The translations under genes and the position numbers were made by a program. Below are positions 1 to 53,075 of a stretch of DNA of 53,075 bases, piece by piece; position 1 is the first letter of the stretch; every line of letters starts with the position of its first letter. The stretch is taken from positions 1 to 53,075 of the forward strand of contig JAFQZI010000081.1 in NCBI GenBank assembly GCA_017406005.1, given 5' to 3'. The DNA is from Oscillospiraceae bacterium (GTDB taxonomy: Bacteria; Bacillota; Clostridia; Oscillospirales; Oscillospiraceae). The notes beneath the pieces are model-generated. The model did not search any database and had not been told where the DNA came from. It was given only the letters and a program-made list of their open reading frames with translations.

Positions 1-1581
1 GAAATCAACGCGGCCGGCAACAACATCGGCCAGGCCTTCTTCTCCCGTATGCGTAACTACCGTGACGACGAGTATGGCCCGCAGTCCTTCGAGAACCGTG
101 CCCGCTTTGTCTCCGAGATCATCCAGGGCATCAAGAAAGAATGCGGGGAGGACTTTATTGTCCAGGTTCTGATCAACGTCATTGAAGAGAACGACGTGGA
201 CATGGGAGACAGCACCCTCTCCACCACCGTAGAAGAAAACTGCCAGATCTGCAAAATGCTGGAAGAAGCCGGCGCAAACAGCCTGCATCTCCGCCTCGGG
301 CCTCTTGGCCGCCATATCTGCCAGTTTGCGTCCGAGCTCTACTTTACGGGCTACGGCATCGAAGGCACCACCGGCTACGGTACGCAGTTTGACTTCAGCC
401 GTCACTGGCAGGGCAAGCTGGTTGCCAACCACTCCGGCTGCGGCCTGCTGCTCAACATCGTGCAGGAAGTCAAACAGGCTGTCAGCATCCCCTGCGGCGG
501 CGTAACCTACATGGATCCCGCCCATGCTCCGAAGATGTTCGACGATGCCATTGCCGAAGGCAAGCTGGACTTCATGATGATGACGCGCTCCCTCTGCTGC
601 GAGCCCGAGTATGTCAACAAGCTGCGCGAAGGCCGTATCGACGAGATCGCCCCCTGCACCCGCTGCCTGCACTGCCACTTTGACTATGACGAAGAGGGCA
701 AGACCTATGAGCACTGCCGTGTCAATGCAACCACCCAGCGTGCCTATCGTGAGCTCATGCCTGAGGGCCCGGTTCCCCTCCCCGCAACGGGCGACAAGAA
801 GGTCATGGTCGTCGGCGGCGGCCCGGCCGGCCTCGAAGCTGCCCGCATCGCGGCAGAACGCGGCTACGACGTGACCCTGTACGAAAAGAACGGCTATCTG
901 GGCGGCCTGCTCCCGTTTGCTTCCGTCATCAAGGGGCCGCATGAGAATCTGGACGATTTCCTTGCCTACCTGAAACGGCAGCAGGAAGTAAAGGGAGTCA
1001 AGGTTGTCACCGGCCAGACGGTGGATCAGGACTTCATCAAAGCCGAGGCACCGGATGTGGTGATCCTTGCAGTCGGCGGTGTGCGTGATACTCTCGGCCT
1101 CGAGTCCACCGAAGGCACGAAAGTGATGCCGATCAGCGATGTTTACAACGCCAGCCGCGCCGGTCAGGAGGTCGTCATCGTTGGCGGTAACTGCCAGGCA
1201 GTGGATATGGCACAGTTCCTCAACGCCCACGGCAAGCATGTCACCATCGTGAGCCCGGAGGGCAAGGACAAGCTGGATAAGGGCCAGTCCTCCTGGGTGA
1301 AGACGTTTACCCTGCCGATGCTCTACACCCGCGGCACCCGCCTGTGGCCGAATGCCGAGATCGTCAAGGTCGGAGACGGAACCGTCACCATCCACGGCGA
1401 GACCGGCGTGGATATGACCATCGCGTGCGACACCGTCATTGAAGCAATGGATATGCTGCCCAATACCTCCCTCGCCGAAGGGCTGGACGGCATCGAGGTC
1501 TACTGCGTCGGTGACTGCGCAAAGCCGTGGAACATTGCAGAGGCAATCGCATCCGGCAACCTGACAGCAAGAAAGATCTGA
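1..1581 (+). CDS. NADH:flavin oxidoreductase / 2,4-dienoyl-CoA-reductase-like enoate reductase, 5' truncated by window edge
   Basis: The frame is open from base 1, so this is the C-terminal 526 residues of a larger protein; family members are usually about 640-680 residues. The visible part starts inside the FMN-binding TIM barrel (the DEYG and ENRARF signature around codons 21-30). It continues with a cysteine cluster at bases 655, 664, 673 and 715 (CTRCLHC, then a fourth Cys in HCRVN), as expected for the [4Fe-4S] site of this family. The last part is a two-dinucleotide-fold domain with GGGPAGLEAA for FAD and VIVGGNCQAVDMAQ for NAD(P)H. Family knowledge: these cytosolic enzymes reduce activated C=C bonds such as enoates, dienoyl-CoAs or bile-acid intermediates, passing electrons from NAD(P)H via FAD and Fe-S to FMN. 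The Cys spacing (x2, x2, x13) differs from the usual x2, x3, x11, so the exact substrate cannot be named. A strong terminator follows. Confidence 0.9.
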   Translation, partial: EINAAGNNIGQAFFSRMRNYRDDEYGPQSFENRARFVSEIIQGIKKECGEDFIVQVLINVIEENDVDMGDSTLSTTVEENCQICKMLEEAGANSLHLRLGPLGRHICQFASELYFTGYGIEGTTGYGTQFDFSRHWQGKLVANHSGCGLLLNIVQEVKQAVSIPCGGVTYMDPAHAPKMFDDAIAEGKLDFMMMTRSLCCEPEYVNKLREGRIDEIAPCTRCLHCHFDYDEEGKTYEHCRVNATTQRAYRELMPEGPVPLPATGDKKVMVVGGGPAGLEAARIAAERGYDVTLYEKNGYLGGLLPFASVIKGPHENLDDFLAYLKRQQEVKGVKVVTGQTVDQDFIKAEAPDVVILAVGGVRDTLGLESTEGTKVMPISDVYNASRAGQEVVIVGGNCQAVDMAQFLNAHGKHVTIVSPEGKDKLDKGQSSWVKTFTLPMLYTRGTRLWPNAEIVKVGDGTVTIHGETGVDMTIACDTVIEAMDMLPNTSLAEGLDGIEVYCVGDCAKPWNIAEAIASGNLTARKI

Positions 1582-1597
1582 TCATAAACCTGTTTGC

Positions 1598-1636
1598 GGA
1601 TACGGCAGAGCATCTCTGCCGTATCCTTTCCTGTTT
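1598..1636 (+). terminator. Rho-independent terminator after the enoate reductase gene
   Basis: A perfect 13-bp stem (GGATACGGCAGAG, 1598-1610, with its complement at 1614-1626) has a CAT loop and is followed by TTTCCTGTTTT. It separates the reductase from the next flavoprotein gene. Confidence 0.85.
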
Positions 1637-1663
1637 TCATCAAGAATGGAGGATTACTTTCAC

Positions 1664-3871
1664 ATGACACGTAAAATACTATCTCTGCTTCTCAGCCTCT
1701 GCCTGATGCTGTCCCTCGCATCTTTCAGCTTCGCAGAGGGCGCCTTCACTCCGGGCGAGTATGAGGCTACTTCTCAGGGCTTTGGCGGAGCTGTTGCGGT
1801 GAAGCTCACCGTGGACGGCGAAAAGGTCACAGCTGCAGAAGTCAGCGGCCCGAATGAGACGCCGGCCATTGGTGGCCAGGCCCTTGAGCAGTTTAAAACT
1901 CGCCTCATCGGCATCACCTCGGCTGACGAAGTGGATGCGGTTTCCGGGGCAACCTTTACCTCCACCGGCGTCAAGATGGCTGTGGCAGACTGCCTGGCTC
2001 AGGCGCAGGGGAGCGCTGTCGATGAGGCAGCACCTCTGACCGACGGCACCTATTCCGGCGAGGGCTTCGGCTTTAATCTGACTATCCGCGTCCCCATTAC
2101 GGTAGAAGTGCAGGACGGCAAGCTTGCCGCCGTCACCGTCGGGGAGAACGGAGAGACCAACGGCTTCATCCAGACGGTGGTCAACACCTTTATCCCGCGC
2201 GTGATCGAAAGCCAGAGCCTGGCTGTTGACGCCATCACCGGCGCGACTGCGACTTCGAACGGCATCCGCCAGGGGATCGTCAATGCCCTGACCGACGCCG
2301 GGATGGACCTCTCCGGGATGTACACCCCGATCCCGAAGGTAAATGCCGCCGAATCCTATGAGACCGACATCCTGGTCGTCGGTATGGGTTCTTCCGGCAC
2401 CACAGCCGCTCTTGCAGCGGCGGAATCCGGCGTTTCGGTGCTTGCCATCGACAAGGCGGCGAAGTGGGGCGGCACCGGCGCAACGACTTCCGGCCCGGCC
2501 AACGTCAATGCCCCGAGCCAGGTGGCAGCCGAGATCGTTGACTGGAAAGACCCGATCCAGGGCACCCACACCAAAGCCCCCGGCGAAAAGCTGGTGGATG
2601 CCGATGCCCTCTATGAGACCTGGTGTGACTATACCACCATCGACGGCGTGCAGGGCGCAAAGCCGGAACTGATCTCCAAGGTCGTCTATGAATCCGGCGA
2701 GACGTGCGACTGGCTCGAGAGCTACGGCTTCGCCTTTGGCCCGGCAGTCGGCTTTGTCGGCGGCAAATGGGCTATCTTCTCCTCTTATATCGGCAACAAG
2801 GCCCTGACGGAAGACTACTTTGCCTCCGCCTATGCAAAGTATGTGGAGATGGGCGGCAAGTACATGCTCGAAACCGAAGCGACCGACCTGATCTTTGAAG
2901 ACGGCAAATGCGTCGGTGTCAAGGCTGTCAAGGCCGACGGAACCGATGTCACCATCCATGCCAAGGCGGTTCTCTGCTGCTCTGGCGGCTATGCGGGCAG
3001 CGAGGAACTCCAGCGGAAGTTCACCGGCGATGCCTACAAGCTCTACGGCATGTACACCAACGACGGCAAGATGATCGCCTCCGCCGTGGCAAACGGCGCC
3101 GCCACCTACAGCATCGGCATTTACCCGATGTCCCACTTTGTGGCTCCCAGCCAAATCACCACGAAGTTCTCCTTCGCCGACAATGACATTCCTTACGGCC
3201 TCATCTGCACGGCCGAGGGCATGGCCGTCAACCGCGAGGGCAACCGCTTCATCGATGAGTCCAGCATCTCCATGGAAGCCTTCTACCAGGGCAGCAAATT
3301 CTTCTACGTCTATTCCGCCGACCAGATTGACGTGCTCCGTGAGAAGGGCCTGAGTGCCAACGCCTCGGGCAGATACCTCTCCCAGGGCGGTATCGTGGCG
3401 GATACGCCTCTCACCAACATCGATGCCGTGATCGACAACGGTGTTAGGGAAGGCTTCATCTACAAGGCTGCCACGCTGGATGAGCTGGCTTCTCAGCTCG
3501 GCGTTCCGGCCGAGAACCTGAAGGCCTCCGTCGCCGGCTACAATCCGGAAGGGGATGCCTTCGGCAAGGATCCCGCCAAGTTCGAGCGCCTCGGCAGAGT
3601 GTCCGAAGATGCCGCCTACTATGTGGCCTTCACCGGCTGCCCGTATATCTACAGCACCTGCGGCGGCCTGGATGTCAACGAGAACTTCCAGGTGCTCGAT
3701 ACCAACGGCGAGATAATCCCCGGCCTGTTCGCCTGCGGCACCGACAGCATGGGCGTCCTCTTCAACGAGAACAAGGCCTACACCAACTACGGCGGCTGCG
3801 CCCAGGGCTACTGCTTCGTCTCCGGCCGTGATGCGGGCACCTTCGCCGCACAGCAGATCCTCGCCGGCTGA
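1664..3871 (+). CDS. Secreted FMN-binding / fumarate-reductase-type flavoprotein (extracellular reductase)
   Basis: Start: an in-frame ATG at 1646 overlaps the ribosome binding site itself (GGAGG, 1648-1652), so ATG 1664 is preferred; it gives 735 residues and a clean Sec signal peptide (MTRKILSLLL... ending SFSFA at about residue 24). There is no lipobox. Two consecutive FMN_bind domains follow (about residues 28-112 and 124-212), each with an ApbE flavinylation-type motif (SGATFTS near residue 94, TGATATS near residue 192). Then comes a FAD domain beginning DILVVGMGSSG (about 235) and running to the C-terminal GTDSMGV/YGGCAQGY region. Architecture and length match the Gram-positive extracellular reductases related to urocanate and fumarate reductases, which receive electrons from a membrane flavin chain. 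Inference: a respiratory reductase for a small unsaturated acceptor. The acceptor, the ApbE enzyme and the electron-donating membrane module are not visible here. Confidence 0.88.
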   Translation: MTRKILSLLLSLCLMLSLASFSFAEGAFTPGEYEATSQGFGGAVAVKLTVDGEKVTAAEVSGPNETPAIGGQALEQFKTRLIGITSADEVDAVSGATFTSTGVKMAVADCLAQAQGSAVDEAAPLTDGTYSGEGFGFNLTIRVPITVEVQDGKLAAVTVGENGETNGFIQTVVNTFIPRVIESQSLAVDAITGATATSNGIRQGIVNALTDAGMDLSGMYTPIPKVNAAESYETDILVVGMGSSGTTAALAAAESGVSVLAIDKAAKWGGTGATTSGPANVNAPSQVAAEIVDWKDPIQGTHTKAPGEKLVDADALYETWCDYTTIDGVQGAKPELISKVVYESGETCDWLESYGFAFGPAVGFVGGKWAIFSSYIGNKALTEDYFASAYAKYVEMGGKYMLETEATDLIFEDGKCVGVKAVKADGTDVTIHAKAVLCCSGGYAGSEELQRKFTGDAYKLYGMYTNDGKMIASAVANGAATYSIGIYPMSHFVAPSQITTKFSFADNDIPYGLICTAEGMAVNREGNRFIDESSISMEAFYQGSKFFYVYSADQIDVLREKGLSANASGRYLSQGGIVADTPLTNIDAVIDNGVREGFIYKAATLDELASQLGVPAENLKASVAGYNPEGDAFGKDPAKFERLGRVSEDAAYYVAFTGCPYIYSTCGGLDVNENFQVLDTNGEIIPGLFACGTDSMGVLFNENKAYTNYGGCAQGYCFVSGRDAGTFAAQQILAG

Positions 3872-3949
3872 TCCCATCGCGAATCGTCTCAGATTTCCAC
3901 CCTTCTATGCTCGCAAGCAAATACGCAGTCCTAAATATACCTTATATAA

Positions 3950-3986
3950 CCTTCCCCTCATGGGGAAGGGGGACCGCGTAAGCGGT
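3950..3986. repeat. Two adjacent small hairpins, REP-like intergenic element
   Basis: CCTTCCCC-TCAT-GGGGAAGG (3950-3969) is directly followed by ACCGC-GTAA-GCGGT (3973-3986), then GGATGAGGTG. From memory, closely similar 'cttcccc...ggggaagg...' modules recur in many Clostridia genomes. Only one copy is in this window, so repetition cannot be shown from the sequence alone. Confidence 0.5.
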
Positions 3987-4024
3987 GGATGAGGTGTTTC
4001 AGAAGTGATGGACCAATTCATTTT

Positions 4025-4051
4025 GCGGATGGCGTTTGCCATCCGCTTTTT
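4025..4051 (+). terminator. Rho-independent terminator upstream of the acetate kinase-like gene
   Basis: A perfect 9-bp stem (GCGGATGGC / GCCATCCGC) with a GTTT loop is followed by five T. It ends transcripts from the flavoprotein gene just before the next promoter. Confidence 0.85.
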
Positions 4052-4061
4052 CTGCCCCTGA

Positions 4062-4090
4062 TTGACAAAGCCTGCCCGATTCGATAGAAT
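4062..4090 (+). promoter_or_regulatory. Sigma-A promoter for the kinase-pcp operon
   Basis: -35 TTGACA (4062-4067), a 17-bp spacer, and -10 TAGAAT (4085-4090). The start codon of the kinase gene is 38 bp further on, preceded by AGGAGG. Confidence 0.8.
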
Positions 4091-4128
4091 AACCGGAGAG
4101 AAAAAAGATCCTGTGAGGAGGGAGAATC

Positions 4129-5316
4129 ATGCTGATTCTTGTTTGCAACGTCGGCAGCACCTCGCTCAAATACAAGTTGTTCAATATGCCGGACGAGACC
4201 ATTCTCGTCGAGGCAAAAACCGAACGGGTCGGCCGTACAGACGCGATTTTCACCTACCGAAACCACTGCAGCGGTTATTCCGAAAAGCTTGAAAACCTGG
4301 CCATTCCGGACTATGCCGCCGGCATCCGGCTTTTTCTCGGCTATCTGCTCGGCGAAGAGAGCGGGTACTGCAGAGAGATCACGGAGCTTGAGGCCATCGG
4401 CTTCAAAACCGTCCTTGCAAAAGACTATTACGGCGTGCATGAGCTGACCGAAGAAGTCCTTCAGGCAATGGAGGCTTATAACGAAGTGGCTCCTGCGCAC
4501 AACCCGCCGTATATTCAGGCCATCCGCGTCTTCCGGGAGATCCTGCCAGACCGGCTGATGGTCGGTTGCTTTGAAACGGCTTTCCATCAGACCATTCCGC
4601 TCTCCCGCAGGCTCTATGCCGTCCCGTACGAATGGTATGAGCAATACGGCATCCAGCGCTTCGGCTATCACGGGGCCAGCCACGGGTATATCGCCCGGCA
4701 GATCGCCGCAAAGGCGGGGGAGACGTACAAACTCATCTCCTGCCATCTGGGCGGCAGCGGGTCCCTCTGTGCCATCGAAAATGGGAAGTCCGTCGACACC
4801 TCTTTCGGCTTCTCCCTCCAGACGGGCATTCCCCACGCCAACCGCAGCGGTGACCTGGACGCCTACATCATCCCCTTCCTCCTCAGCCGCGGCATGCCGA
4901 TGGACGAGATCCTCCGCGGGATCGACAAAAACGGCGGTCTCCTGGGGATTTCCGGTGTCAGCAACGACCTGCGTGACATTCAGGCAGCAGCCGACCGGGG
5001 CAATGAAAGAGCCGCCCTGGCGATCGACGCCTACTGCGGCGCAATTGTGAAATACATCGGCGCCTTTTATGCGGAGCTCGGCGGCCTGGATTATCTTGTG
5101 TTCACCGGCGGCATCGGGGAGAATTCCGCCCCCGTCCGTGAAAAAGTCTGTTCCGCCCTTGCGCACCTGGGCATTGCGTTTGACCCCGCACGCAACGCCT
5201 CCGCCCGCGGCGAAGCCCTTCTCTCCGCTGGGGATTCCCGCGTAAAGGTCTATGTGATCCCGACCAATGAGGAAGTCGGCATCGCGCAGACGATTTATGA
5301 GAGGAGCAAACCATGA
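4129..5316 (+). CDS. Acetate/propionate-kinase family protein, divergent paralogue
   Basis: The 395-residue length and the ASKHA-fold motifs identify the acetate kinase family: N7-x-G-S10-T-S12-L-K14 at the N-terminus, AHNPPY (H124), [10 protein letters not shown] (148-157), YHGASH (H181), CHLGGSGS with SVDTSFGF (205-228), NRSGD (R239) and FTGGIGENS. Several residues conserved in true acetate kinases are changed. The GHRVVHGG loop carrying the substrate arginine reads GFKTVLAKD (K93), the catalytic Asp of FDTAFH is Glu149, and GNGAS is GGSGS. Inference: an acyl-phosphate/ADP phosphotransferase with a different acyl substrate, or altered activity; no phosphotransacetylase is adjacent. The start ATG 4129 follows AGGAGG, and the stop overlaps the next start (ATGA), so it is translationally coupled to the pyroglutamyl peptidase gene. 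Confidence 0.85.
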
Positions 5317-5921
5317 AAATCCTGATCACAGCCTTTGAGCCCTTCGGCGGCGAGCCCGTCAACCCCGCGCAGGAAGCCGTCGCCCTGGTGCCGGATGAAA
5401 TTGCCGGGGCACAGATCGTAAAGTACACGGTGCCGGTGGTCTTCGGCATGGCTATTGAAACCGTCTGCACCGCCATTGACCGGGAAGAGCCGGACGCGGT
5501 GCTCTGCATCGGCCAGGCAGGCGGCCGGTTCCATCTGACGCCGGAGCGTGTCGCCATCAACATCGATGATGCCCGGATCCCGGACAACGAGGGCAACCAG
5601 CCCGTCGATCAGCCGATTGCCTCTGATGGGGCTTCCGCGTATTTTGCAACCCTCCCGATCAAAGCCATGGTCGAGGCCATTCAGAGAGCGGGCGTCCCGG
5701 CAAGCATTTCCAACACCGCCGGAACCTATGTCTGCAACCACCTGATGTACGGGGTCCTGCATCACCTCGCCCGCTTCCGCCCGGAGGTGCCCGGCGGGTT
5801 TATGCACGTGCCCTACCTGCACGAGCAGGTGAAGGACAAGCCCAACACCCCGAGCCTTTCGGTCTCCGAGATCGCCGCCGGCATCGAAGCCGCACTGGAA
5901 GCGATTATCGCAAACGGATAA
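5313..5921 (+). CDS. pcp: Pyroglutamyl-peptidase I
   Basis: The 202-residue protein has the family signature throughout: ITAFEPFGG near the start, LCIGQAGGR, the catalytic cysteine in [15 protein letters not shown] (C144 region), and the catalytic histidine in [11 protein letters not shown]. The enzyme removes N-terminal pyroglutamate from peptides in the cytosol (peptidase C15). It begins four bases inside the kinase gene (ATGA overlap), so the two form an operon. A symmetrical terminator follows. Confidence 0.95.
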
Positions 5922-5960
5922 TCTGGGCTCTCCTTTACAACAGAGTTCGTGAGAAATGCA

Positions 5961-5984
5961 AAACGCCGGCAGCCGCCGGCGTTT
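5961..5984. terminator. Bidirectional terminator between convergent genes
   Basis: A perfect 10-bp stem (AAACGCCGGC, 5961-5970, with its complement at 5975-5984) has the loop AGCC. It lies between pcp (+) and the secreted protein gene (-). Confidence 0.8.
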
Positions 5985-6000
5985 GTCGTTTTCGGTTGTG

Positions 6001-7020
6001 TTATGCGTCTATCCCGAAGAACGCGACTTTCCACCCATCCGGGCTGTTGGATTCTTTGATGAACTCCATGCACAGATAGATAAAGCTGTCCTTTGTCTGC
6101 GGGTTTACGAATTCCGCCTCTATCGTCCTTGTGGTGCCGATTTCTTCCTTGTTTGCAACATGTTCCAGGCCTTTGAGGCGGAAATTTGACGCCTGCCTTG
6201 CGTAAAAGAGATCCCTGGGATAAGAATAGGGATCTGTGAGCATCCCAGCAATCACATCCGGTCTGCCTGCAAAATAGGCATCCGCAAATTTGTTGGCAAG
6301 CGCTTCCAGCGTTGCCCTGTCGCCGTTCTCTTCCCCGGCTCTCCGTTCCTCCGTAACGGCATTCAGCTGCTCTTCCGCGCCGGGCGCCATCATCGTGATC
6401 CGTACGTGGCTGTAATTGAGAGCGCCGACCACTTTTTTCAGCGAAGCACCGAGCATCGCGCCTTCCCCGTTGATCCAGCAGACGCCCGCTTCATCCTCCA
6501 TCGGATTCTCACCGTACTGCGCTTTCAGCTTGGCAAGCAGATCTTCATAGATCTCCGCTGCATTTTCTGCATGGATCCAGAACTCCGCCAGATAAAGCCG
6601 GGCAGCCCGGCTCTCTTTGTGCTGGCTGATCTCAAAGTCCGGTTCAACAAAAATATGCATCATGCACTGGTCGACATGATATCCGAACAGTTCCAGATCG
6701 GTATGATCAAAAAAGATGCTCCCGCCGCAATTCTTTTCACTGGTAGAAACATAAGCGGAATCGTTTCGGTAAATATTCCAGTGGGGAGAAATGCTTGCTC
6801 CCAGACCAATCATATCGGTCTTGCTGCCTAAATCAGTAGGCAGTCCGTTTTCCTCAGCCGCACGGATAAGCGCCTCATAATCGCAATACCATTCAAACCC
6901 GGGCAGAAGGATCTCCGCATCCGTGTTTGCCTCCGGCAGAGGTACTTCTTTCGCCAGCGCTGCAGAACACGGCAGCAAAAAGCATACGCAAAGCATCGCA
7001 ATAATCAGTTTTTTCATCAT
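6001..7020 (-). CDS. Secreted protein of unknown function, 339 aa
   Basis: I do not recognise a named family. The protein starts with a clear signal peptide (MMKKLIIAMLCVCFLLPCSAALA, cleavage before KEVPLPE). The mature part has a repetitive-free N-terminal region of about 200 residues. The C-terminal region of about 100 residues (from NKFADAYFAGRPDVIAGMLT to the end) looks like an NTF2-like or DUF4829-like fold, as seen in other small exported clostridial proteins; that is a guess from pattern only. AGGAGG stands 9-10 bases before the ATG at 7020; a second ATG follows immediately. It is transcribed alone and ends at the bidirectional terminator. It resembles the gene at 8258-9307 in signal peptide style but not in the mature sequence. 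Confidence 0.75.
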   Translation of the reverse strand: MMKKLIIAMLCVCFLLPCSAALAKEVPLPEANTDAEILLPGFEWYCDYEALIRAAEENGLPTDLGSKTDMIGLGASISPHWNIYRNDSAYVSTSEKNCGGSIFFDHTDLELFGYHVDQCMMHIFVEPDFEISQHKESRAARLYLAEFWIHAENAAEIYEDLLAKLKAQYGENPMEDEAGVCWINGEGAMLGASLKKVVGALNYSHVRITMMAPGAEEQLNAVTEERRAGEENGDRATLEALANKFADAYFAGRPDVIAGMLTDPYSYPRDLFYARQASNFRLKGLEHVANKEEIGTTRTIEAEFVNPQTKDSFIYLCMEFIKESNSPDGWKVAFFGIDA

Positions 7021-7109
7021 CGTGTTTCTTCCTCCTGTTTTACTGTCACAATACTATCACACCCGGAACCGAAAAACAATCAAAAGTCCTGCGCTTCTCT
7101 ACCACGGGG

Positions 7110-7139
7110 TTGTCACATGCCGCAGAGTTCTGCTATAAT
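7110..7139 (+). promoter_or_regulatory. Sigma-A promoter for DUF1349-DUF1801 gene pair
   Basis: -35 TTGTCA (7110-7115), an 18-bp spacer, and -10 TATAAT (7134-7139). AAGGAGA follows at 7157, before ATG 7172. Confidence 0.7.
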
Positions 7140-7171
7140 GCATCCAGCAATCTGCAAAGGAGACAGAGAAC

Positions 7172-7771
7172 ATGACTTTTGAAAACCCGACCTGGACAAG
7201 AGAGCCCGCTGACTTCCTGATCCGGCCGGACCGCATCGAAATCACAACCGCCCCGCATACCGACCTCTGGCAGCGCACCTATTACCATTTCCGTAACGAC
7301 AATGCGCCGGTGCTTCAGATGGAGACGGACGAGAAGTCCTTCTCCTTCATCGTGAAAACGGATTTCACCGGGAGCCATCACCGTTTCGACCAGTGCGGCA
7401 TCGTGATGTATCTGGATTCCGAAAACTGGCTGAAAGGCTCCGTCGAGTACGAGAATGAAACCTTCCAGCATCTCGGCTCCGTGGTGACCAATCATGGCTA
7501 TTCCGATTGGGCCACCACTGCCATCCCGGCGGACGTAAAGGTAATGTGGTACCGGTTCAGCCGGCGGGAAGACGATTACTGCATCGAATGTTCCCCTGAC
7601 GGCGAGGCCTTCACCCAGATGCGTGTCTGCCACATGTGGGAAGGCGCAGGCCGGATCCGCTTCGGCATCTATGCCTGCAGCCCGGAGGATTCCGGCTTCA
7701 AAGCCGTCTTTACGGATATGAAAGTGACCGACTGTGCCTGGAAGGCCCATGACGGCCAGCAGCCGGATTAA
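7172..7771 (+). CDS. DUF1349 domain protein (concanavalin-like fold), 199 aa
   Basis: The whole protein matches the DUF1349 pattern: an N-terminal strand set, then FHFRND-like and QCGIVMYLDSENWLKGSVEYEN, SVVTNHGYSDW, WYRFSRREDDYCIE and a final GIYACSPEDSGFKAVFTDMKV. Proteins of this family have a jelly-roll like that of glucan-binding modules but are often cytosolic with no proven activity. No signal peptide is present here. It is preceded by its own promoter and AAGGAGA. The next gene begins 16 bases after its stop, so the two are probably co-transcribed. Confidence 0.85.
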   Translation: MTFENPTWTREPADFLIRPDRIEITTAPHTDLWQRTYYHFRNDNAPVLQMETDEKSFSFIVKTDFTGSHHRFDQCGIVMYLDSENWLKGSVEYENETFQHLGSVVTNHGYSDWATTAIPADVKVMWYRFSRREDDYCIECSPDGEAFTQMRVCHMWEGAGRIRFGIYACSPEDSGFKAVFTDMKVTDCAWKAHDGQQPD

Positions 7772-7787
7772 CGAGAGGCGCACTGCA

Positions 7788-8126
7788 ATGCTGACGATTC
7801 CGGATTACATAGCCGAACAGGACCCTGCCATTCAGCCCCGGCTGAACACCATTTACGATACCATCTGCGCAGCAATCCCGGATGCCGAGGAGCGTCTCTC
7901 CTGGGGGATGCCAACTTTCTGGAAAGGCCGGAATATCATCCATTTCGCAACAGCAAAAAAGCATATCGGCCTGTATCCCGGGCCGGATGCCGTGGAGGCC
8001 TTCGCGGAGAGTCTGGCGGAGTACAAAACCAGCAAAGGGGCAATTCAGCTGCCCAACAACAGGGACCTTCCACTCCAGCTGATAGCGGATATCGCCCGCT
8101 GGAGCTATGAGACGAATAAAAAATAG
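7788..8126 (+). CDS. DUF1801 / YdhG-like (iron-chaperone-fold) protein, 112 aa
   Basis: The core ERLSWGMPTFWKGRNIIHFATAKKHIGLYPGP followed by YKTSKGAIQLP is typical of the DUF1801 family, whose fold resembles frataxin. Some members are annotated as iron chaperones, but the function is not established. The open frame extends upstream to 7734, but ATG 7788 begins at the conserved N-terminus and has GAGAGG about 9 bases before it. It lies directly behind the DUF1349 gene and ends at a terminator (8169-8201). Confidence 0.85.
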   Translation: MLTIPDYIAEQDPAIQPRLNTIYDTICAAIPDAEERLSWGMPTFWKGRNIIHFATAKKHIGLYPGPDAVEAFAESLAEYKTSKGAIQLPNNRDLPLQLIADIARWSYETNKK

Positions 8127-8168
8127 CGGACAGGCAGAGATCGTCCTCTGCCGGATATGACGCAAAAG

Positions 8169-8201
8169 CCGGGCGGTTTTTATTAATCGCCCGGTATTTT
8201 T
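8169..8201 (+). terminator. Rho-independent terminator
   Basis: Stem CCGGGCG (8169-8175) with CGCCCGG (8188-8194), then TATTTTT. Confidence 0.8.
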
Positions 8202-8257
8202 AGTTTGCTTTCGAGAAGGGCAGCGGAGAGGGGATATATTAACGATACCGGAATCAG

Positions 8258-9307
8258 TCACGAAGTTTTTGCACCCTGAACCGTGATGAGAGCCGACCCG
8301 GAATCGGCAGAGCCTGCATTGTTGCTGAAACGGCAGTAGACGCGCCATCCGTTCAATGCTGCAGGGATGCTGTCAAGGGTCATGTCTTTTGCATAACCGT
8401 TTATAATCTTTAGTGTTGGAAATTCCTTCTCTGCATCTGCATAGGTTAGATCCCGATAGCCGTCTGGGCTTATGAAATGCCATTCAGCCAGATCGGCATT
8501 TTCATATCTTGTGACAAACTGGCACTTGCCATTGATAGGAACCGTCTCATCAGTTGGGTTCTTGGTGATCTTTGGCAGGTTTGCCGACATGGCAGCCGGA
8601 GCCAGAGGTAAGCCAGAGCATACTCCAGTCCAGTTTTGCCATCCTTTTTCCCATTTTATAATGAGTGTGCTTCTTTCCGTCCCGGCAATGTAGTTATCCA
8701 CTAAAGCTAAATACTCAGCTTCTGAAATGGGCTGCCTGTCTTTATCGTTATATTTTACGACAGGGATATCATAGTCTGGACCTTCATAATCAACTGTTTT
8801 GGTCCCTAAATAGGTGTTTTCGAAAGAACCGTTGACAAAGCATAGCACAGAAACAGAATAATACTGATGGTGTGCTCCGTCCTGCATATACCCATTGTCG
8901 ATGTAGTAATACAGGTTCGAAGTGCGATCATAGTAACAGTCCAGTTCTGTTTGGTTAATATTATACTCCAATACATAGATCTGGTCGTCATTCATACAAG
9001 AAGTAACGCCGTTATAGGATGCATTGACTTCATAAAAATGAGACTCTGTAAACCCGGCGCTGCCGGTGATCGCATCGGCAATCACTTCCAGCCTTCCGTT
9101 GTGATCGAGATCTGTAAAAGCATAATACCAGGAAGTAGGATATTCCTTTTCATAGCTCCATTTATCCCGGTGTTGCATAAGCAGCTGATACTGCTGCTCT
9201 GCATTCGGCACATCCGGCAGCACGGGAGAAGTTGTTTCCTCAGCCATGCATATTCCGAAGGGGAGCAGAAAACAGATGAAAAGAATTGCAGCAAGAAGTT
9301 TTTTCAT
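8258..9307 (-). CDS. Secreted protein with C-terminal Ig-like domain, 349 aa
   Basis: A signal peptide (MKKLLAAILFICFLLPFGICMA, then EETTSP) is followed by a domain of about 200 residues with an EF-hand-like acidic loop (FTDLDHNGRLEVI), a feature of clostridial exported proteins that read like VCBS or calcium-loop modules. The C-terminal stretch of about 85 residues (from ITKNPTDETVPINGKCQF to SADSGSALITVQ) has the cysteine pair, tryptophan and end pattern of an immunoglobulin-like fold. AGGAGG lies before ATG 9307. The substrate or partner is unknown. It is probably surface-exposed or secreted and is not anchored by any visible motif. Confidence 0.75.
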   Translation of the reverse strand: MKKLLAAILFICFLLPFGICMAEETTSPVLPDVPNAEQQYQLLMQHRDKWSYEKEYPTSWYYAFTDLDHNGRLEVIADAITGSAGFTESHFYEVNASYNGVTSCMNDDQIYVLEYNINQTELDCYYDRTSNLYYYIDNGYMQDGAHHQYYSVSVLCFVNGSFENTYLGTKTVDYEGPDYDIPVVKYNDKDRQPISEAEYLALVDNYIAGTERSTLIIKWEKGWQNWTGVCSGLPLAPAAMSANLPKITKNPTDETVPINGKCQFVTRYENADLAEWHFISPDGYRDLTYADAEKEFPTLKIINGYAKDMTLDSIPAALNGWRVYCRFSNNAGSADSGSALITVQGAKTS

Positions 9308-9477
9308 TGCTTTACCTCCTGTAAAAAACCACTGAAAAGAAAACTGAAAAGAAAATAGCTATCAACATAAGAATATCACACAAGACTACGCACTTCAATT
9401 GCAGATATCATAAAAGGGCAGGGTGTTACGCTCTGCATTCATGTTATTTGTCGTGAGATTCCCTCCGTCTGCTCTCA

Positions 9478-9645
9478 TCATTGCCCGGTGCGTTTCGCCA
9501 GTAATTCCAGACTGCGGTGGTATTCGACCTCCGAAATAGCGTGATGCAGGAACATCGTTTTCAGCATTTCTTTCTGTAAGGCAAAGAGGTCACGGTTGTT
9601 CTGAACTACGTTTTTCCGTGCTTTCGCATCGGCAATGATGTTCAT
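9478..9645 (-). CDS. Small conserved-looking protein, 55 aa, SHOCT-like C-terminus
   Basis: The start ATG at 9645 overlaps the stop of the preceding gene (ATGA), and the frame runs to TGA at 9478. The first half (MNIIADAKARKNVVQNNRD) is basic and helical. The second half (MFLHHAISEVEYHRSLELLAKR) resembles the short SHOCT-type helix ends seen in many small clostridial proteins. It is too short for a confident call. Translational coupling to the upstream gene and a clean codon pattern argue that it is real. Confidence 0.55.
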   Translation of the reverse strand: MNIIADAKARKNVVQNNRDLFALQKEMLKTMFLHHAISEVEYHRSLELLAKRTGQ

Positions 9646-9959
9646 TCCGTGCACTCTCCTTTGTCATATTCTTCTTCAAACATCCTGAGCTCTTCCTCAA
9701 AAACCCGGTTGAGGAAGGGCTCTTCTTTTTTGCCCGGGAAGTCCTCTTCCTCCGCAATCCCAGTGACGATCCCTACGATGCGCACGTTCTTGTCCTCGTA
9801 GTTCACGAACGGTCGCTCGGGGTTGACGGAATAGAGCGTTCCGTCCGGCGCCATGCGCTTGACGATCATTTCGTCTGTCGTGGAGCACACAACATCCTGC
9901 TTCGGGTAAGCGCTTTCCACCCAGCGGAAGAACAAAAGCATCTGTGCATTCTTACGCAC
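9642..9959 (-). CDS. S24/LexA-like C-terminal fold protein, apparently N-terminally truncated
   Basis: The C-terminal half follows the S24 peptidase (UmuD/LexA repressor) pattern: a Lys in DEMIVKRMAPDG at the position of the catalytic lysine, then NPERPFVNYEDKNVRIVGIVTGI. The preceding part that should hold the catalytic serine (a GDSM-like motif) and a DNA-binding domain is absent, because the frame is stopped at 10053-10055 inside the hydrogenase gene. The start is uncertain: GTG 9959 has no good ribosome site, and the open frame continues up to 10052. It could be a remnant of a repressor or a small protein translated by read-through from the hydrogenase message. It is coupled to the 55-residue protein by ATGA. 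Confidence 0.5.
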   Translation of the reverse strand: MRKNAQMLLFFRWVESAYPKQDVVCSTTDEMIVKRMAPDGTLYSVNPERPFVNYEDKNVRIVGIVTGIAEEEDFPGKKEEPFLNRVFEEELRMFEEEYDKGECTE

Positions 9960-10020
9960 GGATGCTTTGGTCAGAGAAAAGATTTCAGTTACGCAAGGGT
10001 ATCTGCGGATTTCTCCGGCA

Positions 10021-11490
10021 TCATTCGCGGTGCATGGGAACCTGCTCTGCGTTCATTATCTTCAGATTCTCATGGACGCCTCTGTCGTCTGCGCGGCCGA
10101 TCATGGCGTCCCGGTCCTTCTTCAGCTCGTTGAGCGATTTCTGTCTCGACGGGCCGCTGACGCACCCGCCCTCGCAGATCATGCCCTCCATGAAGTTTTC
10201 GGGGAGCTTCCCGAGCTTCATCAGCGTGAGGGCGTTTTTGCATTCCAGGGCGCCGTTGCAGACCTTGACAGCGAGTTCGGAGGCATCGATCCCCTGTTCC
10301 TTCAGGCACTGCAGGACGGCAGCGGTAACGCCTGCGCTGTTCCCGAAGCGTTTTCCATAAACGGAGCCCTGCTGTGAATAGCTCTCTGCGGACTCGAGCT
10401 CGATGTCCTTGCCGCGGAGCATCTCTACCGCCTCGTCAAAGGTGAGCACATAGTCTGCATTGTTGCGGATGCTGCTGTCCATGATTTCACTCTTTTTGGC
10501 CTGGCAGGGCCCGATGAAGACTGTGACGGCGTCGGGCTCCTGCTCCTTGATCAGGCGGGAGACGGCGCACATCGGGCTCACCGTGGTAGAGATGTTTCCG
10601 CTCAGCGTCGGGAAGTGCTTGCGGATCATGTGGACAAAGGCCGGGCAGCAGGAGGTGGTCTTCTTCTCACCGTGCTCGAAAGCTTCCGCCCATTCGTCCG
10701 CTTCTGCCGCGGCGGTCAGATCTCCGCCGAGGGAGACTTCGATCATATCGGCAAATCCTGCCTTCTTCAGGGCGTTGCGCCAGGAGTCCGGTGTGATGTC
10801 GGGGCCGAACTGGCCTTCCACTGCGGGGGCGACCATGGCATAGACCTTGTGCCCGTCCAGGATGCTGTTGATAACGTCCACGAGGAAGGCCTTGGCACCC
10901 AGAGCCCCGAAAGGACAGGCGTGGATACAGTGGCCGCACTGGATGCACTTGGATTCATCGATCTGGCAGAGTCCAGTCTCTTCATCCATCGTGATGGCTC
11001 CCACCGGGCAGGCCTGCTTACAGGGGCGCACCTGATGCACGATCACCTGATAGGGGCAGTTCTTTGCGCACATGCCGCATTCCCGGCACTTCTGCGGGTC
11101 GATATGGGCACGAATCTTGTTGTGATCCCGCACGATGGAGACTGCTCCGAAACGGCAGTTTTCATAGCAGGCATGGCCGAGACAGCCGTGGCAGTTGTCC
11201 GTCACGGAATAGGCCGAGATCGCGCAGTCGTCACAGGCTGCGGGGATCACCTGGACGATGTTGTTCGTGTCGTTCTTCCCCGGGCACTGTCCCTGGGCCA
11301 GACGCACGCGCTGCCGGATGATCTCGCGCTCACGGTAGATGCAGCAGCGGAACTGGGGCAGGGGCCCCGGGATGATCGTCTCCGGAAGAAACTCCTTTTT
11401 GCTTTCCAGCTCTCCGTTCCAGGCGAGCCTTGAAACCTCACGGAAGATGCGTTTGGTGATATCACTGGTGGTTCTGTCGTTGGTAACCAT
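10021..11490 (-). CDS. Monomeric [FeFe] hydrogenase, group B type
   Basis: The 489-residue protein has a cysteine-rich N-terminal part (PAACDDCAISAYSV, CHGCLGHAC), then two [4Fe-4S] ferredoxin motifs (CRECGMCAKNCPY with CKQACP, and CIQCGHCIHACPFGA), and then the H-cluster domain. The three H-cluster motifs are TSCCPAF, GPCQAKKSE and EGMICEGGCVSGP. These are the variants I associate with group B monomeric hydrogenases, where group A has TSCCPxW, MPCxxKxxE and ExMxCxGGCxxGG. Reaction: reversible proton reduction to H2, presumably with ferredoxin, in the cytosol. It is transcribed alone from a consensus promoter at 11578-11606, with GGGAGG before ATG 11490. The downstream S24-like fragment begins within 100 bases. 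The maturases HydEFG are not in the window. Confidence 0.93.
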   Translation of the reverse strand: MVTNDRTTSDITKRIFREVSRLAWNGELESKKEFLPETIIPGPLPQFRCCIYREREIIRQRVRLAQGQCPGKNDTNNIVQVIPAACDDCAISAYSVTDNCHGCLGHACYENCRFGAVSIVRDHNKIRAHIDPQKCRECGMCAKNCPYQVIVHQVRPCKQACPVGAITMDEETGLCQIDESKCIQCGHCIHACPFGALGAKAFLVDVINSILDGHKVYAMVAPAVEGQFGPDITPDSWRNALKKAGFADMIEVSLGGDLTAAAEADEWAEAFEHGEKKTTSCCPAFVHMIRKHFPTLSGNISTTVSPMCAVSRLIKEQEPDAVTVFIGPCQAKKSEIMDSSIRNNADYVLTFDEAVEMLRGKDIELESAESYSQQGSVYGKRFGNSAGVTAAVLQCLKEQGIDASELAVKVCNGALECKNALTLMKLGKLPENFMEGMICEGGCVSGPSRQKSLNELKKDRDAMIGRADDRGVHENLKIMNAEQVPMHRE

Positions 11491-11577
11491 TTGTCCTCCC
11501 TTTTTCTGTTCAGAGGTACAGCCGCCGGACCGCTGTTCGACAGGGGCGATTCTCTGACATAAGTTGATGTTTTTTTC

Positions 11578-11606
11578 ATTATAACCTATGCCTGTTTTCG
11601 CGTCAA
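11578..11606 (-). promoter_or_regulatory. Sigma-A promoter of the hydrogenase gene
   Basis: On the minus strand: -35 TTGACG (11606-11601), a 17-bp spacer, and -10 TATAAT (11583-11578). The 5' UTR is about 80 bases. Confidence 0.8.
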
Positions 11607-11661
11607 GCGATTTGAAAACCGTAAAACCGGTACATTATTATAATAAGGTTGAATTTTCCCC

Positions 11662-11690
11662 TTGTGGTTTTCTGTGAAATAGTTTATAAT
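11662..11690 (+). promoter_or_regulatory. Sigma-A promoter of the Asp23-FakA operon
   Basis: -35 TTGTGG (11662-11667), a 17-bp spacer, and -10 TATAAT (11685-11690). GAAAGGAG follows before ATG 11741. Confidence 0.7.
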
Positions 11691-11740
11691 GCTTCGATGC
11701 CTATTGGCAAATCAGAGAACCGGAAAGGAGCCATCCTTCT

Positions 11741-12091
11741 ATGATAAAAATAGAAAACAACATCGGGAAAATCAACATCACGGATGAAGTTTTCACCAAT
11801 CTGGCCGGAGAGGCGGCTACCAGCTGCTTCGGAGTCAAGGGTATGGTTGCCTGTGCAAAAGAAGGCGGTCCCTGGCAGCTGCTGCGCAGAGAATCCATGA
11901 GCAAGGGTGTGCGCGTCCACAATGAGGAGGACGGATCTGTTTCCCTTGAGCTGCACATCGGGGTTGACTACGGTGTGCCTATTGCCACGGTGGTCGGCAG
12001 CATCATCAACGAGGTGAGCTACAAGCTCGAAAAGTCCACGGGGATTCCGCTGAAGACGATTGACGTCTATGTGGATGCAATTATAGCCTAA
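11741..12091 (+). CDS. Asp23/Gls24 family protein
   Basis: The 116-residue protein has the Asp23 family pattern: GKINITDEVFTNLAGEAATSCFGVKGM, then a variable middle, then VSLELHIGVDYGVPIATVVGSIINEV and a C-terminal VYVDAI. Family members are small envelope-associated or alkaline-shock-type proteins in Firmicutes. This one is of the short kind that regularly precedes the fatty-acid-kinase gene, and that is the arrangement here: the fakA-like gene starts 15 bases after its stop. The exact role of this short paralogue is not known. Confidence 0.92.
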   Translation: MIKIENNIGKINITDEVFTNLAGEAATSCFGVKGMVACAKEGGPWQLLRRESMSKGVRVHNEEDGSVSLELHIGVDYGVPIATVVGSIINEVSYKLEKSTGIPLKTIDVYVDAIIA

Positions 12092-12105
12092 GGAGATTCA
12101 ATGTC

Positions 12106-13788
12106 TTGAGAGATTTTATCGATGCCGCTGCTTTTAAAGAGATGATTCTCTGTGCCGAAGCAGCCCTTCATTCGAATATTCAGCAGATCAACGAGCTGAA
12201 CGTCTTCCCTGTGCCGGACGGTGATACCGGCACAAATATGTATCTGACAATGCAGAATGCTTCCACCGAGCTGCGCAAGCGCAGCTTTGACTCCATTTCC
12301 GCTGCGGCGGACTGTGTGGCAAGCGCACTGCTGAGGGGTGCAAGAGGGAACTCCGGCGTTATCCTTTCTCTGCTGTTCCGCGGTATTTCCAAGCGCTTCA
12401 AGGGGCTGGAAACGGCCGGAACGGTGGAGTTCGCGGGTGCACTCAATGACGGGGTTGATGCCGCTTACAAAGCGGTCATGAAGCCCGCGGAAGGGACGAT
12501 CCTGACGGTCTCCCGTATGGCTTCAAAGGCGGCGGAAGATGCCGCTGCGCTCGGAGCGGATCTTGAGGGCGTTTTCATCTGTGCGATTAAGGCCGCGCGT
12601 ATGGCTCTTGCCGACACGGTGAACCTCAACCCGGTGCTGAAAAAAGCCGGCGTGGTGGACGCCGGCGGTAAAGGCTATCTGGTGATTCTGGAAGCCATGC
12701 TCGCCTCCCTGAAGGGAGAGGTGCTCTCAACTGCGGAGGGCGGCGTACCGTTGCCGGAAGAGGACGATAACGTGTTTTCAGGCTTTGAAACAGAGGAGAT
12801 CACCTTCGCCTTTGACACGATATATATCGTGCGGAAGACGGATCCGTATGTCAATCTGGATGCTCTGCGGGATTATCTCGGCTCCATCGGCGATTCACTG
12901 GTCATCAGCGAGGGCGATGAAGAATTCAAAGTGCATGTGCACACGAATATCCCCGGTGCCGCGCTGACGGAATCGCAGAAATACGGCACGCTGGAACTGG
13001 CGAAGATCGAGAACATGCGCACCCAGCATGAGGATGTCGCCGCCGGGCGCAAAGCGCGCGTTGCCGATGACGCTGAGACTGTTGATGTGACCAGAAAAGA
13101 CGGAACCAACGAGATCGCCGCTCCGGAAAAGGAATACGGAGCTGTGGCTGTCTGTGCCGGAAAAGGGATGGAAAACATGTTCCGCGAGCTTGGCGTTGAC
13201 GGTGTCGTTACCGGCGGGCAGACGATGAATCCCTCTACCGACGATATTCTGCATGAAATCAATCGCACCCCGGCTTCCACGGTTTTTGTCCTGCCGAACA
13301 ACAAGAATATTATCATGGCGGCGGAACAGTGCGTCCCGCTCACGGAGAAGCAGGTCGTCGTGATCCCGACGAAGACGGTGCCGCAGGGGATCACCGCCAT
13401 GCTCAATTTCAACCCGGACAATGAAACGGCGGAAGCCGTCACCGAAGAGATGAAGGAAGCCATCGGAAATGTCCACACCGCGATGGTGACGTATGCCGCC
13501 CGCGACAGCGATTTTGACGGGCACACCATTCACGCCGGCGAGTACCTCGCCCTTCTGGATGGCGCGCTTCTTGGCAGCTACACCAACATCCCGACGCTCT
13601 TCAAGGAGCTGAGCTGGGCGCTGAATGACTTTTCTCCCGAGTTTATCACCATATACTACGGAGAAGATGTACAGGAGGATGACGCCAATTCTGCCAGTGA
13701 GGTCCTGTCCGGAAACTTCCCGGATGCCGAGATCACTGTTTACGACGGCGGGCAGCCGGTGTACTACTATATGATTTCGGTCGAGTAA
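12106..13788 (+). CDS. fakA: Fatty acid kinase catalytic subunit FakA (DAK2 domain protein)
   Basis: The 560-residue protein begins with a DAK2 (dihydroxyacetone-kinase-like) domain carrying NVFPVPDGDTGTNM, LRGARGNSGVILS, PAEGTILTV and VVDAGGKGY. A middle domain and a C-terminal DegV-like kinase extension follow (GQTMNPSTDDILHEI, VFVLPNNKNIIMAA). FakA phosphorylates fatty acids bound to a FakB (DegV-family) carrier so they can enter phospholipid synthesis; no fakB is in the window. The start is a TTG at 12106. The better-spaced ATG at 12101 runs into TGA after two codons (ATG TCT TGA), which overlaps the TTG. Ribosome site AAGGAGA is at 12090-12096. Confidence 0.92.
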   Translation: MRDFIDAAAFKEMILCAEAALHSNIQQINELNVFPVPDGDTGTNMYLTMQNASTELRKRSFDSISAAADCVASALLRGARGNSGVILSLLFRGISKRFKGLETAGTVEFAGALNDGVDAAYKAVMKPAEGTILTVSRMASKAAEDAAALGADLEGVFICAIKAARMALADTVNLNPVLKKAGVVDAGGKGYLVILEAMLASLKGEVLSTAEGGVPLPEEDDNVFSGFETEEITFAFDTIYIVRKTDPYVNLDALRDYLGSIGDSLVISEGDEEFKVHVHTNIPGAALTESQKYGTLELAKIENMRTQHEDVAAGRKARVADDAETVDVTRKDGTNEIAAPEKEYGAVAVCAGKGMENMFRELGVDGVVTGGQTMNPSTDDILHEINRTPASTVFVLPNNKNIIMAAEQCVPLTEKQVVVIPTKTVPQGITAMLNFNPDNETAEAVTEEMKEAIGNVHTAMVTYAARDSDFDGHTIHAGEYLALLDGALLGSYTNIPTLFKELSWALNDFSPEFITIYYGEDVQEDDANSASEVLSGNFPDAEITVYDGGQPVYYYMISVE

Positions 13789-13812
13789 AAAAGAATATGA
13801 CAAAAAAGCAGA

Positions 13813-13836
13813 GGGAGAGCCGAAAAGCTCTCCCTT
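13813..13836 (+). terminator. Terminator after fakA
   Basis: A perfect 8-bp stem GGGAGAGC / GCTCTCCC with a CGAAAA loop is followed by TTGGTTGT. The T-tract is imperfect. Confidence 0.6.
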
Positions 13837-13848
13837 GGTTGTATTCTG

Positions 13849-14007
13849 GTATCTATTCAGTCGTTTTTCCCCACCATTAATAGCTCGCGACAGAGAACCA
13901 AAATCGAAGTACAATGTTGTCTTCGCGAGCATCACGACGCGCGGGAAGCGTGCGACGATCCTTGCCTCGCACGGATTACACTAATTACGAGGTGAGCAAC
14001 AAATAAC
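13849..14007. repeat. Palindromic intergenic element, copy 1 (long form)
   Basis: The core GCTCGCGA (13883-13890) to TCGCGAGC (13923-13930) is 48 bp with 8-bp inverted ends. It is followed by a second GC-rich segment (ATCACGACGCGCG ... CCTTGCCTCGC) and the tail CACTAATTACGAGGTGA. The left edge (13849-13862) matches 11 of 14 bases of the left terminal repeat of copy 3. The right edge abuts the stop codon of the PfkB kinase gene at 14008. See copies at 44578, 46786 and 50379. Confidence 0.75.
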
Positions 14008-15108
14008 TCAGCGATTCACGCGGGCTCCTGCACCGCCCATAATGGCTTCCACTTCTTTCTTGGAGGCCATGGTGGTATCGCCCGGGGTGGTCATGGCGAG
14101 TGCACCGTGCGCTGCACCGTAGTTTACTGCCGTTTCGGCATCGCCGGTCGTCATCAGGCCGTAGATCAGGCCGGAAGCGAAGGAATCGCCACCTCCGACG
14201 CGGTCATAGATTTCAAGGCCGTCATACTGTTTCGCCTTGTAGATCTCACCGCCTGCCCAGCAGAGGGCGCTCCAGTCATTCACGGTGGCGGTTTTGACGG
14301 TGCGGAGCGTCGTTGCGACCACCTTGAAGTTCGGATAGGTCTCGGCGGCCTTGTTGATCATTTTCTTGTAGCCTTCAATGTTCAGGGTCTTGAGGTTGGC
14401 GTCGTTGCCTTCCACCTCGAAGCCGAGGCAGGCCGTGAAGTCTTCCTCATTTCCGATCATCACGTCGACGTATTTTGCGATCTCTCTGTTGACTTCCTGG
14501 GCTTTTTCCTTTCCGCCGATGGCGCTCCACATGGAGGGGCGATAGTTGAGGTCGTAGGAAACGACGGTGCCATACTTTTTCGCGGTTTTGATGCATTCCA
14601 CCACCGTCTCGCAGGACTGCTCGGACAGTGCCGCATAGATGCCGCCGGTATGCAGCCAGCGTACACCCACTTCACCGAAGACATGGTCAAAATCAAAATC
14701 ATCGGGAGTCGCCTTGGAGATTGCCGTGTTTGCACGGTCGGAGCAGCCGACGGCGCCGCGGATGCCGAAGCCCCTCTCGGTGAAGTTCAGCCCGTTGCGG
14801 CAGATCCTGCCGATGCCGTCCGTCGGCATCCATTTGATGAAGGATGTGTCAACGCCGCCCTGGAGGATAAAGTCCTCCATCAGCTTGCCGACTTCATTGT
14901 CGGCGAAGGCGGTCAGAACGGCTGTTCTCAGGCCGAAGCAGCGGCGCAGGCCGCGTACGACGTTGTATTCCCCTCCGCCTTCCCACGCTTTGAACTGGCG
15001 GGCCGTGCGGATCCTGCCGTCGCCCGGATCGAGGCGGAGCATGATTTCACCAATGGAAACGGCATCAAAAGTGCATTCTTCTCTCGGGCGCAGATTGAGT
15101 TCTACCAT
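14008..15108 (-). CDS. PfkB-family sugar kinase (2-keto-3-deoxygluconate kinase-like)
   Basis: The 366-residue ribokinase-fold protein has AVSIGEIMLRLDPGDGRIR at the N-terminus, a WEGGGEYNV glycine motif, a nucleotide-site segment YDLNYRPSMW, and the C-terminal signature DRVGGGDSFASGLIYG with the catalytic Asp. The DLNYRPSMW and GGGEYN features are most like KDG and fructose-type kinases; the substrate is inferred only. It lies alone, with no aldolase or sugar isomerase next to it. GGAGGG precedes ATG 15108, and the promoter is at 15167-15194. Its stop codon directly abuts a palindromic repeat element. Confidence 0.88.
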   Translation of the reverse strand: MVELNLRPREECTFDAVSIGEIMLRLDPGDGRIRTARQFKAWEGGGEYNVVRGLRRCFGLRTAVLTAFADNEVGKLMEDFILQGGVDTSFIKWMPTDGIGRICRNGLNFTERGFGIRGAVGCSDRANTAISKATPDDFDFDHVFGEVGVRWLHTGGIYAALSEQSCETVVECIKTAKKYGTVVSYDLNYRPSMWSAIGGKEKAQEVNREIAKYVDVMIGNEEDFTACLGFEVEGNDANLKTLNIEGYKKMINKAAETYPNFKVVATTLRTVKTATVNDWSALCWAGGEIYKAKQYDGLEIYDRVGGGDSFASGLIYGLMTTGDAETAVNYGAAHGALAMTTPGDTTMASKKEVEAIMGGAGARVNR

Positions 15109-15166
15109 TGTTTTCCCTCCGTAAAAATCAGATAATAGTTTGCAGTTTCAGAAACAGCTTAACAGT

Positions 15167-15194
15167 ATTTTACCTGTTTTCCCGGAATTGTCAA
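15167..15194 (-). promoter_or_regulatory. Sigma-A promoter of the PfkB kinase gene
   Basis: Minus strand -35 TTGACA (15194-15189), a 16-bp spacer, and -10 TAAAAT (15172-15167). Confidence 0.7.
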
Positions 15195-15213
15195 CCGAAT
15201 TGCTCAAAAAGCC

Positions 15214-15250
15214 GAAAAAAGACGCAGACGGTGTTCTGTTACCGTCTGCG
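15214..15250 (-). terminator. Terminator of the rpsB-tsf operon
   Basis: A perfect 10-bp stem CGCAGACGGT / ACCGTCTGCG (15223-15250) is followed on the minus strand by TCTTTTTT. Confidence 0.85.
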
Positions 15251-15273
15251 GAATTCTTTTTTTCTGGAGAGGC

Positions 15274-16206
15274 TTACTTGTTCATGTTCATCTGAGCAGC
15301 AACCTCAGCTGCAAAGTCCTCTTCCTTCTTCTCAATGCCTTCGCCCTTGATGAAGTGCACGGCGTCGACAAACTTTACGCTGCCGCCGAGCTTCTTTGCC
15401 GCATCGGCAATGTACTTCTCAACGGAACCGGTGAACAGGTCGCCGCGGACAAACTCCATCTGGAGCAGGCAGTTGTCTTCGTAGAACTTGTTGATCTTGC
15501 CGGCTGCGATCTTCTCCTTGACGGCTGCGGGCTTTGCAGCCATCTTCGGGTCGTTGTCCATCAGGGCAACCTGAACTTCGAGCTCATGGTCGATGTCAGC
15601 CTGCGGCACGAGGGACTTGTCCCAGTACTTCGGGTTCATAGCGGCAATCTGCATGGCCACGTTCTTGCCGATCTCCGTTGCGTCGATGCCACCCTCTACA
15701 GCGAGGTTGACGAGGACGGCGCGGGAACCGCCTGCATGGACGTAAGCAATGTTGGTGCCTTCCGCAAAGCGGGCAAAGCGGCGGATCTGGAGATTTTCAC
15801 CGATGGACATGACCTTCTCGGGGAGAATCTGCTCGACCGTCAGTTCGCTGCCGGGATACTTGCAGGCCTTGAGGGCATCGACGTCAGCCGGGTTGTCGGT
15901 GAGGACGACTTTGCAGATGTCCTTCACAAAATTCTGGAAAGGTTCGCTCTTGGCGCAGAAGTCCGTCTCGCAGTTGACTTCCACGATACCGCCGACACCG
16001 CACTCGGAGCAGACATGTGCATAAGCCATGCCTTCCGCAGCAACGCGGCTTGCCTTCTTGGCGGCCTTTGCGAGGCCCTTTTCACGCAGCCAGTCGACTG
16101 CCTTGTCCATATCGCCGTCGGTGGCCTGGAGAGCTTTCTTGCAGTCCATCATGCCGACGTTGGTCATTTCTCTTAAGGTTTTAACATCCTGAGCAGTAAA
16201 TGCCAT
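15274..16206 (-). CDS. tsf: Translation elongation factor Ts
   Basis: The 310-residue protein starts MAFTAQDVKTLREMTNVGMMDCKKALQATDGD and has the UBA-like N-terminal domain, GIVEVNCETDFCAKSEPFQNFVKD, and the C-terminal coiled region ending QPF-like FVRGDLF. It is the guanine-nucleotide exchange factor for EF-Tu in the cytosol. It lies 15 bases downstream of rpsB in the usual bacterial order, with GGAGG before the ATG, and is followed by a strong terminator. Confidence 0.97.
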   Translation of the reverse strand: MAFTAQDVKTLREMTNVGMMDCKKALQATDGDMDKAVDWLREKGLAKAAKKASRVAAEGMAYAHVCSECGVGGIVEVNCETDFCAKSEPFQNFVKDICKVVLTDNPADVDALKACKYPGSELTVEQILPEKVMSIGENLQIRRFARFAEGTNIAYVHAGGSRAVLVNLAVEGGIDATEIGKNVAMQIAAMNPKYWDKSLVPQADIDHELEVQVALMDNDPKMAAKPAAVKEKIAAGKINKFYEDNCLLQMEFVRGDLFTGSVEKYIADAAKKLGGSVKFVDAVHFIKGEGIEKKEEDFAAEVAAQMNMNK

Positions 16207-16221
16207 GGTACTTCCTCCTTA

Positions 16222-16983
16222 TTATTCCTCTTCCTTTGCCTCTGCCTCGGCTGCGGGAACCTCAGCGGAAACGGAAGCTTCAAAATCAACAGCAGCGTCT
16301 TCGCCCTGGCGGCCTTCCTGAACGGCATTTGCCATGGTGGCGGCGATCAGGCGGATTGCGCGGATAGCGTCATCGTTTGCGGGGATGACGTAGTCCACTT
16401 CATCAGGGTCGCAGTTGGTGTCGACGATGGCGACGATGGGGATGTGGAGCTTGCGGGCTTCGGCGATGGCGTTGTGCTCCTTGCGGGGGTCGACAACAAA
16501 CAGGGCGCCGGGGAGCTTCTTCATCTCTTTGACGCCGCCGAGATACTTCTCAAGCTTGTCCATCTCGCCGAGATGCTTCATGACTTCCTTCTTGGGGAGC
16601 ATGTCGAAAGTGCCGTCTTCCTGCATTTTCTTGAGCTGTGCAAGACGGTCGATACGGGTGCGCATGGTCTTGAAGTTGGTGAGCATGCCGCCAAGCCAGC
16701 GGGCATTGACATAGTACATGCCGACGCGGGAGGCTTCTTCCTTAATGGCATCGGCTGCCTGCTTCTTGGTGCCGACGAAAAGAACGGTCTGGTCATTCTT
16801 TGCGAGTTCACGGACGAAATCATAGGCCTCTTCGAGCTTTTTCACGGTCTTCTGAAGGTCGATGATGTAGATGCCGTTGCGCTCACAATAGATGTACTCA
16901 GCCATCTTGGGGTTCCAGCGGCGGGTCTGGTGACCGAAGTGGACACCAGCTTCCAGCAGCTGCTTCATGGATACTACTGACAT
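16222..16983 (-). CDS. rpsB: 30S ribosomal protein S2
   Basis: The 253-residue protein beginning [27 protein letters not shown] has all S2 signatures: [67 protein letters not shown] and [13 protein letters not shown]. The open frame extends 25 codons upstream, but ATG 16983 has a good ribosome site (AAAGGAG, 8 bases away) and the conserved start. The C-terminal tail is acidic. It is first in the rpsB-tsf operon. Confidence 0.97.
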
Positions 16984-17123
16984 TTGGTTTTCTCCTTTGT
17001 TTTTGTTTTTTCCTCCGGGGGCTTCAACCCCTCCACCAAGCCCGTGAGAAGGCCACATGGGGGAAAGTCCGCACCCCGTGCGAAATGCCCAGATATAATA
17101 TCAAAGATGATCCCAAATTGCAA
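16984..17123 (-). promoter_or_regulatory. rpsB promoter and about 105-base structured leader
   Basis: Minus-strand -35 TTGCAA (17123-17118), a 17-bp spacer, and -10 TATTAT (17100-17095). The transcribed leader contains short self-complementary segments (GGGG-TTGAAG-CCCC near 17015-17030), consistent with, but not proof of, an autoregulatory S2-binding leader. Confidence 0.6.
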
Positions 17124-17189
17124 GCTTTTTTTAAAGAAAAATGCACTTTTTCCGAGCGGAAAACTTCACCGGGAGATTTGGCAGTCTTA

Positions 17190-17215
17190 CACAAAAACGG
17201 GCAGCCGTTTTTGTG
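17190..17215. repeat. 11-bp perfect inverted repeat between divergent genes
   Basis: CACAAAAACGG (17190-17200), loop GCAG, then the exact complement (17205-17215). It lies between the rpsB promoter (-) and the HAD gene promoter (+). It could be an operator or a small hairpin. The rest of 17124-17248 shows nothing else. Confidence 0.5.
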
Positions 17216-17248
17216 ACAATTTACCAATATGAAACGGGTGGAAAAACC

Positions 17249-17277
17249 TTGAAAAGGGAAAATCAACGCGGTAAAAT
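17249..17277 (+). promoter_or_regulatory. Sigma-A-like promoter of the HAD phosphatase gene
   Basis: -35 TTGAAA (17249-17254), a 17-bp spacer, and -10 TAAAAT (17272-17277). Confidence 0.6.
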
Positions 17278-17339
17278 GAACAACTGGAAAGAGTTTATCC
17301 GTCGTACAGCACGTTTCCGGAGAAGGAGTAACTGGGGAT

Positions 17340-17957
17340 ATGATAAAAAATATTATCTTTGACATGGGCAATGTCCTGATCTATTTCAACCGCGATGTGT
17401 TTCTGGACCGTGTCGGTCTGAAAGATCCTGTTGACCGGGAATTGCTCAAACGGGAAGTATATCTCTCCCTGGAATGGTCCCGTATGGACCGTGGCTCTTT
17501 AACGGATGAAGAAGCATCTGACATCATCGCACAGCGTGTCCCCGAGCATTTGCGCGAGACGGTGAGCAAGCTCGTCGGCGAGTGGGACAGGCCGATCCTC
17601 CCGATTCCCGGCATGGAAGAACTGATACGGGAGCTGAAAGCGAACGGATACGGCATTTATCTTCTTTCCAATGCCAGCGTCCGCCAACATGCCTACTGGC
17701 CGAAAGTCCCTGCTTATGATTTGTTTGACGGCACATTGATCTCAGCCGACGTACACCTCGTCAAACCGCAGCCGGAGATCTACGAGCTGATGTTCAGCAC
17801 CTTCTCTCTTAACAGGGAAGAGTGCGTGTTTATTGATGACGCTACCCCGAATGCGGAAGGGGCTTTCTTTGTCGGCATGCCAGCTATTGTTTTCCATGAT
17901 GATGTACGGGAACTGCGCAGCAAGCTGCGTGTGCTGGGCGTTCGTTGCGAAGCCTGA
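17340..17957 (+). CDS. HAD-superfamily phosphatase (YihX-like), 205 aa
   Basis: HAD motif I is FDMGNVL (residues 7-13, nucleophile Asp8), motif II LLSNAS, motif III KPQPEIY and motif IV FIDDATPNAEGA. The second Asp of the usual DxD is replaced by the GNV form typical of the YihX/haloacid-dehalogenase subgroup, which includes sugar-1-phosphate phosphatases. It probably hydrolyses a small phosphorylated metabolite in the cytosol. Ribosome site GGAG precedes ATG 17340. It stands immediately upstream of two ABC importers, and a second phosphatase-type gene (26773) flanks them on the far side. Confidence 0.88.
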   Translation: MIKNIIFDMGNVLIYFNRDVFLDRVGLKDPVDRELLKREVYLSLEWSRMDRGSLTDEEASDIIAQRVPEHLRETVSKLVGEWDRPILPIPGMEELIRELKANGYGIYLLSNASVRQHAYWPKVPAYDLFDGTLISADVHLVKPQPEIYELMFSTFSLNREECVFIDDATPNAEGAFFVGMPAIVFHDDVRELRSKLRVLGVRCEA

Positions 17958-17967
17958 TTTTAGCAAT

Positions 17968-18128
17968 TTGCACAAAATAGGATAGCCGTTTTTTTACAGA
18001 TTGCACAAAAATCTTTTCCGATTGACAAAAGCCCTTTTATCACAGCCGTAAAAAGAGTATAATAATTTCATAAACCGGTTTCCACAGCTGAAAAGCTGCA
18101 GAAATAAAAATTTATTGGAGGAAATCAC
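17968..18128 (+). promoter_or_regulatory. Promoter and leader of ABC importer A (duplicated at 22113-22240)
   Basis: The region holds two TTGCACAAAA direct repeats (17968-17977, 18001-18010), the block TTGACAAAAGCCCTTTTAT (18022-18040), -10 TATAAT (18058-18063) with a weak -35 TTTTAT (18035-18040), and a leader hairpin CAGCT-GAAA-AGCTG (18085-18098). TTGGAGG precedes ATG 18129. The same order of blocks occurs before the second importer. The TTGACA at 18022 is 30 bp from the -10 and so is not its -35. Confidence 0.7.
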
Positions 18129-19148
18129 ATGAAAAAATTCCTGGCAGTTATACTTGCCCTGTGCATGGTAGTTGCACTTGGCGTCACCGCACTCGCGGAT
18201 GAAAAGGCTCCCGAAGAGTACTCTGGTACCCTGACGGTTTATTCCCCGCACGACTCTGATCCTCTTCTGGCTGGCATTGCTGCATTCGAAGCAGCCTATC
18301 CCAATGTAAAGGTTGAGTATGTTGCCGACGGTACTTCCAACCTGGTTGCAAAGATTGCGGCTGAATCTGCTGCACCGGTTGCTGATGTTCTCTGGGGCGG
18401 CGGCGCTGACACGCTTGCTGCGTACAAGAACTATTTCCAGCCGTATTGCCCGAGCGGCATCGATCTCATTGATTCTTCTCTCTATGATCCTGAGTACTAC
18501 TGGATCGGCGAGTCTCCGCTGCCGATGGTATTTATTGCCAATACCAACAAGATCCCTGCTGACAAGATCCCTCAGACCTGGGCCGAGCTTGCAGATTTTG
18601 ATACGGACGCTTATGGCAAAATTGCTATTGCCGATCCTGTTTCCTCTGGCTCTGCATTTACACAGCTCTGCACCATGCTCTTCCTCTATGGTGAGGAAGC
18701 TGATGACTATGCATCCGGCTGGGAGTTTGTCGGTAAAGTGCTGCCGAAGCTCGAAGTAAAGTCCAGCTCTTCTCTGGCTCATAAAGACATCTATGCCGGC
18801 GAGAACTCTGTAGGCATCACGCTTGAGAAAGCCGCCATCAAATATGAAGAGGACTTCATGGTTGTCGTCTACCCGACGGATGGTACGTCCGCTGTTCCTG
18901 ATGGTGTTGCCATCGTAAAGGATTGCCCGAATCTTGAGCTTGCCCAGCTGTTTGAAGAGTTCGTTCTTGGCTATGACTGCCAGGTCGCTCAGAATGCTGA
19001 CTGGGGCCGCCGTCCGATCCGCAGCGACGTTACGCCTGTCGGCCTCTGCCCGCTCTCTGATGTGACGCTCATGAACTACAACTTTGATTATGCTGCCAAC
19101 AATGCTTCTGCCATTAAGGAAGCATGGCAGGATCTTCTTGTCGGATAA
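18129..19148 (+). CDS. ABC importer A substrate-binding protein (Fe3+/AfuA/2-aminoethylphosphonate type)
   Basis: The 339-residue protein has a signal peptide (MKKFLAVILALCMVVALGVTALA, then DEKAPEE) and a family-1/6 binding-protein fold: GTLTVYSPHDSDPLLAGIAAFEAAYPNVKVEYV, VADVLWGGGADTLAAY, NTNKIPADKIPQTWAELADF, GIAIVKDCPN-like segments near the C-terminus. Paralogues bind ferric iron, phosphonates or hexose phosphates, so the ligand cannot be decided here. No lipobox cysteine is visible, which is unusual for a Gram-positive binding protein. A terminator (19179-19213) between this gene and its ATPase should give more binding protein than transporter. Confidence 0.88.
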   Translation: MKKFLAVILALCMVVALGVTALADEKAPEEYSGTLTVYSPHDSDPLLAGIAAFEAAYPNVKVEYVADGTSNLVAKIAAESAAPVADVLWGGGADTLAAYKNYFQPYCPSGIDLIDSSLYDPEYYWIGESPLPMVFIANTNKIPADKIPQTWAELADFDTDAYGKIAIADPVSSGSAFTQLCTMLFLYGEEADDYASGWEFVGKVLPKLEVKSSSSLAHKDIYAGENSVGITLEKAAIKYEEDFMVVVYPTDGTSAVPDGVAIVKDCPNLELAQLFEEFVLGYDCQVAQNADWGRRPIRSDVTPVGLCPLSDVTLMNYNFDYAANNASAIKEAWQDLLVG

Positions 19149-19178
19149 AACTTCGGATCTGGATTCGTGTTGTACCCG

Positions 19179-19213
19179 GCGAGGGGGAATCCCCGGATTT
19201 CCCCTCGCTTTTT
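19179..19213 (+). terminator. Intra-operon terminator after binding protein A
   Basis: Stem GCGAGGGG / CCCCTCGC (19179-19186, 19201-19208) encloses an inner AATCC/GGATT stem and is followed by TTTTT. Confidence 0.8.
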
Positions 19214-19293
19214 CTGTTCAGATGCAAGGCAAACACAAAAGCTGATGCTTTGCCTGTGGACAGAAATATATTATAAGGATAGAGGTTTTGTGT

Positions 19294-20358
19294 ATGAGTA
19301 ATAAGGTTCTGATCAAGGATGCCGTAAAAAAATACGGCGATTTTACAGCACTCAACGGTGTTTCGCTGGACATTGCAGAAGGGGAATTCTTTACCCTTTT
19401 GGGGCCATCGGGCTGTGGGAAAACGACGCTTTTGAGGATGATTGCAGGCTTCAACTCTATAGAGGGCGGAGAGTTTTATTTTGGAGACAAGCTGATCAAT
19501 CGGGTACCTGCTCATAAAAGAGACATTGGCATGGTCTTCCAGAATTATGCGATCTTTCCCCATTTGACCGTTGAAGACAATGTGGCATATGGTCTGAAAG
19601 CTCGAAAGGTCCCAAAATCAGAAATTGACAAGCGAGTTCAGGAATCACTGGAACTGGTGCAGATTGCTCATTTGGCAAAAAGAAAACCTAATGAACTCTC
19701 CGGCGGACAGCAGCAGCGCGTCGCACTGGCACGTGCCTTTGTTATTGAGCCTAGCGTTCTTTTGATGGACGAACCTTTGTCCAATCTTGATGCTAAGTTG
19801 CGTGTTCAAATGCGTTCGGTTATCAAAAAACTTCAGCGCCGCCTCGGCATTACGACGATCTATGTTACCCATGACCAGGAAGAGGCTCTTGCCATTTCGG
19901 ATCGTATTGCAGTCATGAAAGACGGCCATATCATGCAGGTCGGCACGCCGAACGAAATTTATGCAAAACCGCAGAATCCATTTGTCGCCGGGTTTATCGG
20001 TGTCAGCAACTTCCTCGATTGTGAGATCGATTCCGATGGGATTACTTCCATCAAAGACGAACTGAAGATCAAAGTTCCCCTTAGAAGACCCTATACGGGG
20101 AAAGCCAAGCTCTCCGCACGTCCGGAACAGCTCTTCTTCTCTCAGGACGGAATGCCCGGCGAAATTCTTTTCTCCACTTTCCTCGGTGATTTTATTGAAT
20201 ATGAAGTAAAGTTGAATGACGGACAGGAACTGATCATCAACGAGTACACGAAAGATACCACGACTGTTCACGCTGACGGGGAGAAGGTGCACATCAGTTT
20301 TGATCCGAACAGGATCAGCCTGTACACCGCAGATACTGAGGAGGTGCTCTCGTGCTGA
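19294..20358 (+). CDS. ABC importer A ATP-binding protein
   Basis: The 354-residue PotA/FbpC-type ATPase has Walker A GPSGCGKTT (about residues 36-44), Q-loop VFQNYAIFPH, signature LSGGQQQRVALARAF, Walker B VLLMDEPLSNLDAKLR and H-loop YVTHDQEEA. A C-terminal regulatory TOBE-like domain follows (about 240-354). A TTG in the same frame lies two codons upstream, but ATG 19294 fits the AGGATAGAGG ribosome site. It couples ATP hydrolysis to transport through the permease encoded next, whose GTG start overlaps its last 7 bases. Confidence 0.95.
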   Translation: MSNKVLIKDAVKKYGDFTALNGVSLDIAEGEFFTLLGPSGCGKTTLLRMIAGFNSIEGGEFYFGDKLINRVPAHKRDIGMVFQNYAIFPHLTVEDNVAYGLKARKVPKSEIDKRVQESLELVQIAHLAKRKPNELSGGQQQRVALARAFVIEPSVLLMDEPLSNLDAKLRVQMRSVIKKLQRRLGITTIYVTHDQEEALAISDRIAVMKDGHIMQVGTPNEIYAKPQNPFVAGFIGVSNFLDCEIDSDGITSIKDELKIKVPLRRPYTGKAKLSARPEQLFFSQDGMPGEILFSTFLGDFIEYEVKLNDGQELIINEYTKDTTTVHADGEKVHISFDPNRISLYTADTEEVLSC

Positions 20359-22022
20359 AAAACAGGAAAAGTTCTGCCCCATTCTATGCTGACGTATGGT
20401 TTTGGGTCAAGCTGATGGTGTTTGTGATCTTCGTCCTGTTTTTAATCTGGCCGTTCTCGTCCATGATCACAAACGCCTTTGCCTCCACCAAGGAGGAGGG
20501 CTTCACTTTTTACAACTTCAAACGGTTCTTTACTAAAAAATACTACAGTGGTGCTCTTTGGAACAGTATAGGAGTATCCATTGTCCCCACGTTGCTTTCT
20601 GTATTGCTCGGCGTGCCGATGGCATATTTCATGACCCGTTACAATGTGTGGGGTAAAAAAGTCTGGCATGTACTGGCGATCCTCTCCCTGATGAGCCCGC
20701 CTTTTCTCGGCGCCTATGCATGGATTATGCTGTTCGGCCGTGCTGGAAGCGTTACGCAGTTCTTCCTGAATCATTTCGGCATCCAGATGCCGACGATTTA
20801 TGGTTTTGGCGGCATCAGTATCGTGCTTACTCTGAAGCTTTATCCATATGTTTATATGTATACCTCCGGTGCCATGGAAAGCATTGACAGCTCTTTGGAA
20901 GAGTGCGCCGAAAACCTGGGCAGCGGAAAACTGAGAAGATTCGTTACGGTCACAATGCCTGTTGTCACTCCGTCCATCGCTGCAGGTGCACTGATGGTGT
21001 TTATGAGCGCTCTTGCAGACTTCGGTACTCCCATGCTTTTGGGTGGCGCAGATTTCCGTACGCTCCCGGTGTTGATCTACAATGAGTATTTTAGTGAGAT
21101 CGGCGGAAACGGAAACTTTGCATCTGCGGTTTCCATCATTATCGTTGTGATCACGCTCGGCATGCTCCTTATCCAGAAGCTTTGGGTTTCCCGCAGGAAC
21201 TATGTGATGAGTGCACTTCGTCCACCGAAAGAAATAGAAACACATGGCTTTAAACGGTTTCTTATCACACTGGTGCCATTCCTGATCACCTTCTTCTCCT
21301 TCCTGCCGCAGCTTGTGGTCTGCATCTGTTCCTTCCAGACGACGAACTATTCCAGCTTCACCGGAGGCTTCACGTTTGACAACTATACAGGGCTGGGCAA
21401 ACGCCTTTGGACGGCAATCAGCAATACCTTCACCTATTCCACCATTGCTATAGTCTTTATAGTGCTGATCGGTATTCTGATGTCTTATGCGATCGTTCGG
21501 AAAAAGGGAAAGACCGGCGGCTTGCTGGATCTTCTGCTGATGGCACCCTATGTCATCCCCGGTTCCGTGCTCGGTCTTTGCTATATTGTCACATTCAACG
21601 TTAAGCCTCTCGTGCTGACAGGGACTGCCGCTATCATTATTATCTCCTATGTTATCAGAAAACTGCCGTATACTGTGCGTAGCGCAAGTGCGTTCCTGAT
21701 GCAAATGGATCCGAGTGTGGAAGAAGCTTCGATCAACTTGGGCGTTCCTCCGATGAAGACTTTCTGGAAGGTGACGGCACGATTAATGCTTCCGGGTGTT
21801 TTCTCAGGCGCGATTTTATCCTGGGTCACGTGTATTAACGAACTCAGTTGTTCCATCATGCTGTCCACCGGTAAAAATAATACGCTGACCATCGCCGCCT
21901 ACACGGATATCGTACGTAACAGCGTTGGTTCAGGTGCGGCTCTTGCGGCCATCCTTACTTTGACAAGCAGCATTATTCTCATCATCGCTCTGCGCATCAC
22001 AAAAGGCAAAATCAGGGTTTGA
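20352..22022 (+). CDS. ABC importer A permease, fused two-domain (FbpB type)
   Basis: The 556-residue membrane protein carries two BPD-transport domains in one chain, each with an EAA loop: SSLEECAENLGSGKLRRFVTVTMPVVTPSIAAG in the first half and PSVEEASINLGVPPMKTFWKVTARLMLPG in the second. About 12 hydrophobic segments are seen. The fused architecture is typical of ferric-iron and AfuB-type importers. It starts at GTG 20352, overlapping the ATPase stop by 7 bases, with GAGGAGG just upstream, so translation is coupled. Confidence 0.93.
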   Translation: MLKNRKSSAPFYADVWFWVKLMVFVIFVLFLIWPFSSMITNAFASTKEEGFTFYNFKRFFTKKYYSGALWNSIGVSIVPTLLSVLLGVPMAYFMTRYNVWGKKVWHVLAILSLMSPPFLGAYAWIMLFGRAGSVTQFFLNHFGIQMPTIYGFGGISIVLTLKLYPYVYMYTSGAMESIDSSLEECAENLGSGKLRRFVTVTMPVVTPSIAAGALMVFMSALADFGTPMLLGGADFRTLPVLIYNEYFSEIGGNGNFASAVSIIIVVITLGMLLIQKLWVSRRNYVMSALRPPKEIETHGFKRFLITLVPFLITFFSFLPQLVVCICSFQTTNYSSFTGGFTFDNYTGLGKRLWTAISNTFTYSTIAIVFIVLIGILMSYAIVRKKGKTGGLLDLLLMAPYVIPGSVLGLCYIVTFNVKPLVLTGTAAIIIISYVIRKLPYTVRSASAFLMQMDPSVEEASINLGVPPMKTFWKVTARLMLPGVFSGAILSWVTCINELSCSIMLSTGKNNTLTIAAYTDIVRNSVGSGAALAAILTLTSSIILIIALRITKGKIRV

Positions 22023-22112
22023 CAGGTGAAAGTATCTGAGCCCCTTCTAAGATGAGTCTTGAGGAGCTCTTTTGTGCATGGTGTACAAAAACGAAGACTG
22101 AATTTCTGCACT

Positions 22113-22240
22113 TTGCACAAATTTTTCCGCGACAGACAAAAGGCCTTTTATGATGAAAGGAAAAAGAGTATAATATTGTCGTTGGAATGGTTTCCGCAGC
22201 CGAAAGGCTGAAGAAATAAAATATTAATGGAGGTTTCAAC
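22113..22240 (+). promoter_or_regulatory. Promoter and leader of ABC importer B (duplicate of 17968-18128)
   Basis: TTGCACAAA (22113-22121), AGACAAAAGGCCTTTTAT (contains the palindrome AAAAGGCCTTTT), AAAAAGAG before -10 TATAAT (22169-22174), GGTTTCC, then hairpin CAGCC-GAAA-GGCTG (22197-22210), GAAATAAAATATTAATGGAGG and ATG 22241. Block order and spacing follow the region before importer A. The hairpin differs by a compensatory U-A to C-G change. Confidence 0.7.
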
Positions 22241-23335
22241 ATGAAAAAGTATCTGGCACTGCTGCTTGCATGCATTATGGTTTTTGCCCTGTGCGCCGGC
22301 AGCACAGCTTTTGCTGATGTAGACGAAGCTCTCGTTGAAGCGGCAAAAGCAGAAGGCACGGTTGTAGTTTACGGTTCCTGCGAAGAGGATTACCTGAATG
22401 CAGCCTGCGACAAGTTTGAAGAACTCTACGGCATTAAGGTAGAGCGTCAGCGTCTCTCAACCGGTGAAGTTCCTGCGAAGATTGAGGAAGAAAACGGCAA
22501 ACCGTCCGCTGATGTCTGGTTCGGCGGCACGAACAATCCGTATGATGAACTCGGTGCAAAAGGCTTTCTCGAAGTATACGAGCCGGCCAACGCTTCCCAT
22601 CTGACGAAGGATATTTACAAGGATCCCAATGGCTACTGGAATGGTATTTATACTGGTATTCTGGGCTTCATGGTAAATACGGATGAGCTTACACGCCTTG
22701 GGCTCGAAGCTCCGAAGACCTGGGATGATCTGCTGAAGCCCGAATACAAGGGCTTGATCTGGCTGTCCAACTATAACACTGCCGGCACAGCAAAACTTGT
22801 TGTCAACACTATGTACCAGCTTAAGGGGCATGAGGCAGGGCGTCAGTTCCTCGTGGATCTGGACAAGAATATTGAAGTATACACCAAGTCCGGTTCCGGC
22901 CCGAGCAAGAATGTCGGCACAGGTGAGTGCGTGATCGGTATTGGCTTCCTGCATGACGGAATTACACAGATTGTTGACAACGGTTATGAAAATATTCAGT
23001 TGATTATCCCGGAGGACGGTACGTCCTGCGAGATTGGACCTGTGGCAATCTTTAAGGGTGCAGCTCACCCGAACGCAGCAAAACTGTTTGTTGAATTTGC
23101 ACTTTCTCCTGACTGCGTTGAGCTGGCTGCGAAGAACGGTTCTTACCAGTTCCTTGTCATTGACAATGCTCAGCAGCCGGAAGAGGCCGCACAATTTGGT
23201 CTGGATCCGAGCCTTGTTATGGATTATGACTTTGCCGATGCAGCGGCAAATACGGCGACATATGTTACCGAGGTCATGGAAGCGATTGCTTCCTCCGGTG
23301 CTGATACCGGTGAGGGCCGTTTCAAGACATCCTGA
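22241..23335 (+). CDS. ABC importer B substrate-binding protein (AfuA/PhnS-like)
   Basis: The 364-residue protein has a signal peptide (MKKYLALLLACIMVFALCAGSTAFA, then DVDEALVEAA) and a periplasmic-binding fold: GTVVVYGSCEEDYLNAACDKFEELYGIKV, SADVWFGGTNNPYDELGAKGFLEVY, GFMVNTDELTRLGLEAPKTWDDLLKPEYKGLIWL, SGPSKNVGTGECVIGIGF. This is closest to the AfuA/ferric-iron branch, which includes hexose-phosphate and phosphonate binders. There are cysteines in the signal region but no proper lipobox. It is paralogous to the protein at 18129 but clearly divergent, so the ligand may differ. A terminator follows at 23371. Confidence 0.88.
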   Translation: MKKYLALLLACIMVFALCAGSTAFADVDEALVEAAKAEGTVVVYGSCEEDYLNAACDKFEELYGIKVERQRLSTGEVPAKIEEENGKPSADVWFGGTNNPYDELGAKGFLEVYEPANASHLTKDIYKDPNGYWNGIYTGILGFMVNTDELTRLGLEAPKTWDDLLKPEYKGLIWLSNYNTAGTAKLVVNTMYQLKGHEAGRQFLVDLDKNIEVYTKSGSGPSKNVGTGECVIGIGFLHDGITQIVDNGYENIQLIIPEDGTSCEIGPVAIFKGAAHPNAAKLFVEFALSPDCVELAAKNGSYQFLVIDNAQQPEEAAQFGLDPSLVMDYDFADAAANTATYVTEVMEAIASSGADTGEGRFKTS

Positions 23336-23370
23336 TAAAAGAAGATTTTTCTGTATCGTATTTAATTGCA

Positions 23371-23400
23371 AAGGAAGGCGGCAGGCCGCCTTCCTTTTTT
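23371..23400 (+). terminator. Intra-operon terminator after binding protein B
   Basis: Perfect 11-bp stem AAGGAAGGCGG / CCGCCTTCCTT, loop CAGG, T6. The position is the same as the terminator after binding protein A. Confidence 0.88.
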
Positions 23401-23436
23401 GAAAAATCCTTTCGATAAGGAGAAAGGAGAGGTTTT

Positions 23437-25152
23437 ATGGTACACCAAACAAAACAGGGTGCTGCGCTGGACCGAAAAAAGCTGATGGCTGATCCGATTA
23501 TGGTTACAACCATTGTTCTGCTGATTACTCTGTTGACGCTTTTTATTCTCTATCCTCTGGCAATCCTTCTGGTAGACAGTTTTGTGGGAGATGGGAGCTT
23601 CTCCCTCAGTGTTTTTCAGAGAATTTTCCAGATTTCCAGTTTTAAGCGTGCGATTACCAACACTTTGAAAGTCGGTTTTGTCGTTGGTATTTTTTCAACT
23701 TTTATAGGATTGCTGTTTGCCTATGTTGAGGTTTATGTGCGGATGCCGCGCTTTACCGGCGGCCTTTTCAAGGTGGTTTCCATGCTGCCGGTCGTCTCTC
23801 CCCCATTCGTGCTCTCCCTTTCTATGATTATGCTGTTTGGCAAGTCAGGCATTATAACAAGGTTCCTTCTGCATATTTACGACAATAGCGTCTATGGGTA
23901 CTGGGGTATTGTTATTGTTCAGACACTTACCTTCTTCCCGGTGTGTTACATGATGCTGAAGGGCCTCCTGAAAAACATTGATCCGTCGCTCGAAGAAGCA
24001 GCTCGTGATATGGGTGCCAGCCGGATGAAAGTCTTTACAAGCGTGACCTTCCCGCTGATCCTTCCGGGTCTTGGTAATGCATTTCTTGTCACTTTTATCG
24101 AATCTATCGCAGACTTTGCCAACCCGATGATTATCGGCGGATCTTATGATACGCTTGCTACAACGATCTATCTGCAGATTACCGGTGCTTATGATAAACC
24201 GGGTGCTGCGGCTATGGCTGTTGTTTTACTGTGCATCACGCTGGTAATGTTCGCTGTACAGAAGTATTATCTCGAAGCAAAGACAGCGGCAACACTCACC
24301 GGCAAGGCATCCCGTGCGCGCATGATGATCGAGGACAAAAGCGTGCGTGTCCCACTGACACTCCTGTGTACGCTGGTTGCTATCTTCGTCATTATGATGT
24401 ATATCTGCGTGCCGATCGGTGCATGCTTCCCGACGTGGGGTTACAAGTTCTTCCCGCTCACGGGGAAGTGGTTCACGCAGGTCTTTACCCGCTATAAGGG
24501 CTTTAAAGCGTTTAAAGACTCGTTTGTACTTTCTCTTATTGCGTCACCGATTACAGCGTTGCTCAGCATGATTATTTCTTATCTTGTTGTAAAGAGAAAA
24601 TTCCGCGGAAAAGGATTTATCGAAGCGGTTTCTATGTTGGCTATGGCAGTTCCGGGCACTGTTCTCGGTGTCGGCTATATTCGCGGCTTTTCAGGTGGCT
24701 TGTTCCACACCGGCATTCTACAGGGAATCTATGGAACAGGGCTGATTCTGATTATAGTATTCGTTGTGAGATCGTTACCTACTGGTACAAGAAGCGGTAT
24801 CTCTGCCTTGCGGCAGATAGACAAGAGCATTGAAGAATCTGCTTATGATATGGGTGCGGACAGCTTCAAAGTATTTATGACAGTCACACTTCCTCTGATC
24901 AAAGATTCTTTCCTGAGTGGTCTTGTGACAGCCTTTGTGCGCAGCATCACGGCTATTTCCGCAATTATCTTACTTGTCACACCACGGTATCTGCTCATTA
25001 CAGTACAGATCAATGAATTTGCAGAAAAAGGTGCATATAGTCTTGCCTGTGCATTTGCTACAATTTTGATTCTGATTACATATGGCGCCGTGTTGCTGAT
25101 GAATCTGTTTATGAAATACTTCGGTACAAGCAGAAAAATGAAGGAGGACTGA
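23437..25152 (+). CDS. ABC importer B permease, fused two-domain
   Basis: The 571-residue membrane protein has two BPD-transport halves with EAA loops (PSLEEAARDMGASRMKVFTSVTFPLILPG and KSIEESAYDMGADSFKVFMTVTLPLIKD). The overall plan matches the permease at 20352. Ribosome site AAAGGAGAGG precedes ATG 23437. The order of genes in this cluster is binding protein, permease, ATPase, whereas importer A has binding protein, ATPase, permease. It overlaps nothing; the ATPase starts three bases after its stop. Confidence 0.93.
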   Translation: MVHQTKQGAALDRKKLMADPIMVTTIVLLITLLTLFILYPLAILLVDSFVGDGSFSLSVFQRIFQISSFKRAITNTLKVGFVVGIFSTFIGLLFAYVEVYVRMPRFTGGLFKVVSMLPVVSPPFVLSLSMIMLFGKSGIITRFLLHIYDNSVYGYWGIVIVQTLTFFPVCYMMLKGLLKNIDPSLEEAARDMGASRMKVFTSVTFPLILPGLGNAFLVTFIESIADFANPMIIGGSYDTLATTIYLQITGAYDKPGAAAMAVVLLCITLVMFAVQKYYLEAKTAATLTGKASRARMMIEDKSVRVPLTLLCTLVAIFVIMMYICVPIGACFPTWGYKFFPLTGKWFTQVFTRYKGFKAFKDSFVLSLIASPITALLSMIISYLVVKRKFRGKGFIEAVSMLAMAVPGTVLGVGYIRGFSGGLFHTGILQGIYGTGLILIIVFVVRSLPTGTRSGISALRQIDKSIEESAYDMGADSFKVFMTVTLPLIKDSFLSGLVTAFVRSITAISAIILLVTPRYLLITVQINEFAEKGAYSLACAFATILILITYGAVLLMNLFMKYFGTSRKMKED

Positions 25153-25155
25153 AAA

Positions 25156-26232
25156 ATGGAAAAAATGAAAAAAGGTGTCCGCCTTGATCACATCTCCAAA
25201 ATCTACCAGGATCCCAAAACAGGTAAAGATTTCTATGCCGTAAAGGACACCTCACTGACCATTGAGCCGGGCTCCTTTGTTACACTTTTAGGCCCATCGG
25301 GATGCGGGAAAACGACGACCTTGCGCATGATAGCCGGATTTGAGAGCCCAGATGAAGGAGAAATCTATCTTGGGGATGAACCAATCAATGAACTGACACC
25401 GAACAAACGTGACACAGCAATGGTTTTCCAGAGTTATGCGCTGCTGCCGCATTACAATGTTTTTGACAACGTGGCGTATGGCTTGAAGCTACGTAAAGTT
25501 CCGAAAGATGAGATCAGAGAACGTGTGTTGAAAATTCTGGATCTTGTAGAACTTTCTGGAATGGAAGCTCGTATGACCAACCAGCTTTCCGGCGGTCAGC
25601 AGCAGCGCGTTGCGCTGGCTCGAGCCCTTGTGATAGAACCTTCTGTGTTGCTGTTTGATGAACCGCTTTCCAACCTTGATGCTAAGCTTCGAGTCTCTAT
25701 GAGAACGGAGATTCGTCGTATTCAGCAGGAGGTTGGCATCACGGCTATTTATGTAACGCACGACCAGAGCGAAGCAATGGCTTTGTCTGATAAAATCATT
25801 ATTATGAACAAAGGCGTTGTTGCTCAGATGGGCACTCCACAGGAAATTTATTACCACCCGGTGGATGAATTCGTGGCAGACTTTATCGGAGAAGCAAACT
25901 TCCTCAAAGGGGAAATGACCGGGAAGAACGGATCTTACGCGATGTTGAATGTGGAAGGCACTGATGTAAAGGTTGAAAGCAATAATCGGATGGAATCAGG
26001 CAAGGATTATACACTTGTTCTTCGGCCGGAAGCTGCCAGTCTTGCCGACAGTGGCGGTATGCCCTGTAAAGTTGTCCTGAGCTGCTTTATGGGCTCCTAT
26101 CAGAACTATCATGTGATGGTCGGGAATACTCTTGTAAAGCTGGAAGAACATAATCCTAAAAACAAACACATCTATAATGTCGGAGAAACTTGTTCATTGG
26201 TATTTGAGCCGGAATCCGTCCATGTTTTGTAA
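25156..26232 (+). CDS. ABC importer B ATP-binding protein
   Basis: The 358-residue ATPase has Walker A GPSGCGKTTT, Q-loop VFQSYALLPH, signature LSGGQQQRVALARAL, Walker B VLLFDEPLSNLDAKLR and H-loop YVTHDQSEA, followed by a TOBE-type C-terminal domain (about 245-358). It is the last gene of importer B, with AGGAGG before ATG 25156. A terminator follows at 26241. Confidence 0.95.
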   Translation: MEKMKKGVRLDHISKIYQDPKTGKDFYAVKDTSLTIEPGSFVTLLGPSGCGKTTTLRMIAGFESPDEGEIYLGDEPINELTPNKRDTAMVFQSYALLPHYNVFDNVAYGLKLRKVPKDEIRERVLKILDLVELSGMEARMTNQLSGGQQQRVALARALVIEPSVLLFDEPLSNLDAKLRVSMRTEIRRIQQEVGITAIYVTHDQSEAMALSDKIIIMNKGVVAQMGTPQEIYYHPVDEFVADFIGEANFLKGEMTGKNGSYAMLNVEGTDVKVESNNRMESGKDYTLVLRPEAASLADSGGMPCKVVLSCFMGSYQNYHVMVGNTLVKLEEHNPKNKHIYNVGETCSLVFEPESVHVL

Positions 26233-26240
26233 ATGAAATA

Positions 26241-26267
26241 AGCCGCCTGGGTTTTCAGGCGGCTTTC
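26241..26267 (+). terminator. Terminator of importer B operon
   Basis: Stem AGCCGCCTG / CAGGCGGCT with loop GGTTTT, then TTTC-type tail. Confidence 0.75.
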
Positions 26268-26381
26268 AACAATTCTATAAACTAACATAATGAACAAAAA
26301 AGGTCAACAACAAATACTGAAATAAAAAAATATTCGTCGATATATACAAAAACGGACTATAAAATTTGGCTATTCTGCCAA

Positions 26382-26410
26382 TTGATAAGCAAAAAAAATA
26401 ATGCTATAGT
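26382..26410 (+). promoter_or_regulatory. Promoter of a leader or small RNA ahead of the IMPase-family gene
   Basis: -35 TTGATA (26382-26387), a 17-bp spacer rich in A, and -10 TATAGT (26405-26410). Bases 26268-26381 are AT-rich with no gene seen. Confidence 0.6.
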
Positions 26411-26416
26411 ATAATC

Positions 26417-26671
26417 ACAACAGAGATAAATACTTCCTACATAAAAGAAGCCGCAAAGGTCAGACTCAAGGAAATATTCCAACGCTATGATGATCCCGCA
26501 TAAGGGAATAAAAATGATTTAAGAGAAGCGTATTGAGAATGGATTTCAGAGTGAAGCGGCAGTAAAAGAAGGAAAGAGAGGTAACCAGGATGCTAGATAT
26601 CAAGATTTCAGAGAAATAACCCTTGGCTGTTGCAGGTGAAAGATGCAATGGTCAAGGGTTATTTCGTTTTT
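26417..26671 (+). ncRNA. Candidate leader RNA with attenuator, or independent small RNA
   Basis: About 250 bases lie between the promoter above and a strong terminator hairpin: AAATAACCCTTG (26614-26625) pairs with CAAGGGTTATTT (26653-26664), followed by CGTTTTTA. A short reading frame with a GAGAGG site begins at ATG 26590 (MLDIKISEK) and stops at TAA 26617-26619, inside the 5' arm of the hairpin, which is the geometry of translational attenuation. I match no known riboswitch. No long protein fits this stretch. Confidence 0.45.
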
Positions 26672-26772
26672 ATGGGGATTTTCCGAAGCGATGATTCAGG
26701 AAACAACATCAGTTCCGATTTTCCGGCAAGCAGGAACAGCTATGATGGGAAATGAGACAGGGAGGCAAAGTC

Positions 26773-27582
26773 TTGGAGTATCCGGTTGAAAACATTGAAA
26801 AGAACAGAGCAGCGATTGAGCAAATAATACGTAACGCAGGTCAGTACATGATAGACCATCCTCCGCAGGTCCGGGAAGTACACAAAAAAGCCGGGCAGGC
26901 TAATTTTGTTACTGATGAAGATGTCATAATCCAGAGAAATCTGATGGCAGAATTTGAAAAGATGTTTCCGTCCTGCAGCTTTTATGGAGAGGAAGAAACT
27001 GCAGGGAACAGCAAAAACGGTAAAGAAGGGCTTTGTTTTTTTATTGATCCGATTGATGGAACTACCAATTATATCTTCGGATATAACCACAGCTGCGTTT
27101 CTGTCGGGGTAGGATATAATGCGGCAATTATTGCTGGGTTTGTCTACAATCCATACGCAAATACGTTTTACTCAGCTGTACGCGGGCATGGAGCGATGTT
27201 AAACGGAAAGCCGCTTCAGATCCGGAATTCCCCCATTTCAGAAGGCATTGTGTCTTTCGGATGTGCCAGATACAATGAAGGGAACACAGATGCACTTTTT
27301 CAGATTGCGAAAGAGCTGTATCTTGGGAGTCTCTCCATCCGGGAAGGGGGCTCGGCGGCATTGGATATCTGCCGGGTTGCGGCAGGCGCAAATGTCGTTT
27401 ATCTGGAGCTGAAATTGAATCCGTATGATTATGCGGCAGCAAGCGTTATTGTGGAAGAAGCGGGAGGTGTTATTGCACAAGTAGACGGCAGCCAGATCAC
27501 ATTGGATAAGCCCTGTTCTATTCTTGCAGGGACGAGGAAAGCAGCAGAGGAAGTCAGGGCTATTTGCAGCAAATACCTGTAA
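26773..27582 (+). CDS. Inositol-monophosphatase family phosphatase
   Basis: The 269-residue protein has the metal-site motifs of the family: FYGEEET, FFIDPIDGTTNYIFGYNHSCVS, and the C-terminal LNPYDYAAASVIVEEAGG. Members dephosphorylate inositol monophosphates, fructose-1,6-bisphosphate or 3'-phosphoadenosine phosphates with Mg2+; the substrate is not decided. Start: ATG 26752 opens the frame, but a GGGAGG lies inside that extension and sits 8 bases before TTG 26773, so the TTG is preferred. Expression may depend on read-through of the terminator at 26614-26671. Confidence 0.85.
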   Translation: MEYPVENIEKNRAAIEQIIRNAGQYMIDHPPQVREVHKKAGQANFVTDEDVIIQRNLMAEFEKMFPSCSFYGEEETAGNSKNGKEGLCFFIDPIDGTTNYIFGYNHSCVSVGVGYNAAIIAGFVYNPYANTFYSAVRGHGAMLNGKPLQIRNSPISEGIVSFGCARYNEGNTDALFQIAKELYLGSLSIREGGSAALDICRVAAGANVVYLELKLNPYDYAAASVIVEEAGGVIAQVDGSQITLDKPCSILAGTRKAAEEVRAICSKYL

Positions 27583-27608
27583 GATAAAACATTTACTGGA
27601 AAAAACAG

Positions 27609-27636
27609 TTGACAAATCCATATTATATGATAAAAT
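27609..27636 (+). promoter_or_regulatory. Sigma-A promoter of the TrxR-like/thioredoxin/OhrR operon
   Basis: -35 TTGACA (27609-27614), a 16-bp spacer, and -10 TAAAAT (27631-27636). Confidence 0.7.
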
Positions 27637-27675
27637 AATATTTGATAAAATAAATAAAGCGCAGAGGATCTCTGA

Positions 27676-28542
27676 ATGGAACGATATGATATTGCTGTGA
27701 TAGGCACCGGACCGGCGGGACTTTCCGCAGCGATTACGGCCACGATCAGGAACAAAAAAGTGCTGTTGCTTGGCAGCAAAGAACTGAGCGCAAAACTGGG
27801 AAAAGCGCATGAGATTCAGAATTATCTCGGTTTTCCCTCTGTAAAGGGAGAAGACCTTGCAGCAGCATTTCAGAATCATCTGAATCAGATGGGTATCAAA
27901 ATTACTGAGAAGCGGATTAATGCCGTTTATTCTATGGGCGAGTATTTTGCCCTGCAATCCGGAGAAGAAATGCTGGAAGCGTTTGCGGTTATTCTTGCAA
28001 CCGGGGTTGTGCAGGGAAAACCGCTTCCGGGGGAAGAAGAGTTGCTCGGGCGAGGCGTCAGTTACTGTGCCACCTGTGATGCTCCTCTCTATCGTGGGAA
28101 GACAGTTGGAGTGATTGGATACAGCCCGCGGGAAGAAGCAGAAGCTGCTTTCCTTTCTGAAGTGTGCAGCGAAGTATTATATTTTCCGATGTACAGAGAA
28201 GAGACAACATTGCCTGAAACCGTTTACGTTAAGCGGGAAAAGGTTATTGCAGTGGAAAAACGCGAAAACCGCAAAGCTATTCTTACCGCGGGAAATGAAT
28301 ACACGGTTGATGGTGTTTTTATTCTTCGTGAAGCAGTATCTCCGGGGCAGCTCGTGCCGGGGCTGCCGACGGCTGGTCCCCATGTTACGGTGAATCGCAG
28401 CATGGAAGCAGGTATCCCCGGAGTGTTTGCCTGCGGAGATCTCACAGGAACGCCTTATCAATATATCAAGGCAGCGGGGGAAGGTAATATTGCTGCACTC
28501 AGCGCCGTGAGTTATCTGGATCAGAAGAAACTGGCAAAATGA
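27676..28542 (+). CDS. Thioredoxin-reductase-like flavoprotein lacking canonical NADPH motifs
   Basis: The 288-residue protein has the FAD motif GTGPAGLSAA (residues 10-19), the redox-active pair in GVSYCATCDAPLYRGK, and the C-terminal FAD motif GVFACGDLTGTPYQYIKAAGEG, all as in bacterial thioredoxin reductases. The NADPH site is not canonical: the expected GGGNSAxEEA reads GYSPREEAEA, and the HRRxxxR phosphate-binding motif is missing (PMYREETTLPE in that region). From memory, ferredoxin-dependent flavin thioredoxin reductases of clostridia have lost just these motifs. Inference: electrons come from ferredoxin or another donor, not NADPH. It is co-transcribed with thioredoxin, 27 bases downstream. 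Confidence 0.85.
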   Translation: MERYDIAVIGTGPAGLSAAITATIRNKKVLLLGSKELSAKLGKAHEIQNYLGFPSVKGEDLAAAFQNHLNQMGIKITEKRINAVYSMGEYFALQSGEEMLEAFAVILATGVVQGKPLPGEEELLGRGVSYCATCDAPLYRGKTVGVIGYSPREEAEAAFLSEVCSEVLYFPMYREETTLPETVYVKREKVIAVEKRENRKAILTAGNEYTVDGVFILREAVSPGQLVPGLPTAGPHVTVNRSMEAGIPGVFACGDLTGTPYQYIKAAGEGNIAALSAVSYLDQKKLAK

Positions 28543-28569
28543 ATATGGAATAAAAAAGGAGAATAAAAA

Positions 28570-28884
28570 ATGGTTAAAAAAATCAATGCAGAACAATTTG
28601 AACTGGAGGCAAAGAAAAGCGCAGTTGCTGTGGTAGATTTTTCCGCGACCTGGTGCGGACCTTGCAGGATGTTGGCTCCTGTGCTGGAAGCAGTAAGCGA
28701 AAAGCTTGGGGACAGAGTTGATTTCTACAATGTAGATGTAGATGAAGCACCTGAACTTGCCGGTGCTTATAGGGTTAACTCAGTTCCTTGCCTGGTGCTG
28801 ATGAAAAACGGCAGTTTTGCAGATCAGTCCATCGGTTTCAAGCCCGAGCCAATGATCACAGCATGGATTGAGAGCAACCTGTAA
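28570..28884 (+). CDS. trxA: Thioredoxin
   Basis: The 104-residue protein carries the active site WCGPC (C29, C32), then DVDEAPELAGAYRVNSVPCLVLMKNG with the cis-Pro region. It is a disulfide reductant in the cytosol, presumably recharged by the adjacent TrxR-like flavoprotein. AAGGAG lies before ATG 28570. The MarR-family gene begins at the base after its stop. Confidence 0.95.
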   Translation: MVKKINAEQFELEAKKSAVAVVDFSATWCGPCRMLAPVLEAVSEKLGDRVDFYNVDVDEAPELAGAYRVNSVPCLVLMKNGSFADQSIGFKPEPMITAWIESNL

Positions 28885-29340
28885 GTGAAAGCGGAAGATC
28901 AAAGGCAGAGTGAGGCTATACCGCAGCTGCTGCTGGATGGGCAGTTATGCTTCCCATTGTATGCTGCAGCACGCAAGGTGGTTAACCACTATACGCCGTA
29001 TTTAAAGCCGTTCGGCATCACCTATACGCAGTATATTGTGCTGCTCGCGCTTTGGGAAGCGGAACGTGCAACAGTGGGATGGCTTTGCAGCAGGTTGTAT
29101 CTTGACAACGGTACGATTACACCGCTGCTGAAGAAAATGGAAGAAACAGGGTTGGTTGTCCGCAGCCGTTCCAGACAGGATGAACGGGTAGTCACAGTTG
29201 AAGTGACAGAAAAAGGCTGGCTGCTTCGGGACGCAATCAAAGATGTTCCTTTTCAGGTAGGAGGTTGTGTTCCTTTGGAACAGGAAGAAGCCTATACGCT
29301 GTATCGGCTTCTGTACAAACTTCTGGAAGGGATTGAGTAA
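28885..29340 (+). CDS. MarR-family regulator, OhrR-type (organic peroxide sensor)
   Basis: The 151-residue winged-helix protein starts at GTG 28885, immediately after the thioredoxin stop. The N-terminal segment LDGQLCFPLYAAARKVV places a cysteine at residue 22, the reactive position of OhrR repressors (usually NQLCFALY). The middle segment YLDNGTITPLLKKMEETGLVVRSRSRQDERVV is the DNA-binding wing and helix pattern. Inference: oxidation of Cys22 by hydroperoxides releases the repressor from DNA, probably controlling its own operon with thioredoxin and the reductase. No Ohr peroxidase gene is nearby. Confidence 0.88.
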   Translation: MKAEDQRQSEAIPQLLLDGQLCFPLYAAARKVVNHYTPYLKPFGITYTQYIVLLALWEAERATVGWLCSRLYLDNGTITPLLKKMEETGLVVRSRSRQDERVVTVEVTEKGWLLRDAIKDVPFQVGGCVPLEQEEAYTLYRLLYKLLEGIE

Positions 29341-29386
29341 CAAACGACACGCACAGACTGGTTTCAGCCTGTGCGTGTCGTTTGTT
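29339..29386. terminator. Long bidirectional terminator between OhrR-type gene and clpB
   Basis: A perfect 18-bp stem (29339-29356 with 29369-29386) has a 12-base loop. It serves both convergent genes. Confidence 0.85.
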
Positions 29387-29407
29387 ATCACAAAAGATTT
29401 TCAAACA

Positions 29408-32008
29408 TTATGAATCCAGATCGCGTACTGTCTCGCAGACGAGTTCGCCATCTCTCACGTCGATCATGAGAATGGTGCCTGCGGCTAAATCACCGGAGAG
29501 AATAGTTTTGGCAATCAGTGTTTCTACGCTGCTCTGCAGATAACGGCGCAGAGGACGTGCACCATACAACGGGTCAAATCCGCGATCAATGATAAGTTCT
29601 TTCGCTTCCGGAGTAATCTCAAGGGACAAGCTGCGATCTGCCAGCCGCTCACGGAGAGAAGTAACCATGATGTCGATAATACCATCAAGGTTTTCTCGTG
29701 TAAGAGGATGGAAGAGGATTGTTTCATCAAGCCTGTTGAGAAATTCCGGACGGAAAGTACGCCTGAGTTCTGCAGAAACGGCTGCCTGCGCTTCAGGAGT
29801 AATATTGCCGTTTTCATCAATCCCGTCCAGTAGATACTGGCTGCCGAGGTTGGAAGTAAGGATAATAATCGTGTTCTTGAAGTCGACGGTGCGGCCCTGT
29901 GAATCGGTAATTCTGCCGTCGTCCAGAATCTGAAGCAAAATGTTGAAGACGTCAGGATGTGCTTTCTCAATTTCATCAAAGAGAACAACACTGTATGGCT
30001 TTCTACGTACAGCCTCTGTCAGCTGGCCGCCTTCATCATACCCCACATATCCCGGAGGGGCCCCGATCAGACGGGAGACGGAGAACTTTTCCATATACTC
30101 TGTCATATCAATTCTGACGATGTTGTGTTCATCATCAAACAGGCATTCAGCCAGAGATTTCGCAAGCTCCGTTTTGCCTACGCCCGTGGGACCTAAAAAC
30201 AGGAAAGAGCCAATCGGTTTGTTCGGGTCTGAGATACCTGCACGCGAACGCAGAATTGCTTCCGTCACTTTCTGAACAGCTTCGTCTTGGCCAATCAGAC
30301 GCTTATGCAGAAATTCATCCAGATGCAGGATCTTTTCGCGTTCTCCTTCCATCAGCTTGGATACTGGTATTCCGGTCCACTTTGCTACGATGGCTGAGAT
30401 TTCTTCCTCCGTCACGGTGTCATGCACCATAGTGTTAGCTTCACGAGCTTCAGACAGCTTTTCTGCTTCGGCAAGCTGCTTTTCCAGAGCAGGGAGGTCA
30501 GAATAACGAAGTTTTGCCGCTTTTTCATATTCATACATGCGTTGGGCATTTTCTATATCAGCATGCATCTTTTCGATTTCCGCTTTAAGCTTTTTGACAT
30601 TGTCAACACTGTCCTTTTCTTCTTCCCAGCGTGCTTTTTTCGCATTGAAGTCTTCTTTCAGGTTGGCAAGATCCTCACGCAGTTTGGCAAGCCGATCCTG
30701 AGAGAGGCGGTCCTCTTCTTTCTTGAGGGCCATCTCTTCAATTTCCAGCCGCATAATTTCGCGGCGGATATCGTCCAGCTCGGCCGGCATGGAATCGATC
30801 TCCGTACGAATCATAGCGCAGGCTTCATCGACAAGGTCGATAGCCTTATCCGGCAGGAAACGGTCAGTGATATAGCGGTTTGAGAGGGTTGCTGCTGCAA
30901 CCAGGGCATTGTCGTGGATTCTTACACCATGATATACTTCATAGCGTTCTTTAAGCCCTCTGAGAATGGAAATGGTGTCTTCCACAGTAGGTTCATCCAC
31001 CTGGACCGGCTGGAAGCGCCTTTCGAGAGCAGCGTCTTTTTCAATATATTTCCGATACTCATCTAAAGTGGTTGCTCCGATGCAGTGAAGCTCACCTCTT
31101 GCCAGCATCGGCTTAAGCAGGTTTCCGGCATCCATGCTGCCCTCTGTTTTGCCTGCGCCGACGATTGTATGCAGCTCGTCTATGAAGAGGATGATTTGTC
31201 CTTCACTCTTCCTGATTTCATCCAGAACGGCTTTCAGACGTTCCTCAAATTCTCCACGGTATTTTGCCCCTGCGATCAGCGCACCCATATCCAGAGCAAA
31301 AATGGTTTTGTCCTTCAGCCCTTCCGGGACGTCTCCGCGCACAATACGCTGTGCAAGGCCTTCAGCAATAGCAGTTTTTCCTACGCCCGGCATACCGATC
31401 AGAACAGGGTTGTTCTTTGTTTTCCGGGAGAGAATTCGGATAACATTTCTGATTTCAGCATCTCTTCCGATCACAGGGTCAAGCTCGTTTTCACGGGCAC
31501 GCTTTACAAGATCCGTGCCATATTTCGTGAGAGCATCGTAGGTGCTTTCTGGATTATCCCCGGTGACGGGAGACGTTTTGACCTTTGAGAGCTCTACAGT
31601 AAAACGTGCTTTGTTGATCCCGTGGCTGTCAAAAATGCGTTTGATAGCGGCGGTAGGAGAAGCAAAGATCCCGATCATCAGATGTTCTACGGAAGTGTAT
31701 TCATCTCCCATTGACTTTGCGGCCTTTTCTGCTGCAGAGATGATTCTTCCGGTTTCAGAAGAGAGGTAAACCTCTGCACCTGCGCCAACTTTCGGGAAGC
31801 CGGAAATCACGGTGTCGAGTTCAGAGAGGACAAGGTTGCAATCTACACCCATCTTTCCGAGAAGTGATGGGATCAAGCCGCCGTCCTGATCGACAAGAGC
31901 ATAGAGCAGGTGCTCCGGCATAATATAATTATTTCTGTTTTCCTGTGCCATGGCCTGAGCGGTCTGCACAGCTTCCAATGTTTTTTGTGTAAAATTTTGA
32001 GCGTTCAT
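29408..32008 (-). CDS. clpB: ATP-dependent disaggregase ClpB
   Basis: The 866-residue protein has the full ClpB plan: N-domain beginning MNAQNFTQKTLEAVQTAQAMA, first AAA domain (GMPGVGKTAIAEGL, Walker B LFIDELHTIVGAG), the long coiled-coil M-domain (about residues 400-530, from RREIMRLEIEEMALKKEED on), and second AAA domain (FLFLGPTGVGKTELAKSLAE, VLFDEIEKAHPDVFN). It works with DnaK to recover aggregated proteins. A TTG two codons upstream is in frame, but ATG 32008 fits the AAGGAG site. It lies 39 bases downstream of a ribbon-helix-helix gene on the same strand. No CIRCE element or clear CtsR repeat is seen in front of either. Confidence 0.96.
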   Translation of the reverse strand: MNAQNFTQKTLEAVQTAQAMAQENRNNYIMPEHLLYALVDQDGGLIPSLLGKMGVDCNLVLSELDTVISGFPKVGAGAEVYLSSETGRIISAAEKAAKSMGDEYTSVEHLMIGIFASPTAAIKRIFDSHGINKARFTVELSKVKTSPVTGDNPESTYDALTKYGTDLVKRARENELDPVIGRDAEIRNVIRILSRKTKNNPVLIGMPGVGKTAIAEGLAQRIVRGDVPEGLKDKTIFALDMGALIAGAKYRGEFEERLKAVLDEIRKSEGQIILFIDELHTIVGAGKTEGSMDAGNLLKPMLARGELHCIGATTLDEYRKYIEKDAALERRFQPVQVDEPTVEDTISILRGLKERYEVYHGVRIHDNALVAAATLSNRYITDRFLPDKAIDLVDEACAMIRTEIDSMPAELDDIRREIMRLEIEEMALKKEEDRLSQDRLAKLREDLANLKEDFNAKKARWEEEKDSVDNVKKLKAEIEKMHADIENAQRMYEYEKAAKLRYSDLPALEKQLAEAEKLSEAREANTMVHDTVTEEEISAIVAKWTGIPVSKLMEGEREKILHLDEFLHKRLIGQDEAVQKVTEAILRSRAGISDPNKPIGSFLFLGPTGVGKTELAKSLAECLFDDEHNIVRIDMTEYMEKFSVSRLIGAPPGYVGYDEGGQLTEAVRRKPYSVVLFDEIEKAHPDVFNILLQILDDGRITDSQGRTVDFKNTIIILTSNLGSQYLLDGIDENGNITPEAQAAVSAELRRTFRPEFLNRLDETILFHPLTRENLDGIIDIMVTSLRERLADRSLSLEITPEAKELIIDRGFDPLYGARPLRRYLQSSVETLIAKTILSGDLAAGTILMIDVRDGELVCETVRDLDS

Positions 32009-32047
32009 AATCAAAATCTCCTTTCCCTACAGATGGATAAGCAGCAA

Positions 32048-32695
32048 TCAGAAGTGGATATTTGAGTTGGTCAGATAGGAATAGTAGGCGGCTTCGATCG
32101 CATGTGCATCATATCGTCCTGTAAGCCAGCCTTTCATCATCTTATCGAACAAACGGATATATTCTGCCAGAGAAGATGCCAACTCATCGCTTGTACAGGT
32201 CCTGTCCGGGACTGTGATTGTACGGACAAATTTGCCGTCATAAAGAGCATATTCTATTTTGGTGCTGAGTCTCTGAGCCAGATGGGCATCCTCGATACTC
32301 TTCCAAAGACGGAAGAAATCTGTCATTCCGTCAATCAGTGCAGGTGACTGTGTTCGAAATAGAACGGATAGCGCACCGATCGTGTCCCCGCTGCCTTTGT
32401 AAAGTTCGACTTCGTACTTGATTGTCGGACGGTACTTATATTCCAGAGAACTCTTCAGCGAAAGAGAATAGCTGTGCGGCGCAAAAAACGGAACAAGGTC
32501 GCCGGACGGCTGCATCAGTTCCTGAATGGCTGACAGTATATCATTGATCCGCCGCTCCGGGGTGGTGTAATTGACATATTCTGCCAGAATCTCATTGATA
32601 AGATTGGAGCGGTTTGTTCCAAGCCGGTGCGCAAGGGCATCCACTTCGCGCACTACTTCATCATTCAGCATCAGGCTGTAAAGAGTTTTCTTCAC
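32048..32695 (-). CDS. Ribbon-helix-helix (CopG-like) domain protein, 215 aa, cotranscribed with clpB
   Basis: Residues about 5-45 (YSLMLNDEVVREVDALAHRLGTNRSNLINEILAEYVN) form a ribbon-helix-helix DNA-binding motif. The remaining 170 residues are not recognised and contain a beta-rich segment (SSLEYKYRPTIKYEVELYKG). The start is GTG 32695 with GAGGTGAT 6 bases upstream; -10 TATAAT lies at 32735-32730. It ends 39 bases before clpB. Inference: a regulator of the clpB operon, possibly autoregulating, in place of CtsR/HrcA control. Confidence 0.7.
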   Translation of the reverse strand: MKKTLYSLMLNDEVVREVDALAHRLGTNRSNLINEILAEYVNYTTPERRINDILSAIQELMQPSGDLVPFFAPHSYSLSLKSSLEYKYRPTIKYEVELYKGSGDTIGALSVLFRTQSPALIDGMTDFFRLWKSIEDAHLAQRLSTKIEYALYDGKFVRTITVPDRTCTSDELASSLAEYIRLFDKMMKGWLTGRYDAHAIEAAYYSYLTNSNIHF

Positions 32696-32829
32696 GGCTG
32701 CATCACCTCTTTTTTCTTTCTTGTTTTGTATTATACACTTGCCGGAGAAAAATGTGTGAATAAATTGTATATATTATTATATAATTTTTAGTACAAATTA
32801 TATTTTGAATTGTCAAATTACGGTTGCTC

Positions 32830-32858
32830 TTGCTTTTTCTTAAGGAATTGTTTATAAT
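32830..32858 (+). promoter_or_regulatory. Promoter of tRNA-Ser
   Basis: -35 TTGCTT (32830-32835), a 17-bp spacer, and -10 TATAAT (32853-32858), 20 bases before the tRNA 5' end. Confidence 0.7.
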
Positions 32859-32877
32859 ACTTTCGCTCTCGCTATAC

Positions 32878-32966
32878 GGAGGTGTATCGAAGTGGTCATA
32901 ACGGCCCCGACTCGAAATCGGGTAATCCCCTAACAGGGACCGTGGGTTCGAATCCCACCGCCTCCG
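32878..32966 (+). tRNA. tRNA-Ser (anticodon CGA)
   Basis: An acceptor stem GGAGGTG (32878-32884) pairs with CGCCTCC (32959-32965), with discriminator G at 32966. The anticodon stem-loop CCCGA-CTCGAAA-TCGGG gives anticodon CGA, reading UCG. A long variable arm (class II tRNA) and T-arm GTGGG-TTCGAAT-CCCAC are present. CCA is not encoded. Confidence 0.95.
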
Positions 32967-32974
32967 CTTTTTTG

Positions 32975-33011
32975 AATCTCGCTTGAAAGGTTTCTTTTGA
33001 GCGGGATTTTT
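32975..33011 (+). terminator. Terminator of tRNA-Ser
   Basis: AATCTCGCT pairs with AGCGGGATT (one G-U) around an inner GAAAG/CTTTT stem, followed by TTTTT. Confidence 0.7.
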
Positions 33012-33038
33012 AAGATTTGGGATCTGAAAGGGGAAGCT

Positions 33039-33470
33039 ATGAACCTCATATCGAAATTCTTTGAGGAGCTTACAACCGAGGAACTGTATGAAATCCTGAA
33101 GGTGAGAACAAAGATCTTTGTTGTGGAACAGAACTGCCCTTATCTGGACCCTGACGGAATGGATTATCAAAGTCTGCATGTTTTTTACGAGGGGAATAAA
33201 CAGGTGCTTGCCTATCTGAGAGCATTTCGAAAGGATGAGGAGACAGTTCAGATGGGGCGTGTCCTCTCGGCAGAGCATGGAAAAGGCTACGGCGGAAAAA
33301 TCCTTACGGAGGGGCTGGAGCAGATCCGGCAAAAAATGAACCCCGGAAAAATCTACATTGAAGCGCAATGTTATGCGACGCATTTTTATGAACGGGAGGG
33401 CTTTCGCATCTGTTCGGAAGAATTCCTGGAAGATGGTATTCCGCACGTCGGGATGATAAAAGAAATGTAA
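33039..33470 (+). CDS. GNAT-family N-acetyltransferase (ElaA-like)
   Basis: The 143-residue protein (MNLISKFFEELTTEELYEILKVRTKIFVVEQNCPY) has the ElaA-type opening LKVRxxIFVVEQxCPY, the acetyl-CoA loop in GRVLSAEHGKGYGGKILTEGL and the end EFLEDGIPHVGMIKEM. The substrate is unknown. The frame opens further upstream inside the tRNA terminator, but ATG 33039 has GGGGAAG before it and the conserved start. No promoter of its own is visible; it may depend on read-through past the tRNA terminator. Confidence 0.88.
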   Translation: MNLISKFFEELTTEELYEILKVRTKIFVVEQNCPYLDPDGMDYQSLHVFYEGNKQVLAYLRAFRKDEETVQMGRVLSAEHGKGYGGKILTEGLEQIRQKMNPGKIYIEAQCYATHFYEREGFRICSEEFLEDGIPHVGMIKEM

Positions 33471-33491
33471 AAAGAAGAAAGGGAAGAGAAA

Positions 33492-33857
33492 ATGAAATTC
33501 AAAATGGTACATGAAAACTATAATGTAGTAAATCTGGATACTTCTATCCGCTTCTATGAGAAAGCTCTCGGATTGAAAGAGGCGAGAAGAAAAACAGGCG
33601 ATGGTTATATCATTGTGTATTTGAGCAATGAAGAAGCGGATTTTGAACTGGAGCTGACCTGGCTTGCCGACCATCCGCAGAAGTATGACATCGGCGAAGA
33701 GGAATTCCACCTCGCTTTCAAAACAGATGACTATGAAGGAGCCCACGCGCTGCACGAAGAGATGGGTTGCATCGTGTTTGAAAATCCCAGGATGGGAATT
33801 TACTTTATCACGGACCCGGATGGGTACTGGCTGGAAATTATACCGGAACGCCGATAA
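33492..33857 (+). CDS. VOC/glyoxalase-family protein, 121 aa
   Basis: A single glyoxalase-type repeat pair: HENYNVVNLDTSIRFYEKALGLKE at the start and YFITDPDGYWLEIIPER at the end, with metal-ligand positions His, Glu and Glu in the usual places (H8, ELELT, WLEII). It resembles lactoylglutathione lyase by sequence pattern. Low-thiol clostridia may use other thiols, so the substrate is not assigned. Ribosome site GAAAGGGAAGAG. The next gene starts at the base after its stop. Confidence 0.9.
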   Translation: MKFKMVHENYNVVNLDTSIRFYEKALGLKEARRKTGDGYIIVYLSNEEADFELELTWLADHPQKYDIGEEEFHLAFKTDDYEGAHALHEEMGCIVFENPRMGIYFITDPDGYWLEIIPERR

Positions 33858-34556
33858 ATGACAGTCTTTTTTGACGTAGACGATACCATTTACAGCAGAG
33901 GCGATGCATTTGTGCAAGCCTGCGAAGCCTTTTTTAAACCGGGGCTTGCGGACGCCTATGGTGTTTATCTGCTGTGCAACCGGCGTACCAATGAAGTTTT
34001 CAAAGCCTCCCAGCACGGAGAGATCTCGATGGATGAGATGAATATCTATCGCTATTGCAAAGGCTTTGCCGATGCGGGGCTGGAACTGTCTGCACAGGAT
34101 GCACTGAGGTTCCAAAAGGCTTATCAGGAGGCGCTGAAGAAGATCACTTGTTCCCCTGTTATGAAGCAGATCCTTAATACTTGTGCCGACATTGCGGAAG
34201 GGATGGGAATTCTGACCAACGGTCCGTCTGACAAACAGCGGGGAAAGATCGCCGCGCTCGGGATTGCTCCGTGGTTCCCGGCTGACTGGATCATCGTTTC
34301 CGGCGAAGTTGGAACGGACAAACCGGAATCCGATATTTTCCGTCTCGCAGAAAAAATAAGCGGCAAAACCGGAAAAGAATTGCTCTACATAGGAGATTCA
34401 CCGGAACTGGATATTATTCCGGCTGCTGAGCTGGGCTGGAAGACAATCTGGTTCAATCGGCGCAGGCTGGATGTGACGCTTTGCAGGGGTATGGCAGATT
34501 ATATTGTGCAGACAGAGGAAGAGCTCCTCAATGTTTTGCCTGCAGCGCTGATGTAA
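33858..34556 (+). CDS. HAD-superfamily hydrolase, 232 aa
   Basis: Motif I FFDVDDTIY (nucleophile and acid Asp pair), motif II ILTNGPSD, motif III KPESDIFRLAE and motif IV YIGDSPELDIIPAAELGWKTIWFN. The helical cap (about residues 15-105) is of the C1 type. It is a phosphatase of unknown substrate in the cytosol. It starts directly at the stop of the VOC gene, so translation is coupled. Confidence 0.9.
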   Translation: MTVFFDVDDTIYSRGDAFVQACEAFFKPGLADAYGVYLLCNRRTNEVFKASQHGEISMDEMNIYRYCKGFADAGLELSAQDALRFQKAYQEALKKITCSPVMKQILNTCADIAEGMGILTNGPSDKQRGKIAALGIAPWFPADWIIVSGEVGTDKPESDIFRLAEKISGKTGKELLYIGDSPELDIIPAAELGWKTIWFNRRRLDVTLCRGMADYIVQTEEELLNVLPAALM

Positions 34557-34582
34557 TTCCTTAAGAAAAGAGAATCTGAAAA

Positions 34583-35083
34583 ATGGATATGAATTATTGT
34601 ATGCAGTGCGGTACAAAATTGCAGATCAGGCAGCATCCGACGGAAGGTGAAATTCCGTTCTGCGAAACCTGCAACGCTTTTCGGTATCCGGTGTTCAATA
34701 CGGCTGTCAGTATGATTGTTATGAATCCGGACAAGTCAAAACTCATTCTGATCAAACAATACGGTCGCCCGCATTATATTCTGGTCGCGGGATATGTCAA
34801 CAAAGGAGAAGACGCAGAGGATGCTGTTGTCAGGGAGATAAAGGAAGAGATCGGGCTCACCGTAAAATCTGTCCATTTCAACCACAGCCATTATTTTGCT
34901 CCGTCCAATACACTGATGTTGAACTTTACGGCTATAGTGGAGGATCAGGATGTCCATCCGAACTGGGAGGTAGACAGCTGGCAGTGGTTTTCTACGGAAG
35001 AAGCCAGAAGCCGGGTTAAACCCGGCAGCCTGGCGGAGGCTTTTTTAAACGGCTATCTGGATGGGAGATATTGTTTTCCATGA
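34583..35083 (+). CDS. Nudix hydrolase with N-terminal zinc ribbon, 166 aa
   Basis: Zinc-ribbon cysteines CMQCGT and FCETC (residues 6-9 and 31-34) precede a perfect Nudix box, G-x5-E-x7-RE-I-K-EE-I-G-L, beginning at GYVNKGEDAED. This layout resembles a short NudC (NAD pyrophosphatase) lacking the N-terminal domain. It probably hydrolyses a nucleoside-diphosphate derivative. The stop overlaps the start of the dipeptidase gene (ATGA). Confidence 0.9.
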   Translation: MDMNYCMQCGTKLQIRQHPTEGEIPFCETCNAFRYPVFNTAVSMIVMNPDKSKLILIKQYGRPHYILVAGYVNKGEDAEDAVVREIKEEIGLTVKSVHFNHSHYFAPSNTLMLNFTAIVEDQDVHPNWEVDSWQWFSTEEARSRVKPGSLAEAFLNGYLDGRYCFP

Positions 35084-36048
35084 ATATGAGAGTTATAGAC
35101 TTGCATTGCGATACAATCCTCGGCTGCTATACAAGGGCAAAAGCACTCCGGGATTATCCCGGCCATATCAGCTTGGAAAAACTGCAGAAAGGCGAGTGCC
35201 TTGCCCAGTGTTTTGCACTTTTTATTCCGACACATGAATCCGGCCGGGAATACTTCGGCGTTGAGCGGGATCCCTGGGAACTGTATCATGCGCTTTTGAA
35301 ATGTTATAAAGAGAATATGGCAGCCTGCGCCGATGTAATCCGCCCTGCACTGACAGCCGGGGATATCCGAAAAAACAAAGAGTCCGGTTTTATTTCCTCA
35401 ATTCTGACAGTGGAAGACAGTGTGGAAATCAACGGGCAATTGGAACGCCTGGATGAAATGTTTCTGGATGGCGTAAGGATGATTACGCTCACATGGAACT
35501 ATGAAAACAGCGTTGGTTTTCCCAACAGTGCAGAGCCTGAGGCACATCTTTCAAAAGGCATGAAGCCGTTTGGGATCCAGGTTCTGGAAAGGATGAACGA
35601 ACTCGGTATAATTGTAGATGTCTCCCACCTCTCAGAGGCAGGGTTTTATGATGTAGCGCGGTATAGTAAAAAACCTTTTGCGGCGAGCCACAGCTGCTGC
35701 AGAGCGTTGAAAGATCATTCCCGTAATCTGACAGATGATCAGCTCCGTTCAATCGGAGATGCGGGAGGAGTTGTCGGGATAAACTTTTATGATGTTTTTC
35801 TTGGAAACAGAGACGGCTTTACTGCTGTAGAAGATATTATCCGCCATATGGTATATGCCAAAAACAAGGCCGGCATCGAAAGCGTAGCACTCGGTTCCGA
35901 TCTGGATGGCATCGAAAGCACGCTGGAGTTTTTAGATTATTCCGGTTATCCGCGTCTTCTTGCCGCTATGGAAAAGAAGTTTACGGCAGATGAAATTGAC
36001 AAGATCTGCTCCGGCAACTTTCTTCGTGTCTTTTCTGCTCAAATGTAG
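35080..36048 (+). CDS. Membrane-dipeptidase-family peptidase (M19)
   Basis: The 322-residue protein has M19 signatures: DLHCDT (first zinc ligands), SSILTVEDSVEI, MITLTWNYENSVG, IIVDVSHLSEAGFYDVA, FAASHSCCRAL and ALGSDLDGIE. It cleaves dipeptides with zinc. No signal peptide or membrane anchor is present, so a cytosolic location is inferred. ATG 35080 overlaps the Nudix stop; an upstream TTG (35071) is in frame but less likely. Confidence 0.92.
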   Translation: MNMRVIDLHCDTILGCYTRAKALRDYPGHISLEKLQKGECLAQCFALFIPTHESGREYFGVERDPWELYHALLKCYKENMAACADVIRPALTAGDIRKNKESGFISSILTVEDSVEINGQLERLDEMFLDGVRMITLTWNYENSVGFPNSAEPEAHLSKGMKPFGIQVLERMNELGIIVDVSHLSEAGFYDVARYSKKPFAASHSCCRALKDHSRNLTDDQLRSIGDAGGVVGINFYDVFLGNRDGFTAVEDIIRHMVYAKNKAGIESVALGSDLDGIESTLEFLDYSGYPRLLAAMEKKFTADEIDKICSGNFLRVFSAQM

Positions 36049-36121
36049 GAATTGACGGAAATAGGAAACTATGATAAAATCTACTTTTGATTTAAGTTTT
36101 AAAAGGAGTTGTATGTCCTAA

Positions 36122-37402
36122 ATGGATGATGGCAGTCGATTGCCTTGGATTATAGCAGCAGTTCTCGTTTTGTGCGCAGCCTACTGCGCTTTAGCGGAGA
36201 CTGCTTTTGCGTCAGCTTCCCGCCCGAAACTCAAAGTCGCTGCGGAAGCCGGCAATAGAAAAGCACAGGATGCGCTCAGAATTACCGATCATTTTGATAA
36301 AGCGATTACGACGATCCTGATTTGCACCAACATTGTGCATCTCTCTGTTGCATCGCTTGTTACTGTAACTGTGACAAAAAAGTGGGGCTTGAGCGCCGTT
36401 TCTCTCGGCACGATCATCACGACGATGGTGGTGTTTTTTGCCGGAGAAATGCTTCCGAAAAGTATTGCGAAGAAGTTCCCTGAACCCGCGGCACTTTTCT
36501 GTGCAGGTCCCCTGAATGTTCTTATGACAGTGTTTTCCCCGCTGTCCATGCTTCTCACTGCAATTGGTGAGCATGTTTCCAAATCCGTAAAAGGGGAGCC
36601 GGAACTCTCTGTAACAGAAGACGAGCTCTATGATATTATTGAAGATATGACCGAAGAAGGCACGCTGGATGAAGAGCAGGGCGACCTGATTTCCTCAGCA
36701 CTTCAGTTTGGGGATTTAACCGTGGAGAGTGTGCTGACGCCGCGGGTAGACATTGTTGCACTGAATGTGAAAAGCCCGCTGGAGGAGATCCTCTCCGTGA
36801 TTCGTTCCTGCAATCACAGCCGGCTGCCTGTCTATGAGGATACCATCGATCACATCATAGGGATTTTACAGATCCGTAAATTCATTAAAAGCTACCTTCA
36901 TGAACGGGAAGCGATGGATCTGCAGGCTCTGCTGGACGAACCGTTGTTTATCCATCAGAGTACCAGCCTTGACAGCGTTCTTCCGCTGATGACGCGCAAC
37001 AGGCAGAGTATTGCCATTGTCACGGATAATTACGGGGGTACTCTCGGCCTCATTACCATTGAAGATATGCTGGAAGAACTGGTTGGTGAAATCTGGGACG
37101 AAGACGATGTTGTTGAAGAGAGCATTGTTTCACTCGGAAACAATGAATATACAGTTGATGCTGACGAGCATGTAAGCGATACTTTTGAAGAGATCGGATT
37201 TGAAGATCCGGAAGATAATGAGGAACTGGTGGACACGGTTCTCGGAGCATGGGCGTATGAACAGTTTGGTTCGATCCCGCATCAGGGTGAGAGCTTCCTC
37301 TACCACAATCTTCAGGTGACAGTAGAGGAGATGGATCACAACCGCATTGTGCGGCTGAAGCTCTCCATTCTGCCTGAAGAGGCGGAAGGAGGCGAGACAT
37401 AA
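36122..37402 (+). CDS. CNNM/CorC-HlyC family transporter-associated protein 1
   Basis: The 426-residue protein has four hydrophobic segments in a DUF21/CNNM domain (about residues 7-160, including CALAETAFASASRPKL and FFAGEMLPKS), a CBS pair (about 190-320, TPRVDIVALNVKS and SIAIVTDNYGGTLGLITIEDML), and a C-terminal CorC_HlyC domain. The family is linked to Mg2+ or Co2+ efflux and homeostasis. AAGGAG at 36102 is followed first by a tiny frame ATG TCC TAA (36113-36121), then ATG 36122. The next gene is a close paralogue starting at the base after its stop. Confidence 0.9.
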   Translation: MDDGSRLPWIIAAVLVLCAAYCALAETAFASASRPKLKVAAEAGNRKAQDALRITDHFDKAITTILICTNIVHLSVASLVTVTVTKKWGLSAVSLGTIITTMVVFFAGEMLPKSIAKKFPEPAALFCAGPLNVLMTVFSPLSMLLTAIGEHVSKSVKGEPELSVTEDELYDIIEDMTEEGTLDEEQGDLISSALQFGDLTVESVLTPRVDIVALNVKSPLEEILSVIRSCNHSRLPVYEDTIDHIIGILQIRKFIKSYLHEREAMDLQALLDEPLFIHQSTSLDSVLPLMTRNRQSIAIVTDNYGGTLGLITIEDMLEELVGEIWDEDDVVEESIVSLGNNEYTVDADEHVSDTFEEIGFEDPEDNEELVDTVLGAWAYEQFGSIPHQGESFLYHNLQVTVEEMDHNRIVRLKLSILPEEAEGGET

Positions 37403-38671
37403 ATGACAATCTTTCTCGTGATTGCCGGTATTGTGCTTTGCGTGCTTGGGTCAGCCTTCTTCTCTGCTTCGGAAATGGCATATTCTTCCTGCAGTGCACT
37501 GCGGCTTGAAAATCTGGAAGAAGAGGGCTCCAGACCTGCAAAGACAGCGCGCTATATTCTGGAGCATTTTGATGATACTCTGAGCACGATCCTGATTGGC
37601 AACAATCTCGTTAATATTGCAAGTTCTTCCCTTGCATCTGTTCTGCTGATTGTCCTGCTTGGGACGAAAGCCGGAGAAAAGTATGCCTGGGCAGCTACTG
37701 CGGTGATGACCATTCTTGTGATCATTTGCGGTGAGACAATCCCCAAAATCACGGCCAAAAAGAATGCAAACCGTTTTGCCCTCAGTTTTGCCTATCCGGT
37801 GCGCGTGCTGATGGTGCTTCTTGCACCGGTGGTGTGGATAGTTGTGAAGCTGATCCATCTGTTGATGCTTCCGTTTAAGGGTCCGGAGGAGGAAGAAGAT
37901 CCTGAAGCTGCTGTGGAAGAACTCCAGAATATCATTGAAACCGCGGAGGATGAGGAAGTTCTTGACGAAGAACGCTCTGAGCTTGTCCGTTCTGCAATTG
38001 ACTTTTCGGATATTATGGCTTCCGAGGTAATGACAGCCAGGGTAGACGTTTATGCGATCGACATAGAGGATGATTGGGAAAAAATCCTCACGCAGGTGGA
38101 CGGATCCCCCTATTCCAGGCTTCCGGTTTACCAGGAGAGCATTGACAATATTATCGGAGTGCTCTATCTGAACCGTTTTCTGAAAGCACTAACGGAAAGC
38201 GATTATACGGATATCCGGTCACTTTTGATGCCGCCAGTATATATTTATAAGACAATGAAGCTTCCCGATGTCCTGAACAGGCTGAGAAAAGCAAAGCAGC
38301 ATCTTGCCATTGTTTCGGATGAATACGGCGGTACGCTCGGCGTCGTCTCTATGGAAGATGTGATGGAACAGATCGTTGGAGATATCTGGGACGAGACGGA
38401 CACCGTGGAACAGGAAGTCATCCAGCGTGCTGAGAATGAGTTTGAGCTGGACGGCGATATGGTTATTGCAGACTTTCTGGAGCTGGTTGGTATCCGGGAG
38501 GAAGACTTTGAAGCGGAAAGCGAAACGGTAGGCGGCTGGACAGTTGAAATGTTCGGGGAATTTCCCAAAGCGGGAGACAGTTTCTCCTATCAAAATATGG
38601 ATCTCACCGTTCTTTCTATGGATGGGCGGAGAGTGGAAAAGGTTCTGGTAAAGCTCCATGAAAATCACTGA
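37403..38671 (+). CDS. CNNM/CorC-HlyC family transporter-associated protein 2
   Basis: The 422-residue protein has the same plan as its neighbour: DUF21/CNNM membrane domain (FSASEMAYSSCSALRLENLEEEGS, ICGETIPKI), CBS pair (MTARVDVYAIDIED, LAIVSDEYGGTLGVVSMEDVM) and CorC_HlyC tail. The pair arose by tandem duplication, but the two are well diverged. Whether they form a heteromer is inference. AGGAGG lies just before ATG 37403. Its last 14 bases overlap the amidohydrolase gene. Confidence 0.9.
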   Translation: MTIFLVIAGIVLCVLGSAFFSASEMAYSSCSALRLENLEEEGSRPAKTARYILEHFDDTLSTILIGNNLVNIASSSLASVLLIVLLGTKAGEKYAWAATAVMTILVIICGETIPKITAKKNANRFALSFAYPVRVLMVLLAPVVWIVVKLIHLLMLPFKGPEEEEDPEAAVEELQNIIETAEDEEVLDEERSELVRSAIDFSDIMASEVMTARVDVYAIDIEDDWEKILTQVDGSPYSRLPVYQESIDNIIGVLYLNRFLKALTESDYTDIRSLLMPPVYIYKTMKLPDVLNRLRKAKQHLAIVSDEYGGTLGVVSMEDVMEQIVGDIWDETDTVEQEVIQRAENEFELDGDMVIADFLELVGIREEDFEAESETVGGWTVEMFGEFPKAGDSFSYQNMDLTVLSMDGRRVEKVLVKLHENH

Positions 38672-39788
38672 TGCTCACATCCACTACTCCCCCCAGACCG
38701 GGCCGGAGTTTCTGACAGCTTTTCTTGATCGGACAGAGACGGATAGTGCGGTCATTCAGGCGGTGTCACATTCACGTTGTATCTCGCTGATTCCCGGGGC
38801 ACTCGTGATGAAAGACCGGAACCCGGGCCGGTTTTATGTATTTGGCAGCCCGGATCTGAGCGAGTATTATCTTCACCCGGACAGTATCGGAGAGCATCTG
38901 GCAGAGTATATTTCACAGATCCTTGCCGCAGGCTGCGATGGAGTCAAATTACTGGAGGGGAAACCGCAGATGCGGAAAACCGTCCCTGTTCCGGATTTTG
39001 ATTTGAACTGCTGGGAACCGTTCTGGGCTTATGCCGAAAAAGAAGCTGTGCCGATCCTCTGGCACGTAAACGACCCGGAAACAAACTGGTGCGCCAATCC
39101 GTCTCCCTGGCTGAAACGTCAGGGCTGGTGGTATGATGAGACCTTTATCAACAATGAAGAACAGTATGGTCAGGTCTTCCGTGTGCTGGAGAGGCATCCG
39201 AGCCTGAAAATCGTTTTTGCTCACTTTTTGTTTTTCTCTGCTCAGCTCGATCGGCTGGATGCCCTGATGAGCTGTTATCCGAATCTGATGGTGGATTTGA
39301 CACCCGGCATTGAAATGTACGAGAATTTTTCCGCAAACATAAGCGGGGCAAAAACCTTCTTTGAAAAATACCATGACAGAATTGCGTATGGTACAGATAT
39401 TGGCGGGCGCTGTGTTCTGACCAATGAAGGGGAACCGTTTAATGAGAAGGAAAACCTCCTTCGCCCGCAGATTGTACGGCGATTTTTAACCATGGAGGGA
39501 GAAGAAACTGTTTCGGCCGACGGGGAATTCCTGCACGACAGGGCACCGTTTGTCATGCACGGCCTTGGCCTCTCCGGAGACCGGCTGGAAGAAATAATGG
39601 ATCGCAACATCCGTGCTTTTATCGGAGGAGATCCAAAACCTGTGGATGCGGAAGAAACGCTGATGCTCTGTGCATATCTGCGTGAAAAACTGGCTGAGAT
39701 GACTTCCCGCGACGAGGCATTTCACCCGGATGCTTCCGAGATTGACATGGCAGAGCGGTATTTCAGCAAAAAATACTATGAAGATTGA
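38658..39788 (+). CDS. Amidohydrolase-2 family protein
   Basis: The 376-residue TIM-barrel protein has HxH in ITDAHIHYSP, GCDGVKLLEGKPQM, ILWHVND, IVFAHFLF and YGTDIGG, the metal-ligand positions of amidohydrolase-2 enzymes (decarboxylases and lactonases among them). The reaction is unknown. It overlaps the preceding CorC gene by 14 bases (AAGCTCC-ATG), so it is co-translated. The C-terminal extension after residue 330 is helical and charged. Confidence 0.85.
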   Translation: MKITDAHIHYSPQTGPEFLTAFLDRTETDSAVIQAVSHSRCISLIPGALVMKDRNPGRFYVFGSPDLSEYYLHPDSIGEHLAEYISQILAAGCDGVKLLEGKPQMRKTVPVPDFDLNCWEPFWAYAEKEAVPILWHVNDPETNWCANPSPWLKRQGWWYDETFINNEEQYGQVFRVLERHPSLKIVFAHFLFFSAQLDRLDALMSCYPNLMVDLTPGIEMYENFSANISGAKTFFEKYHDRIAYGTDIGGRCVLTNEGEPFNEKENLLRPQIVRRFLTMEGEETVSADGEFLHDRAPFVMHGLGLSGDRLEEIMDRNIRAFIGGDPKPVDAEETLMLCAYLREKLAEMTSRDEAFHPDASEIDMAERYFSKKYYED

Positions 39789-39806
39789 GAGACTAAGAGA
39801 TCAATA

Positions 39807-41540
39807 ATGGGAACCATTACAGCAAAAACACCCTGGCAGGCCGCTATGGGCGACATTCCGATGCACCTGGAGTATTTCGAAGGCTCCATGTTCGATAAAG
39901 TAAAAGATATTGCAGACCGGTATCCCAACTATATCGCATTTGACTTTATGGGCAGGTCCACAACCTATCGGAAGATGGTCGAGCAAATAGAAAAATGCGC
40001 GAAGGCGCTGAAGACTATCGGTGTGCGGGAAGGGGATCGTGTAACGATCGCTCTCCCGAATTGCCCGCAGGCAATCTATATGTTCTATGCTGTCAATCTG
40101 GTCGGTGCAGTGTGTAATATGATCCACCCGCTCTCTGCAGAGAAAGAAATTGAGTTCTATCTCAATGCTTCCCGCAGCGTTACGGCAATTACACTGGATC
40201 AGTTTTACCACAAGTTTGAAAATATCCGCCAAAACACCGGCATTATCAATACCATTATTGCTTCTGTAAAGGATGAGCTCAGCAAACCCGTCCGTGCCGG
40301 CTATATGCTGACGGAAGGCAGGAAGATTCAGAAAATCCCAAAGGATGCCCCCGTGATCCGCTGGCGTGATTTTATGGCAATGAGCCGGTTCTGTTTCTAC
40401 AACTATAAGGTGGAACGCAAGAGTGATAATCCGGCTGTAATACTGTATTCCGGTGGAACAACTGGCACGACAAAAGGAATTGTCCTCACCAATAAGAACT
40501 TTAATGCACTTGGCCAGCAGGTGCGGGCAACAAATCCGATGTTCCGCGAGGGGGATAAGATGCTTGCCGCGATGCCGGTTTTTCATGGCTTCGGGCTCGG
40601 CGTCTGTATCCATACCATGCTTTCCCAGGGCGGTAGATGTATTCTTGTGCCCCGTTTCACGGCAAAAAGCTATGCAAAACTGATCGTTAGATACCACTGC
40701 AATTTTATAGCCGGTGTGCCCACCCTGTATGAAGCGCTTCTGCGCCTGCCCACGATGGACGGGGCAGACCTGAGCTGCCTGAAAGGCGTTTTTTCGGGAG
40801 GAGACTCGCTCTCCGTTGAGCTGAAAAAGAAGCTGGATAAATTCCTCTATGATCATAAGGCTACCATACAGGTGCGCGAGGGATATGGTACCACGGAAAC
40901 CGTAACGGCTTGCTGCCTGACGCCTCCGACGATGTTCAAGGAAGGCAGTATCGGCATCCCCTTCCCGGATACCTATATCAAGATTGTGGAACCCAACACC
41001 GATCGGGAACTCCCGTACGGAGAAGAAGGTGAAATCCTTCTTGCCGGGCCGACAGTGATGCAGGAATATATGGACAATCCGGAAGAGACAGCCCAGACGC
41101 TCCGCAAACATGCGGATGGGCTGACCTGGGTTTATACCGGAGATCTCGGCACGATGGATGAGGAAGGCTTTGTCTACTTCAAAGGGCGTGCCAAACGCAT
41201 GATAGTTACCTCCGGCTACAATGTCTATCCCGGGCAGCTTGAGAATATCCTTGATGCGCATGAGGCAGTGCAGATGAGCTGTGTGATTGGCGTGCCGGAT
41301 GCATACAAAATGCAGAAGGTGAAGGCATTTGTCAAGCTGTCGCCGGACGTTCCTGCAACGGACGAGACGAAACAGAAGCTGCTGGACTACTGCCGCAAGC
41401 ATATTGCGAAGTATGCCATGCCGTATGATATCGAATTCCGCACCGACCTCCCAAAGACACTGGTAGGCAAAGTTGCTTATCGTGTGCTGGAGGAGGAAGA
41501 ACTGGCAAAGATCAAAGCGGCTGAGGAAGAAAAAGCATAA
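39807..41540 (+). CDS. AMP-forming acyl-CoA ligase
   Basis: The 577-residue ANL-superfamily enzyme has the AMP-binding P-loop YSGGTTGTTKGIVLTN, the substrate motif EGYGTTETV, YTGDLGTMDEEGFVYFKGRAKRMIVTSGYNVYP and the C-terminal acylation lysine in KTLVGKVAYR. It activates a fatty or aromatic acid as acyl-AMP and then acyl-CoA. The chain length is not decidable. No membrane segment is seen. Its ribosome site is weak (AGAGATC), suggesting coupling to the amidohydrolase 18 bases upstream. Confidence 0.92.
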   Translation: MGTITAKTPWQAAMGDIPMHLEYFEGSMFDKVKDIADRYPNYIAFDFMGRSTTYRKMVEQIEKCAKALKTIGVREGDRVTIALPNCPQAIYMFYAVNLVGAVCNMIHPLSAEKEIEFYLNASRSVTAITLDQFYHKFENIRQNTGIINTIIASVKDELSKPVRAGYMLTEGRKIQKIPKDAPVIRWRDFMAMSRFCFYNYKVERKSDNPAVILYSGGTTGTTKGIVLTNKNFNALGQQVRATNPMFREGDKMLAAMPVFHGFGLGVCIHTMLSQGGRCILVPRFTAKSYAKLIVRYHCNFIAGVPTLYEALLRLPTMDGADLSCLKGVFSGGDSLSVELKKKLDKFLYDHKATIQVREGYGTTETVTACCLTPPTMFKEGSIGIPFPDTYIKIVEPNTDRELPYGEEGEILLAGPTVMQEYMDNPEETAQTLRKHADGLTWVYTGDLGTMDEEGFVYFKGRAKRMIVTSGYNVYPGQLENILDAHEAVQMSCVIGVPDAYKMQKVKAFVKLSPDVPATDETKQKLLDYCRKHIAKYAMPYDIEFRTDLPKTLVGKVAYRVLEEEELAKIKAAEEEKA

Positions 41541-41625
41541 GTGCATAAAAGAGCTATCTGTTATGCAAAAACATATTGCCAGGTAACTGAATCAAACTCA
41601 TTAAAGAAAATCAGGAGGTAAGCGT

Positions 41626-44472
41626 ATGGCAAGAGATTATAAGGGCACCGGTAAGAAAGCCGAAAAACAGGGCGAAGGCCTTGGCGGCGGTCCGGTAGGC
41701 AGCTCCGGCGGATATTCCGGACGCCCGGGAGGATCGCAGCCGAGTCAGAACAGACCGTCAAGCGCTCCGCGGCCCGGCGGCCCGCAGAATCCCGGCGGCC
41801 CCAACAGGCCGGATAATGGAGAACGTGCATCGGCAGGTCCGGATCGTTCCGGCGGAAGCGGCATGCTGCTGGCAGGCCTTGCCTATCTGTTGCTGGGCAA
41901 AAAGAGCAATGGACAGAGAAGCAGCGGCCTCGGAAGCATCCTCCGCATTGTAGTGATTCTTTTCATTGTAGTAACGCTGTTCAAGTCGTGCACAGGCGGG
42001 CTGATGAATACGGGCGATCAGTATTACAGCGGTTCCAATAACACTGTGATTGCAACTGCAGCGCCTACTCCAGTACCGACTCCAGTACCGACCCCGGTGC
42101 CAACACCCCGCCCCACTCCGGCACCGACTCCTAAGCCTACACCTGTTCCGACTCCGACGCCGGCATTGACGAGTTCTTCCGGCTACACGGGCAGCTTTGC
42201 CAGCAACAGTTATTTTGCCGGCAACGGGGGCAGCTTCGGCAGCGGTTCCGGCAGCACAGGGCTCGACCTCAGCGCGCTCTTTGGCGGATATCCGACGGTC
42301 AACAACGGTTCCTATACTTCTTCAACGTGGAACGGCGGCAGCAACACCGGCGTTGAAAACAACACGGTGACCGACGGCGCAAGAGCAAAATTCACCACCA
42401 TCAAAGGCAACGGGGCGGATACCGTTACGATCATGGTGTTCATGTGCGGCACGGACCTGGAATCCAACTACTCCATGGCAACGAAGGATCTTCAGGAAAT
42501 GGCAAATGCCACCATCGGAGACAATGTGAATATCATTGTCTATACCGGCGGCTGTTCTCAGTGGAAGAACAATCTTGTCAGCAGCAGAACCAACCAGATC
42601 TATAAGATTGAAAACGGCGGTCAGTTCCGCCTGCTCAACGATAATGTCGGCAACAAGCCGATGGTTACGCCTTCCACACTCTCAGAGTTTATCCGCTTCT
42701 GCGCACAGAACTATCCGGCCAATCGCAATATGCTGATCCTCTGGGATCACGGCGGCGGATCCATCACCGGCTATGGTTACGACCAGAAGTTCAAGAGCTC
42801 CGGATCCATGACGCTCGATGGTATTGACCAGGCTCTTGCAGAGGGCGGCATAACCTTTGATGTGATAGGGTTTGACGCCTGCCTGATGGCAACGGTTGAA
42901 ACCGCCCAGATGGCTTCCAAGTATGCTGACTACATGCTTGCTTCCGAGGAATCAGAGCCGGGAATCGGCTGGTATTATACCGACTGGGTTACGCTTCTCA
43001 GCAGAAATACCTCCACACCGACGGTGACAATCGGCAAGCGGATTGTGGATGACTTTGTTACGCAGTGCAGCCGCCAGTGCCCGGGGCAGGACACCACTCT
43101 GTCCCTTACGGATCTCGCAGAGTTTGCATATACGGTTCCGCCGCTGCTCAGCGACTGGTCAGACGCAACTGTCTCCCTCATCCAGAGTGACTACAGAACC
43201 GTCTCCCGCGCCCGCGGCAGCGCCAAGGAATTTGCGGAGAGCTCACGCATCGATCAGGCGGACCTTACCAGCATTTGCTATAACCTGAACAACAGCGAGA
43301 GCAAAGCCCTTATCAATGCGCTTCTCGGAGCAGTCAAGTATAACAAGACGTCCAATACCGTGAGAAACGCCTATGGCCTTTCCATCTACTTCCCGTATCG
43401 CAGCATGTCTTCGGTCAAGAAGGCGGTCAACACCTATTCCAAGATCGGCATGGGTGACAGCTACTCCCGCTGCGTGCAGGCATTTGCAACCTATGCATCC
43501 TCCGGTCAGGCCTCTTCTTACAGCAACGGTTATTCCTCCGGGCTTGGCTCACTGCTTTCCGGCCTTTCCGGATACAGCACCTCCGGCTCCGGATCTTCCG
43601 GATACGGCAGCGGTTCCGGGTATTCGTCCGGTTACGGTTCAAGCTCCTACAGCAGCTCCTATGATACATCCGAGTTGATCTACGCCCTGCTCGGCCAGAT
43701 GATGTCCGGCCGTAGCCTGGAAAATGTGGAAGGGCTGACGGAAGAGAATTCCGACTTTATCGCGGAGACCTTCAATAGCGGCACGCTTGACGCGCGCAGC
43801 GTGGCAGACTATGTCAGCGCCAACACCTTTGACGCCTCCCTGCTGAACTGGGTTCCCGGAGAGGACGGAGTACCTGAGATGCTGCTTCCGCAGGATCAGT
43901 GGAATCTCATCTCCGAGCTGAAGCTCAGTGTCTTCCGGAATGACGGTGAAGGCTTCATTGACCTCGGCTTGGATCTTTACGAAGGCTTCTTTAAGCCCAA
44001 CGGAGCCCTCAGTGGTGAGTACGACGGCGGCTGGCTGCACATCAACGGGCAGGAAGTTGCCTATTACCAGATGTACACCGTCGTTGCGGAGGACGGTACG
44101 AGAGTTACGCTCGGCAGAGTGCCCTGCCTCTATAACGGACAGCGTGCAAATCTGCTGATCGAAGTCGTCAATGATGAACCCGCTGTAGTCGGCGTATGCT
44201 TCAATTATGACGACGATCCCGAGATCCTGACCTACGCCAAAGCTGCAACCGAGTATAACAGCACCGATACCGTAACCTTCATCGCAGACTATTATACCTA
44301 CGACAACGTCTATGAGAATACCTACCGCATCAGTGACGAGTTCACGGTAGGCGATGGTCTGGAAGCATCCTTCATGTATGTTGCCGATGTGGAAGAAATC
44401 AACCCCTGCTACCGCTTTACCGACTTCTACGGCCAGGAATACTGGACACCCGTAATGAGTACTGCGGCATAA
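41626..44472 (+). CDS. Membrane-anchored clostripain-family (C11) cysteine peptidase
   Basis: The 948-residue protein has a Gly/Pro-rich, positively charged N-terminal cytoplasmic tail (1-100), one membrane segment (about 105-122, [15 protein letters not shown]), a proline-threonine linker of repeated PTP units (about 146-181), then the C11 domain from about 265. The catalytic histidine is in [11 protein letters not shown] (about H374) and the catalytic cysteine in [11 protein letters not shown] (C418). A Ser/Gly/Tyr low-complexity stretch (about 625-680) and a beta-rich C-terminal domain follow. It should be anchored with its protease outside the cell. C11 enzymes cleave after arginine or lysine and are often calcium-activated. 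AGGAGG precedes ATG 41626. Target unknown. Confidence 0.9.
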
Positions 44473-44493
44473 AAAACAATCTAACACAAAAAC

Positions 44494-44543
44494 AAAGGCG
44501 TTGTCTCAAAAAGCCAAAACGGCTTAAGAGAGGCAACGCCTTT
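44494..44543 (+). terminator. Terminator after the C11 peptidase gene
   Basis: Outer stem AAAGGCGTTG / CAACGCCTTT plus inner AAGCC/GGCTT stem, then CCATATTTT. Confidence 0.75.
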
Positions 44544-44577
44544 CCATATTTTACCCTCGGAGATTAAGTGGTTTTGT

Positions 44578-44696
44578 TTAAACAATCCTGAGCTTTTTAC
44601 CTATACTAAGCTCGCGACAAAGCACCAAGATCGAGGTAAAGCGTTGTCTTCGCGAGCCTTTGGATAGCACTAATCACGGGGTAACGGAACAGCAAC
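44578..44696. repeat. Palindromic intergenic element, copy 2 (short form)
   Basis: Core GCTCGCGA (44610-44617) to TCGCGAGC (44650-44657), 48 bp like copy 1, with GAGCACC/TCGAGGTAA inside (AAAGCACCAAGATCGAGGTAA). The tail CACTAATCACGGGGTAACGGAACAG is conserved but the second GC-rich segment is absent. It ends about 15 bases from the stop of the metal ATPase gene at 44711. Confidence 0.75.
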
Positions 44697-44710
44697 TTTG
44701 AGCTTTAATT

Positions 44711-46657
44711 CTACCGAAGGTCTTTGGTGAATAGTGCTCGGATAGCATTCAGAACGGCCAGCACCATCACGCCTACATCCGCAAAAATCGCCAGCCACAT
44801 ATTTGCAACGCCGACTGCACCGAGAGCCAGGCAAAGCAGTTTGACGCCGATTGCAAAGTAAATGTTCTCGTAAACAATTCGCATGCATTTCTTCGCAATG
44901 CGGATGGCGAGAGCTATTTTTTTCGGGTCATCATCCATCAGCACAATATCCGCAGCTTCAATGGCTGCATCCGATCCCATAGCGCCCATGGCAATGCCGA
45001 TATCAGCCCTGGAGAGTACCGGCGCATCATTGATGCCGTCGCCGACAAACGCAAGCACGCTCTTCTCTTCCTTTTCCCGCAGCAGTTGTTCCACTGCTTC
45101 AACTTTGTCCACAGGCAGCAGCTCTGCCTGCACTTCATCGATTCCGAGCTCCTGCGCTACAGCGGATGCAACAGGTGCCGCGTCCCCGGTGAGCATAACG
45201 GTTTTTTTGACACCTGTGCGGTGCAGAGCTTCAATTGCCTCCCTGGCTGTGGGTTTGATGACGTCTGAAATCACAATGTGACCCGCATAAGTCCCATCAA
45301 TTGCCACATGCACGATTGTGCCGACATGGTGACAGTCAATGTGCTGAATACCGAGGCTGGCCATCAGTTTTCCGTTGCCGACGGCGACCTGTTTGCCGTC
45401 GACTGCAGCCGTTATTCCGTTTCCGCCGATTTCCATTACATCGGTAACCCGGTCACGGTTCAACTGGTGATCGGAAAGAGAGGCTTTGCTCTCCTGCCCG
45501 CGCACACCCTCCAGATAGGCAGTGCAGATACTTTTGGCGATCGGATGCGTGGAGAACAACTCGGCATGTGCGGCATATTCCAGCAGCTTTTCGTCCTCCA
45601 GCGGGCTGTGATGGATGGCCCTGACTTCAAAAACACCCATAGTCATCGTGCCGGTTTTGTCAAAAGCAACCGTTTTTGTACCCGATAGTGCTTCCAGGTA
45701 ATTGGAGCCTTTTACCAGCACGCCTTCTCTGCTGGCACCGCCGATTCCGGCGAAAAAGCTCAGCGGGATGCTGACAACCAGTGCACACGGGCAGCTGATC
45801 ACAAGAAATGTCAGCGCGCGGTAGATCCAGCTTGCCCACATGGGGGGCTTCCCCAGAAGAAGCAGCACGACGGGAGGCAAAACAGCGAGAGCCAGAGCAC
45901 TGAAGCAGACCGCGGGGGTGTAGATCCTTGCAAACCGGGAGATGAAATCCTCTGAGCGGGATTTTTTGGAGGTCGCATTTTCTACCAGATCAAGGATTTT
46001 GGAAACCGTAGATTCACCAAATTCCTTCGTCGTCCGGATTCTCAGCACGCCGTTGAGGTTGATGCATCCGCTGACAACTTCGTCCCCGTCCTGTACTTCG
46101 CGCGGGATGCTCTCACCGGTCAGCGCGCTGGTATCCAGTGTGCTGAGCCCATCGACAATAACACCGTCGATCGGGATTTTCTCCCCCGGCTGGACAACGA
46201 TGACTGTCCCGATAGCGACCTCGTCCGGATCGGTTTTTACCAGCTCACCATCCTGCTCAATGTTGGCGTAGTCCGGCCGGATATCCATCAGCGCACTGAT
46301 GTTTCTTCTGCTCTTGCCGATGGCGTAGCTTTGGAACAGCTCACCAATCTGATAGAACAGCATGACGGCGATGGCTTCCGTGTAGTCACCGCTTTTCTCA
46401 ATCAGTGCAATGGCGATTGCCCCGATCGTTGCGATCGCCATCAGGAAGTTTTCGTCGAATACCTGCCGCTTGCAGATGCCCTTCCAGGCTTTCCGGAGAA
46501 TATCATATCCGATCGTCAGATAGGGGATCAGATACAGCAGAAACCAGATCGGCTCATGCACCCGGTCACTGAATGCCTTATAGGCGAAGTGCAGAACGAT
46601 CATTAGTACGGCGGAAATAATGATACGCATCAGCATCTTCTTTTGTTTTATACTCAC
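44711..46657 (-). CDS. Heavy-metal (Zn/Cd/Pb-type) P-type ATPase
   Basis: The 648-residue P1B ATPase has the membrane CPC motif LVISCPCALVVS, phosphorylation loop FDKTGTMTMG, HP motif FSTHPIAKS, and hinge GDGINDAPVLSRADIGIAMG. An N-terminal metal-binding domain is absent. The CPC-type signature is that of Zn2+/Cd2+/Pb2+ exporters (CadA/ZntA). An ATG at 46699 opens the frame but lies inside an operator palindrome; GTG 46657 with AAGGACG upstream is the more likely start. The promoter is at 46741-46713. No ArsR-family regulator gene is present here. Confidence 0.9.
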   Translation of the reverse strand: MSIKQKKMLMRIIISAVLMIVLHFAYKAFSDRVHEPIWFLLYLIPYLTIGYDILRKAWKGICKRQVFDENFLMAIATIGAIAIALIEKSGDYTEAIAVMLFYQIGELFQSYAIGKSRRNISALMDIRPDYANIEQDGELVKTDPDEVAIGTVIVVQPGEKIPIDGVIVDGLSTLDTSALTGESIPREVQDGDEVVSGCINLNGVLRIRTTKEFGESTVSKILDLVENATSKKSRSEDFISRFARIYTPAVCFSALALAVLPPVVLLLLGKPPMWASWIYRALTFLVISCPCALVVSIPLSFFAGIGGASREGVLVKGSNYLEALSGTKTVAFDKTGTMTMGVFEVRAIHHSPLEDEKLLEYAAHAELFSTHPIAKSICTAYLEGVRGQESKASLSDHQLNRDRVTDVMEIGGNGITAAVDGKQVAVGNGKLMASLGIQHIDCHHVGTIVHVAIDGTYAGHIVISDVIKPTAREAIEALHRTGVKKTVMLTGDAAPVASAVAQELGIDEVQAELLPVDKVEAVEQLLREKEEKSVLAFVGDGINDAPVLSRADIGIAMGAMGSDAAIEAADIVLMDDDPKKIALAIRIAKKCMRIVYENIYFAIGVKLLCLALGAVGVANMWLAIFADVGVMVLAVLNAIRALFTKDLR

Positions 46658-46676
46658 AGGGATCGCCGTCCTTCTT

Positions 46677-46698
46677 TGAACAAGTGAACAAATGTTCA
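46677..46698 (-). promoter_or_regulatory. ArsR/SmtB-like operator in the metal ATPase 5' UTR
   Basis: TGAACA (46685-46690), AA, TGTTCA (46693-46698) is a perfect palindrome, preceded by another TGAACA half-site (46677-46682). TGAACA...TGTTCA is the half-site pattern of ArsR/SmtB metal repressors. It lies just downstream of the -10. Confidence 0.65.
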
Positions 46699-46712
46699 TA
46701 ACTTATGAAGAT

Positions 46713-46741
46713 ATTATAAAATTCCTGCTTCCGTTTGTCAA
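46713..46741 (-). promoter_or_regulatory. Consensus promoter of the metal ATPase gene
   Basis: Minus strand -35 TTGACA (46741-46736), a 17-bp spacer, and -10 TATAAT (46718-46713). The transcription start would fall near 46706, immediately before the operator. Confidence 0.85.
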
Positions 46742-46773
46742 GTGTTTTTTGCTGAAACGGAAGCAGGAATTTT
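46718..46773. repeat. 19-bp perfect inverted repeat spanning the promoter spacer
   Basis: AAAATTCCTGCTTCCGTTT (46718-46736) is the exact complement of 46755-46773, with an 18-base loop that contains most of the -35. One arm is the spacer between -10 and -35 of the metal ATPase promoter. RNA from the upstream minus-strand gene could fold into this hairpin. Confidence 0.7.
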
Positions 46774-46785
46774 GATTATTGCATC

Positions 46786-46947
46786 GTAACTGTTCAGCCC
46801 CATCCTTCCCGCTAAACTTAGCTCGCGACGGAGCACTCAAATCGAGGTACAAACGTTCCCTTCGCGAGCATCACGACGCGCGACCTGACGTGCGACGCTC
46901 CTTGCCTCGCGTGCTGTGCACTCATTACGAAGCGGCTGAACAGTTAC
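46786..46947. repeat. Palindromic intergenic element, copy 3 (type copy, complete)
   Basis: Perfect 14-bp terminal inverted repeats GTAACTGTTCAGCC (46786-46799) and its complement (46934-46947). Inside is the core GCTCGCGA (46821-46828) to TCGCGAGC (46862-46869), then the GC-rich segment ATCACGACGCGCG...CCTTGCCTCGC and the tail CACTCATTACGA. The right terminal repeat contains the stop codon of the VWA gene (46944-46946). Confidence 0.8.
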
Positions 46948-48671
46948 TCCATGTTCTTAATCTGGTTTTGGATTAACCCGCCGACAGTGTCCGCCAGTCG
47001 ATCAAAGCTCTGGATGCGGACAAAGTCCTTGCCGTATACCATTTTGGCTGACGGTACATCCTCATCATTTCCGGTAAAAATACAAATCACGGAAATCCCG
47101 TCCGCTCTTGCCCGGCGAACCTCCATCGCCGTGTCAGTCAGGCCGGCAAGCGCTTCATAAGGCTGCGGCATCTCGCCGTGTGCGGAATGAAGTTTGATCA
47201 CGTCATTCGGCTTGACGTCGGACAGCACGATCAGCAGCTTGTTCTCGTACGGCGCACTCTGGATCAGAAAATGCGCTGCCCGGATTGCGAGGCCGTCCCG
47301 GTTACAGCCATTTGAAACATAATCAAAGATTTTTCTGTTGTCATGAGGTTTCCCGTATTCCCGGAAAGTTCTGAGAATGGTATACCCCGTCATGGAACAG
47401 AACGACATGACCCTGCAAGGAATATGGCATTGCGCCAGGCTCTCCGCAATGATGTATCCCTGTGACGAAATGATTTCCTGGCGGTTTTTCTGGGAGGTGG
47501 AGGCATCGAGCAGGATGTCCACACAAAGGTTGCCGGCGTCATTGTGTTCATTCTTCCGGAAGACGGCCTCCTCACCAAATTTCTCCGCACGCCAGACGGT
47601 CCGCCCGTTCAGGCGGCCGGTATTCGCTTTGATGGGAGACGGGTCGAGATGCATCAGCACGGAATTGCGGATATTCCCGGAGAGCTTTGAAATTGCAATG
47701 CGGTTTCGGATCAGATAATCCTGATAGTATTTGCGGTTGTTCTCCATCTGTGCAGCTTCCCGCTGGCGGGCGAGAGCTTCAAAAGCATTCTGAATGCTGG
47801 CGGATGTGGTAATATCTCCGTAAGTGAAAAGCAGATGGCAGCCGTCATGGCTGTCCGAACAGAGGTTTTTTTCGATTTCCAGTGTGCGCTGGGGAGAAAA
47901 TGCGGAACTGCCGAATTTAGCTTCAATAAAAGCCCGGAGCTCGGCTGCAGACAGCGTTGTCCTGACTTCAAGTTTCTCTTCGCCGCTCTCGGCAGAGACA
48001 CCTCCATAGAGGTTCTCCGGGTGTTCAGCAAAACCGATACCGAATTTTCGGTAACGTCCTTTTCCGGCACGTTTTCCGTGGATTTTGAATCCCGGCAGCG
48101 CAAACTGATGTTTTTTATGCTTTTTTTCTTCTGCAACAATCTGGAACCACCGCAGGAATAATTCCTTTGTCCGGGCAGCTACGGCTGCTGTGTCCAGCTC
48201 GGGAGAGAACTCCAGTTCGTCCAGAAGTTTCCGGTCATACCTGGAAACGGGATTTTCCTGGCCGAGCACATGCATCCAGTGGGCAAGGGAGAGAGAGGAG
48301 AGAAAATCGAGATCCTCTGTCAGTATGCCTTTGTTCTGCTCCACATAGGAGGCAGCATAGGCCTGCCTCAGCTGGGAAAGCACGGGCCGTTCTTTGGCCT
48401 CTTTCTGGAAGACACAGTTTTCCAGCCCCAGCCACATCAGGCCCTCGTATGTGTCGCTCTCTTCATATTGCTGAAAACTGTGCAGCACTTCCTCCAGAAC
48501 AGGATAATCGTAGTGCTTTCGCACAGCGCCGATGATACAGTTCCAGTAAAGATCGGCAATCCCGTCGCGGTCATAGGCTTTGAAATCCGGGCTGAAAGAG
48601 TAGTTCCCGGCACAGCTCCAGATTATATTTTCGGCTCGCTTCTTCTGAAGCTCTGTGATTTCCGGGGTCAT
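46944..48671 (-). CDS. NorD-like VWA-domain protein, 575 aa
   Basis: The C-terminal portion (about residue 385 on) is a von Willebrand A domain of NorD/nitric-oxide-reductase-activation type: VDILLDASTSQKNRQEIISSQGYIIAESL with the DxSxS metal-site motif, then VMSFCSMTGYTILRTF, FDYVSNGCNRDGLAIRAA and LLIVLSDVKPND. The N-terminal 380 residues are less familiar. Family knowledge: such proteins usually act with a MoxR/NorQ AAA ATPase to remodel or insert a cofactor into a target; none is adjacent. It is divergent from a Card1-like gene with facing promoters. Its stop codon is within repeat copy 3. Confidence 0.75.
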   Translation of the reverse strand: MTPEITELQKKRAENIIWSCAGNYSFSPDFKAYDRDGIADLYWNCIIGAVRKHYDYPVLEEVLHSFQQYEESDTYEGLMWLGLENCVFQKEAKERPVLSQLRQAYAASYVEQNKGILTEDLDFLSSLSLAHWMHVLGQENPVSRYDRKLLDELEFSPELDTAAVAARTKELFLRWFQIVAEEKKHKKHQFALPGFKIHGKRAGKGRYRKFGIGFAEHPENLYGGVSAESGEEKLEVRTTLSAAELRAFIEAKFGSSAFSPQRTLEIEKNLCSDSHDGCHLLFTYGDITTSASIQNAFEALARQREAAQMENNRKYYQDYLIRNRIAISKLSGNIRNSVLMHLDPSPIKANTGRLNGRTVWRAEKFGEEAVFRKNEHNDAGNLCVDILLDASTSQKNRQEIISSQGYIIAESLAQCHIPCRVMSFCSMTGYTILRTFREYGKPHDNRKIFDYVSNGCNRDGLAIRAAHFLIQSAPYENKLLIVLSDVKPNDVIKLHSAHGEMPQPYEALAGLTDTAMEVRRARADGISVICIFTGNDEDVPSAKMVYGKDFVRIQSFDRLADTVGGLIQNQIKNME

Positions 48672-48758
48672 TTGTTGCTGATGCCCTCATTCTGTAAAGA
48701 TTCCGATAGATCGGTCATGGTGCACTCCTGAGACAGATCTGGTTTCAAGTTCTGTGCC

Positions 48759-48787
48759 ATTATACATCCTGCCTTTCCGGGTGGCAA
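48759..48787 (-). promoter_or_regulatory. Promoter of the VWA gene
   Basis: Minus strand -35 TTGCCA (48787-48782), a 17-bp spacer, and -10 TATAAT (48764-48759). Confidence 0.75.
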
Positions 48788-48800
48788 GAGAGCAAAACAC

Positions 48801-48829
48801 TTGCCAAGCCAAAAAAGCTATAGTAAAAT
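48801..48829 (+). promoter_or_regulatory. Promoter of the Card1-like gene
   Basis: -35 TTGCCA (48801-48806), a 17-bp spacer, and -10 TAAAAT (48824-48829). It faces the VWA promoter with identical -35 hexamers 13 bp apart. Confidence 0.7.
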
Positions 48830-48867
48830 AAAACCATATCAATCCTGGAAAACAGAGGGGATAAGCC

Positions 48868-50040
48868 ATGAAAACACTCGTGGAACTGTATGACGAATGC
48901 CCGATTGAAAACGTCCTTGCGGCAGATACCTTCTGCCCGGAAAGAACGGTTTATCTCTGCCCTTCCGAAATCGCGCAGGACAAGGAAAAACAGAAGCGGC
49001 TGCAGGAATACTTCAGGCACCGCGGGCTGAATATGGAGACGGTTTTCCTTGACACCAGCCTCTTTCATACCGATAAGGTGATCCGTCAGCTTCAACGTGT
49101 TGCAGAAACATATCCGGACTGTGCCATTGATATTGCCGGGGGCAGCGATGCCGCGCTCTTTGCGGCCGGTTACTTCTGCCGGGAGACGGATATCCCCGTC
49201 TTCACGCACAGCCGGAAAAAGCAGAAGTTCTTTTCAATCAACAATGCCGGCTTTGCCCATCATCTTCCTTTTTCCGTGCAGTATTCCGTGCAGGATTTCT
49301 TCCTGATGGCATACGGGGACATGAAGACCGGCCGTGTAACAAACGATGCGCTGGTAGAGCGGGAAGGCATGATCAGCAGCTTTTTTGCCGTGTTCCTGAA
49401 ACACCGGAAAAAGTGGAACCACATTGTCACCTGGTTCCAAAGAGCTTCCCAGAGCGAGAAAAACGGGGAGATCTCCCTGTCTGTTCACTCGGATTTTTAT
49501 GTCAAAGGGGAACGCGGCTCCAGAATTCCCGCCAACAAAGAAGCTCTGAAAGACTTTGAAAGGATAGGCTTTCTTACTGATCTGGTAATTGAAGACGATA
49601 CAAGCGTCTCCTTCCGCTTTAAAGACACCTGGACACGCTATTGGCTGCGTGATCAGGGCAGCGTGCTGGAGATCTATGTCTGGAAAGCCTGCCGGGATGC
49701 AGGGATTTTCTATGATGTTACCTGCAGCACGGTTGTGGAATGGGACAAAGGGAACAACGGAGAGAAGGTTACCAATGAGATTGACGTGATGGCTGTGAAA
49801 GCAACCTCTATTCCTGTCTTTATCTCCTGCAAAACCTGCGCAATTGACACGGATGCCATCAACGAGCTAGCCATCCTGCGGGATCGCTTTGGAGGCAACG
49901 CGGCGAAGGCTTTCATTATCTCCACCGAAAACTGCCGTGCCATTACACGCCGCCGTGCAGACGCGCTAGACATCGATGTCATCACTCTCAACGATATCCG
50001 CTCCTGGCGTCTTGCAGAACAGATCAAGTCCTTGGCATGA
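48868..50040 (+). CDS. Card1/DUF1887-like protein: CARF-type domain plus PD-(D/E)XK nuclease domain
   Basis: The 390-residue protein has the DUF1887 plan: an N-terminal Rossmann-like CARF domain (about 1-130), a middle winged-helix-like region, and a C-terminal restriction-type nuclease domain (about 255-385). In the CARF domain the ligand motif usually written TGGTK reads AGGSD (IDIAGGSDAALFAAGYF). In the nuclease domain E268, E304 and D306 (TNEIDVMAV) are present, but the ExK pair reads SCK (S320, C321, K322), so the expected glutamate is serine. Characterised Card1/Can2 proteins cut DNA or RNA when bound to cyclic oligoadenylate from type III CRISPR complexes; no CRISPR array or cas gene is visible here. 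It is divergent from the VWA gene, and no neighbour explains its role. Confidence 0.75.
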   Translation: MKTLVELYDECPIENVLAADTFCPERTVYLCPSEIAQDKEKQKRLQEYFRHRGLNMETVFLDTSLFHTDKVIRQLQRVAETYPDCAIDIAGGSDAALFAAGYFCRETDIPVFTHSRKKQKFFSINNAGFAHHLPFSVQYSVQDFFLMAYGDMKTGRVTNDALVEREGMISSFFAVFLKHRKKWNHIVTWFQRASQSEKNGEISLSVHSDFYVKGERGSRIPANKEALKDFERIGFLTDLVIEDDTSVSFRFKDTWTRYWLRDQGSVLEIYVWKACRDAGIFYDVTCSTVVEWDKGNNGEKVTNEIDVMAVKATSIPVFISCKTCAIDTDAINELAILRDRFGGNAAKAFIISTENCRAITRRRADALDIDVITLNDIRSWRLAEQIKSLA

Positions 50041-50065
50041 AGAACCGTCCTTGTGTCTTCCAGAT

Positions 50066-50115
50066 AAAAACAGCAGAGACTGCGTCGCCCGGTATAAGGT
50101 GATGCAGTCTCTGCT
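50066..50115 (-). terminator. Terminator of the 20-codon peptide gene
   Basis: An 18-bp stem with two G-U pairs (50072-50089 with 50098-50115) is followed on the minus strand by TGTTTTTA. It could also stop the plus-strand Card1-like transcript. Confidence 0.75.
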
Positions 50116-50154
50116 AATTATGATCGGCCATTAACCTGATTTTCATGCTGTTCC

Positions 50155-50217
50155 TCAACCCCGGCCTTCTCTGTAGATTTCGTAGTATTCCTTCAGCATA
50201 ACAGACAGTTTTTTCAT
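50155..50217 (-). CDS. Putative 20-residue peptide gene
   Basis: ATG 50217 to TGA 50155 encodes MKKLSVML...EYYEIYREGRG. AGAAGG is about 8 bases upstream. It has its own promoter (50299-50271) and its own terminator (50115-50066), so a transcript of about 200 bases carries only this frame. The product is basic with a Tyr-rich centre. The reading frame is too short for homology judgement. A radical SAM gene is the next gene upstream on the same strand (50516-51268), with repeat copy 4 in between. Confidence 0.45.
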   Translation of the reverse strand: MKKLSVMLKEYYEIYREGRG

Positions 50218-50270
50218 GACAATAGCCTTCTTTCTTTTTGTATTTTTTATCTGTCCCTCAGGACGATTGT

Positions 50271-50299
50271 AATATACCACAGACCTTTATAATATGCAA
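50271..50299 (-). promoter_or_regulatory. Promoter of the 20-codon peptide gene
   Basis: Minus strand -35 TTGCAT (50299-50294), a 17-bp spacer, and -10 TATATT (50276-50271). The stretch 50300-50378 has only a weak GC-rich hairpin (GGGC/GCCC near 50345-50364), no gene seen. Confidence 0.6.
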
Positions 50300-50378
50300 A
50301 TACTTATTTTAAAGCTAAGTTATTCGAAATTAATATGATAGACCGGGCCGATGCACATCAGCCCCAATCTTTTTTACT

Positions 50379-50499
50379 TTAACTGTTCAATTCTGTCTTT
50401 ACCACTATACTTTGCTCGCGACGGAGCACCTAAAACGAAGCACAATATTCACTTCGCGAGCATCAGGATGCAATGATAACGAGGTGATTAAACAATTTC
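50379..50499. repeat. Palindromic intergenic element, copy 4 (short form)
   Basis: Left end TTAACTGTTCAATT (11 of 14 bases as in copy 3), core GCTCGCGA (50414-50421) to TCGCGAGC (50454-50461) of 48 bp, then TAACGAGGTGA and a degenerate right end. The second GC-rich segment is missing. It ends 16 bases from the stop of the radical SAM gene. Confidence 0.75.
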
Positions 50500-50515
50500 T
50501 TTTTATCATCGAGAT

Positions 50516-51268
50516 TTATGGTTGATAATTTTTCATAATCTCAAGAATATCCGTTTTATAAACGTTTCCGTTCAGCACATCCCCATTCGGAGAGAAGGAA
50601 ATCGCTCTGATATCTCTCGGGTCGTCTTCATAAGGGGATGATTCAACCACATTCTCATCAAAGAACTCACGGAGATATTTCAGTGCGTTTCCGCTGGGGA
50701 AGACAGCATTGCCGGAGCCGATCGGGATTCCCATCGGCTCAAATTCCCGAATGATCTCTATTGTCCGGATATTATAGGGATTTTGATCCTCTGGGCTGAC
50801 AAGCCATGCAGGGCTCAGCCTGATCGGGATCCCTGATATTTTGGTACATTCGGCAAAGTATTTGACCGGTTCCAGCGGAATGGTTTCCTGATGAAAGGCA
50901 TCCACAGACAGGAGCAGATCATTGACCCCGCTGCCTGCAACTTCCCGGACGACTTCTTCTATCCTTTCATGCTTTTTTGAGAAATAGCCGTTTGTGATCA
51001 CTTGCCTCTTGCTGATTTCCATGTCCTTCGCAGCTTTGTGGATTGCGCAGACCACGTCCGGATGCAGCAGCGGCTCTCCGCCGAAGGTCATCAGGGATGT
51101 GATTTTATAATTCTCACAGATTTTCCGGACAGATTCGACGGCGATTTCTGCATCGATATATTCTGTATAATTGGCATGATCGCCTTCCGAGCAGTGTTTG
51201 CACCTTCCCGTGCAGGCCATCGTCACGATGAATTCAATCCGATTCAGATTCTTTAGGTATTCGTTCAT
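50516..51268 (-). CDS. Radical SAM protein, 250 aa
   Basis: The [4Fe-4S] motif is CTGRCKHC (C-x3-C-x2-C) in FIVTMACTGRCKHCSEGD, followed by the SAM-binding MTFGGEPLLHPDVV and a typical partial TIM barrel. No SPASM or other accessory cluster cysteines are seen at the C-terminus. The start is taken at ATG 51268, which has GAGGA 5 bases upstream; an in-frame ATG at 51304 lacks a ribosome site. The substrate is unknown. It may modify a peptide; the closest small gene is 50155-50217, but the link is only by location. Confidence 0.85.
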   Translation of the reverse strand: MNEYLKNLNRIEFIVTMACTGRCKHCSEGDHANYTEYIDAEIAVESVRKICENYKITSLMTFGGEPLLHPDVVCAIHKAAKDMEISKRQVITNGYFSKKHERIEEVVREVAGSGVNDLLLSVDAFHQETIPLEPVKYFAECTKISGIPIRLSPAWLVSPEDQNPYNIRTIEIIREFEPMGIPIGSGNAVFPSGNALKYLREFFDENVVESSPYEDDPRDIRAISFSPNGDVLNGNVYKTDILEIMKNYQP

Positions 51269-51275
51269 ATGATCC

Positions 51276-51371
51276 TCATATTTTCTCAGTATATTCCTCG
51301 ACATTTTCTGTCAGCTGTTTGAGAAGTTTTTCCACAACAGAATTGAGTTTTTCCGGTGTAACAGGTTCATA
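51276..51371 (-). pseudogene. Open coding-like fragment (31 codons) before the radical SAM gene
   Basis: A frame from TAG at 51374 to TGA at 51276 reads YEPVTPEKLNSVVEKLL... with a typical amphipathic, coding-like composition, and its stop overlaps the ribosome site of the radical SAM gene. It has no ATG; only a GTG internal start would give 19 residues. It may be the 3' remnant of a deleted gene of the same operon. Confidence 0.35.
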
Positions 51372-51408
51372 CTAAAAAACTGATGCTTCAGTGGGATGGA
51401 AAAAGGAG

Positions 51409-53049
51409 TTATTGAGGATCATGAATGAGGTAACGCGGTGCGCTATCCAGTTTAATAAAGTCATGAGTATCAAAATACTCTATCATTACGTTCTGCGCAC
51501 TTGATGCCAGTTCTGTCGGCTCACCGTTTTTTTCAACCTCTTCGACGGATATACCGAGAAAATGTTCTATACTGCAGAAAAAATAACTCTGCATTGCAGC
51601 ATGGTATACTTCTTCATCCTGTACATCTTTTCCGTCTATTGCAAGCCTGAGAATTTCGCCGGTGCTGCGGTCATATTCACAGAAAAAGCCATCGGAAAAC
51701 TGGAACCACTCCGTGTACACGTTTTCATCAAAAGCATCTTCACGCATCAGATAATTCACGATTTTTCTGAGCTGGGCGCCGTTCAGGCCGAAACCGATCA
51801 TCGAACTGCTGTATGGAAACGCTATCATGAAGTCTTCCAGGGTAACGATCGGGCCCAGTGATTCTGCCCTGATGGAGCCCGAAGCGATCAGAGCGAGATC
51901 GACATCGAGCTGTGCTCTCATACCCTCTGCTATCAGGTCACCGAGTTCCGTCTCCATGTCGCGGCGCGGATGCGTGTATTCCCGTGCAAATCGCGTCAGG
52001 ATACGCCGATACTTGGCATCTGTGACCGTCTTGTATTTTTCAATGACTTCTTCCAGCGCCGTATCACGCGGGCAGTACTCCTCTGTGATCGGGATCAGTT
52101 TCCATGAGTACGACTCGATCAGCTTATTGCACACGTCGAATGCAATATCGAAACGGCCTATCTGATCTGTCCCGACTGCAGCCTGCACGATCGGGATACC
52201 TGCAACTACACATGGCTCCTCAAGAGTCGTATGGCTGTGTCCGCCGATGATAATATCGATATCGCAGCTCGGGCCAAGCGCCTCGGCCAGCTTTTTGTCT
52301 TCTTCAAACCCGATGTGCGTCAGAAGAACGGTCATATCAATATTGAATGTCCTATAGGCGTCTGTGACCTTGCGGACCTCCTCTGCAGTTTCCCGAATGT
52401 CGATCAATGATCCGATCAGTTCTTCCGCTTTTGTTTGCGGTAGAACGTCTTTCGTTATGATCCCGATGAACAGAATTCTCAGTCCGCCGGCTTCCAGAAC
52501 GATATGAGATCTGAAAAGACGTGAACCGTTGAGCGTTTCATAGATATTTGCATTTATGATCGGGAAGTTGGCGCATTTTTCCAGGAAAAGCAGATGGGTA
52601 AGCCCGTAATCAATTTCATGGTTTCCGACAGTTACGACGTCAGGAGCAAGAAGATTCATAATTTCAATGGTAGAGATCCCCTTAAACTCGCTGTCGATGA
52701 GCGAACCCCTGAACATATCTCCCGCGATTGCATAGATGACATTCGGCTCCTCATTTCTGACCTTGTTGATATAGCCGGAAAGCATTGAGACGCCTCCGAG
52801 CAGGCCGGAGTCGACCTCTTCCGCCAGAAAACCGCCGTGCAGATCATTCGAATGGAGAAGAGTCAGCTTTTTCAGATGGCTGATCTTCAGTTTATTGGGA
52901 TCTACATGATCCAGATACTGCATTCTCTGCTTTCTGCGTTCTTTTGCCGCCTGCAGATTGCGGATAAAATCCTGTTCCTTCAATTCCATCTGATAGTCCT
53001 GCTTCTGCTCATAAAGCTCTTCCAATTCCGTCAGATCCCGATGCATCAT
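51409..53049 (-). CDS. Bifunctional metallophosphatase / 5'-nucleotidase, cytosolic type
   Basis: The 546-residue protein starts with a charged, coiled-coil-like segment (about 1-55) and no signal peptide. The calcineurin-like domain follows with HSNDLHGGF, GNHEIDYG, LLTHIGFEE and GGHSHTTLEE, the metal-ligand motifs, and then the 5'-nucleotidase C-terminal domain (about 335-520, with ELGDLIAEGMR, ALIASGSIRAES, PYSSSMIGFGLNG). Most family members are exported and cell-wall anchored; this one appears to be intracellular. AAGGAGT is 8 bases before ATG 53049; a GTG one codon earlier is possible. Confidence 0.9.
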   Translation of the reverse strand: MMHRDLTELEELYEQKQDYQMELKEQDFIRNLQAAKERRKQRMQYLDHVDPNKLKISHLKKLTLLHSNDLHGGFLAEEVDSGLLGGVSMLSGYINKVRNEEPNVIYAIAGDMFRGSLIDSEFKGISTIEIMNLLAPDVVTVGNHEIDYGLTHLLFLEKCANFPIINANIYETLNGSRLFRSHIVLEAGGLRILFIGIITKDVLPQTKAEELIGSLIDIRETAEEVRKVTDAYRTFNIDMTVLLTHIGFEEDKKLAEALGPSCDIDIIIGGHSHTTLEEPCVVAGIPIVQAAVGTDQIGRFDIAFDVCNKLIESYSWKLIPITEEYCPRDTALEEVIEKYKTVTDAKYRRILTRFAREYTHPRRDMETELGDLIAEGMRAQLDVDLALIASGSIRAESLGPIVTLEDFMIAFPYSSSMIGFGLNGAQLRKIVNYLMREDAFDENVYTEWFQFSDGFFCEYDRSTGEILRLAIDGKDVQDEEVYHAAMQSYFFCSIEHFLGISVEEVEKNGEPTELASSAQNVMIEYFDTHDFIKLDSAPRYLIHDPQ

Positions 53050-53075
53050 CACAACCGACTCCTTCTATACAAATC

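Follow-up and report, generated by a model that had tools for sequence, protein, structure and literature searches.

The window analysed here is a stretch of 53,075 nucleotides, on contig C58 of a draft genome of an Oscillospiraceae bacterium (G000; 3.52 Mb in 174 contigs, 92.9% complete, 6.6% contamination). The original prediction placed four copies of a palindromic intergenic element in this window. A repeat finder recovered the four copies independently at the same positions, and they could be aligned with one another. The copies and their parts are as follows.

13849..14007, plus strand: copy 1, long form; left end degenerate, right end unrecognisable
13850-13861: degenerate left end of copy 1, TATCTATTCAGT
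13883..13930, plus strand: hairpin core of copy 1
13931..13969, plus strand: extra block of the long form in copy 1, with a second small hairpin predicted by folding
13977..13992, plus strand: conserved tail motif of copy 1, TACACTAATTACGAGG
44578..44696, plus strand: copy 2, short form; terminal repeats not recognisable
44610..44657, plus strand: hairpin core of copy 2
44667..44681, plus strand: tail motif of copy 2, GCACTAATCACGGGG
46786..46947, plus strand: copy 3, complete long-form IS66-type MITE of 162 bp
46786..46799, plus strand: left terminal inverted repeat of copy 3, perfect over 14 bp, GTAACTGTTCAGCC
46821..46869, plus strand: hairpin core of copy 3
46870..46909, plus strand: extra block of the long form in copy 3
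46918..46932, plus strand: tail motif of copy 3, GCACTCATTACGAAG
46934..46947, minus strand: right terminal inverted repeat of copy 3, perfect over 14 bp, GGCTGAACAGTTAC
50379..50499, plus strand: copy 4, short form; left end kept, right end degenerate
50380-50391: left end of copy 4, TAACTGTTCAAT
50414..50461, plus strand: hairpin core of copy 4
50470..50484, plus strand: tail motif of copy 4, GCAATGATAACGAGG

Several other features of the window were recorded. Directly beside copy 4 lies a gene (48868-50040, plus strand) for a protein of 390 aa. This protein has PADLOC matches to CARF4--CARF_PDDEXK (best E 1.3e-49) and, in Pfam, a Card1-like endonuclease domain (E 1e-10); from these matches it is predicted to be a CARF nuclease of a type associated with type III CRISPR. 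Two ORFs on the plus strand (19288-20358 and 25156-26232) contain direct repeats 5.9 kb apart, which are 61 and 110 nt long with identities of 79% and 75%. The repeats encode a P-loop-like GPSGCGKTT, which suggests putative duplicated transporter ATPase genes. Copy 3 is adjoined by a near-perfect long hairpin (AATTCCTGCTTCCGTTT..AAACGGAAGCAGGAATT, 46720-46780), which is perhaps a terminator and whose sequence is different in G020, a genome of the same genus. The relatives of a protein encoded nearby in the window come from Oscillospiraceae, Clostridiales and Ruminococcaceae MAGs, many of them from ruminants, which puts the host close to these; the closest relative is 73% identical over its best segment.

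The unit shared by the copies is a module of about 80 nt, with an 8-9 bp stem whose arms are variable but match each other, a 32-nt loop and a 3′ tail. It opens with one stem arm, followed by the CGGAGCACTGAAATCGAGGTACAATGTTGTCT-like loop and the second stem arm; a spacer of about 8 nt then leads to the tail GCACTNATTACGAGG. In G000 the conserved loop sequence is CGGAGCACTGAAATCGAGGTACAATGTTGTCT, and the tail is a repeat of the loop motif. The 8-bp stem was the sole consensus helix in 41 aligned copies. The long form (copies 1 and 3) corresponds to the short form (copies 2 and 4) with a block of about 38 nt added between stem and tail, and a simple motif rule assigned 21 of 89 G000 copies to it.

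Copy 3 carries the perfect 14-bp terminal inverted repeats enclosing 162 bp that had been described (46786-46799 and 46934-46947). The other details of the original prediction were borne out in part. The left edge AACTGTTCA, said to be conserved, was exact in copies 3 and 4, but it reads ATCTATTCA in copy 1 and was not found in copy 2. The common tail is present, but its sequence varies (ATTACGAGG, ATCACGGGG, ATTACGAAG and ATAACGAGG). The ATC after CTTCGCGAGC is missing from copy 2. The statement that no ORF lies inside is not literally correct, since a 35-aa frame (46818-46925, minus strand) is contained in copy 3. Three further short frames overlap the edges of this copy, and none of the four shows any sign of being a gene.

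We searched the whole of G000 for the core. The pattern GCTCGCGA-N(20-50)-TCGCGAGC had 87 exact occurrences in the 3.52 Mb, and the reversed-pattern control had 0. With copy 3 as the BLAST query, at least 48 matches were obtained at E ≤ 0.01 (40 of 105 candidates scored). Chance alignment, or a lack of further genomic copies, had been named as evidence against the element; these counts exclude the first and contradict the second. An exact-pattern scan for the core in named genomes, which may not have covered its own genome, gave no match.

We then examined the ends of the 89 distinct copies in G000. Ends of the type GTAACTGTTCAG…CTGAACAGTTAC, each within 3 of 12 mismatches, were present on both sides of 26 copies. 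The left end within 2 of 12 mismatches was found in 29 of the 89 copies and the right end in 34, and all three counts were zero at 337 displaced control positions. The other 63 copies do not have both IS66-type ends at this threshold. For these counts, and for those in the relatives, matches shorter than 48 nt were left out and a copy repeated in several loci was counted once; a first count of both-ended copies with different search zones had given 23.

The pattern TAACTRTTCAGY, with one mismatch allowed, gave counts of 47 and 41 in G000 (control, 8 and 9), and one inverted pair of it on contig C159 encloses 1577 bp. This is an insertion sequence (IS) of the IS66 family, ISBst12-like, at 359-1935 of the contig, with a single long ORF of 477 aa that matches DDE_Tnp_IS66 (E 6e-43) and NCBIfam transpos_IS66. 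Its ends pair with each other at 15 of 16 positions and start with GTAACTRTTCAG, as the ends of the short element do; the IS and the short elements have only the ends in common. A transposase gene with matching terminal repeats, which the original prediction had proposed as a check, is thus present in the genome. One IS with these ends was found in G000, which is a draft with 6.6% contamination. Its flanks (CTTTTACA and ATTATATC) show no 8-bp duplication.

The single transposase ORF, the IS66 DDE domain and the GTAA ends are marks of the ISBst12 group, and the C159 IS has all of them. ISDge4, which belongs to this group of IS66, has a single ORF, ends GTAACTGCTCAGCA/GTGACTACTCAGCA and an 8-bp repeat, according to passages of PMC12898284. 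The ends GTAACTGYTCAG, the single transposase ORF and the 8-bp target duplication in those passages are accordingly what the group has in common with the IS or the short element described here. Unlike an IS of the ISBst12 group, the short element (120-162 bp) encodes no transposase, only a 35-aa frame fits in window copy 3, and its interior is the unrelated hairpin module. Two Paracoccus IS66 elements are tabulated with an 8, which we read as the length of the direct repeat, in a portion of PMC3281130.

Target duplications were sought from a boundary one base outside each 12-nt end, which was picked after nine offsets had been tried and which coincides with the position where the end of ISDge4, as published, begins (GTAA). 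From this boundary, direct repeats of 8 bp that differ at one position at most flank 4 of the 26 both-ended G000 copies and 0 of 650 cross-copy control pairs. Three copies (L029, L069 and L010) have exact 8-bp duplications. With a repeat length of 7 bp the result was 1/26 (control, 1/650), and with 9 bp it was 0/26 (control, 0/650). Copy 3 of the window has no visible 8-bp target duplication despite its perfect ends. For the end-less modules in the related genomes G024 and G102, flanking direct repeats were no more frequent than in the control (matches shorter than 70 nt left out).

When the 161-bp element of L010 and one duplication are removed, the locus gives an ungapped alignment across the junction to the sister genome G024, in which the dozen bases to the left of the junction are weakly similar. 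In G020 a different insert is present at this site. Copy 3 is missing from the corresponding gap in G020; however, the gap holds another hairpin, so this comparison is not a clean empty site. Based on the ends shared with the IS, the 8-bp duplications and the empty site, we conclude with high confidence that the both-ended G000 copies form an IS66-family MITE. A separate observation concerns a repeat-like block, TGATAAAAC..TCGTAT, which lies at one site on opposite sides in G020 (L297, about 1372-1450) and in G000 (L010, after the element).

Dispersed intergenic stem-loop repeats of 100-160 bp, such as the BOX, ERIC and Correia elements, occur in other hosts. Among described MITEs, MITEPsy1 is probably mobilised in trans by an IS, and excerpts of PMC3189936 show that it resembles the present element in its size (about 100-160 bp), its inverted ends similar to those of a resident IS and its target duplication. 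However, in those excerpts MITEPsy1 duplicates 4 nt, whereas the element here duplicates 8, and the element here has as its interior a structured repeat that appears to be older and also occurs in end-less form. A new MITE beside an IS66 element makes a 4-bp repeat, as stated in a section of PMC12888890. No IS66-family MITE was found in the open-licence PMC literature, as far as partial texts go, and this is weak evidence of novelty. Comparable repeats in Oscillospiraceae or Ruminococcaceae were likewise not found in the open-licence PMC literature.

We explored the distribution of the hairpin module in 102 genomes of the genus by using three covariance models. The model trained on G000 found the module in 5 genomes and a model from the relatives found it in 8 (both E ≤ 0.01); a third model, built on the most divergent members, found it in 11 (E ≤ 0.001). 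With strict filters, none of the three models had a match in 91 of the 102 genomes. In an order-level search of 394 sampled genomes, with a model that scores the G015/G089 sub-family weakly, the module was found only in G000 (1/394). G000, G015 (93% complete, 1% contamination) and G089 (94%, 2%) have at least 45 copies each, and G015 and G089 each have their own sub-consensus. G024 has up to 43 copies, G102 has 38 and G020 has 18; six genomes of the genus carry at least 15 copies.

Judged by a neighbouring P-type ATPase, the closest relatives are G020, G024 and G102 (83-87% identity; the G020 match covers residues 1-574 only). Of 73 copies in these three genomes and G096, none had the left IS66-type end and two had the right end, both of them among the 13 copies in G020. 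Neither end was found in any of 80 copies from G015 (54), G089 (22) and four single loci. The IS66 transposase domain was not found in G024, G102 or G015 (G089 was outside this search).

Flank comparison of 165 copies showed that some sites are common to different species and that the module has the same orientation in both. Both flanks match in L048/L087, L057/L088, L070/L139, L017/L118, L119/L110 and L130/L146. At L119/L110 the stems differ and yet each pairs, with GCTCGCGA in G024 and TTCGCGGGA in G102. Three copies in G000 (L017, L027 and L070), which have an IS66-like end on one or both sides, occupy sites of end-less modules in G024 or G102. This is not predicted by simple fresh insertion; copies would have to recombine with one another, or insertion would have to occur repeatedly.

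These shared sites, together with the right end kept by two G020 copies, could be explained if the IS66-like ends were ancestral; that is, there was a single old MITE family, of which eroded copies elsewhere lost the ends and kept the hairpin. However, the left end is absent from all 73 copies of the close relatives though stem, loop and tail are kept, and the 80 other copies have neither end. The lack of a detected IS66 transposase domain in G024, G102 and G015 also speaks against such a history, and the G015 and G089 drafts look like many-module genomes with no trace of IS66 ends. We therefore consider ancestral ends unlikely. Our preferred reading is that the inner module is an older REP-like hairpin repeat, which we hold with good confidence, and that it probably existed before its capture by IS66 ends.

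The stem of the module shows strong covariation, and the original prediction, which would have been weakened by a lack of conserved folding, is upheld in this respect. In 79 matches from relative genomes (76 distinct), 92% of the stem cells were paired and 8 of 8 pairs were doubly changed, and none of these measures was reached in 500 shuffles (0/500). In 17 divergent members, 95.9% of the cells were paired and 4 of 8 stem pairs were doubly changed. Because they were fitted to the model, these alignments are biased towards the structure; in slid controls the paired fraction drops to 16-68%. The highest mutual information was found for the stem pairs 5:48, 8:45 and 3:50. Pair 5:48 is also coupled to loop base 27 and to base 52, and base 27 is coupled to tail base 69. 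T27 accompanies 24 of 34 G-C pairs at 5:48 and 6 of 107 T-A pairs. The coupling of 5:48, 27, 52 and 69 across genomes may reflect sub-families or a recognition rule.

Gene context was determined with a simple codon-scored gene caller, and matches shorter than 60 nt were left out of the part of the count that took in G020, G024 and G102. A called gene was present on each side of 189 copies; another 43 were at the edge of a locus and 11 fell within called ORFs. The 189 intergenic copies were distributed as 77 in convergent gaps, 19 in divergent gaps, 48 tandem in the sense orientation and 45 tandem in the antisense orientation. The background gaps, which come from loci around two genes and are not genome-wide, numbered 42 convergent, 77 divergent and 144 tandem, and the gaps of at least 80 nt in the window numbered 4, 5 and 12, respectively. 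The module is therefore a high-copy palindrome between genes, mostly at their 3′ ends, as REP sequences are.

Strong stem covariation would also be expected of a conserved structured RNA, either a cis-acting 3′ UTR element or a small RNA, with many dispersed copies and selection on the transcript. Across the seven outer stem pairs, mismatches leaned to G-U over A-C (14 and 6, with 24 other mismatches), as this explanation would have it; however, G-U made up only 14 of 1016 cells (1.4%), and the lean reverses when the innermost pair is included (G-U 17, A-C 24). A sense lean at tandem sites in G020, G024 and G102 (26 versus 12) also agrees with an RNA, but G015 and G089 lean the opposite way (8 versus 18), and the overall orientation is balanced (48 versus 45). 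In G015, 5 of 54 copies continue into a terminator-like hairpin, which would suit a transcript. Against this, Rfam 15 gave no match at the gathering score in the whole window except a tRNA, and no match in eight module-bearing loci. Moreover, the module is dispensable in the genus, as the three models did not detect it in 91 of the 102 genomes. The absence of a net orientation bias and the few G-U pairs favour a DNA element, though not decisively. We judge selection on a transcript to be quite unlikely. The MITE/REP-like half of the original prediction holds and its RNA half is not favoured; we infer that the active form of the hairpin is folded DNA and not RNA. The Rfam matches near copy 3 at a lax E-value (mir-3914 and others) were rejected as hits to the element, because they lie far under the gathering score and are centred on the terminator-like hairpin at 46700-46792; the longest enters the element by 7 nt.

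Another possibility is that the module belongs to a genuine REP/BIME family, mobilised by a REP-associated tyrosine transposase (RAYT). The likeness to REP/BIME, as given in parts of PMC3733652 and PMC2817692, lies in high-copy intergenic palindromes near convergent gene ends, with genome-specific consensus variants and mosaic or tandem arrays. However, the module differs in being about 80 nt long, with a long conserved loop and a tail. A GTAG or CGTC tag at the foot of the hairpin was found in only 0-3 of 219 copies (matches shorter than 70 nt and longer than 90 nt left out). G020 and G102 yielded no Y1 transposase gene. The search of 11 draft genomes (G089 was outside this search) gave twelve Y1_Tnp matches; nine of these loci were tested, and none has a convincing module within about 1.5 kb, one of them (L168) having a single weak module score of 13.7-14.7 bits. 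No RAYT gene was found beside the module, and a RAYT or Y1 transposase that tracks the module is unsupported, as the Y1 loci tested lack a convincing module. Movement by a RAYT thus appears very improbable.

The explanation that we regard as probable has two layers, in which an older REP-like hairpin module was enclosed by IS66-family ends in the G000 lineage, giving a MITE. The inner layer would be a REP-like repeat in the DNA, about 80 nt long and detected in this analysis within one genus only. It persists in the gaps between genes, for the most part at 3′ ends. In the G000 lineage, the module would have acquired an end of an IS66-family (ISBst12-like) IS on each side, forming a MITE of 120 or 160 bp. 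The transposase of the C159 IS, or a relative of it, could then act in trans by recognising the GTAACTRTTCAG ends common to both, excise the element and insert it with an 8-bp duplication. From the shared ends, we infer that a transposase of the C159 type moves the MITE.

A structured repeat that forms the interior of a MITE and also lives without transposon ends provides a test case for the origin, spread and capture of REP-like repeats. Pair 5:48 and loop base 27 change together, and tail base 69 varies with base 27. On this basis we suggest, tentatively and as a possible rather than a probable reading, that the module represents a novel class of hairpin DNA, either self-spreading or under selection, in a rumen/gut Oscillospiraceae genus. 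It would behave like a REP, although it has no REP tag and no tyrosine transposase was detected beside it; it would follow a co-evolving protein that reads the folded strand, and an IS66 transposon would have captured it in one lineage and would carry it as cargo. Because six genomes have at least 15 copies and 91 of 102 have no match, comparative genomics can seek a gene that tracks the copy load.

Some further observations concern the genomes with many copies. G000, G015 and G089 are large for the genus (3.1-3.5 Mb, versus near 2 Mb in many others), and G072 and G074 (3.5-3.6 Mb) yield no module. In G015 (L344-L363) and G089 (L364-L383), the modules are found within mosaics with other repeats, for example CTGCGGGCGCTAA and GCCGCGAAT upstream and, in G015, the terminator-like hairpin GGGGTTGTCC..GACAGCCCC downstream. 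Tandem copies of the module recur in G015 with a spacing of 143-144 bp.
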